DNA of 40,110 nt from a virus: IMG/VR virus record IMGVR_UViG_3300020469_000098, positions 1-40,110 of that record, one strand, 5' to 3'. Positions 1-40,110 of this stretch are shown piece by piece. The notes beneath the pieces are model-generated. The model was not told where the DNA came from and did not search any database. It saw nothing but the letters and a program-made list of their open reading frames with translations. Positions within the stretch are counted from its first letter, which is position 1. Each line of letters opens with the position of its first letter. Position numbers and translations under genes: made by a program.

Positions 1-126
1 AGTTTCAACCTTGAGGATTTTACATCCTGCTACTTCTGCTGCTCCTTCTAAACTGAACTTTATGTAAAGTTCATTATCTAAAATGTCAGAGGAACATTTT
101 TCAAAATCAAATAGAATGTGTTTCAT
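1..126 (-). CDS. speD: S-adenosylmethionine decarboxylase, N-terminal 42 residues (cut by window edge)
   Basis: The first 42 codons of a gene that continues beyond base 1. The peptide starts MKHILFDFEKCSSDILDNE and continues with a helix containing EGAAEVAGCKILKV. This matches the opening of bacterial-type AdoMet decarboxylases: a beta strand, then GC/KC, then a D-N-E turn, then an 'aA..aG..iL.v' helix. The enzyme makes decarboxylated AdoMet, the aminopropyl donor for spermidine, and is known in marine T4-like phages. The pyruvoyl-forming ESH motif should lie just outside the window. The ATG (124-126) overlaps the helicase TGA as ATGA, so the two genes are probably translationally coupled. 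The family call rests on a short N-terminus and is likely, not certain. Confidence 0.7.
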   Translation of the reverse strand, partial: MKHILFDFEKCSSDILDNELYIKFSLEGAAEVAGCKILKVET

Positions 127-1310
127 CGTGTAATGACAGAAATTGCTGGTTGACCTTTTTTGAATACGGTATCAACAACTGCCTCAACCTTTCTGGCAGT
201 AGAGATCCCAACATTATTATACACTGGCACACAAACTTTGCCATGTGTTTTATACTCATTTCCTAAACGAATTACTCTACCAATAGTCTGAGAGATAGTG
301 ATATAATCCATGTTACGCATGAACAATGCTGCCTCAAGACCCTTGACATTGATTCCTTCTGACAATATGCTATGGTGTAATACTACAAACTTTTTATTAT
401 CATCCTTACCCCAAGCATTAAGAACCTCAAAGAACTCATCTCTACCTACCTTCTCACCATCAATGATAGCACCTGTCTTTGATGTGATAGTCATCCATGA
501 GTAACCACGCCAAGCAAGTTCATCCTGAAACTTAGAGGCATACAAAAGATTAGTAATCTGTTTGGTAGACTTAGCACAAATAAGAATCTTATCTACTTCT
601 AACTTATCAATAGCACCAATCATATGCTCAGATTCTACATCAGCATAGATCTCATCCTTTCTTAGCAAACGACTCTTATACACCTCAACTTTAGGTGGTA
701 GGATATAACCTTCATCAACTAACTTAGGTGCTGGTACATTAACGATTACCTGACCATACACCCTACTGTTATTCATTCCAGCTTTTTTGATAGTAGTGCT
801 ATGCTTAGGAGTAGCAGTAAAGAAAAAGCTCCTATTAGCCCTATGAGTTGCAAAGAATTTAACAGCAGGGAAGAAGTTTCGTTGTACACTGTTATGTGCC
901 TCATCAAAGTAAATTGTATCTACATCAACGGTAGAACCTTTAACCTTCTCAAGTGAATGATAGGTAGTGAATATAATTCTGGGAGCATACCATCTTGTCG
1001 TATGCCAAAAGTAAATATCATTGCTTTTGGTAGAACTATAATGATGTGTCTCACCACTATGAACATGCATGACTTGAATATGCTCCATGTCATTCTTAAC
1101 AAATTCTTCCATGAACTCAGAAGATAATTGCTCTGCTAATAGAATACGAGGAGCAACTACAACAACAGTCTTTGAACTGCCCTTAAGAAGTGCTATCGCA
1201 TCTTTAATCATACACATGGTCTTACCACCACCTGTAGGAACTATAATCTGCCCTTTGTCATGGATTGCCATAGCTCTCAAAGCATCAAGTTGGTGAGGAC
1301 GTAATGGCAT
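123..1310 (-). CDS. SF2 DEAD/DEAH-box helicase (UvsW-like or related phage helicase)
   Basis: A 395-residue superfamily 2 helicase. Visible motifs are the Walker A loop PTGGGKT (about residues 25-31), motif Ia VVVVAPRILLAEQL (about 48-61), motif II DEAH (about 135-138), motif III TAT in FFFTATP (about 164-166) and motif VI QTIGRVIR (about 340-347). It has the compact two-RecA-domain layout of ResIII/DEAH phage helicases. T4 UvsW, which unwinds branched DNA during recombination-dependent replication, is longer, so this is either a shortened UvsW relative or a second phage helicase. The ATG at 1310 lies 22 bases downstream of a good -10 box. The stop overlaps the speD start. The helicase class is secure; the precise role is inferred. 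Confidence 0.88.
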   Translation of the reverse strand: MPLRPHQLDALRAMAIHDKGQIIVPTGGGKTMCMIKDAIALLKGSSKTVVVVAPRILLAEQLSSEFMEEFVKNDMEHIQVMHVHSGETHHYSSTKSNDIYFWHTTRWYAPRIIFTTYHSLEKVKGSTVDVDTIYFDEAHNSVQRNFFPAVKFFATHRANRSFFFTATPKHSTTIKKAGMNNSRVYGQVIVNVPAPKLVDEGYILPPKVEVYKSRLLRKDEIYADVESEHMIGAIDKLEVDKILICAKSTKQITNLLYASKFQDELAWRGYSWMTITSKTGAIIDGEKVGRDEFFEVLNAWGKDDNKKFVVLHHSILSEGINVKGLEAALFMRNMDYITISQTIGRVIRLGNEYKTHGKVCVPVYNNVGISTARKVEAVVDTVFKKGQPAISVITR

Positions 1311-1331
1311 TAATGTTTCTCAGTTGAATAT

Positions 1332-1359
1332 ATTATAGCATAAAAAAACCCCCTGTGAA
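1332..1359 (-). promoter_or_regulatory. Sigma70-type promoter for the helicase-speD pair, inside the upstream terminator
   Basis: Read on the minus strand: TTCACA (1359-1354, five of six to TTGACA), a 16-base spacer, then TATAAT (1337-1332), with TG at the extended -10 position (TGCTATAAT). The -35 hexamer is exactly the six-base loop of the terminator at 1342-1366, and the terminator's T-run is part of the spacer. The predicted start near 1325 gives a leader of about 15 bases. Confidence 0.6.
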
Positions 1360-1366
1360 GGGGGTT
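1342..1366 (-). terminator. Rho-independent terminator downstream of the ParB-like gene
   Basis: On the minus strand an AACCCCC / GGGGGTT stem with a six-base TTCACA loop runs into seven T residues. It begins about 12 bases after the stop of the ParB-like gene. On the plus strand the hairpin is not followed by T residues, so it works for minus-strand transcription. Confidence 0.85.
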
Positions 1367-1378
1367 GTGACAATAGAC

Positions 1379-2470
1379 CTACTGGTTAAATGTAGTATCT
1401 AACTCAGCAAACTCATCAACTTCAGTTTTAGGATTTGGTTCTGGTGCTGTATCACAAAGTGGAACTACTCCACCATCAGGATCAACCTCAACTATCTGTG
1501 ATGGACGGACACCAAATTCAAATGGAACCCAATTCTTATCTGCTTTGATATGAACTGCCATTTCCTGAATTGCTTCAGCCCACACTAAGAACTCCGCTTT
1601 TTGTGCATCAATGACTTTTTTAAGATCTTTCGCTGGTGTTCCGTTTGGTGCGAAAAGATTGACTCTTGTTCTCCTACCAGTTTCTTTGAAATCTTTTAAG
1701 ATATGACAGAAATTACGAGGACCATGTGTTGCGTTTGAAGAAGCAGCAAAGGTACGACCATGTAATCCATCATCATCCTTTAGACCTTTAGAAGAATATC
1801 CTAAAGTACCAAGATATACGGCAGCACGGCTTTCAGTAAATGTGGCAACTGTTCTATCAGGATACACTTGGTTGTAGATTTTATCAACAGTGTTGTTTAC
1901 CTGATCTGTACTGAAAGAATGAGGGATATTGTTCATCCACTCTTTGATTTGAACTTTAGATATTGTATCTTTAGGTTGACGCTCAACCCATTCAATACCT
2001 GGTGTGACAAAATCAATTGGTTTTGATTTTTTACTGGCAACGTGATTGTTAGCACCCAATCCTATTTCAGTAAGAAGATCTTTAAGGTTATAACCTTTCT
2101 CAAGTTCATAGACATCAAATACCCATGTAACTTGCTCTTTTTCTTTTAGTGCTGCTACTCTGGTGAACCCATCAACTAACATATAGTTTCCACCCATCCA
2201 TGCTTCTTTAACCACGATAGGAGGGAGTTGTTCGTAACGAATACCTTTCGTAAATTCGTTAAGCAAATCAGTGATATGGGTTGTATCGGTTCCTAAAGAT
2301 CTTGCTTTGTTTTTCTCGGTTCCACCACCTATATCAATGGTATCTAAATCCAATGCTACTGTTTCAGTATAGGTTCCTGTGCGAAACTTTCTTCTTGCAT
2401 CCTTACTAGGAAGCAATGAAATATCAGGCACTTCGTTTTTGCCGATTGGTGTATGTGTATGTGTAGACAT
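1379..2470 (-). CDS. ParB/Srx-fold (ParB-like nuclease domain) protein
   Basis: A 363-residue protein. Its clearest signature is the ParB/sulfiredoxin core at about residues 80-108, LPPIVVKEAWMGGNYMLVDG followed by FTRVAALKE. This holds the strand-turn-GxxR box found in ParB N-terminal and ParB-like nuclease domains. A helix rich in Lys/Asn follows (NNHVASKKSKP), as in phage ParB-like proteins. The remaining half resembles nothing I recognise and ends in an acidic tail. It has its own strong promoter (2535-2563) and terminator (1342-1366), so it is a one-gene transcription unit right after a DNA methyltransferase. Phage proteins of this fold often accompany methyltransferases, so a role in DNA binding or modification control is plausible but inferred. 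A plasmid-type partition role is unlikely, as no ParA is present. Confidence 0.75.
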   Translation of the reverse strand: MSTHTHTPIGKNEVPDISLLPSKDARRKFRTGTYTETVALDLDTIDIGGGTEKNKARSLGTDTTHITDLLNEFTKGIRYEQLPPIVVKEAWMGGNYMLVDGFTRVAALKEKEQVTWVFDVYELEKGYNLKDLLTEIGLGANNHVASKKSKPIDFVTPGIEWVERQPKDTISKVQIKEWMNNIPHSFSTDQVNNTVDKIYNQVYPDRTVATFTESRAAVYLGTLGYSSKGLKDDDGLHGRTFAASSNATHGPRNFCHILKDFKETGRRTRVNLFAPNGTPAKDLKKVIDAQKAEFLVWAEAIQEMAVHIKADKNWVPFEFGVRPSQIVEVDPDGGVVPLCDTAPEPNPKTEVDEFAELDTTFNQ

Positions 2471-2500
2471 AGTAATAATAAAAAGTAAACTACTGTTTAA

Positions 2501-2532
2501 ATCAAATCGAACTGCTGTTCAACCGATTGATC
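2501..2532. promoter_or_regulatory. Imperfect inverted repeat at the start of the ParB-like transcript
   Basis: The arms ATCAATCG-gtt-GAAC and GTTC-GATTTGAT flank a four-base centre (AGCA/TGCT). They pair with small bulges. The repeat covers the predicted transcription start (about 2528) and the first part of the leader. It could be an operator for the ParB-like protein itself or a 5' mRNA hairpin; the sequence does not decide. Confidence 0.4.
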
Positions 2533-2534
2533 AT

Positions 2535-2563
2535 ATAATAACAGGTTTACCCTGACTTGTCAA
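2535..2563 (-). promoter_or_regulatory. Strong sigma70-type promoter for the ParB-like gene
   Basis: On the minus strand: a perfect TTGACA (2563-2558), a 17-base spacer, and TATTAT (2540-2535, five of six). It starts two bases after the methyltransferase TAG, with no terminator between, so readthrough from the methyltransferase may add to expression. The leader is about 58 bases. Confidence 0.75.
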
Positions 2564-2564
2564 G

Positions 2565-3239
2565 CTATTCAGAAAAGAAAGACAAAACGCTCTCTGTGTG
2601 ACTAAGAATCCTCTCTTCAGTCATCTTATAGTATTCCTCATTCATTTCTATGCCAATGAAGTCTCTGGCACATTGCTTGGCAGCAACACCAATAGCACCT
2701 GATCCCATACAAGGATCTAATACTGTGTCTCCCACGTTAGAACTCGCCTCTATCAGTCTTGACATTAACTTAACTGGTTTCGGTGTTGGATGATCTTTGT
2801 AATGCTCAATGGGGTGTCTCCATACAGCAGACCTACAATGCTCATTGAATGTAGCACCAGACTTCTTTCCATATACACAGTTCTCAATACTCGATAACCA
2901 TATATGCTGACCGTTCATAGGTGATGGGTTTGTCTTCTCCCATATACAATGCCGTACTGACAGTCCATGTTCTATCAACCTATTGCGTATGTGTGATACC
3001 TGAATCGAACCACAGAATATATAAATGCTCCCTGAAGTAACTCTAACAATCTCGTCTATAAACTCATCTAGTGGAAAGGTAATTATATCCGCATGACTCT
3101 TATCTAGATTTCTTAATCCACCACTCTCTCGATTTACTTCATCATAAGGTATATCAGTCAACGTCAAAGTAACACTCCCATTATCTAGTGTGGGGAGTAT
3201 ACTCATACAATTATCGTTATGGAGTTTTATATCACTCAT
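2565..3239 (-). CDS. DNA methyltransferase, beta-class N6-adenine/N4-cytosine type
   Basis: A 224-residue AdoMet-dependent DNA amino-methyltransferase. It opens IKLHNDNCMSILPTL, typical of the family start. The catalytic motif IV is TDIPY (about residues 28-32), a DIPY form of the usual DPPY. The AdoMet motif I, DPCMGSGAIGVAAK (about 176-189), comes near the C-terminus. The order IV then I marks the beta class. The middle carries HPTPKPVKLMSRLI, the usual 'TqKP..L' helix before motif I. Phages use such enzymes to protect or mark their DNA; no cognate nuclease is adjacent, so it is probably an orphan. The recognition site cannot be read from sequence. The ATG at 3239 is the only start that keeps the first conserved strand. 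Confidence 0.9.
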   Translation of the reverse strand: MSDIKLHNDNCMSILPTLDNGSVTLTLTDIPYDEVNRESGGLRNLDKSHADIITFPLDEFIDEIVRVTSGSIYIFCGSIQVSHIRNRLIEHGLSVRHCIWEKTNPSPMNGQHIWLSSIENCVYGKKSGATFNEHCRSAVWRHPIEHYKDHPTPKPVKLMSRLIEASSNVGDTVLDPCMGSGAIGVAAKQCARDFIGIEMNEEYYKMTEERILSHTESVLSFFSE

Positions 3240-3245
3240 GATGAC

Positions 3246-3273
3246 ATTATAACATAAAAAAACAGGGTGTCAA
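3246..3273 (-). promoter_or_regulatory. Consensus sigma70 promoter for the methyltransferase, predicted leaderless
   Basis: On the minus strand: perfect TTGACA (3273-3268), a 16-base spacer, and perfect TATAAT (3251-3246). Only six bases (GTCATC) separate the -10 box from the ATG, so transcription should begin at or next to the A of the start codon. The -35 box lies in the loop and stem of the terminator at 3256-3283, and that terminator's seven T residues form part of the spacer. Confidence 0.75.
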
Positions 3274-3283
3274 TCGCACCCTG
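3256..3283 (-). terminator. Rho-independent terminator of the fibre operon
   Basis: On the minus strand a seven-base-pair CAGGGTG/CACCCTG stem with a seven-base loop (CGATTGA) is followed by seven T residues. It ends transcription arriving from the 910-aa fibre gene. Between that gene and the hairpin (3284-3354) I see only a small CATAC-AAAG-GTATG hairpin flanked by AATCCAT repeats, of unknown meaning. Confidence 0.85.
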
Positions 3284-3354
3284 GTCTTAAGAAAATATAA
3301 GGTTTCGCTTACAATCCATACAAAGGTATGTATAATCCATTAAGATTTGACCTT

Positions 3355-6087
3355 CTACTTAATAAATATTACTTCTTCATCGGCTGGATCATTACTTTGA
3401 CCAGTAGCTCTTACATAATAAGCAATATTATGAGCAGGGTTTCCATTTCCATCTAGAATACTCTTGCCTGGAGATAATCTTATATCATTATTAAATCTTT
3501 GATCTTTAACATTATTGCCCCAAAGAGGATCTGAAGGAATAGACCATCCACTAACAACAGCAAAAGTATTATCAACCTTTACAGAAACTTCAGCAGGAGA
3601 AAGTCTAGCAGTTCCAGGTAACATAGTAGAATTACATATTACAGTATTAGTACTATCTTCAAGAGTCCACGCAATTCCTGCAGGATTATATTGCCAATTT
3701 AAAGGCATTAAAGTTCCTAGTCTATCTGTTGAACTATTTCTGACCTCAGCTTTTACAGTAACAGTAACAGAAGTTAGACCCGATGGCATTTGAATATCTA
3801 TATCTGCCTCATGAGTTTCACCAGCATCATTAGAAAAATTATCAACGCCACCATACTCAGAAGTTTCACACTGTAATGTATTATTCCAATACAATCTAGC
3901 TTTATTGTCAGACTGCATTCTAAGTTTAAATGTTCCTGGTGTAATGTCTATAGCACCTACTGGTTTTCTATTTTGATTACCAGCATCAGAGAAGGTAAAT
4001 GTATAAACCTCTTGATGATAAGTATCTAATGGTGCTTCAGTAAAATCATAAGATTTGTATACAGCATAATCTCTCATATATTGAGTCCAATGCTGCTTAA
4101 CAGCAATATATTCCCAACTTCCATCAGGAAGAGTAGTATCATGGGTATTTGGTACATATGATCTTACCCAACTAGAAACATCTGAAGTACTATCCAATAT
4201 TTCAATAGTAGCATCAACATCTGGACTTGTAGCATCCTTTAAATTCATACTTAAAAGATCATCACTTATTTGACCTAGATTTACGAATGTTCCATCAGAC
4301 CCATCACCACTATACCCAGAATTACCACCGTTACTAGTATTAGTATTATTAAGGTTATTCCAATTTAAAATATATTCACCATGTGGTAAACTTAGAGTTA
4401 TTTCTCCTACTTTACTACCATCTAGATTTCTTTCTAAAGTACCTTCAACCTGACCATTTAGATCTTTAATTTGGACACTTGAAAATGGAACATTATCAAA
4501 ATTTGAATCCCGATCAAAATGTACCGTTTTCATTCTGAAAGTAAAATTAGAATTTGGTGGAGCAGTAACCATTAATTTCATTCCAGTATAGTTAAATCTC
4601 GCATAACTTGGATATTTTGTTATTACTACATCTGGTGGATTAGGATTTGGTAGAGGTTGAATTGTTTGATTCGTTCCATCGCATTCTCCATCATATTTTC
4701 CTTTAAGAGTATTTCCATTTATAGTTCCTTGTGCTAGGAATGGAGATCCACAAATTGCTGGTCCACCATTTCCAGCATCACCAGTTTTCCCATCTGTGTT
4801 TCCACCAGGTCTTCCCCAATCACCACCATCACCACCTTTACCACCATCACCAGCAGGTCTACCACCACTTAAACTACCAGAACTACATGATGGTGCAGTT
4901 CCATCAGTTCCATCAATTCCATCAGTTCTACTCTGATTATATCCAGAACCATTTCCACCAGCACCACCAATACCTTGAACTGGAGTACTAGAACTACCAT
5001 AATCAGCAGACGCATCTCTAGAACAAGTTACAGATTGACTGTATGCCCTAACTGTTTGTTCTCCTGTTACTGGATCTGTTCTGAAAGCACATGGAGAAGA
5101 ATCACCAGACCATCCAGAACTATCCCATCCTGCAGGACAACCTGACGATAAAACATATCCACCACCAGAATCTATAGGGCAGAAACTCATTGTCATTGTT
5201 TGTGTCCAAGATTCTCCACAACTTCCTGCAGCACCTGGATCACCCATACCTCCAGATTCACCACCTCCACCTCCACCCCAAATTTTACCATTTGAGTCAA
5301 TGTAAACAAAGGTTGTAGCTCCAGTATGTTTAATCTTTAAGGCAGTTCCACCATGTTTACCTGGATCACTTGTTCCCTGTGCTCCTGTTGATCTATATCC
5401 ACCCAATCCTCCAGATCCATATATCTCACCATTTACATAAATTAGAAAATTATAGACTGATAGCGATGGTTCTACTAAACCAGCTCCTGGTAGTTTATCA
5501 AACTCACCACTCACCAAAGATCCTTGAGATCCGTTTGTTCCTATAGAATCTGAATAGCATGTTCCATTTATAAAAATTGCTTTCGCAACATTTCTGATTA
5601 AATTACCATCAGATCTACTAGTAGTATCTCTATGATTTCTATTATCCCAATCAATACCCTGAGAACCAGACCATCTACCCATACTATAATTTTGATATGT
5701 ACCACTTTCAAGAGTGGCATAATATCTTTTAATTGATCCTCTAAAAGATTCTATACTAAGGTTAGTTCCATTACCAGAAAATGTTTTATTTGTTCCAGAA
5801 TAATCATCACCAGCTATCTTAGCAGTTGTTTTATCAGATTCAAATTCATTTTCAGTAGCATTTGGAACATTAACATTAGTTTGAGTATCATCAGTATTTC
5901 TAAAATAATCAGATGCTCTTACGGGATCTCCAGTCTGATATGGAATATCTTGAAAATATCTACCAATATCACTAAACTTAATTGGATTACTTCCTACAAA
6001 GTAAGGTCCAGCAGTCTCTATTGAAGTATCTCCAGTAGCATGGACTCTCTTTATATTATCGGGGAATGTTTTTTGGTTATATGTCAA
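3355..6087 (-). CDS. Glycine-rich tail fibre protein / putative receptor-binding adhesin
   Basis: A 910-residue structural protein, last gene of the late run. Residues about 1-220 are a mixed domain containing VYNFLIYVNGEIYGSGG. Two glycine-rich stretches follow, near 229-285 (with WGGGGGGESGG) and 369-449 (GG/DGG-rich, with several Cys). The remainder (about 480-910) is Thr/Ser/Asn-rich and looks beta-structured. Glycine-rich runs of this kind occur in T4-type adhesins such as gp38, where they form polyglycine helices that bear receptor-binding loops. The start is TTG: an in-frame TAG lies directly before it, AGAGGA (6100-6095) is placed seven bases upstream, and no ATG is available near the N-terminus. 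The fibre role is inferred from composition and position. Confidence 0.75.
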   Translation of the reverse strand: MTYNQKTFPDNIKRVHATGDTSIETAGPYFVGSNPIKFSDIGRYFQDIPYQTGDPVRASDYFRNTDDTQTNVNVPNATENEFESDKTTAKIAGDDYSGTNKTFSGNGTNLSIESFRGSIKRYYATLESGTYQNYSMGRWSGSQGIDWDNRNHRDTTSRSDGNLIRNVAKAIFINGTCYSDSIGTNGSQGSLVSGEFDKLPGAGLVEPSLSVYNFLIYVNGEIYGSGGLGGYRSTGAQGTSDPGKHGGTALKIKHTGATTFVYIDSNGKIWGGGGGGESGGMGDPGAAGSCGESWTQTMTMSFCPIDSGGGYVLSSGCPAGWDSSGWSGDSSPCAFRTDPVTGEQTVRAYSQSVTCSRDASADYGSSSTPVQGIGGAGGNGSGYNQSRTDGIDGTDGTAPSCSSGSLSGGRPAGDGGKGGDGGDWGRPGGNTDGKTGDAGNGGPAICGSPFLAQGTINGNTLKGKYDGECDGTNQTIQPLPNPNPPDVVITKYPSYARFNYTGMKLMVTAPPNSNFTFRMKTVHFDRDSNFDNVPFSSVQIKDLNGQVEGTLERNLDGSKVGEITLSLPHGEYILNWNNLNNTNTSNGGNSGYSGDGSDGTFVNLGQISDDLLSMNLKDATSPDVDATIEILDSTSDVSSWVRSYVPNTHDTTLPDGSWEYIAVKQHWTQYMRDYAVYKSYDFTEAPLDTYHQEVYTFTFSDAGNQNRKPVGAIDITPGTFKLRMQSDNKARLYWNNTLQCETSEYGGVDNFSNDAGETHEADIDIQMPSGLTSVTVTVKAEVRNSSTDRLGTLMPLNWQYNPAGIAWTLEDSTNTVICNSTMLPGTARLSPAEVSVKVDNTFAVVSGWSIPSDPLWGNNVKDQRFNNDIRLSPGKSILDGNGNPAHNIAYYVRATGQSNDPADEEVIFIK

Positions 6088-6098
6088 CTAATTATCCT

Positions 6099-8288
6099 CT
6101 ATGTTAAAGCATTCCAAGATGACCCATCATAATATTGTATTTGAGATGTTGTACTATTCCATATTACTGATCCTGGTTCCAAAGCAACCAAATTACCCCT
6201 CTGAGTACTAGTAATTTGTGGAAGTTTCATAAATCTTGTTATTGGTATTCCTGCTCTTGCGAAATCAGCACCAGAAGTTGCTATAGTAGTTCCAATTCCA
6301 ACACTTCCCGAAGCAGAAATAGAACCAGAAACAGTTAAAGTTGATGGAGTAACATTAGTTCCTATACCAAGAGCAGAAACAAATGCTCTACTAAATTGAG
6401 CATCTATTGCTCCTGCTTCAATAATATTTTCACGACTTGTTCCGATAGCAATCGCATTTGTTTCTACTGTATTGAAAACATCAAGTTCAAAGAAAGTAGA
6501 TATTCCAGTTTGATTGTATATTGTAGTCTCAGTTATTACGTCTGGATATGATATGTTGCCACCAATTAAACTACCACCATCAATTTCTAAATTACCAACA
6601 ACCTTTACACTTCCAGTAAATGTAGATACTCCAATTACATCTAATTGTACCTTTGGATCTGGATTGTTTATTCCTAAATGTCCCTTATAGGAAAGTGTCA
6701 TTAACTTAGAATTTCCTTGACCATATATCCAGTTGAATCCTCCAGTATTGATACCAGTAAATGCAGCAGCATGAATATATGAATTAAAATCACCAAGATC
6801 TCCATTAACTAATTCAAATGATTTTGGAGTAGATCCAAATCTCATATAAGCAGTGCTTTCACCAATACTAACAATACCATTATAATTTTGACCTAGAGTT
6901 ATTTCTGCACTCTCTTTACCAACAATCTCAACTGTTGAAATTCCAACTGAAGAAATCTCAAGAATCTTCTGAGGATTAGATTTATCTGTTCCTATTCCTA
7001 GTTTATTATAAACCTGTCCTGTTGTTATAGTTGTAATCCCAAGATTAGAATTAGTAGAATCTAATCTAGTAATTGTTCCTATACCCGTCGTTTGTATATT
7101 TGTAGAATTTACTTGAGTAATTGTAGATACTCCACTTAAAACATTACCAGTTATATTACCTTCTATACTTGTAGCAGTAAGAATACCAACAACATTTAAA
7201 TTATTAACTTGTCCAGTAGAATTAGTAATAATAGAATTACCAACTAACTGAGCACCAGAAGATGCTTGATAATATAATTTTTGAGGTGTACCTTCTGAAA
7301 TTATTATTTCTAAATATGATCCAGCAGTTCCTTCAGTACCAACAAATGAAACCTGATCAGAATAAACCTTAGTAGCTGCTTCATCATAATATAATCTAAG
7401 TGCGTATGAAGTATTACTACTATCACTTATATCAAATCTATAAGTTCTACCTGCGGTAAAACTTAATGTCGGAGACTCTCTTCCATCAATATAATATCCT
7501 TTAGCATTACCTTGACCAGAATATCTGTGATTAACAGTCTTATCAGCAACAGTAACATTTAAAGTTGTAGTTGCTCCATGAGGATAACTAATAACACTTA
7601 CACCATCAATAGAAGATGTTGTTACTATTCCAGTTACATGAAGATTTGATGTAGTAACAATACCACTAGTATTAATATTAGTTGATTCTACCTGTGTGAT
7701 ATTAGATTGAACACTTGTAATATCACCAATAACACTTCCCTTAAATGTTGTAGCAGTAACAACACCAGTTGCTACAATACCACCCTCAGAATTAATACCA
7801 ACTCCTTTCTCAAAGGCATTTACGTTATTATTACCACCAACTTGAAAATCATATCTAGGATCATCAGTTGAAACACCTACATTACCTGCAGAATATATGC
7901 TAATAAATCCCAATCCAGCATCTTTATCAACCCACTGAGATGTTGGAATATTTTGTAAGTATTGCCCATCCCCATAATAAGTAACTAATCCAGATACACT
8001 TTCAGCAGTTATAATACCAACAGGACTTCCTATATTAACACCTGATCCACTAACAGAACCAGTCATACTGGTATTCTCAACTGTTAAATTAGTTGCTGTA
8101 ATTGAAGTGAAATTAGCATTTATACCAGTTACACTTCCAGATGTCTTTATATTACCACCATAAACTTCCAATAGTTCAGTAGGAACTGTAGTTCCTATAC
8201 CAACTGCTCCTAATTGATTAACGACTAAATTATCATCGTCAACTTGAACACCACTACGGAAATTAAATGATTTCTTGATATTCGCCAT
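6099..8288 (-). CDS. Tail fibre-like structural protein with a degenerate cupredoxin-like domain
   Basis: A 729-residue fibre protein. It begins MANIKKSFNFRSGVQVD and carries many GIVTAT / VGIGTT-type beta-strand repeats, as in marine phage fibres. Residues about 238-355 form a domain alignable with the cupredoxin-like domain of the 916-aa fibre (FTAGRTYRFDISDSSN, later KLYYQASSGAQLVGN), but the positions of the Cys, His and Met copper ligands are Q/A/S/L, so it should not bind copper. The C-terminus has the WNSTTSQIQYYDGSSWNAL segment seen at the ends of phage structural proteins. A late-promoter element lies 18 bases upstream of the ATG. The 910-aa gene follows after 11 bases. It is probably a distal or side fibre; which one is unknown. 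Confidence 0.75.
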   Translation of the reverse strand: MANIKKSFNFRSGVQVDDDNLVVNQLGAVGIGTTVPTELLEVYGGNIKTSGSVTGINANFTSITATNLTVENTSMTGSVSGSGVNIGSPVGIITAESVSGLVTYYGDGQYLQNIPTSQWVDKDAGLGFISIYSAGNVGVSTDDPRYDFQVGGNNNVNAFEKGVGINSEGGIVATGVVTATTFKGSVIGDITSVQSNITQVESTNINTSGIVTTSNLHVTGIVTTSSIDGVSVISYPHGATTTLNVTVADKTVNHRYSGQGNAKGYYIDGRESPTLSFTAGRTYRFDISDSSNTSYALRLYYDEAATKVYSDQVSFVGTEGTAGSYLEIIISEGTPQKLYYQASSGAQLVGNSIITNSTGQVNNLNVVGILTATSIEGNITGNVLSGVSTITQVNSTNIQTTGIGTITRLDSTNSNLGITTITTGQVYNKLGIGTDKSNPQKILEISSVGISTVEIVGKESAEITLGQNYNGIVSIGESTAYMRFGSTPKSFELVNGDLGDFNSYIHAAAFTGINTGGFNWIYGQGNSKLMTLSYKGHLGINNPDPKVQLDVIGVSTFTGSVKVVGNLEIDGGSLIGGNISYPDVITETTIYNQTGISTFFELDVFNTVETNAIAIGTSRENIIEAGAIDAQFSRAFVSALGIGTNVTPSTLTVSGSISASGSVGIGTTIATSGADFARAGIPITRFMKLPQITSTQRGNLVALEPGSVIWNSTTSQIQYYDGSSWNALT

Positions 8289-8306
8289 CTGAGATATGTT
8301 TTTTAC

Positions 8307-8314
8307 TATTTATG
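8307..8314 (-). promoter_or_regulatory. Late promoter element (CATAAATA)
   Basis: CATAAATA on the minus strand matches the T4-type late box TATAAATA at seven of eight positions. It sits just after the stop of the 1933-aa gene and 18 bases before the ATG of the 729-aa gene. Confidence 0.65.
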
Positions 8315-8328
8315 AGTTAGTTTTGTCT

Positions 8329-11300
8329 TTATTTCTTGAACCTCAGATCATGCTCTAATCCTTCAAGTCTATCAGTTAATTCCTTAATTGCTTCAACTAG
8401 AAGAGGAACAACTTTTTCATAAGCAACAGCATGAGTACCATCTTCTCTGATAGTATGTAAACCAGGAAGTCCCAGTCCTTCAATCTCCTGTGCTATCAAA
8501 CCAGTGTCCTCTTTACCTTCTTTATTTGAAGAAGAATTCCACACAAAAGTATTACCACTAATTGAAACAATTTTTTCTAGTGGATTCTTAATAGGTGTTA
8601 TATTATTCTTCAATCTATGATCTGAAGCAGTGAAGGCAATAATATCCTGAGTAACATCTAACTGTCCAGTAACACTAACTCCTCCATCTAAAGTTTTTAA
8701 TCTATTTCCACCATTAAACATCAACTCTACTGCGGTTGCACCTACAGTGTTTAATGCTCTTATTGCAACATCAGAACCAGCATAAAGTTCAATATGCTCA
8801 CCAGTATTAGTTCCACTCTTAATTTTGAGTGTTCCTGTATTATTTGTTAGGAATGAGTCTGTGGCATCATGGAACAATTCCATATCCCCATCATCACCAA
8901 ATAATAGTTTGGCATTATCAGGTAAATTTATTCCACTTGTTGCTGTAATCGTACCAGCTACGTTGAGTGTGCTGCCAAGATGTGTAGCACCACCAATACC
9001 AACTCCACCTGCTACTCTAACAGCACCAGTAACAGTACTTGTTGAATCTTCATTATTTAAAACACCTAATTTTCCACAAATATTGAGGTTTTTACCAATA
9101 CTTGCTCCACCTTTAACTTGGAGAGCACCTTTTAATGTTGATCCACATACTATATCACTATAGTTTGATTCTGATTCAACATCATCATTGTTTATGTAAA
9201 CAGTATGACTGGTTCCAACCTTTATTGTTTGAGATTGAAGTAAATTGTTAAATCTACTAATACCATTAAAGGTTACAGGACCATTGAACTGAGATAGAAT
9301 CTGTTTAGAACTACCACCTTCAACAAGTAATCTCTCTTTAATGATTACTTCATCAAATACAACACTCAACTTACTTGGATCTTCACCCGTTACAGTTGGA
9401 ATTGGAATATCAAATGTAGTTTGCTGTCCACTATCTGCTGAGATCTTAGTGTTTCCGATATAGAAATCACCCTTATCATTCATACCTGTGTAAACAACAG
9501 TACCACAAGAAGTTTCTTGTGACTGTGCTAAGAACTCTTCTCTTTCAGTAAGAGTTCTATCAGATATTTGAGGAAGACCAGTTGAATAGTTACCTGGACC
9601 ATAACCAAGATATTCAAACGTATGACCAGATGCCCTTAAGATAGAAGGTCTACGAACCTCCATTGCTATAGGTTTAATCTTTTTAATTATAGATTTATTT
9701 TCATGCTCTTGTATATTTGATCCTAAAACACCTCTAATAACAGATATCTTATCATTTGATGTACCACCGAGAACATTCTTGTTCACCCTCATTATCTCAC
9801 TATCAATCTGAATATAAGATCCTATTGGGAACTTAGTCTGTATTGATTCTTGAACTGTTGTATCAAATGTTGGTTCATCATATAGATTTACCTTAAATTC
9901 AGAAATACTAGGAGCAACCAACTCATTAGTAATCATTACATCATGATCACCAAGAGATAATGATCTTACACCAAGATTTTCTGCAGACTTACCAGAAACG
10001 GCATCATGAGCAGATAATCCATGCTTAAGGATATACTTAGCGTTAGCAACTAATCCTGTTGTTTCTCCAGTTGTAGCACTAAAAACATTATATGCTGTTT
10101 CTTCTTCTACAACAAAATCGCCAAGATTTTCATATGTGGCACTAAGTATTCTAAACTTATTACCTTTCAACATACCATGTGCTTTGACAGTGGTAAAGGT
10201 AGTTGATTTAGTTAATCCACTTCCAGACTCAGTAGGGGCAGTACCAGAACTAACCTCTGCAGCAGGACCCATATCAATAATTTGCTGTCCAGTGTAGATA
10301 GTATCAGCACTACTCTTATGAACAGTTATTGATTTCTCACTTGATACTTCATTAATCATGAAATATCCATCAGTAGCTGTTGTAATACCAGTTACTTGGA
10401 CATAATTATTAGTAACAGAAGCAATATGCTTTGCTTCTAAAGTAATATATTGAGATGGTGTTCCTTTTAATCCACCTACCTGTGAACTATCAAAGTATAA
10501 AGTATCTCCAACTTTATATCCAGCACCACCATCCTGTATTTTAATACTATCCGTTATTACTTGACCAGTATTCTGAACAATTCCAGCACTAGTAACTTTT
10601 ACTTGAGCCGTTGCTCCTTTCCAATTAGCAGATGAAGGTTGTGATTGATCATCAAATAGTTTAATATTTTGATATGGAACATTAGGTGTACTATTTGTAA
10701 AAGTACCAGTTCCAGTTACTGTTCCATCATAGAATCTAATACCATTTAATCCATGAGATCCATCTAATGCTATAGAAGTACTATTTGCTGAATTATTAGC
10801 AGATGTAATAACATTAGATACCCCAAATGTTGATAAGAATATGTTAGAAGTTTCTCTAGTAATACTCTTCTTAAGATCATTGGTTACTACAGAACCAATT
10901 GGTTCAAGTTTTGCATATGTTTTTGCTTCCTGTGGGTTGTCTTCAGGATTATCTCTATCATGTTGTGGATAAAGATCAGTGATACTCTGATTATACTTCT
11001 TAAAGGCAAATACACCATCAGCACTGTTGTTACCATTCAATACGAATAGATGGTAAATACCATCCTGAACTCCCTCTTCATAAGAAGTAATTACTTCAGA
11101 TCTATAAACATATAGATTCTCTCTCGTATCGTTCCTTTCAAATCTTGGAAGAGTAACCGATCTGACATTTGTTCCATCACCATCATTAATATTAATAGTT
11201 CCAACTACAATATCAGCACCTGTAGGAGAATAACTATCAATTAGTTCAACAACTTTATACTTAAAGATTCTATCATTATCTACAGAATCTACAATGAAAT

Positions 11301-14130
11301 TGCCATTAAATTCTTTATCAGATACACCAGTAGGGTTAGTTGATGTAGTGACATGCTTAACAGTAACTCGGTTTCCTACTTTTAAACCATGAGATTTATC
11401 AGATCTAACAGTTGCTATCTTAGTGTTATTATCATATGATATAGTTGTTATGAATCTAGGATTCTTCTGGAATTCATAATCATTAACTGTTAGTATTCCA
11501 GTCGGATCATTCGGAATCGTAAAATCAGTATTAGCAACAGCACCAGTAGAACTTGATTCTTGAAGGATAAATCCATCTGTTGGATCTTTAGCACCTTTAA
11601 TCTCTTTAGGTATTACATATCTAACCTTATAAAGTTTCTCATCTAAACTTCTATCATCAGTTCTTCTAAGAATATATGGAATAGGTACATTATCATCATC
11701 ACTAAAAGTATTATCTTTTAAGACAGAAGTAATTGTATCTCCAGTTGTATCAATATGAACAAACCATCCACCATTTTCTGTAGTTGTTGTTTGAGAACCA
11801 GATAATCCTCTAGTAATAGAATATGTTGCTTCATCAAACTGAACTGGATGTCCAAGATCTCCAGGATTCTTATCAGATACTCTACTAACAATGTTAACTG
11901 TACCTTCTGCTACAGTAAATGAAGTTCTAATAAATTCTGGATTAGTTAACTCAGCATTTGCTCTAGAAGAAGCAATTCTAATCTCATTATTAGCCAAACC
12001 ACTATTAGAAGCATCACTAGTAATAGCATAATATACTTTGTGAGCATCTAATCCTTGAGGTAACTTACCACTATCAGATATTATTCTTATTGATTCACCA
12101 TTAGCAAGATTATGTCCAGTACTTATTGTATACTTTGCAGGATTAACATTAGTTTCTGGATTTGAATGAAGTGCTGTATATGATTTCTCTGAAGTATCTG
12201 TTGTAGCAGTTAATGCCCCATTAGACATAACAATAGATGCTTCATATGGAGTAGCACCAGATAGATATAACTTTTCACCTTTCTTAGCACCGATTCTAAA
12301 TCCCTGAGCAATTGCTGATGGTGGCGAGAACTTATTTTTATTTCCTAATAGATATAAACGTCCTGGATAAGGTACACTATTATTAGGAGAATTAAGTATC
12401 TGAGATATTGCTGACTTATCAAGTTGAAGCCAATCAACAGCATCTTCTTTAGTAACAATCGCTCTTGGAGTAATAATAGAAGTTATAAAACCTTTATTAT
12501 CTTTATCAAACGATTCCTTCTTAAATCCATCAGCACAAAGAGCAAACTGACCGAAGTTAGAGTTAGAGTTAGTAACTGAGGCATCAGCACCAGATAACAT
12601 ATTGAAATGAGTATGATATCCGATAGCGAACACAGAAACTATCTGTATAACAGCATCATTAGAAACTTTTACGTGAGTTGTTTCCCATTCTGGTCTATAA
12701 ACACAACCAGAATCTAAATGAAATACCTGATCTATATTCGTAGAAGATGATTTGGATGCTAGTATCTCACCTCTTTGAACAGCAGGTGTTAATCCCACAT
12801 ATTCTCTACTAGTTTTGTTAAACTTAACAAAAGAACGATCATCTTTCTGTAGTGATACACCAGTAAACTGGGCAACAACCATAGATTTGAAACCAGTTGC
12901 TTTATTACCATCAGCATGCATACCCTGCATACCCCAAACTGATCTTAATGAACAGTTAAAGATATATGGTGAAGCACCTGTTACAGTATCAGTTTCAACT
13001 AGAACTTCAGCATCACCAAAACCTAAACCAGAACTAGGACCAGCAGGTAGTGTTGATCTTACAAACGGTAATAAGTAGGTAAACTTAGTATCACTAATTA
13101 CAGTCTTAACTTTTGTGGATATATTATAATCTAGAGCACTAACTCCCTTAATTTTTATAGGAGTTCCACTACTAAAGTTATGAGGTAGTTCTGTAGTAAC
13201 AGTTACAATGTTACCAGCAGTAGCACCATCACCAGAGATAATATTACTAATAGAAAGAGGATCTGTAGCAAAAGCACCAACTATTTCAAATTCAGGTCTT
13301 ACTGGAGCAAAATCATCTGGATGTGTAGGGAATTTAAATCTAACTTCTCTAGTAGATGCTCTGTTAAATGCGTTTGATAACTTACTATAGTATACTTGTA
13401 GATCAGTTAAACCATAGTCACCAATAACATTAACACCATCAGCATATTCAAAACATGTTAACTTATGGTGTGAGAATGTAGGTTTAGATCTATTTGTTAA
13501 TCCAAAATCAGTATTATCAGTATATACTGTAGTATTTTCATCACCATCAAATAATGTAAACTGCCAGAAGTAACATGTACCAGTTATCTTAAATACTGAT
13601 GAATCTGGAACATTGGGATCTGTTGGGTTTGGAACATACTTAGGTCTTATTTTTGTCTTTCTTAAATCTAGTCCAACTAATGAAGTTCCACGAGGAATAA
13701 CAACTCCACCATGAACACTGTTAAACTTATAAAGTATATTATTTTCCTGTGTTAAATCAAAATTTGAATTAAGAGTTAATCCAAAAGTTTCTGTTGCTCC
13801 TTCAGTCAATGGAGCTCCGTTAACAGAAGTTGCTGGTACTGCTCTAGCATCTCCTGCTACAGTTTTAATACCATGTCCTGGTCTATTATCAATTAAATGT
13901 TCACCAGGAAAACATAATATAGTTGTCTTCTCAACAATATCATTATCGTTTCCTTCAATATATGAAAATCTTGCTGATTCTATTAATGCCCTCTGAATAG
14001 TCTTGAACGGTTTTGTTAACGAATTACCTTCGTTTTCAATACCGTCTGTCGCATCAAGGTCATTTGGATTTACATAAAGAATACGTCCTTCAGTGTTCTT
14101 TATAAAATTCTCTAACTTATTTAAAGGCAT
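8329..14130 (-). CDS. Very large tail fibre with beta-helix region and C-terminal S74 intramolecular chaperone
   Basis: A 1933-residue fibre, the largest gene here. The N-terminal part has a pectin-lyase-like opening (GRILYVNPNDLDATDG, then KPFKTIQRALIESARF) and a beta-helix segment with VTNSNSNFGQFALCADG. The middle is long and beta-rich. Near residue 1500 it has a SGHTFEYLGYGPGNYSTGLPQ module shared with the 1377-aa fibre. The end carries VGIGG repeats and a peptidase S74 domain: ASDHRLKNNI with Ser1836 and Lys1841, the five-residue spacing of the self-cleaving dyad in endosialidase chaperones. Cleavage before Ser1836 would release a 98-residue trimerisation chaperone with a final coiled coil. 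The ATG at 14130 follows a late-promoter element. Confidence 0.88.
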   Translation of the reverse strand: MPLNKLENFIKNTEGRILYVNPNDLDATDGIENEGNSLTKPFKTIQRALIESARFSYIEGNDNDIVEKTTILCFPGEHLIDNRPGHGIKTVAGDARAVPATSVNGAPLTEGATETFGLTLNSNFDLTQENNILYKFNSVHGGVVIPRGTSLVGLDLRKTKIRPKYVPNPTDPNVPDSSVFKITGTCYFWQFTLFDGDENTTVYTDNTDFGLTNRSKPTFSHHKLTCFEYADGVNVIGDYGLTDLQVYYSKLSNAFNRASTREVRFKFPTHPDDFAPVRPEFEIVGAFATDPLSISNIISGDGATAGNIVTVTTELPHNFSSGTPIKIKGVSALDYNISTKVKTVISDTKFTYLLPFVRSTLPAGPSSGLGFGDAEVLVETDTVTGASPYIFNCSLRSVWGMQGMHADGNKATGFKSMVVAQFTGVSLQKDDRSFVKFNKTSREYVGLTPAVQRGEILASKSSSTNIDQVFHLDSGCVYRPEWETTHVKVSNDAVIQIVSVFAIGYHTHFNMLSGADASVTNSNSNFGQFALCADGFKKESFDKDNKGFITSIITPRAIVTKEDAVDWLQLDKSAISQILNSPNNSVPYPGRLYLLGNKNKFSPPSAIAQGFRIGAKKGEKLYLSGATPYEASIVMSNGALTATTDTSEKSYTALHSNPETNVNPAKYTISTGHNLANGESIRIISDSGKLPQGLDAHKVYYAITSDASNSGLANNEIRIASSRANAELTNPEFIRTSFTVAEGTVNIVSRVSDKNPGDLGHPVQFDEATYSITRGLSGSQTTTTENGGWFVHIDTTGDTITSVLKDNTFSDDDNVPIPYILRRTDDRSLDEKLYKVRYVIPKEIKGAKDPTDGFILQESSSTGAVANTDFTIPNDPTGILTVNDYEFQKNPRFITTISYDNNTKIATVRSDKSHGLKVGNRVTVKHVTTSTNPTGVSDKEFNGNFIVDSVDNDRIFKYKVVELIDSYSPTGADIVVGTININDGDGTNVRSVTLPRFERNDTRENLYVYRSEVITSYEEGVQDGIYHLFVLNGNNSADGVFAFKKYNQSITDLYPQHDRDNPEDNPQEAKTYAKLEPIGSVVTNDLKKSITRETSNIFLSTFGVSNVITSANNSANSTSIALDGSHGLNGIRFYDGTVTGTGTFTNSTPNVPYQNIKLFDDQSQPSSANWKGATAQVKVTSAGIVQNTGQVITDSIKIQDGGAGYKVGDTLYFDSSQVGGLKGTPSQYITLEAKHIASVTNNYVQVTGITTATDGYFMINEVSSEKSITVHKSSADTIYTGQQIIDMGPAAEVSSGTAPTESGSGLTKSTTFTTVKAHGMLKGNKFRILSATYENLGDFVVEEETAYNVFSATTGETTGLVANAKYILKHGLSAHDAVSGKSAENLGVRSLSLGDHDVMITNELVAPSISEFKVNLYDEPTFDTTVQESIQTKFPIGSYIQIDSEIMRVNKNVLGGTSNDKISVIRGVLGSNIQEHENKSIIKKIKPIAMEVRRPSILRASGHTFEYLGYGPGNYSTGLPQISDRTLTEREEFLAQSQETSCGTVVYTGMNDKGDFYIGNTKISADSGQQTTFDIPIPTVTGEDPSKLSVVFDEVIIKERLLVEGGSSKQILSQFNGPVTFNGISRFNNLLQSQTIKVGTSHTVYINNDDVESESNYSDIVCGSTLKGALQVKGGASIGKNLNICGKLGVLNNEDSTSTVTGAVRVAGGVGIGGATHLGSTLNVAGTITATSGINLPDNAKLLFGDDGDMELFHDATDSFLTNNTGTLKIKSGTNTGEHIELYAGSDVAIRALNTVGATAVELMFNGGNRLKTLDGGVSVTGQLDVTQDIIAFTASDHRLKNNITPIKNPLEKIVSISGNTFVWNSSSNKEGKEDTGLIAQEIEGLGLPGLHTIREDGTHAVAYEKVVPLLVEAIKELTDRLEGLEHDLRFKK

Positions 14131-14166
14131 CTTCTTATACTTCTGGCCAAAAGATTTCTATGTTTC

Positions 14167-14174
14167 TATTTAGC
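14167..14174 (-). promoter_or_regulatory. Late promoter element (GCTAAATA)
   Basis: GCTAAATA on the minus strand, just after the stop of the 63-aa gene and 36 bases upstream of the 1933-aa gene's ATG. It shares the TAAATA core and the position after a stop codon with the other late elements here. Confidence 0.55.
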
Positions 14175-14179
14175 TGCGA

Positions 14180-14371
14180 TTAATTCACTGTTATCTCAGC
14201 ATATTCAATAATACTTGAGTCTGCTTGGTTAGTGACTACTTCCAACACATCCATAAATTGTTGAGTTGTTTCACAATTGACATGTCTAACTTCACCTTGA
14301 TCACTATAAAGTTTGAATCTTTTAGAACAAACATCAATGATAACTTTTTCTACAAATGTTTCTGGATCCAT
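14180..14371 (-). CDS. Small acidic protein of unknown function
   Basis: A 63-residue protein starting MDPETFVEKVIIDVCSKRFK, predicted to fold as alternating strands and one helix (TTQQFMDVLEVV). I do not recognise a family. It is a credible gene: it starts five bases after the oxygenase stop, has an ATG, and fills the gap before the next late promoter with no overlap. It is the last gene of the run that makes the collagen fibres and the oxygenase. No motif suggests a function. Confidence 0.6.
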   Translation of the reverse strand: MDPETFVEKVIIDVCSKRFKLYSDQGEVRHVNCETTQQFMDVLEVVTNQADSSIIEYAEITVN

Positions 14372-14376
14372 AATGG

Positions 14377-14967
14377 TTAAGCGTGATCAACATAATACCA
14401 AGTAACTGCTATCCTTTTTTTACCACTGATCACTTCCTGACCAGCATGAGGATAACACCAATTAGATGGAAACATTATAGCATATCCTGGTTTAGGTTTC
14501 AACGCTGCGTGTATAAATTCAGTTCCACCACCTTCAAATCCTTCATTTAAATACAGTATAACACTTATTTTTCTTTCATATTCAATTAATTTCTTATCAG
14601 TAGCAGCATCATGATGAAATATATATTTTTGTCCTGGTTGATATTCCAATACTTGTATTGACTCTCTCCAACATTTAGTTCCTACTCCACAAGGAACTGG
14701 ATAATATGAAAAGTTTTTATGTATTGAAGAAACTTTTTTATAGTAAGACTCTAGACCAGAATTAATACGTTGATGTAATAGAATAGTTCCTTTGGTATTA
14801 TCATCCAATGTTAATCCACTACTCGATCTAATATCATTATTAACATAGTTTTTCCCTACTGCTGAAAAAACCTTACAATCACTAAACTCTAAGGTATCAA
14901 TATAATCATTGATATATTTTAGTTCATTTGGTTCTAAAATTTTTATAAGTTGTATCAGATCATTCAT
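14377..14967 (-). CDS. 2-oxoglutarate/Fe(II) oxygenase, prolyl 4-hydroxylase-like
   Basis: About 196 residues from the ATG at 14967, opening MNDLIQLIKILEPNEL. The double-stranded beta-helix core carries the iron triad: HxD in IFHHDAATD (His118, Asp120) and the distal His174 in CYPHAGQ. Lys184 lies ten residues on, in SGKKRIAVTWYY, where prolyl 4-hydroxylases bind the 2-oxoglutarate carboxylate. VILYLNEGFEGGGTEF is the usual P4H strand pair. The reaction is hydroxylation coupled to oxidative decarboxylation of 2-oxoglutarate. It lies in the same run as the 916- and 1111-aa collagen-like fibres, so hydroxylation of their GPP prolines is an attractive inference. A TTG four codons upstream (14979) is a possible but weaker start. 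Family certain; substrate unproven. Confidence 0.88.
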   Translation of the reverse strand: MNDLIQLIKILEPNELKYINDYIDTLEFSDCKVFSAVGKNYVNNDIRSSSGLTLDDNTKGTILLHQRINSGLESYYKKVSSIHKNFSYYPVPCGVGTKCWRESIQVLEYQPGQKYIFHHDAATDKKLIEYERKISVILYLNEGFEGGGTEFIHAALKPKPGYAIMFPSNWCYPHAGQEVISGKKRIAVTWYYVDHA

Positions 14968-14992
14968 AATGTATACCAATAATATTAATTAA

Positions 14993-15490
14993 TTACGAAG
15001 GTTTTGTCGGCCAACTAGAATGTGTAAAGTCATCTGCCATTGCTTTTGCAGTTAGATTAGAATCTGCTGCTATAGTTGCTGGAACATCTCTTAGTCCCTG
15101 ACGATATGTTGCCCACTCAGTTTTTTTACTAGAACTCAATGGAGAATCATTACCTTGAGTCCAATCAGACTGAATTAACATAATATTTCTATAATTCTTT
15201 ACTTCATCCAAATGATTTCTTGCTGCTTCCGCAGCATTAGCAATCGCAGTTTTTTCAGAAGCATGATCTGTAATTGCCTGAGAATATATTCCCAAACTAG
15301 TAATCTTATCTTGTCCTTTCTCTGCTTCTCGTCTATATTCTATTATACCTTCACCACCATTCTTTTCACTATCCCATTGAACCGCCCATACATTAGAAGG
15401 TATCCATGAAATATCAGTGTAAGTAAATTTAACAGCCTCGTTATCCAAGATAATCATATTATCTTCGGCAACAATCGTTAACTTAGTCAT
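14993..15490 (-). CDS. Phage tail fibre assembly chaperone-like protein
   Basis: A 165-residue protein. Its C-terminal part reads LIQSDWTQGNDSPLSSSKKT, then EWATYRQGLRDVP (about residues 104-136). This is the hallmark 'SDWT...PLS...W..YRqaLRDlP' pattern of the phage tail assembly chaperone family (Phage_tail_APC). The N-terminal half has a beta region with Trp residues (SWIPSNVWAVQWD) like other members. A helical linker (about 80-100) joins them. Such proteins help fold or trimerise fibre tips, consistent with its place behind the collagen fibres. It overlaps the end of the upstream 108-aa gene by eight bases. Confidence 0.8.
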   Translation of the reverse strand: MTKLTIVAEDNMIILDNEAVKFTYTDISWIPSNVWAVQWDSEKNGGEGIIEYRREAEKGQDKITSLGIYSQAITDHASEKTAIANAAEAARNHLDEVKNYRNIMLIQSDWTQGNDSPLSSSKKTEWATYRQGLRDVPATIAADSNLTAKAMADDFTHSSWPTKPS

Positions 15491-15809
15491 TTTCTATACC
15501 TCCACTTATGTTTTTCATTTCTCTTGGTTGACTTAATTTCTGTTTCAGTTCTTCTTTATATATCTCCTGTGCCTGTAAACTGACTTTTACAGATTCATTT
15601 CTAAAAGATTCTATAGCAGCACCAGTTTGTCTTTGCATTTGAGTATTTTCAATCAACATCATAGGAACCCACTTAACAGCACAGTCCCATTCATCAACTT
15701 CTTGACCAGTTTGAGGATTCATACCACGAACTTGAGTGAACCAAGCACATTGTAAACCAATACAATCCTTTTTAATTAAAGGACAATATTTACCAGATTC
15801 AATTTTCAT
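15483..15809 (-). CDS. Small four-cysteine protein, possible metal binder
   Basis: A 108-residue protein. The first half has four cysteines in KYCPLIKKDCIGLQCAWF and EWDCAVKW (Cys9, Cys16, Cys21, Cys43), spaced as in small zinc or Fe-S sites. The second half is a long helix (about residues 50-95) likely to form a coiled coil. I know similar small proteins in marine T4-like phages only as hypotheticals. AAGGA lies about nine bases upstream of the ATG. It lies between the collagen fibre and the fibre chaperone and overlaps the latter by eight bases, so it probably works with fibre assembly. Metal binding is inferred from cysteine spacing. Confidence 0.7.
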   Translation of the reverse strand: MKIESGKYCPLIKKDCIGLQCAWFTQVRGMNPQTGQEVDEWDCAVKWVPMMLIENTQMQRQTGAAIESFRNESVKVSLQAQEIYKEELKQKLSQPREMKNISGGIEND

Positions 15810-15816
15810 AATAAAT

Positions 15817-18567
15817 TTAGTCCTTAGAACATATTATAACATCAACATACTGAACTCGCAAGTCAACAGTACCAGAACTACTGACAGATATGCTATCACT
15901 GAAAGTGTGACTGTGATCGCTAGGAGAACCACTACCAGATCCAGAGAAGGATGCACCACCATGTTGGTGATTTCCTAATGGATGTAAGTATATTGCGTGA
16001 TGGTGAGATTGGTTTGAACCAGTACTAGAAACACTAGGAGTTCCTGAAGAACCAGCATTTAAAGTATCTGTAATACCATACTGACCACCAGAAGTACCAA
16101 GAGGAGCATGATATGAGTGAGCGTGAGCCGCTACTTCTCCACTGTACATAACATGATCATCAGTTACTACATTCAGATATTGGGTTGTAGTAGGATTACC
16201 AGTATTTCCTGTAGTACCACTAACACTAATAGATACAGATCCAGAATTATCACTACTTGTAGATCCACTAGCACTTCCAGATCCACTAACACTTATAGAT
16301 TGATTAGAAAACACACTAGTAAATGAATTACTACCGCCGCCACCACCACCAGAACCACTTACAACTCTGAGTGCTTTATTATTATTTGATGTTTGTTTTG
16401 TCCATCCAGTAGGAGCACTACCCTGAACAAATAACATAACCGATCCAGAAGGAACACCAGCAGGACCTGTACCACCAGGAGTTCCTGGAGTTCCATCATT
16501 ACCATCATCACCATCCGTACCTGGAGGACCAGGAGGACCAGCAACAGTAGAAGGAGTTCCATCATCACCATCTGTACCTGGAGGACCAGGAGGTCCTGCT
16601 ACACTAGAAGGGGTTCCATCATCACCATCTGTACCTGGAGGACCAGGAGGACCAGCAACAGTAGAAGGAGTTCCATCATTACCATCATCACCATCTGTAC
16701 CTGGAGGACCTGGAGGACCAGCAACGGTAGAAGCAGGACCTGGAGGACCTGGAGGACCAGCAGGTCCTTCATCTGTTATAGAAATAGTTCCCGTCATACC
16801 ACCATGATATTGGCAGATATAATAAAGAGTACTTGGTGCATTACTAGGAACAGTAAAAGTAATTACACCTGATTGAGTTCCATTATTTGTTATTCCACTA
16901 GTATATGCGTTTCCAGTTCCAGTGGTTGCAGATGTTTTAATCCAAAATGGATGTCCACTAGCACTTACTGTAAAGGTATACGTAAATCCTCTTAATAATT
17001 CTACGGTTGGATTACTACCTACACCATCAATAGTATATGAACTTGCCCCACTATTAACTACATTAAAATTTCTTGCTCCAGAAAGTCCTGTTGGACCTGG
17101 AGGACCTGCTACAGTTGAAGGAGTTCCTGGAGTTCCATCATCACCATCTGTACCTGGTGTACCTGGTGTACCTGGAGGACCAGCAACGGTAGAAGCAGGA
17201 CCTGGAGGACCTTCTCCACCTGGAGTTCCATCATTACCATCATCACCATCCGTACCTGGAGGACCAGGAGGTCCAGGATTACCTATATTACCTTGATTAC
17301 CTGGAGGTCCACCAGTATTACGGAATACAGATTCTGTTTGTGGTATATCTGTTATCTCAATCCATCCCTGATTACCAACATAGACTGCCATGTTGAAATA
17401 ATAATCTCCAGAAAGAGATCCCATATCTCCATCCTCTCTTAAGAAGAAAGTTGGAGCACTATCTGGACGAACTGGATCAGCTCTATTAAATGTTCCACCT
17501 ACACCAGAAGTATAAACATACCATTCCCCTTCACTGTTGCCATATTCATCAATACTCTTCATCCACACCTTACGCTGTGGCATATCAATCACAACATGAT
17601 GATTATTACTCCAATTTATACTGGATAATTTTTCTGTTTGAGCATGAGTAGTCCAATCAAATCCCTGATTCATTACAATATTATTACTACCATCACCCAT
17701 TCCTATCCAATTATCATTTGGATGATTGGAATTTAATGCTGTATTAATATTACCACCACTTATTGCAGTAACACCTTCAGTTCCTATTGTATTATCATCA
17801 CTTATATACCATCCCCAATGACCACCAGATGCATTGGCATGTATTCTAAATTCATAGATTGTATCGTTATCTAATTTCTGACACTTAATATCTCTATGAT
17901 CATTAACTACACCAGCATAATCACATCGTGTATCATTTTGCGTATAAACCCAACCACTTGAAGAAGCTGTTTTATCTATTGTTGGTTTTATTCCAATCGC
18001 AGTCGCTTGACCTGGAGCACCAGTAGCACCTGGAGGACCAGTAACTGAAGGACCTGGAGGACCTGGTACGGTTGAAGGAGTTCCATCATCACCATCTTGA
18101 CCTGGAGGACCAGGAGGACCATCTGGACCTGGAGGACCAGCAACGGTAGAAGCAGGACCTGGAGGACCTGGGTTTCCATCATTACCTGGAGTTCCATCAT
18201 CACCATCTGTACCTGGAGGACCTGGAGGACCAGCAACGGTAGAAGCAGGACCTGGAGGACCAGGAGTACCTGGGTTTCCATCATTACCTGGATTTCCATC
18301 ATTACCTGGAGCTCCATCATCACCATCAGGACCTGGAGGTCCTGGAGGACCACCTGCTGGACCTGGAGGTCCTGGAGGTCCTTCTCCACCTGGAGATCCA
18401 TCATTACCTGGTGTGCCTGGTGTACCTGGCGTTCCTGGATCACCTCCAGGTCCAGGTGCTCCTGGATCGGGTATTCTTCTCCAAACACTACCATCCCATT
18501 TCCATACAGCTATACCAAAGGTATAGATCTGATTAATTGTAGGATTAGCAGGAAAATTTATACCCAT
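15817..18567 (-). CDS. Collagen-like tail fibre with embedded cupredoxin-like domain
   Basis: A 916-residue fibre. Residues 1-32 form a small N-terminal domain ([18 protein letters not shown]). Collagen-like Gly-X-Y arrays cover about 33-190, 416-495 and 599-706, rich in GPP and GDD triplets. Between arrays one and two is a globular beta domain with many Trp. Between arrays two and three is a cupredoxin-like domain (about 496-598): His539 in GHPFW, then CQYHGGM with Cys585, His588 and Met591, the amicyanin-type C-x2-H-x2-M spacing. The C-terminus (about 706-916) starts [18 protein letters not shown], as in tail-collar/fibre tip domains, followed by Gly/Ser-rich strands and several His. It is followed by two small genes, including the chaperone, and then the P4H-like oxygenase. 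Confidence 0.88.
16450..16770 (-). repeat. Near-identical collagen repeats, third array of the 916-aa fibre
   Basis: Four successive units built on [19 protein letters not shown], 19 or 22 residues each (57 or 66 bp), differing at few bases. Some units have an extra GND insertion. The same unit recurs in the other two arrays of this gene (about 17080-17320 and 18000-18470), giving long direct repeats that could recombine. Confidence 0.85.
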
Positions 18568-18571
18568 ATTA

Positions 18572-18907
18572 TTACCAAGGTAATGTTTTATTTACTTCAG
18601 CAGGTGCTGGAGGATTCTTCTTAGATTCTATCCACGCCTCTGCATTTGTTTTTGTATCACTGGCAGCAAGTTCGTCTCCTATCCAACTCTTAACAACAGT
18701 CTCTGTTAGACTACCATATGCTACGAATCCAGTAGCAGATGTTCCACCAGAAGTATTTACAAAATAACTATCATTAGTTGTTTTTGTAAGATTTAAAGGA
18801 TCCGAATCGTCAACAGAGACAGTTTTGATTGCTACTTGCGAAACAACATCTGTTCCATCGTTTAATACTATTAAATCACTAACAGTTTCGGTATGAGTAA
18901 TTGCCAT
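18572..18907 (-). CDS. Small conserved-looking phage structural or accessory protein
   Basis: A 111-residue protein starting [20 protein letters not shown], with alternating strands in the first half and a short helix with a Trp ([12 protein letters not shown]) before a Pro/Ala/Lys tail. The N-terminal pattern resembles small proteins in marine phage fibre clusters with no assigned role; I cannot name the family with confidence. It has an ATG with GGAG about nine bases upstream, starts three bases after the 1111-aa gene's stop and ends five bases before the 916-aa fibre, so it is firmly inside the fibre run. Confidence 0.7.
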
Positions 18908-18910
18908 ATT

Positions 18911-21900
18911 TTAATACTCCATAGCTACAATAGACGAACCTTTTAAAATTCTAAGAGGATTTTGTGGACTATCATTACCTTGATTGACATGTTTTGCATA
19001 AACAGCATAGTAAAGTGGATTTGACGCTGAAAAAGAACTAGAAGTAAGACCAGCATCAGGGCAATCAAGAGCACCAAACATATTAATCATTAAGGTTTGA
19101 GCACTATTCCCAGACTGATTATATAGATCAGTTAGTGCTAATTCAGTACCAAGTTGACTCCAACTACCATTAGCATATCTCATAAGTTTGAAATAGACAT
19201 CTACCCAACCATCTTCATCGGTATCATTATAAATTCCATAAGCAAAATTCATATTTGCCCGAACTAAAATATTATTGCCTGAGTCTTTAGTAATAGCACA
19301 TTGTAGAATATTTTTGTAACTATTATTTGAAAAACTGCCATCATCTGATGATCTTACATAAGTCTGTACATTAACACTAGCAGATCCACCACCACCAGAA
19401 GAACCATTTTGTGCTGCTGTTATTCTACCTTGTTGGTCAACAATAATATCAGCATTTGTATAAGTTCCAGGAGTTACAGCAGTATTATCCAAACTCATTG
19501 TAAACTCATACTGATTTTGAACGCTATGAGTTAAACCAGTTCCAGCATTAAACTTAACACTATAATCAGTCGCTGATTCGGCAAAACCATCAGTATTTTC
19601 TGTTCCATTTAATAACAGATTGACATTTCCACTACCAGCATTAGAAACAGACCAAGTATAAGTTGTATCAGTGCCACTTGGTTCATCCTCCCATGTAAGA
19701 GAACTACCGTTAGATTTTAACCACTTATTATTACTATGTGAACTAGGTGTATCAGAAAGATCGGTAAAAGCACTAGCACCACCGCCACCAGCTAAGGATG
19801 ATAAATTAACGCTGACTGTTCCACCTTCAGCCCTAGTTAGAACTAATTGATTAGAACCATTTAAAGTTCCAGAAGTTACATAATCATCAGTTCCTTCTGC
19901 GTATCTACCATCAAGATCGACTGTAACGCTACCACCTTCAACACGACCTAATGTTAATACACCACTAGAAGTGTTGAATGAAGCACTATTAACATAATCA
20001 TCAGTTCCTCCACCACTACCACTATCAGCAGAAATAGTAAATCCACCATTACCAGTATTATTAATCTTTATATTAGTTCCAGCAGTTATAACAACTTCAT
20101 CATTATTTCCTGTAGAAGGATCTAATATAATTTTTCCTGTACCTGTTCCAAAAGATGTACCATCGGTTCCACCACCTTTAAGTTCATATGTTGTACCAGT
20201 TATTGTTGATAAATCTTGAGTAAGATCTGGTAATGTTCCTGTAAAACCCAATGTTAGAGTATTGCCACTCAAACTAATCTGGTTTACGTGATTATCAGTA
20301 TCAGTATCATCATACATATCTTCAACAACTAAATCAATAGTTCCATCACCATCTTCATAAGTTGCTGTAATTCTTGTTTCAGTATTACCAGAGAACATTG
20401 ATCCAACAATATCTTGAATCTGTTCTTGAGTAAATCCACTTCCACCACTGGAAACCACAGCCCATTCTAGAGCATTTCCAGCAGCATTTACTCTTAATAC
20501 TTTCTCTGCGTTTCCTGTTCCAACACCAAAATGAGTTAATTTACCAGCAGAATCATCCCAAATTACAACTGCATCTTCTTGAGGATCATCAGCACTCAAT
20601 GTAGTTGGATTTCCACCAAGATCAAGTATATCTTGAACAGAAGCATTTAATTGAAGAGGAGTAGAACTACCACTAGTTGCTGATGTTATTCTACCTTGAG
20701 CATCAACAGTAATACTTGTATTTGTATACTGTCCAGCAGATACAGATGTATCTTTAAGTTCATCTGGTCCGACTGTATCATCATCTATCGTCCATGTAGA
20801 TCCAGTATTAGATACTGTAATATCTCCATAATCAGCATCGGAAATAGTAGCAGTTCCTGAAGAAGCAGCAATAGTAAATCCACCTTCAGTTACATTACTA
20901 AAGCTAATATTAGCACCTGCTGTAATTAGAACATCATCATCTGTTCCACTAGAAGCATCTAATTTTAGATTAACATTATTACTTACTAGATTTGACTTTA
21001 ACTCATAAGTTATAGCAGTAGGAGAATCAGCAGCATTAATTCTAAAACCACCACTACTAACTAAGTCTATGGTTATATTGTTACCTGCTGTAACTAAAAT
21101 ATCATCATCGGTTCCTGTAGAAGGATCTAATCTAATAATAGCATTATTGCCAGAATCAACAGAATATAAACTATAGGTTGTATCATTTCCTGCTGTATCA
21201 GTAACAAATTCTAACCCATTACCAGCAGCATTAACCTTAACAACTTTTCCAGCATCTGCCTGAGATCCAGCATATTGTGTTGGAGTATCATTTAAATCTA
21301 TAAATGAAGTAGCACCACCACTACCACTTGCTGTTGAATTAATAGTAAAACCACTATCAGTTACATTCGTGAATGTAATATTATTACCTTTTGTTATCGT
21401 AACAATATCATCTGTTCCTGTAGAAGGATCTAATATTAATTGGACATCATTGGCACTAGATGCTGATTTAAAATCATAGGTTGTATCAGTATCTTGAGGA
21501 GCATCAGTCCATTCAATTGCGTTTCCAGCAGCATTTACCTTTAACCACTTACCAAAAATAAAACTACTTGGAGTATCAGATAATGCTAAAAATGCTGAAG
21601 CACCAGGAGTTCCTGGATTACCTGGATCTCCTGGATCTCCCTTATCTCCATCAGGACCTGGAGGACCTTCTCCACCTGGATTACCAGTAAGACCTGGTCC
21701 ACCTGGTGGACCTGGAGGACCTGGAGGACCTGCGTTTACATTACCACCACCAACACTCGCAGTGACCCATTGCCCTGTTCCATCCCCATCAACAAAATAT
21801 ATCATCAGATCACCAGTATCTGATTCCCACCACAATTCACCATGATTTGGTGCGTTTGGTGGAGCAGCATCAATAGTTACAGGTCTAACATCAATCTTGG

Positions 21901-22246
21901 CCATAATGCCAGGATCACCATTTGCTTGCGGTTGAACAGTTGCCTCAACTGCCGCACCAACAAAATCAAACTGAGTTATACTATTAGAAACACCAACTAA
22001 AGTTCCTTCATCATATACACTAATAGCACCTGGAATTAATCCACCACCAGTCGGAACCCAAAATCTTTCTCCAGGTTTACCAGGTACTGTTATAAGTTGG
22101 TACTGTTCTCCAGCAGGAACTGGAGGAGAAGTATTAGGATCTCCAAGATTAGGTTCTGCTGAAGCAAGACCAAGATACTTATACCTTTCTGGATCTAATC
22201 GATCTTGAGGTTCTCTTTTTACTCTACCACTTAAATACTTTGGCAT
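18911..22246 (-). CDS. Repeat-rich tail fibre with short collagen-like segment
   Basis: A 1111-residue fibre. After an N-terminal domain (about 1-168, with PNAPNHGELWWESDTGDLMI) comes one collagen-like segment (about 169-216, [13 protein letters not shown] and onward). The rest is built of internal repeats. At least four are long units of the type TTY.LKS...LDPSTGTDDD.(I/V).ITAGNNI...GGFTI. Three shorter spacers follow the pattern F..LSDTPSS...KWLKVNAAGN. The C-terminal domain (about 960-1111, ending GSSIVAMEY) is unrecognised and may be the tip. The ATG overlaps the stop of the 555-aa gene as TAATG. It is the second collagen-bearing protein upstream of the P4H-like oxygenase. Fibre role inferred from architecture. 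Confidence 0.82.
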   Translation of the reverse strand: MPKYLSGRVKREPQDRLDPERYKYLGLASAEPNLGDPNTSPPVPAGEQYQLITVPGKPGERFWVPTGGGLIPGAISVYDEGTLVGVSNSITQFDFVGAAVEATVQPQANGDPGIMAKIDVRPVTIDAAPPNAPNHGELWWESDTGDLMIYFVDGDGTGQWVTASVGGGNVNAGPPGPPGPPGGPGLTGNPGGEGPPGPDGDKGDPGDPGNPGTPGASAFLALSDTPSSFIFGKWLKVNAAGNAIEWTDAPQDTDTTYDFKSASSANDVQLILDPSTGTDDIVTITKGNNITFTNVTDSGFTINSTASGSGGATSFIDLNDTPTQYAGSQADAGKVVKVNAAGNGLEFVTDTAGNDTTYSLYSVDSGNNAIIRLDPSTGTDDDILVTAGNNITIDLVSSGGFRINAADSPTAITYELKSNLVSNNVNLKLDASSGTDDDVLITAGANISFSNVTEGGFTIAASSGTATISDADYGDITVSNTGSTWTIDDDTVGPDELKDTSVSAGQYTNTSITVDAQGRITSATSGSSTPLQLNASVQDILDLGGNPTTLSADDPQEDAVVIWDDSAGKLTHFGVGTGNAEKVLRVNAAGNALEWAVVSSGGSGFTQEQIQDIVGSMFSGNTETRITATYEDGDGTIDLVVEDMYDDTDTDNHVNQISLSGNTLTLGFTGTLPDLTQDLSTITGTTYELKGGGTDGTSFGTGTGKIILDPSTGNNDEVVITAGTNIKINNTGNGGFTISADSGSGGGTDDYVNSASFNTSSGVLTLGRVEGGSVTVDLDGRYAEGTDDYVTSGTLNGSNQLVLTRAEGGTVSVNLSSLAGGGGASAFTDLSDTPSSHSNNKWLKSNGSSLTWEDEPSGTDTTYTWSVSNAGSGNVNLLLNGTENTDGFAESATDYSVKFNAGTGLTHSVQNQYEFTMSLDNTAVTPGTYTNADIIVDQQGRITAAQNGSSGGGGSASVNVQTYVRSSDDGSFSNNSYKNILQCAITKDSGNNILVRANMNFAYGIYNDTDEDGWVDVYFKLMRYANGSWSQLGTELALTDLYNQSGNSAQTLMINMFGALDCPDAGLTSSSFSASNPLYYAVYAKHVNQGNDSPQNPLRILKGSSIVAMEY

Positions 22247-23913
22247 TATACATTACTATTTTCAAGAACACTAGCAGTAAACTCCATTTGTAATGGAGCA
22301 ACGAACCCACCAGAATGCGATTTACCAACATTAACTCTTATTTTACCTGTACCACCTATAGTCATTGGTAAATCAGCATTATATGCAGGATCCCCCGATC
22401 TAGGATATGGATGTTCTGTAAAATGATTATCCATAGTACATGACATCACAACATGCTCTTTTGCTATTCTTACAGTGTCTCCAGCCAATAATGTATTAGA
22501 ACCTATTGTTAATACTATTTCTCCATTAGATGAATTATAATCAGCATCAGAAACATTAAATACATCACCTCTCTTAACAATGCCATTAGCATCAGCAGCA
22601 ACCCAAGTATGAGTAGAAGTATCTGTAGAGGGAGTATTATCTAATACTTGAATATCAAACTTATTGCTATTGGCTTGTGTATTATATACTGCAACCCACT
22701 TACCACTGATTGGGTCTGTAGATCTTGGATAAGTTTTATTTTGGCTAGATGCGGTAACAGGACCAACGTCAACTGTAATTGTATTTGATCCCACAGCAGT
22801 AATTGCTAATGCCTGATTATATGCTGGATCATTATTGCCACTTACATTAACTTCTCTAGGATATGATTTTATAGTGCTATCATTATCTAATTTACAAGTA
22901 AACTTGATTGCTTCTGTAGAAATTGTACAAGTATCACTAGTTGTATAGATATGAGATCCAATAGTCAAAACTAACTCACCAGTCAGAGGTTCATAGGTAG
23001 CATTAGTTACATCTTTTTGAACTGGAGTAGAAGCTTCATTTATAATAACAGCGTTTACTGCTGTTCCTCCAGCATAAGTATGTTCTGTTTGACCAGCATT
23101 ACATGTAAATGTAATGGTATTATCAAGAATCTTAATAAAATCACCATCAGATAATCCATGAGCACCTGTGGTTTGAACAGTCATTACACCCGTAGTAGGA
23201 TTATATAATGTTCCAGTACCAGCAGTTAATGTAGTCTGTCCTATCTGTGGACTAGTTGTTTGTGTTGTAGAAACTACTTCAAGTGCTCCAGGTAAAGCAC
23301 GAACAAATCTGTGTTTTGCTGGTTCATATACATGATCATAACCTTTAGAACTACCAATATGAGCAGTAAAAGTTTTAGATGTTCCAACACTATCAACAAT
23401 ACTTACAACATTATATGATTGTTGAGGATCTGGGAATATATTAGTGGTTATTCCTGTACTACCAGTACAAGTGAAATAAATTCCACCCATAGTAACTGGA
23501 TCATTAACACTAAAGTTATGATTAGCTTTACACATAACTGTGGCAATTCCTGTTGGTTCATCATAGGTAACGCCTGTGATAATACCAACATTCTCCTGAG
23601 TTCCTATAATATAAATCTTATCTAATACCAAAGGTGTCTTCTCTAACACCATTCTACCATCAACTAATATAACAGCATCATTAGGTGGAATTTCTACATC
23701 CTTTAAAGCTCTTATATCTCTCGTATTTCCAGTGCTTCTTTGTTCTCTTCTCTGAAGAAAAGTAACTGTTGGGTATGTGTTTATTCCCACATTAGCAACT
23801 TGTGCATAAAGCAATAGTGAAGTAGTTCCTGTAGGAACTTCATAAAGTTTTTGTGCTCCAGGTGCTACAGGAACAGAAATATTAATAAACTTATTTACTG
23901 GTGCTATTGCCAT
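22246..23913 (-). CDS. Structural protein made of repeated beta modules
   Basis: A 555-residue protein. The N-terminal domain (about 1-110; MAIAPVNKFINISVPVAPGA) has a strand-rich pattern with PPNDAVILVDGR. From about residue 115 on it has four diverged copies of one module, roughly Y.P.TG...LTIG.H....D.V.I....I.FTC..D, and the last two copies also share a YPR..DPAYN segment and an I.V.VG ending. Such modules recur in marine T4-like fibre and neck-type proteins. I cannot assign it to a T4 gene. It starts directly at the TAA of the 1377-aa gene (TAAATG) and shares TAATG with the next gene, so it is tightly coupled to fibre genes on both sides. Confidence 0.75.
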   Translation of the reverse strand: MAIAPVNKFINISVPVAPGAQKLYEVPTGTTSLLLYAQVANVGINTYPTVTFLQRREQRSTGNTRDIRALKDVEIPPNDAVILVDGRMVLEKTPLVLDKIYIIGTQENVGIITGVTYDEPTGIATVMCKANHNFSVNDPVTMGGIYFTCTGSTGITTNIFPDPQQSYNVVSIVDSVGTSKTFTAHIGSSKGYDHVYEPAKHRFVRALPGALEVVSTTQTTSPQIGQTTLTAGTGTLYNPTTGVMTVQTTGAHGLSDGDFIKILDNTITFTCNAGQTEHTYAGGTAVNAVIINEASTPVQKDVTNATYEPLTGELVLTIGSHIYTTSDTCTISTEAIKFTCKLDNDSTIKSYPREVNVSGNNDPAYNQALAITAVGSNTITVDVGPVTASSQNKTYPRSTDPISGKWVAVYNTQANSNKFDIQVLDNTPSTDTSTHTWVAADANGIVKRGDVFNVSDADYNSSNGEIVLTIGSNTLLAGDTVRIAKEHVVMSCTMDNHFTEHPYPRSGDPAYNADLPMTIGGTGKIRVNVGKSHSGGFVAPLQMEFTASVLENSNV

Positions 23914-26900
23914 TTATTTCAATGCTAATATTAATGGTGTTAATTGTGCTTGTATTGCTCTATTGAAATCCCTTCCTCGTATTGTAGACGTAGTTTGATC
24001 AATTGTCAAACCGTCACCAATTCTAAAATTACCTTTTTGATCCGTACTTGTGAAAGGAACTTGACCACCATTAATGGCAACAACTTCATTTTCTGGAATT
24101 GGTTTTCCACCTTGGAATGGGTTAGCTGTATTTAGGTCTGTACCAGCACCAATATATTCAAATGAATGTGAACTGGTAATAATCCTACTCAACCTCACAA
24201 ACTCAACTGTTACCCCAGATTTAACAGGATATGGAATGAACTCATTAAATGTAACAGTTCCTGTACCAGTTCCACTATTAGCACTATCCGTAGACTCACT
24301 TATAGTAAAGTAAATTGGATCCATATTTGCTTCAGCAATTGCCGATCCACTACCAGAAATACTGATTGTTACAGTCTGAGTGGGTAAGAAATTTCTACCA
24401 CTAGCAATAACATCAACTGATTCAAGAGTTCCATCAGCAGCTACATTAGGAGAAAACTCAGCAAATATTGCTTCTGGACCTTCTGGTAAAGAAGCAGTAA
24501 CAATTGGTGGAGAAGAAGGACTATAATCACCTGGACTTCCAGCATTAGTAATCTTAATACTCCTAACCAACTGCATTGGTTGAGTTATTTGTGCTGTTGA
24601 TGCTGTATCATTATAATCACTCATATCTAGATGGAAATAAGCACCCTGCCCATCAAAAGGAGTTCTATAATTATTATCAATATCTTTTATTTGATCTATA
24701 ATAACAGCATCGGATTCACCATTTATAGCAGTATTCGTGGATCCAGTAAATTCAATATCACCAACACCATCAGCAACTAATCCAAAGTTACCAAAGGATG
24801 AGTTAGAGTTTGTTAAATCACATTGTCCACCAGTCTTACATGAAATACCAATGTCACATCCAATAGTAAAGATAGAAACTAACTGAGCATAAGCATTGTT
24901 TGTAAGAGAAACACCAATACCTGCTTCATTATATTGTGTAAATGAATCACAAACCATACTCTTAATATCTTGTCCTAGATTATTAGTACCAGTAAAATTG
25001 GCATCGGCATGATCACCATTAATCTTCATACCAATACTACCAGTCATAAAGTTAGTACAGTTTCTTACATAAGGCGATCTCCATCTACCACTTTCTCCCT
25101 CATTAGCGGGTCCAAGCACAGTGTATCCAGTGACTGCTTGGAAATCTGTTCCAGAACTTATAGATGCTTGAATTGGTGGGAAAGCAACCGCACCACAACC
25201 AACATGACCTGTAGCATGACTTGTTCCAGCAAAGTTTAGATTTTCAATTAAACAACCTCTTCTGACATGGAAAACATCTTTTGTTGGATTATCAGGAACA
25301 ATAGTAACTAATCTTAAATCTTCACCAGTTATAGTAACATCTGTTCTTAAACCAATAGGATTGTTTTCATTATAAACACCAGATCTGATTTTAATTGTAT
25401 CTCCTTCTTTTGCTATCTCAGCAGCCTTACCAATTGTTCTTACAGCATCACCTTCCAAGAAACCACTATTATTATCATTACCATCTCTTGTCACGTAAAT
25501 TATATTCTCTGTTTCTACTCCAGATGGTCTCCAAGAAACACCAACACCAATAGAAGATAATCTCCAATCATTCTTACCTGTAGCAGGATTAGGAACAAGA
25601 TTGTGATAATCAATTAGAGAACTTTCTAATTCTAAAGATCCGAATATCTTCGCATTCAACCCAACATTTAAATTCTTCTCAATACCAACACCACCTTCAG
25701 TGACTATAGATCCAGTATCCTTATCTGTTGATTGTGTAGGATCATCAACTGTTACCTTTCCACCAATATGTACCTTCTTAACAACACCTAAACCACCATC
25801 CAACTGAACAGAAGCACTTGTAGGACTACTAGCATCAGTAGATTCATTAAATGTTGCTAATCCATCTACGTCAAGTGTATTATTGAGAGTTGTAGCACCG
25901 TCAACATCAAGAGTACTATTAAGTGTTGTTCCACCATCAACATCAAGTGTAGCATTTAATGTGGTAGCATCATCTACATCTAACTTAGAATTTAAGAATG
26001 TATCACCATCTACCTCTAATTGAGAATCAAATTTAACATTATCAGTAGCATGTAAAGTTCCTGATATATCTAAGTCATATGATGGATTATTATTTTGAAC
26101 ACCAACCTTAGATAATCTAAAGATAGGAGCATTAGGTCCTGTTCCATTATATCCCCAATAACTTTGTGTATTGACATCCACAATCATTGTGGGGTTCTGA
26201 GGATTCTGTATAGGAGTTAATGTATCTGTTCCTATACCTAAACTATTAAATTCCTTAAAGTTAATAACTGAATATAACTGAGATTGATTTGATCCACCAG
26301 ATTGATTAGTTGTTAAAGTGCTTGGATAAGATCTTCCAGCACCCCACATAATTCTAACAGCACCACCAGCACCAGGACCACCAGGACCTTGATGAATTCC
26401 ACCATTTCCATATACATCTCTATCATGGTATCCCATACCACCACCGCCACCATAGGCTCCACCAATACCACCAGGACCATAAGATACATTTGGCACAGAA
26501 GCATCACCACCATCAACACCACCTGATCCTCCACCTCCACCATTACCACCATTATTAGCACTTTGACCACCAGCACCATCAGATCCTAGTCCATATAAAC
26601 CTACACCTCCTCCACCACCAGCACCATAACCACCAGCTCCACCTTGACCTCCACCACCACTACCAGCAGCAGCAGGATTACCAGTTGCACTCCAACCTGA
26701 TCCTCCACCAGCTCCATTATAACCACCAGCTCCACCACCACCTACTGTAGTATTTGAGGATCCCTGTCCACCATCACCACCATCACCACCAGTTCCAGTG
26801 ATTACTTGACCACCTTTACCCTTAGTTAGATTATTAGAATAACTAGCAGAATCACCACCTTCACCACCACCAGCTTCACAAAAATTAGTAACACTATCAG

Positions 26901-28047
26901 AGAAGAAACTATTACCACCATCTTGTCCAGAATAATTACTATAAGCAGGAACTGGTGCTATTGCACCAGCACCACCAGCACCAACTCTAATAGTATAAAC
27001 TGTTCCTGGTGTTACTGATACATTATTAGCAAATGCAAGAGCACCACCTCCACCAGCTCGTCCAGTGTAGGTAGTAACATTATTACCTACATTAGATCCA
27101 CCTCCACCAGCACCAATACATAAAACAGAAACCTGAGTTACTCCAAGAGGACATGTCCAACTATAAAGTCCTGGTGCTGTCCATTCTATTTGACCTACAC
27201 CACTATTAGTTCCAGATCCTACAGGAACATATGTACCTTCATCCTGTATTAAAATACCTTCTTGATCAATAGGTGATGCTTCTATCCATCTAATACCAGT
27301 AGCATCCCTATTTAAATAATAACCATTAACTCCTGGAGAATTAGCAGAATCAATTATATTTCTTTGTATATGAACACTACCATTAATATCAAGTTTTATT
27401 ATTCCATTCGCATTTGAATCATATAAAGGAACCGTTCCTGGTTCTTCAGATCCTATTCCAACTACACCACTACTATTAACAAAGAATGTTTCAAGAGGAG
27501 TATCATTAATTTGAAACTTACCTACAGGTAAAGTTGTTCCTATACCAACTCTACATGGATCTACTGTAACAGTTAAACATTTATTACCTAACCAACTAAG
27601 ACCTCTAGATTCAAATTGTACTCTTGGTTGGGTAGATCCGATTCCAACATCACCATCATGAGTAACAGAGAATGATGTAGATCCAGCACTAACTTGAAAT
27701 AAAGCATCTGGTTGTGTAGTACCTATACCAACTCTTGGTCCAAATTGTCCATCATCAGCGTTTTTTGGTTTAGATATGATGGTAACAACCGTTCCACCTA
27801 CACCTACATTAAGTCTATGCCTTACTGTTAGATAATCCGTATCTATCTCAGCATTTACTCTTACATCACCATTAAAAGTAGCATTATTATTGACAATTAA
27901 ATCATCAACACTTAATGCTCCACCATCACCACTTAACCCACCAACTAGATCAGCATATAATTTTCCATGAACATATACATCATTACTGAATTCAGTAACT
28001 TTATGGAATCTATTTTGACTCTGATCATCGTACTGTGGAAATGTCAT
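23914..28047 (-). CDS. Large glycine-rich and beta-helix tail fibre
   Basis: A 1377-residue fibre from the ATG at 28047 (MTFPQYDDQSQNRF), which has AGAGGA about nine bases upstream and overlaps the previous stop as ATGA. Domains in order: strand repeats with VGIGTTQPDALF; a glycine-rich domain (about 307-572) opening WTAPGLYSWTCPLGVTQVSV and closing GGAVRIMWG, which is the layout of glycine-rich phage adhesin domains; five 12-residue repeats of LDVDGATTLNNT (about 676-735); and a pectin-lyase-like beta-helix (NIIYVTRDGNDNNSGFLEGD). The C-terminal module contains SHSFEYIGAGTD and TDQKGNFRIGDGL. The last two domains have counterparts in the 1933-aa fibre. An upstream TTG (28068) is in frame but lacks support. 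Confidence 0.85.
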   Translation of the reverse strand: MTFPQYDDQSQNRFHKVTEFSNDVYVHGKLYADLVGGLSGDGGALSVDDLIVNNNATFNGDVRVNAEIDTDYLTVRHRLNVGVGGTVVTIISKPKNADDGQFGPRVGIGTTQPDALFQVSAGSTSFSVTHDGDVGIGSTQPRVQFESRGLSWLGNKCLTVTVDPCRVGIGTTLPVGKFQINDTPLETFFVNSSGVVGIGSEEPGTVPLYDSNANGIIKLDINGSVHIQRNIIDSANSPGVNGYYLNRDATGIRWIEASPIDQEGILIQDEGTYVPVGSGTNSGVGQIEWTAPGLYSWTCPLGVTQVSVLCIGAGGGGSNVGNNVTTYTGRAGGGGALAFANNVSVTPGTVYTIRVGAGGAGAIAPVPAYSNYSGQDGGNSFFSDSVTNFCEAGGGEGGDSASYSNNLTKGKGGQVITGTGGDGGDGGQGSSNTTVGGGGAGGYNGAGGGSGWSATGNPAAAGSGGGGQGGAGGYGAGGGGGVGLYGLGSDGAGGQSANNGGNGGGGGSGGVDGGDASVPNVSYGPGGIGGAYGGGGGMGYHDRDVYGNGGIHQGPGGPGAGGAVRIMWGAGRSYPSTLTTNQSGGSNQSQLYSVINFKEFNSLGIGTDTLTPIQNPQNPTMIVDVNTQSYWGYNGTGPNAPIFRLSKVGVQNNNPSYDLDISGTLHATDNVKFDSQLEVDGDTFLNSKLDVDDATTLNATLDVDGGTTLNSTLDVDGATTLNNTLDVDGLATFNESTDASSPTSASVQLDGGLGVVKKVHIGGKVTVDDPTQSTDKDTGSIVTEGGVGIEKNLNVGLNAKIFGSLELESSLIDYHNLVPNPATGKNDWRLSSIGVGVSWRPSGVETENIIYVTRDGNDNNSGFLEGDAVRTIGKAAEIAKEGDTIKIRSGVYNENNPIGLRTDVTITGEDLRLVTIVPDNPTKDVFHVRRGCLIENLNFAGTSHATGHVGCGAVAFPPIQASISSGTDFQAVTGYTVLGPANEGESGRWRSPYVRNCTNFMTGSIGMKINGDHADANFTGTNNLGQDIKSMVCDSFTQYNEAGIGVSLTNNAYAQLVSIFTIGCDIGISCKTGGQCDLTNSNSSFGNFGLVADGVGDIEFTGSTNTAINGESDAVIIDQIKDIDNNYRTPFDGQGAYFHLDMSDYNDTASTAQITQPMQLVRSIKITNAGSPGDYSPSSPPIVTASLPEGPEAIFAEFSPNVAADGTLESVDVIASGRNFLPTQTVTISISGSGSAIAEANMDPIYFTISESTDSANSGTGTGTVTFNEFIPYPVKSGVTVEFVRLSRIITSSHSFEYIGAGTDLNTANPFQGGKPIPENEVVAINGGQVPFTSTDQKGNFRIGDGLTIDQTTSTIRGRDFNRAIQAQLTPLILALK
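25842..26021 (-). repeat. Five tandem 36-bp repeats inside the 1377-aa fibre
   Basis: Five 12-residue units: LEVDGDTFLNSK, LDVDDATTLNAT, LDVDGGTTLNST, LDVDGATTLNNT and LDVDGLATFNES. The central three are nearly identical in DNA. The pattern of alternating hydrophobic and polar residues suits a triple-stranded beta shaft. Confidence 0.9.
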
Positions 28048-28580
28048 GTTGGCAGATCCTCTTGACAATGACTATTAGCATATGCTCTTTGTAATAGACT
28101 TCCACCAGATAACTGTCTTATAAAATAATTACCAGTTACTCCATGTCCATGAATCCTAGTTCCATATATGTCAACACTACTACATCCTGGTTCTCCAAGT
28201 TGTAAAGTATTGGATGATCTAATTTCAATATCCTCTGCTTCAAGAACTATTTTTCTACCTTTAATTAAAACTTCTCCACCACCTTTAGCAGTAAGTGCTA
28301 TCTGTCCACCATTAAAAGTACATAAAGTAATACCAACACCACCCTTACCTTCTTGATTACCATATATCTCTATAGCCTTATCATTAAATAATTGAAAATT
28401 ACCTCCATTCTGGAGTCCCATTATATTAGTATCACCACTATCAGTTGCCCCAAATAAATTATACACCATCTCCCCATTAAGACCCATCTGAGGATTTCCA
28501 GCGTCAATCCTAAAATTTGGGCTAAAGGAAATAAATTGCCTCTTTTGCCAGTTTTGTATATCAGAGGGTCTTTCTGCCAT
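28044..28580 (-). CDS. Baseplate spike-like beta-helix protein (gp5 C-terminal domain-like)
   Basis: A 178-residue protein. Residues about 75-140 have regular short strands (IALTAKGGGEVLIKGRKIVL, then EAEDIEIRSSNTLQL), like the triple-stranded beta-helix needle of T4 gp5 and VgrG. The N-terminal part (FISFSPNFRIDAGNP) and the Cys/His-bearing end (NSHCQEDLPT) are unassigned. It follows the gp5-like hub gene directly, behind a GATAAATA late element. T4 gp5 carries its OB fold and needle in one chain, so this gene may supply the needle half separately. It is not a PAAR protein by eye. The role is inferred from strand pattern and position. Confidence 0.6.
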   Translation of the reverse strand: MAERPSDIQNWQKRQFISFSPNFRIDAGNPQMGLNGEMVYNLFGATDSGDTNIMGLQNGGNFQLFNDKAIEIYGNQEGKGGVGITLCTFNGGQIALTAKGGGEVLIKGRKIVLEAEDIEIRSSNTLQLGEPGCSSVDIYGTRIHGHGVTGNYFIRQLSGGSLLQRAYANSHCQEDLPT

Positions 28581-28601
28581 ATCTTATGTTCTCGTAATAG
28601 T

Positions 28602-28609
28602 TATTTATC
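28602..28609 (-). promoter_or_regulatory. Late promoter element (GATAAATA)
   Basis: GATAAATA on the minus strand matches the T4-type late box at seven of eight positions. It sits immediately after the stop of the gp5-like gene and 21 bases before the ATG of the spike-like gene. It should drive the run from the spike through the collagen fibres to the oxygenase. Confidence 0.7.
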
Positions 28610-30670
28610 TTAACTAATACAATCGATTACTTCTTTGACTTCACCCTGATAAGTTGGTCTAGGTTTTAATGATGGTTTTAGTATAGCACCAGATCCAGTT
28701 TCACTTACTATTTTAATCTTAGGCAACTGTTCAACATTCTTTACACTAAACTTTTCAGGATCAGGTGGAGATAATCTAACTATTCTTCCAGAATTATCGA
28801 TGTAAGGTTTATAAGTATTTCCATCATTATCAGTAAATGAATCTGTTGAAGTATATCCAATACCTGGTTTCACTACAACCACATGATCTACAACATAAGG
28901 TGGTTTAGATTCCAATTCTGGTTCTGGAACAGGATAGTTCTCACCTTGAGTAACAATATAAGCATCTGTGACTTGACCATAAGTAGGAGAATCTTCATCC
29001 TCATCTATTTCAGTCCTAGCAATCGCACCATATCCTTGTTTACAATCATCAGTAATTTCAATAAATGGTGGTGACTGATATCCAATTCCACCACTTAATA
29101 AATCTATTCCAATAATACTACCAGTTGATCCAGCTTCATCATTAACAATAGATCCTAAAATTGCCTTTCCTATTGCTCCAGCACCACCACCACCAAATAT
29201 CTCAATCTTTAATCCACCACATTTAGTAGGAGGTCCAGCATAACACTCACCAAGAGGACTCTTATTACCAGGAACATTAACACTTGGATTTAAGAAATCA
29301 AATACACCCAAAGAACCAGTTGCTATACTTAAACCCTGTGCTCCACCAACTATTCCTCCAGTCAGTCCATCAGCAACATTAGCAAGATCTAGAATAGCAT
29401 CAACACCAAGATCAATAGCATTTTTAGGTCCCTTACCAACGACCCACTCCTTTATACCAAAATCATATTCTTGCTTTGAATTACACTTAAATATATTACT
29501 AAGATTCATTAATTTCTTAGCACCACCCCTTAAAAATCCACCAACATCAAATCCACCTAATAGATCAGTAATTCCACCCAAAGGATTAGCAAATCCTTTT
29601 GTTATACCACCAATAATATCATTCATTATACCACCAACAAATTGTTGAGCAACACATTTAGCAAAATTAGTTACATTCTCAGCAATTTTACTCAATAATC
29701 CCTTAATTGTATTCTTAAGTGATCCAAGTATTTTCTGACCCACACATGGAATAGCATCCTCTACACCTTGAATCATTGGTATTAATGATGCTTGTGCTTT
29801 AGCACCAGCAACTTTAGCTAAATTATCTTTACCAGTGGCAGCTAGAGTAGTAGCATAAGTTGTTTTGTATACTTTATCCAATCCACCCTGTATTTGCCCA
29901 ACCAATCCATTATCTACTAAATTTTTAGTCATCATACCACTTAATTTAGTGGCACTAGACATCATTTCAGACGCTGCACTATCAAGTCTACCTTTAAGAG
30001 CACTACCAGTTAATCCAGATGCTTTTATATCACTTACAACATTCTCCAATTCATTAGATATTTCATTTATAGCACCCTCTGGAGGACCACCAGCAAATGT
30101 AATAGTCTGACCTAACTTACTTGAAGCACCTTTTATTTCTCTCTTCAAAGTAGACTTTAATTTATTAACCGTCTCTGGTGGTAATAATCTAGGAGATTCA
30201 TTAGTTGAAGCATTCATCTCATTAGATTGAATCTTAGTAAAAAGAACATTAGGTTCTTCAATCTTACTTGTAAATCCAGTATATGGTTGGAATGGTCCAG
30301 CATAATCTTGAACTGGAGCATATCTTGAACTACCAAGAATACCAAAAATTACAGGAAGTTGAGCATCTTCACCATCCATGAAGAATCCCATAACATTATC
30401 ACCTGGTGATAATTTAACACTAGTTGCTCTACCACCTTTACCCGATCCAGCAGTTGATGGTAATAATACCTGTGCCCAAGGAAGATCTTCATCTGGAAGT
30501 TCTTTTAAACTATGAGGATGATACCCCATAATACGGACCTTTACTCTATTTCCCCAACCAGCACCATTGATTTGATCACCTTGAGCCTTCTCTGGTGCTA
30601 CCTGACCTACCCACCAGAGTAAACCATCTCTTCCTACAAAATTACTTTTTAATAAACTTTCTTCTATCAT
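28610..30670 (-). CDS. gp5-like baseplate hub protein with OB fold, no visible lysozyme
   Basis: A 686-residue protein. Residues about 15-115 look like the gp5/VgrG OB domain: GLLWWVGQVAPE, WGNRVKVRIMGYHP, DLPWAQVLLPST, then SPGDNVMGFFMDGEDAQLPV and IFGILG. The centre (about 180-470) is helical and Gly/Ala-rich. The last 200 residues have repeated GGIGYQSPP / GIGYTSTD strands. T4 gp5 has a lysozyme domain after its OB fold; I find no Glu-Asp-Thr lysozyme layout here, so this hub probably does not cut peptidoglycan itself. The ATG overlaps the gp27-like stop as ATGA, matching the physical gp27-gp5 contact in T4. Confidence 0.75.
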   Translation of the reverse strand: MIEESLLKSNFVGRDGLLWWVGQVAPEKAQGDQINGAGWGNRVKVRIMGYHPHSLKELPDEDLPWAQVLLPSTAGSGKGGRATSVKLSPGDNVMGFFMDGEDAQLPVIFGILGSSRYAPVQDYAGPFQPYTGFTSKIEEPNVLFTKIQSNEMNASTNESPRLLPPETVNKLKSTLKREIKGASSKLGQTITFAGGPPEGAINEISNELENVVSDIKASGLTGSALKGRLDSAASEMMSSATKLSGMMTKNLVDNGLVGQIQGGLDKVYKTTYATTLAATGKDNLAKVAGAKAQASLIPMIQGVEDAIPCVGQKILGSLKNTIKGLLSKIAENVTNFAKCVAQQFVGGIMNDIIGGITKGFANPLGGITDLLGGFDVGGFLRGGAKKLMNLSNIFKCNSKQEYDFGIKEWVVGKGPKNAIDLGVDAILDLANVADGLTGGIVGGAQGLSIATGSLGVFDFLNPSVNVPGNKSPLGECYAGPPTKCGGLKIEIFGGGGAGAIGKAILGSIVNDEAGSTGSIIGIDLLSGGIGYQSPPFIEITDDCKQGYGAIARTEIDEDEDSPTYGQVTDAYIVTQGENYPVPEPELESKPPYVVDHVVVVKPGIGYTSTDSFTDNDGNTYKPYIDNSGRIVRLSPPDPEKFSVKNVEQLPKIKIVSETGSGAILKPSLKPRPTYQGEVKEVIDCIS

Positions 30671-31965
30671 TTTTCTTGTGGTCCGAATGTATCTCTAATT
30701 AATTCTAATGATGTATAAGAATTTTGAGTATCAAAATGATGACATAATGCCTTAATCATATATAGACCACTCTGCTGTTGATCTATATCAGATCTTTTTT
30801 CTCTATCAACTTTAGGAACTTCAACCTTAATAACATCACCAGCTTTCAAATTAGTGTTTGAAGGTATAAGCATAGTAACAACTTGCGTATTAATAAGATT
30901 ATATCTCATCATAGTTTGAGATTGAACTAAACCTGGATCAGCATTCAAAGCAGTAGAAACACCGACTTCTAAAGTTCCCATATCTAACACAGCAGTTATA
31001 TTTCTACTCGGAGATGATTTTAATTCTTCTGGAATTTGAGGTTTCTCACCTAAAGCAGTAAATTTTCCAGCATAATCATTATATGTAAACAATCCTTTAT
31101 CATATGGTGTATATTCAAAGGTCATAGGATTCATAAACATACGATGACTACAAAATGCTCCTTTTCTCAAGTTACCAATCAAATCCTGATTTCTATCAGT
31201 TGAGTACTGTAGAATATTAAAATCATTATTAGTCTTAACACTCTTCACAACTTCACTAAAGAAATATTCATATTCAGATGGTTTTTCAGAAACTAAATCA
31301 TCAACTGATCTATAGTTAAACCCATCTTTTGTTTCAAAGAATACAAATCCTGCGGTAGAATCATCTTCATTCTTAGATTTTGCCGAAACAGATTTAGATG
31401 CTAACCAAGTAATAATAGTAAATGGTTTTCTCATATTACCAATAAAACCATACTTATTCTGAGTTTTATCTATCTTCAAATTTTTATTAGTTTTCAAGTA
31501 CTCTTTAAGAATTTTTTCTACCGAATCTGATATAGCAGAAGAGGGAAACTTTCTACCAATTCTAGAAGTTTCATTCGTAATATTCTCTCTAGAACAAAGA
31601 TTTAATACAAAAGTTTCTTTACTAGTCTCACTCACAACATTAGTAATACTTTCCACATAAAGATATTTTTCTGGTTCATCTGAAAAATCTAATCCAGGAT
31701 TTGTTTCACTATTACCAGCAATTTTGAAAGATAGTTGTTCTCCACCCCTTAAAGGCAATCCATTATAAATTGACTGTAGTTTTCCTTCTGGACCTTCTAT
31801 AGCATCACCAGTACTCTGAACTAATGCCTTAGCAGTTATTACAGGTGAAAATATATTCTCAAAATATTCAAACATAACAGTTTTACCTTTAAGATCAACG
31901 GTATTTGATCCGTCTGCTGATCTTAATGTAAAATCTTCATATTGTGATGGATCTTTTGCTGACAT
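30667..31965 (-). CDS. gp27-like baseplate hub protein
   Basis: A 432-residue protein, close in length to T4 gp27 (391). It starts MSAKDPSQYEDFTLRSADG, with an early strand pair (GKTVMFEYFENIFSPVITA) typical of the tail-tube-like hub domain. The C-terminal part reads NLKAGDVIKVEVPK and SGLYMIKALCHHFDTQNSYT, the usual ending of phage hub proteins of the gp27/gpD/gp44 group. In T4, gp27 trimers form the hub ring between tail tube and gp5. It overlaps its neighbours on both sides (TAATG and ATGA), consistent with stoichiometric expression with the gp5-like partner. Confidence 0.78.
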   Translation of the reverse strand: MSAKDPSQYEDFTLRSADGSNTVDLKGKTVMFEYFENIFSPVITAKALVQSTGDAIEGPEGKLQSIYNGLPLRGGEQLSFKIAGNSETNPGLDFSDEPEKYLYVESITNVVSETSKETFVLNLCSRENITNETSRIGRKFPSSAISDSVEKILKEYLKTNKNLKIDKTQNKYGFIGNMRKPFTIITWLASKSVSAKSKNEDDSTAGFVFFETKDGFNYRSVDDLVSEKPSEYEYFFSEVVKSVKTNNDFNILQYSTDRNQDLIGNLRKGAFCSHRMFMNPMTFEYTPYDKGLFTYNDYAGKFTALGEKPQIPEELKSSPSRNITAVLDMGTLEVGVSTALNADPGLVQSQTMMRYNLINTQVVTMLIPSNTNLKAGDVIKVEVPKVDREKRSDIDQQQSGLYMIKALCHHFDTQNSYTSLELIRDTFGPQEK

Positions 31966-33437
31966 TATAAGTACGCTGTTGAAATAGCCTCTACGGCTAA
32001 CATATATTTATTTGCTTCACGAGAGGAAGAACTCTGAGTCATATTAGATCTCTTTGGAGTTGGTTTTGGTGCTGGTTTACTACCAGAACCACCAGACATA
32101 GAAGGTATGAATATAGTTTGTGGTAATCTATTTGTTTTAATCTTCTGATCTATAATTTGTTTAGACTCTTTAGCAATGTTTTTTAACTCAGGTATTATTG
32201 TTTTCTCTGCTTGCTGAAGCACATTAAATACTTCAGTAACCTTTTTCTCAATCTTTGGAAGTTCTCTTTTGAGAGACTCTTTCAATTTAGTTACAGTTTC
32301 TTCAAATAATTCTTCAGCCTCATCCTCAGTAACAAATCCCTTCTCCTCCTGTACCTGTCTAACAAGAGTGCGATATAATTGATTTGCTGCTTTCTTCTTA
32401 GTAAGATTACTCTGTTCTGTATTCGCAATAATTTTTTCTATAAATTCAACACCATAAGTTTTAACACTATCAGCAGGAATAACTGCTTCATCCTTATGAA
32501 GATATGCTAATCCATCTTTCTTAACCTTTGATGTTCCATCCTTATACATTTCAAAACCACTATCTTCACCAGGATCTAGTTTAAATTCTTCATTAGTATC
32601 TTTCTTAGTTAAATCTTCTTCTTTTGGTGTAGTTTTAGTCCCTTCGACTTCATTTTTCTTTTTATCATCCTCTTTCGGTTTTTCATCTTTTTTATCATCT
32701 TCTTTTGGTGGTTCTTCTTTTGGTGGTTCCTCTTCCTCTTTCTCTTCCTCCATCCCCATATCATCTTCAAACTTACCAAGCATTTCCTCTGCTTTATCTA
32801 GACCCATTTCGTCAGTCTTAGTCATATTAAAGGCTTCTTGTTCAAGATCCCTACTTAATTTATTGAATCCTAGATTAATATCATTAAAAGTCTCTTGTAT
32901 CTTTGCTTGCTCATCAAAGAATAATAAATTTTTAATCTGATCAAGGGTCGCAGTAACTGCTCCACCAATCTGACTAAAAATCCCAAATACATCACTGAGA
33001 AATCCAGTAAACATACTAACTACTCTTTTAATAAATCCAATTAATTGACCAATTCGTTTTAAAATTGATGGTAAAGTAGTAACTGCCCACCCAATTAAAA
33101 GTATACCAAAGAAATCTAATATTCTACCAAGAAATCCTTTAGTACTCCTGAATATATTTTTTTGTAAGAAATTAGTTGGTCCTACAGAACTAGATGCTTC
33201 AATCATATCTTCACGATCTTTCCTTCTAATATTCTGTAATCTTTTACTAAAAAATGAAGAATCTTGACGTATTAATTTTCTTTTACCTCTAATATTTTTA
33301 TTAGTTTGTTGACTAACAAAATTGGATGATTTAAATGCAGATGATAAAGATTTAGAAACATTGGATAATGATTGCCCAATCTTTCTAATACTAACGGTAT
33401 TCTTAGATAAAAATCTTACTGTTTTCTGCTGTGCCAT
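31965..33437 (-). CDS. Tape-measure-like tail protein (second of two)
   Basis: A 490-residue protein. A basic N-terminal region (about 1-80) is followed by a hydrophobic stretch (about 102-165) with the motif LDFFGILLIGWAVTTLPSI. Then comes a Glu/Lys/Pro low-complexity linker (about 226-290) and helices to the end. YLHKDEAVIPADSVKTYG (about 311-328) resembles the 'H..EaVvP' box common in tail tape-measure proteins. The FF.ILL.GW motif is shared with the 500-aa protein just upstream, suggesting a duplicated or split tape measure. T4 gp29 has 590 residues. The ATG comes four bases after the neighbour's stop. The role is inferred. Confidence 0.55.
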   Translation of the reverse strand: MAQQKTVRFLSKNTVSIRKIGQSLSNVSKSLSSAFKSSNFVSQQTNKNIRGKRKLIRQDSSFFSKRLQNIRRKDREDMIEASSSVGPTNFLQKNIFRSTKGFLGRILDFFGILLIGWAVTTLPSILKRIGQLIGFIKRVVSMFTGFLSDVFGIFSQIGGAVTATLDQIKNLLFFDEQAKIQETFNDINLGFNKLSRDLEQEAFNMTKTDEMGLDKAEEMLGKFEDDMGMEEEKEEEEPPKEEPPKEDDKKDEKPKEDDKKKNEVEGTKTTPKEEDLTKKDTNEEFKLDPGEDSGFEMYKDGTSKVKKDGLAYLHKDEAVIPADSVKTYGVEFIEKIIANTEQSNLTKKKAANQLYRTLVRQVQEEKGFVTEDEAEELFEETVTKLKESLKRELPKIEKKVTEVFNVLQQAEKTIIPELKNIAKESKQIIDQKIKTNRLPQTIFIPSMSGGSGSKPAPKPTPKRSNMTQSSSSREANKYMLAVEAISTAYL

Positions 33438-33441
33438 ATAT

Positions 33442-34944
33442 CTATGCTAACGCTGGTGAAATATTAAACATCTTATATGAGATATAAACATGAAGATTTG
33501 TTGGATCAACTGCTGCTATCATAGGGTATCCTGTTGCGGATCCACCTTTAACTCCACCCTGTTGTTGATCTCCACCACCATCAGAACTGGGCATTGGTAC
33601 AACCACTGGAGGTAACTCTGGTTCTTGTCCAATAGATGACATATCCATATCTCTTTTGGATCTTAAATTCTTAATATCCTTTATTTCATTCTTTGGTGTT
33701 ATTTTTGACTCTAAAGTTTTTATACGTTCTCCATACTGATCATTATAACCATCTAATGCTTTTTCAAATGATTTAGCACCAGATCTTCCAGTACCAAAAT
33801 CATCTCTTTCTGGTTTTTGTAATTTTATTTCGTTGAGTAAATCCTGATCACTTATAGGTGACATCATGCTAGGCATAATATTACCATCATCAGATGGTGT
33901 AACACCTTGTTTATTTTTTTGTATTGCGTTATCTACCTGCTGATATCCAATATTAAAACCAACAGTGTTTAATATGAATGCAGTAAATTTTGGCCAGAAT
34001 CCAGGTGCCGTAGTTAAAGATCTAGTAAGTAACTGAGTAAGAGTAAGTGTAGTCATTCCACCAGTTGCTGCTGCTAAACTTTCTCCTGCTGGTTTACCAG
34101 CATAAGTATCAAGACCAAAACTAATAAGTCCAGCAGAACCTACACCAAGAGTATTTTGCAGCAATCCACTTTTTGGATTTACAGAACCAGGTTTTGGAAT
34201 ACCTCCTCTTCCAAGAGATCTAAATGGATTTTTCAACCCTCTCAAAAATGCTATAGATGCTCTTGTAATCATATTTCCAAGCATCCTTATAGGAGTTATG
34301 AAAATCTTATTACGACCAAACCTACCAATCCTAAGACCTATTACACCTAATGTTAAAAGAACACCTTTAAATGCTAATTTAAATGACAGTAAAACAGCAG
34401 CTATTGTACCTAATGTTCCAATAACATTACGTGCTAATTTATTTAATGCTACCTTATTACCATCAGCCAAAAATCCATAAGCTTTTATTAACTTATCACC
34501 AAGCCATCCAGTTAATAATATAGTAAAGAAATTTGCTAATTTACCCAACCCAAATTGAGTTTTCTTGCCTAGAGATCTAAGTGGAGAAAATAAAGCATTT
34601 TGTATTCCTTGTTCAATTATACCTTCCTTTCCCTTTCTTAATCCTTGTTGTGCTGCTTGTCTTTCTCTCTGTGCCTCTGCTTCTTCTCTTTGACGATCTA
34701 ATTGTGATTGAACTGCTAAATTGGATCTAATAAGAGATAATGAAAATGTTAATTGATTTACTTGACCTGATATATTCTGTAAACTTTGAGATACATTATT
34801 CAAAGATAAACTATTCTGAGCTATTATATTATCAGATATACTATCATTAGGTGGAGCTACAGCCCTTCCCGTAAACGCTGAAGAAGATACATTTCTTCTA
34901 ACAGCTCTTATTCCTCCTGCTATTGGCGATGATAGTTCAGCCAT
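33442..34944 (-). CDS. Tape-measure-like tail protein (first of two; gp29 candidate)
   Basis: A 500-residue protein. The N-terminal 130 residues are helical with a strong coiled-coil stretch (SQLDRQREEAEAQRERQAAQ). Two hydrophobic segments follow, about 134-160 (LANFFTILLTGWLGDKLIKA) and about 171-205 (IGTLGTIAAVLLSFKLAFKG), as in tape-measure proteins that enter the host membrane. It lies immediately after gp26-gp51, exactly where the tape measure sits after the two assembly chaperones in lambda-type tails. Its ATG lies inside the end of gp51 (eight-base overlap). T4 gp29 is similar in size. The call rests on topology and order rather than on recognised residues. Confidence 0.6.
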   Translation of the reverse strand: MAELSSPIAGGIRAVRRNVSSSAFTGRAVAPPNDSISDNIIAQNSLSLNNVSQSLQNISGQVNQLTFSLSLIRSNLAVQSQLDRQREEAEAQRERQAAQQGLRKGKEGIIEQGIQNALFSPLRSLGKKTQFGLGKLANFFTILLTGWLGDKLIKAYGFLADGNKVALNKLARNVIGTLGTIAAVLLSFKLAFKGVLLTLGVIGLRIGRFGRNKIFITPIRMLGNMITRASIAFLRGLKNPFRSLGRGGIPKPGSVNPKSGLLQNTLGVGSAGLISFGLDTYAGKPAGESLAAATGGMTTLTLTQLLTRSLTTAPGFWPKFTAFILNTVGFNIGYQQVDNAIQKNKQGVTPSDDGNIMPSMMSPISDQDLLNEIKLQKPERDDFGTGRSGAKSFEKALDGYNDQYGERIKTLESKITPKNEIKDIKNLRSKRDMDMSSIGQEPELPPVVVPMPSSDGGGDQQQGGVKGGSATGYPMIAAVDPTNLHVYISYKMFNISPALA

Positions 34945-35116
34945 TCGATGCTTGTTGTGCTTTTAAATTTTCTTCTTCAATATACTGTTGTAAAAGAGTT
35001 AAATAAATTTCTCTTTCCCAAGGCATCATATTTTCTAGCTCTGTTAAGCTATATTTATGGTGCTGCATGAGGGCAAAGTTAATTTTATAGTATGACGCAA
35101 GATCTTCATGCGACAT
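34937..35116 (-). CDS. 51: gp51-like baseplate hub assembly / tape-measure chaperone
   Basis: A 59-residue ORF, MSHEDLASYYKINFALMQHH, then KYSLTELENMMPWEREIYLT, then a polar helix. 'L..Y....F.l....yS..ele.M.PWEReiY..ll...' is the conserved pattern of T4 gp51-type and lambda T-like chaperone segments. It begins two bases after the gp26 stop in the -1 frame and overlaps the next gene by eight bases. It has no clear Shine-Dalgarno of its own. It is small enough to be missed by length filters. It may be made both alone and as a fusion to gp26 by frameshifting at 35125-35131. In T4, gp51 is needed for hub assembly and absent from the particle. Confidence 0.82.
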   Translation of the reverse strand: MSHEDLASYYKINFALMQHHKYSLTELENMMPWEREIYLTLLQQYIEEENLKAQQASNG

Positions 35117-35118
35117 AC

Positions 35119-35838
35119 TTACCCGAAAAAACTCTGTAATCCCTCCAAAACGATTTCACTTTCAACATCCGTGTTTGGATTTTTTACCTTAACTTTATGA
35201 GAAAGTTTTGGCATAGTATCAAAAAACTTCTCAACATCCTTAAATTGTTTAGAGCTTAATCCCTCAACAAAATCGGACAATTCCTTCTTAGTACAATCAG
35301 ATGCTGCCCAAGATTCTTCTTCAGAATATACTTGGTCAACACAAGAAGCAATTAAATCAAAGGTATCATCAACACCTAAATCGCCACCAGAACTTAAATT
35401 TGATTTGACAAATTCATTTAAAGAAGGATACTTCATTGTCATTGTATATTGATCATCTAATTTAATGTTTTTAGAATGATCTTTATCAATATGAACTTTG
35501 ATCTCATCAAGATGAATTACAGTAGGAACTTGTGTCTTCTCATCGTCAGGACAAGTAACCATAATCTCAATATCTTCACCAACAGATTTTCCTCGTATAT
35601 TAAGGAAAATATATTCAATATCAAATGTAGATAATTTATCTACTCGTATACCCTTTGAGAGTATACAAGATCCAATAACATCCTTAACAGCATTTGCTAT
35701 TTGTTTTGGATCTTCACTTTCCATCGCAAGAATTAAAATCTTCTCTTCCTTTACTAAGAAAGGTCTGAATTTTACTTTCTTCTTAGATGAAGGTATAACC
35801 AACTCATAAGTAGGTGTCGAAATCTGTGGTAAAGGCAT
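35119..35838 (-). CDS. 26: gp26-like baseplate hub protein / tape-measure chaperone
   Basis: A 239-residue member of the T4 gp26 baseplate family. It starts MPLPQISTPTYELVIPSSKK and continues VKFRPFLVKEEKILILAMES. The 'P.S.k.v.FRPFLVKEEK.LL.A.Es' block is characteristic. The middle has a strand region with YIFLNIRGKSVGEDIEI and a helical C-terminal half with FVEGLSSKQFKDVEKFFDTM. It is driven by a late element 21 bases upstream. Its last codons are AGT TTT TTC GGG TAA, holding a T TTT TTC slippery heptamer in the correct phase, so a gp26-gp51 fusion of about 300 residues could be made. The position before the tape-measure candidates fits a chaperone role. Confidence 0.88.
   Translation of the reverse strand: MPLPQISTPTYELVIPSSKKKVKFRPFLVKEEKILILAMESEDPKQIANAVKDVIGSCILSKGIRVDKLSTFDIEYIFLNIRGKSVGEDIEIMVTCPDDEKTQVPTVIHLDEIKVHIDKDHSKNIKLDDQYTMTMKYPSLNEFVKSNLSSGGDLGVDDTFDLIASCVDQVYSEEESWAASDCTKKELSDFVEGLSSKQFKDVEKFFDTMPKLSHKVKVKNPNTDVESEIVLEGLQSFFG
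35125..35131 (-). other. Putative -1 ribosomal frameshift site joining gp26 to gp51
   Basis: The minus strand reads T TTT TTC (35131 to 35125) with TTT and TTC as zero-frame codons: a canonical X XXY YYZ heptamer, two codons before the gp26 TAA. After a -1 slip the next codons are CGG GTA AGT ATG, and that ATG is the gp51 start. There is no intervening stop. I see no convincing strong stem just downstream. Confidence 0.6.
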
Positions 35839-35859
35839 AATATGTTCACTCAGTAAAAT

Positions 35860-35867
35860 TATTTAGA
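35860..35867 (-). promoter_or_regulatory. Late promoter element (TCTAAATA)
   Basis: TCTAAATA on the minus strand, ten bases after the gp54 stop and 21 bases before the gp26 ATG. It should drive the gp26 to gp5-like run. Confidence 0.6.
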
Positions 35868-35876
35868 CTAGTTTTT

Positions 35877-36719
35877 TTAATTTGTATTTGATGGGGTTGA
35901 ATTATTATTTGCGTCAGTCAAGTTATTATTACCAGTAGTAGAACTATTAGTCTTTAAAGATGAAGATACTTGCTTTGGCCAATTATAACTAACACCCATT
36001 CCTTCACGTAAAGGATTTAAAACATCAGCCATATTATTATATGGTCTAAGATTATACATATTACTCTCTTCTGGTCCAAAATTCAAATCTCTACCTGCTT
36101 TCTGAGATAATGATGATGTTTCTCCAGAAATGTATCTATCATAATGAAAAGAACAAGTTGCCTTCAATACATTTGAATTTTGATATTGAACTCTTGTAGA
36201 ATTTAATGCTAGTGGAAATAATCCAATAAATTTATATTCTAAAAACTGTCTGTGATTCTTTTCAAACTTTATAATTCTAGTTTCATTTGACTTATAATAA
36301 TCTGGATATCTCATTCTAAAGTGATAGGCATTCTCTTGAGGTCTTTGACCACTAGATCCACTAATATACTCCATCCAATGCTCTAAAAATCTAAGAGACT
36401 TATATCTATTATCAACATAAAACTCTAAATCAATCTGAGTGAATTGTCTGGTATGTGCCATCTTTTCAATAACACCCTGATATTCTCCTCTAACATCAAG
36501 AGTAGCAAAAGAACTTCCTGGTATAGAAGCACCACTACACAATAATCCGATATCAGATAGATCAAATCTATCATCAATACCCTTAGATCTTAAATGCGTA
36601 GTTAAAGGATATGCTCCACCACTAGGCAAAGCAAACCTAACCAAATAATTGGATGTTTGAGCAACATTCTGAAATGTCGGTAATATCTGTGATATTTTCT
36701 TTGGAAATGGAGCTGGCAC
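35877..36719 (-). CDS. 54: gp54-like baseplate tail tube initiator
   Basis: About 280 residues from the GTG at 36719 (MPAPFPKKISQILPTFQNVA). It has the layout of the gp54/gp48 tail-tube-initiator fold: SNYLVRFALPSGG, LCSGASIPGSSFATLDVRG, and FTQIDLEFYVDNRYKSLRFL followed by EHWMEYI. In T4, gp54 sits on the hub and starts tube polymerisation. An in-frame ATG at 36785 would add 22 residues (starting MRWLIFSF), but it lies upstream of the late promoter (36746-36753) and inside the gp4 gene, so it would not be on the transcript. The GTG is the only start left between promoter and conserved region. It has no clear Shine-Dalgarno. Confidence 0.8.
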   Translation of the reverse strand: MPAPFPKKISQILPTFQNVAQTSNYLVRFALPSGGAYPLTTHLRSKGIDDRFDLSDIGLLCSGASIPGSSFATLDVRGEYQGVIEKMAHTRQFTQIDLEFYVDNRYKSLRFLEHWMEYISGSSGQRPQENAYHFRMRYPDYYKSNETRIIKFEKNHRQFLEYKFIGLFPLALNSTRVQYQNSNVLKATCSFHYDRYISGETSSLSQKAGRDLNFGPEESNMYNLRPYNNMADVLNPLREGMGVSYNWPKQVSSSLKTNSSTTGNNNLTDANNNSTPSNTN

Positions 36720-36727
36720 TCTAAATA
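36720..36727 (+). promoter_or_regulatory. Late promoter element for gp4 (TCTAAATA, plus strand)
   Basis: TCTAAATA, 25 bases before the gp4 ATG. With the minus-strand element at 36746-36753 it forms a perfect inverted repeat (TCTAAATAG ... CTATTTAGA). The predicted start is near 36733. Confidence 0.65.
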
Positions 36728-36745
36728 GTTTTATTATATCATATC

Positions 36746-36753
36746 TATTTAGA
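36746..36753 (-). promoter_or_regulatory. Late promoter element for gp54 (TCTAAATA, minus strand)
   Basis: TCTAAATA on the minus strand, ending at the first base of the gp4 ATG and lying 26 bases upstream of the gp54 GTG. It faces the plus-strand element across 18 bases, so the two transcripts should overlap at their 5' ends. Confidence 0.65.
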
Positions 36754-37202
36754 TGGCTTACAAAGGAAAATATCAACCATCTCATCCACGAAAGTATAAA
36801 GGTGATCCTACAAATATAACTTTTAGGTCATTATGGGAACGTAAATTTATGAATTGGTGTGATCAAAATACTAATGTTCTAGAATGGTCAAGTGAAGAAA
36901 TTATTATACCTTATCGTGGTCCTGATGGAAAACCACACCGATATTTTCCAGATTTTTATATGAAGCAAAGACAAAGTGATGGAAAAATTAAAAAATATGT
37001 TATTGAAGTAAAGCCACTAAAACAATGTAGTCCACCTAAAAGACCAAAACGTCAAACTCCAGGTTATATCCGTGAAGCATTTGAATATGCTAGAAATCAA
37101 GCAAAGTGGACAGAGGCAAGAGAATGGTGTGCTGATAGACAATTAGAATTTAAAGTCATCACAGAAAAAGAATTAGGTATAAGTTATGGCAAGAAGAGCT
37201 AA
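36753..37202 (+). CDS. 4: gp4 head completion nuclease
   Basis: A 149-residue match to T4 gp4 (150 residues). It starts MAYKGKYQPSHPRKYKGDPT with the family's RSLWERKFMNWCD block. The TnsA-like nuclease residues are visible: the Glu in LWER, the Asp in RYFPDFYMK, VIEVKP (ExK), and Gln in RNQAKW. In T4 this protein (gp4/50/65 head completion) trims or prepares packaged DNA and the portal for tail joining. It begins the plus-strand late run and overlaps the next gene by 17 bases. Confidence 0.92.
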   Translation: MAYKGKYQPSHPRKYKGDPTNITFRSLWERKFMNWCDQNTNVLEWSSEEIIIPYRGPDGKPHRYFPDFYMKQRQSDGKIKKYVIEVKPLKQCSPPKRPKRQTPGYIREAFEYARNQAKWTEAREWCADRQLEFKVITEKELGISYGKKS

Positions 37203-37608
37203 AAGAAGAACTGGTGGTGATTCTTATGAAGATGTAAAATATCAAATTAATGTAAGAGAAGGAAATAGACTTGCTCCCGTATTAAGAGATCTTATAGGAA
37301 CAGAAGATCCTGAAGATTTGGCATTAGATATATTAGATGTATTAACTGAAGGTAGTAAGGTTCCTCAAGTAGGAAACTATTACGTATTCATCTATAATCC
37401 AAAAACACCAAATATTCAATATGATCAGCATCCATTAGTTGCTGTAGTTGGAGTATTTGAATGGGGATTTCGTGGATTAAACTATCATTGGGGTGAAGTT
37501 AGAAATTATACTTGGAATGAAGTGGCAGGTGGATTGTATATGGTAAGTGATTTAGAATTAAGATCGCTAAGAACTATTCCTTTTGCCAGATTTAGGCTAA
37601 ATAGTTGA
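37186..37608 (+). CDS. Conserved-looking T4-type phage protein of unknown function
   Basis: A 140-residue protein. After a basic start (MARRAKRRTGGDSYEDVKYQ) it has a helix with LAPVLRDLIGTEDPEDLALD and then several strands (GNYYVFIYNPKTPNIQYDQH, PLVAVVGVFEWGFRGLNYHW). The Trp/Tyr-rich centre suggests a compact beta fold. Only T4-like marine phages come to mind, without an assigned role. It sits between gp4 and gp48 and overlaps gp4 by 17 bases, so it is probably a head-completion or tail-joining factor made with gp4. The next late promoter lies in its last codons. Confidence 0.7.
   Translation: MARRAKRRTGGDSYEDVKYQINVREGNRLAPVLRDLIGTEDPEDLALDILDVLTEGSKVPQVGNYYVFIYNPKTPNIQYDQHPLVAVVGVFEWGFRGLNYHWGEVRNYTWNEVAGGLYMVSDLELRSLRTIPFARFRLNS
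37596..37603 (+). promoter_or_regulatory. Late promoter element (GCTAAATA) for gp48-gp53
   Basis: GCTAAATA overlaps the last codons of the 140-aa gene and lies 28 bases before the gp48 ATG, which has its own AAGG Shine-Dalgarno-like sequence. Confidence 0.6.
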
Positions 37609-37631
37609 TACAACGAAAATAAGGTCGATAA

Positions 37632-38849
37632 ATGTTAGGTCAATTATTTGACAGACCAGGTAAAGGTCCATATACTGCCAAAAATCTTGATGGTCTTAGA
37701 TCAGGCGAATTAAAAATAATTAAAAATAAATCTGGTAAAGTTGAGTTTGTTCAGACAAAAACAAATGATGAGAAAGGTGCTAATAATAAGCCAATAAATG
37801 TCGATAATAAAAGTGGTAATGGTGGTAATAATCAGTCACTATCAAAAGGAAAGGGAAGTGTTTTTGCCTATCCATTAGGAAGAGATACTAGAGATAGTGA
37901 AGATACTCTATTAATAAAAGCAATTGAATATGTTCCACCAAAGTCTGGAGCAGGATTAGGAGTTAGAATAGAAAATGAGGATGGAGGTCTTACTGATCTA
38001 GGAGATACTAGTGCTGAAGGTAAAAAAGCAATAGGTAAAGCTAATGTAAAAATTTCAAATGAAAGCATGACAGATCGCTTAAGAAGTGGATTTGCCAGCG
38101 ATTCTCAATTTAAAGAAGCAATAAAATATTATGTCCATCTACCAATACCAGCAAATGTAAATGATACAAGTGCTTGCCAATGGGGTGCTGATACAATGAA
38201 TTTCTTTGAGATGGCAGGATTAGGAGTTGGTGCTGCTGTTATTGGACAAGAAGGTGGTGCTGAAACACAAGCAGCAGTTATGAAGGCAATGACAGGTAAT
38301 CTTAATATTCCTGGTTTAAATCCTGATCTAAGAAATGCGTTTACAGCATCTGTATCTGGATTAGCATTAAATGCTTTAGGATCAAATGTAAGTGCCAGAT
38401 CTGTTTTATCAAGATCAACTGGTCAGGTACTAAACTCAAATACTGAATTGTTATTTGAAGGAGTTGCTTTAAGAACTTTCCCATTTGATATGACATTCAC
38501 ACCAAGAAGTCCAGAAGAAGCAATGGTGGTCAAAGATATTATAAGAAGTTTTAAAAAGTCAATGTCAGCTAGACAAAAAGGATCTGAAGGTGGAAAAATG
38601 TTCCTTGGTGCTCCTGATATCTTCTTACTTAGATATCTACATCAGGGTAAAGATCATCCATATCTAAACGCATTTAAACCATGTGCTTTGACACAATTAA
38701 CTACAAACTATACGGGAGCAGGAGTTTATTCTACATATAACGATGGAACACCTGTTCAAATCAAATTAAGAATGGTATTTAAAGAAATTAATCCAATCTA
38801 TCAAGAAGATTATGATGAACAAGAAGCAGGACCAGGAGTAGGATACTAA
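37632..38849 (+). CDS. 48: gp48-like baseplate tail tube cap
   Basis: A 405-residue match to the gp48 tail-tube-cap family (T4 gp48 364 residues). It starts MLGQLFDRPGKGPYTAKNLD, with a low-complexity Lys/Asn/Gly region (about 30-80). A hydrophobic, Ala/Gly-rich centre (MAGLGVGAAVIGQEGGAETQ) follows. The C-terminal tube-like domain contains FEGVALRTFPFDMTFTPRSP, then IIRSFKKSMSA, then LTTNYTGAGVYSTYNDGTPV. In T4, gp48 caps gp54 and aligns the first tube ring. The stop overlaps the gp53 start as TAATG. Confidence 0.88.
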   Translation: MLGQLFDRPGKGPYTAKNLDGLRSGELKIIKNKSGKVEFVQTKTNDEKGANNKPINVDNKSGNGGNNQSLSKGKGSVFAYPLGRDTRDSEDTLLIKAIEYVPPKSGAGLGVRIENEDGGLTDLGDTSAEGKKAIGKANVKISNESMTDRLRSGFASDSQFKEAIKYYVHLPIPANVNDTSACQWGADTMNFFEMAGLGVGAAVIGQEGGAETQAAVMKAMTGNLNIPGLNPDLRNAFTASVSGLALNALGSNVSARSVLSRSTGQVLNSNTELLFEGVALRTFPFDMTFTPRSPEEAMVVKDIIRSFKKSMSARQKGSEGGKMFLGAPDIFLLRYLHQGKDHPYLNAFKPCALTQLTTNYTGAGVYSTYNDGTPVQIKLRMVFKEINPIYQEDYDEQEAGPGVGY

Positions 38850-39562
38850 TGGGATTTTTTAGAGAGTTACCAAACGTTGCTTATCAGACACCACTAAGTA
38901 ATAGAATTGGTTCTGATGAATATATCTTAGCAAAGAACCTTTTTAGAAGTGCTAAAAGTCTTGATTGGTTAAGAAATGATATTACTATCTTTAACAAATT
39001 TATCATTGATGATAATGATAGACCTGATATCGTGGCAGAAAAATTATATGGTGATCCTGAATTAGATTATGTTGTGATCATAATGGCAGAAATAACAAAT
39101 ATAAAAGAACAATGGCCATTAACAAATCAACAACTATATGAATACTCTGAAGATAAGTATGGACTTAATAATCTAAATGCTTTACATCATTATGAAACCT
39201 ATAAAGTTGTTGATGATAAAGGAAGGGAAATTTTACCTGCTGGTTTAAATGTTGACTCTCAGTTTAAAATTGATGGTCCAGACACAAAATTAAATGGTGG
39301 TGTTTGGAAAATAATAAGACCTAATGGTAGCGAAACTACTGTAGATAAAGTTGAAATAGATGTTTCTGATATGGCAATCGGAATTTCTAACTACATCTAT
39401 GAAGTTGAATTAAACGAAAAGAAAAGAAAAATAAAAGTTCTAAAAGAAGGATATCTACAAATGTTCTTGAATGACTTTAGAAGAATTATGAGATATGATA
39501 GAAATACACAATATATAAATCCAAAACTAATAGGAACTGAGAACACTCGTACTATAGAATAA
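38849..39562 (+). CDS. 53: gp53-like baseplate wedge protein
   Basis: A 237-residue protein (T4 gp53 196). The first half has RPDIVAEKLYGDPELDYVVI, the 'rPe.vA..iYGnp.LyWvvl' block of gp53. It ends with KIKVLKEGYLQMFLNDFRRI, matching the LysM-like C-terminus of T4 gp53 (IKIIAKSDI.SFMNDL). An insertion (about 105-170) makes it longer than the T4 form. In T4, gp53 locks wedges around the hub in baseplate assembly. It is the last plus-strand gene and converges with the gp32 run. Confidence 0.88.
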   Translation: MGFFRELPNVAYQTPLSNRIGSDEYILAKNLFRSAKSLDWLRNDITIFNKFIIDDNDRPDIVAEKLYGDPELDYVVIIMAEITNIKEQWPLTNQQLYEYSEDKYGLNNLNALHHYETYKVVDDKGREILPAGLNVDSQFKIDGPDTKLNGGVWKIIRPNGSETTVDKVEIDVSDMAIGISNYIYEVELNEKKRKIKVLKEGYLQMFLNDFRRIMRYDRNTQYINPKLIGTENTRTIE

Positions 39563-39682
39563 AAAAGACCCACCCGAAGGTGAGTCTTCCCAATATTCAG
39601 GCTCTCTTGGATCATCTTTAGGATCCCAGTAGAAGAATTTCATCTGGGATAATCGACAATGTTTAAGAGGCTTGATTTTCAT
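39527..39682 (-). CDS. Short ORF downstream of gp32, uncertain
   Basis: A 51-residue ORF, MKIKPLKHCRLSQMKFFYWD, then PKDDPREPEYWEDSPSGG. Its ATG overlaps the gp32 stop as TAATG, the coupling used elsewhere in this phage, and the first 38 residues look like a real peptide (acidic, Trp/Tyr-rich). But the terminator at 39561-39586 lies inside it, before its own stop, and the last codons run antisense to the end of gp53. Either it is not a gene, or its message is often cut before the stop codon. Confidence 0.35.
   Translation of the reverse strand: MKIKPLKHCRLSQMKFFYWDPKDDPREPEYWEDSPSGGSFLFYSTSVLSSY
39561..39586 (-). terminator. Rho-independent terminator downstream of gp32
   Basis: On the minus strand the GACTCACC/GGTGGGTC stem (one T-G pair) with a TTCG tetraloop is followed by six T residues. 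In the plus direction the same bases give a C-A mismatch and only TT downstream, so it mainly serves the minus strand. It begins right at the gp53 stop. Confidence 0.82.
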
Positions 39683-40110
39683 TAACTTTCCGCTAATTTA
39701 GCAAAGTATGATAATGCTTCATCGTCGTCATCTGAAGCAGGTGCTTTAGATACAGATTCTACTGTCTCAACAACAGGAGTAGATGCTCTCACATCTTCAA
39801 ACTCTTGCTCTACAGTTTCGGCATCGTTACGAACTTGCTTGTTACCAAGAACATTACTCAAACGAGTCTTAAGTTCATCATAAGTCTTGAACTGATCATT
39901 AGCAACTAATTCTGCTAAGGAATGCTCCTTCTTCCAGACTGCTTCCATCGCATCGTCATCATCTAGTAAAGCACTAGTGGCAGCGAACTCAGAAGAGTCA
40001 TAGTTTCTATAACCAGCAACGTTCTTTGCCTTCAACTTGAAGTTAGCACCTTGCCAGAAATCGAATGGATCGATTGCTTCCTCATCCTCAAACTCAGGTT
40101 GCATTGCTGC
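39682..40110 (-). CDS. 32: gp32 single-strand DNA-binding protein, C-terminal part (cut by window edge)
   Basis: The last 142 residues of gp32; the frame is open to the window end. IDPFDFWQGANFKLKAKNVA, then GYRNYDSSEF, matches T4 gp32, and FKTYDELKTRLSNVLG matches the segment that follows. The end is a flexible acidic tail (SDDDDEALSYFAKLAES), the part of gp32 that contacts other replication proteins. The N-terminal LAST motif and zinc site would lie beyond the window. The Met near the edge (40104) is internal, not a start. It is the only replication gene at this end and converges on the late genes. Confidence 0.9.
   Translation of the reverse strand, partial: AAMQPEFEDEEAIDPFDFWQGANFKLKAKNVAGYRNYDSSEFAATSALLDDDDAMEAVWKKEHSLAELVANDQFKTYDELKTRLSNVLGNKQVRNDAETVEQEFEDVRASTPVVETVESVSKAPASDDDDEALSYFAKLAES

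Follow-up and report, generated by a model that had tools for sequence, protein, structure and literature searches.

A probable -1 ribosomal frameshift linking gp26 and gp51, the predicted tail assembly chaperone genes of a marine T4-like phage

Introduction

The slip site of the lambda G/GT frameshift is G_GGA_AAG, and the cassette present in E. coli dnaX consists of an internal Shine-Dalgarno (SD) sequence about 10 nt upstream, a heptamer, and a downstream stem-loop. As regards the T4-like phages, Vladimirov, Gautam and Davidson reportedly found in 2022 that frameshifting was kept in several groups, genes 26 and 51 of T4 being the two forms. Their paper (Virology 2022;566:9-15) identified the genes for the tail assembly chaperones (TACs) in this group; in later articles, it is reported to describe T4-like phages with one short and one longer fused gene (PMC10885494) and is cited for T-run frameshift signals in T4-like TAC-N genes (PMC12846349). 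The frameshift of lambda G/GT is established, as is its conservation among long-tailed phages (Xu, Hendrix and Duda, 2004). The gp26 and gp51 proteins of T4 have been described as hub assembly chaperones, gp51 being needed for assembly and not present in the particle (PMC3004832).

The locus analyzed here lies, like lambda G/GT, between the tail tube gene and a tape-measure candidate, and the likeness, drawn by analogy, is one of logic and position; it differs from lambda in having T_TTT_TTC, an SD-like element and a hairpin. It shares with dnaX the three-part layout, whereas the gene, the heptamer and the outcome are different. With the T4-like TACs of Vladimirov et al., as described in the later articles, it has in common the gene family (gp26/gp51 as TAC-N/TAC-NC) and the T-run slip signals. 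In T4, gp26 is a homologue of the short form and gp51 of the fusion, but the two are encoded by divergent genes without a slip site. Since frameshifted TACs were already known from lambda G/GT and, as of the 2022 publication, from T4-like phages, the finding, though correct, is not new in kind; what is added is the anatomy of the SD-like element and the hairpin, together with an unannotated, heptamer-less version in the Ackermannviridae. A literature search yielded nothing treating cyanophage, gp51 and slippery site together.

Organization of the locus

The window, i.e., the whole stretch of DNA analyzed, is a virus record of 40,110 bases in which the tail genes are carried by the minus strand. 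The order on this strand is tail tube (35877-36785; phrog_45, E 4e-34), gp26, gp51, a 500-aa gene and a 490-aa gene (31965-33437). The features of the gp26-gp51 region are the following:

35119-35838, minus strand: gp26, putative short form (TAC-N), 239 aa; Pfam T4_baseplate PF12322 (E 6.9e-75), phrog_150 (E 3.7e-81)
34937-35116, minus strand: gp51 open reading frame, 59 aa; phrog_634 (E 3.4e-28)
34937-35125, minus strand: extension in the -1 frame (RVSM...), the gp51/TAC-C domain, 62 aa after the predicted slip; phrog_634 (E 3.4e-28), phrog_150 positions 238-278
34937-35838, minus strand: predicted frameshift product gp26-gp51 (TAC-NC), 300 aa; colinear with T4-type gp51 across the junction
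35141-35146, minus strand: internal Shine-Dalgarno-like GGAGGG, the GGAGG core of which ends 10 nt before the heptamer; GAG codon enrichment, synonymous-codon null exceeded
35125-35131, minus strand: slippery heptamer T_TTT_TTC, its final C one codon before the gp26 stop; sequence, phase, conservation
35119-35121, minus strand: zero-frame stop codon TAA of gp26; sequence
35089-35119, minus strand: predicted stimulatory hairpin AGTATG.CGCA...TGCG.CATACT, 5 nt after the heptamer; folding z, pairing, covarying pair
33442-34944, minus strand: next gene, 500 aa, tape-measure candidate by position, overlapping gp51 by 8 nt

The junction reads GGAGGG ATTACAGAG TTTTTTC GGGTA AGTATG... in the window. 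The profile search assigned gp26 to the PF12322/T4 gp26 family (251.9 bits, with a cut-off of 24.5). The gp51 domain also matches positions 238-278 of PHROG 150, which means that the gp26 profile itself already holds fused proteins. The preliminary description had placed a T TTT TTC heptamer in the right phase at the end of gp26, a -1 frame free of stops leading into gp51, and a fusion of about 300 residues. All three hold: the minus strand reads AGT TTT TTC GGG TAA, the -1 frame reads FF-RVSM- and is open until 34937, and the predicted fusion has 300 aa, 238 of the 239 residues of gp26 being ahead of the slip. There are 62 in-phase XXXYYYZ sites in the 12,957 codons of the window genes, and the gp26 heptamer is the only one to occur within the last few codons of any of these genes.

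Conservation of the slippery site

The string NNT TTT TTC was found at the junction in 81/81 sequences (the window and 80 relatives showing a gp26 identity of 67-95%). In the 171 cyanophage-type loci, TTTTTTC occurs in phase in 168 cases and TTTTTTT in 3, and the -1 frame is open over 57-68 codons in all the complete loci, the exceptions being two truncated contigs. Clustering these loci at 85% DNA identity gave 101 clusters, which are still mutually related, so that the counts based on them are counts of non-independent events. The Phe codons at the junction are TTT in 101/101 clusters, followed by TTC in 100/101, versus a TTT:TTC usage of 73:27 in the rest of gp26. The base preceding them is T in all 101 clusters, versus 60.5 expected, and the codon carrying this T varies (AGT, TCT, GCT, AAT, GAT).

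The heptamer is also present at the end of gp26 in Aeromonas PX29, Vibrio D490 and KVP40, Stenotrophomonas BUCT608, Variovorax V45v66 and Cronobacter LPCS28, and T7 variants of the site occur in Caulobacter Cr30, Sinorhizobium phiN3 and Pseudomonas pf16. A scan of viral contigs with V45v66 gp26 as the query gave no matches. The contrast in codon usage within the same gene and the spread of the site over distant groups argue strongly for selection acting on the nucleotides. A comparison of the junctions of relatives had been proposed on the basis of the window alone; this comparison showed that all the close relatives, as well as distant T4-like groups, keep the heptamer in its phase and a -1 path free of stops.

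Elements flanking the slippery site

In 74/101 clusters, the heptamer is preceded at a distance of 9-10 nt by the end of an element of the GGAGG/GAGGG type, and most of the remaining clusters carry weaker AGGA or AAGG forms at that place. The Glu codon at the element is GAG in 74/98 cases, versus a usage of 29%. The mean anti-SD energy is -6.8 at the element, versus +0.45 (sd 1.9) over positions, and upon resampling synonymous codons, the best mean observed (-6.90) was beyond all the null values obtained (mean -5.25, sd 0.21, most negative -5.77). A pairing of the SD-like element with the heptamer proposed by RNAalifold was rejected because the columns involved are near-invariant for other reasons.

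On the downstream side, the 60 nt following the heptamer were compared with dinucleotide shuffles and gave a mean folding z of -2.3 (100 clusters), versus -0.7 to +0.7 at the control offsets; the mean was -2.55 in the window-like clusters and -1.55 in the others. In the 59 window-like clusters (A1), 91.5% of the cells pair in the hairpin. The pair 39-53, position 39 of which is, as read in the -1 frame, the wobble position of an Ala codon, covaries in these clusters (GC 19, UA 19, AU 14). The covariation score of the hairpin exceeds those of all 500 shuffles and all the slid versions and rests mainly on this one pair; only 2 pairs are changed on both sides, a number equalled by 38/500 shuffles. 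The gp51 ATG of the window is located in the 5' arm of the hairpin. In the S-SM1 clade, no consensus hairpin was detected, and the folds are weaker and lineage-specific; a hairpin common to all the cyanophage-type relatives was not found. These two stimulatory elements, the SD-like sequence and the hairpin, are additions to the heptamer and open frame of the preliminary description. The locus combines a conserved in-phase heptamer, an open -1 ORF conserved at the protein level, an upstream SD and a downstream structure, as expected of a frameshift cassette.

The start of gp51 and its annotation in relatives

No ATG, GTG or TTG occurs at the -1-frame codons -2 to +10 about the stop position in 38/170 loci (including L118, L123, L126-L129 and L132), and frameshifting is therefore the only evident route to gp51 in these loci. 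In the window, the gp51 ATG begins two bases past the gp26 stop codon, so that reinitiation could produce a free gp51 as well. Since the window-like set was defined by having this ATG, its retention there constitutes no independent evidence for or against its use. At four window-like loci (L055, L056, L064, L065), CCCTCTCCC replaces the ATG region after the gp26 stop, and the start of gp51 is without an ATG.

The annotation of this region varies between records: records like the one of P-SSM2 annotate two genes, the KVP40 record already remarks on the likeness of its gp51 ORF to the C-terminus of T4 gp51, and the gp51 domain is absent from the annotation in S-CAM4, ACG-2014d and LPCS28 (L203:1507-1686; L204:1507-1695; L207:2229-2393).

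Relationship with T4 gp26 and gp51

In the T4-type phage HY126, gp26 (208 aa) matches PF12322 and terminates where the slip site would be. The gene for gp51 (250 aa) lies on the other strand; residues 1-201 of this protein match PF12322 (E 4.6e-59), and it covers positions 13-281 of the 282 of PHROG 150 (E 4.7e-89), while its C-terminal region matches PHROG 634. When the predicted fusions were combined into a profile, this aligned to T4-type gp51 across the junction and to T4 gp26 no further than position 239. Among the whole genomes in which PF12322 copies were counted, only HY126 and Aeromonas avDM4 have two; 19/19 others have one, and all of these are without a separate full-length gp51. 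The full-length homology of gp51 with the fusion and the PF12322 copy numbers indicate that, in T4, gp26 represents the short form and gp51 the long one. Two forms of different length with a common N-terminal part, as in TACs of the G/GT type, are predicted in both cases, from a frameshift here and from separate genes in T4. In T4-type and Tulanevirus phages, the two PF12322 genes are divergent (L089:2195-3615; L208:1253-2656), a duplication being present instead of a frameshift.

Distant relatives without a heptamer

A gp51-like -1 extension of gp26, 50-59 residues in length, was found in the Ackermannviridae (22 loci), Vibrio D506 and Pseudomonas Cygsa01, and matches PHROG 9633/634 in 2050H1, SJ2 and D506. 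The junction is NTT TTC in all these phages, without the heptamer. Most of the Ackermannviridae loci have no start codon near the extension, which is annotated in Cygsa01 and unannotated in the records at L090:3238-3399, L093:3259-3426 and L086:3220-3396 (the group also includes L183-L200). Since the heptamer is lacking in loci of the Ackermannviridae type, tetranucleotide slippage or some other mechanism would be needed there.

Discussion

The preliminary description had claimed that gp26 and gp51 are joined by a -1 frameshift, and this reading gains support from the conservation of the junction, from the start-less gp51 of many relatives and from T4 gp51, which is homologous to the predicted fusion without interruption. 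We consider it very probable, on these sequence comparisons, that gp26 and gp51 are one gene decoded in two ways via programmed -1 ribosomal frameshifting, giving a short and a long chaperone form; the actual slip at T_TTT_TTC and its rate are what we infer from them. Most ribosomes would terminate at the gp26 stop and yield the short TAC-N of 239 aa, while a minority would be held at T_TTT_TTC by two elements, the hairpin 5 nt downstream and the GGAGG 10 nt upstream, with which the 16S anti-Shine-Dalgarno would pair. A ribosome held in this way would, while Phe-tRNAs occupy its P and A sites, slip back by one base and then add the 62-residue gp51 domain, giving the long TAC-NC of 300 aa. By analogy with lambda G/GT, the short forms may form a coat on the tape-measure protein, and the long form may recruit the subunits of the tail tube; T4 would make these two forms as separate proteins, gp26 and gp51.

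The ATG directly following the stop in the window-like relatives and the two genes annotated in records such as that of P-SSM2 would also suit a separate small gp51 gene translated by termination-reinitiation at TAAGTATG, the heptamer being a by-product of a conserved Phe-Phe end. We hold this to be very improbable: the 38/170 relatives without a usable start rule it out as the sole route, neither the choice of TTT TTC nor the T before these codons changes while other codons vary, the heptamer is flanked by the SD-like element and the hairpin, in the stem of which the ATG lies, and T4 gp51 is the fused form. Slippage of the RNA polymerase on the run of six Ts, which would give mixed mRNAs, seems even less credible, since this run is short and Z is C in 168/171 loci, which is the signature of tandem tRNA slippage; as the phase, the SD-like element and the hairpin likewise suit ribosomal slippage, the transcriptional process was rejected as the main route. 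The presence in the window-like clade of an ATG along with a full frameshift cassette might also reflect a dual mode, with frameshifting giving TAC-NC and reinitiation a free gp51 domain. This is compatible with programmed frameshifting and, in our opinion, unlikely: sister lineages manage without the ATG, which is also part of the stem, so that its retention is no sign of its use.

As an extension of the frameshift reading, we consider it about as likely as not that gp51 does not constitute a separate gene in these phages and that the junction is a complete three-part cassette in which the SD and the heptamer are fixed and the hairpin is rebuilt from one lineage to another, while the more distant Ackermannviridae, D506 and Cygsa01 keep the -1 extension at a reduced NTT_TTC, where slippage would have to take another route.

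A chaperone function of gp26 and gp51 is suggested by their family position, by the published work on T4 and, weakly, by structure comparison. For gp26, the AlphaFold model (pLDDT 87) gave no match with E <= 0.001 in a fold search against the PDB; the matches with the highest probability were the HK97 TAC 2ob9 (0.51), 3fgx (0.47) and 3klu (0.20), none of them significant. Both 3fgx and 3klu are XkdN/YqbN-like proteins, which belong to a tail assembly chaperone family. The fold search with T4-type gp51 against the PDB gave no useful match, and the PDB sequence search gave no matches. The comparison with lambda G/GT put forward in the preliminary description holds as to logic and gene position and does not extend to descent from lambda G, the fold search pointing weakly toward known TACs.

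In many cyanophages, gp51 has been annotated as a separate hub assembly catalyst or omitted; these results correct this annotation of a core tail gene. They also tie gp26 and gp51 of T4 to a single frameshifted gene in relatives, which recasts the question of gp51 function as that of the role of the long chaperone form. The cyanophage and vibriophage relatives provide natural test material, some of the lineages having a seemingly obligatory frameshift.

The gene next to gp51 (33442-34944) had been put forward as a tape-measure candidate, which is plausible and finds no family match: profile searches of this 500-aa gene against T4 gp29 and the downstream genes of other phages gave no confident match. 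The 490-aa gene weakly matches a tape-measure PHROG (E 4e-4), and the two genes are paralogous to each other (E 3.9e-8). This pair might possibly be a duplicated or split tape measure. Elsewhere in the window, 23914-28068 encodes a long protein of 1384 aa with a glycine-rich domain (PF21722, E 3.2e-5).
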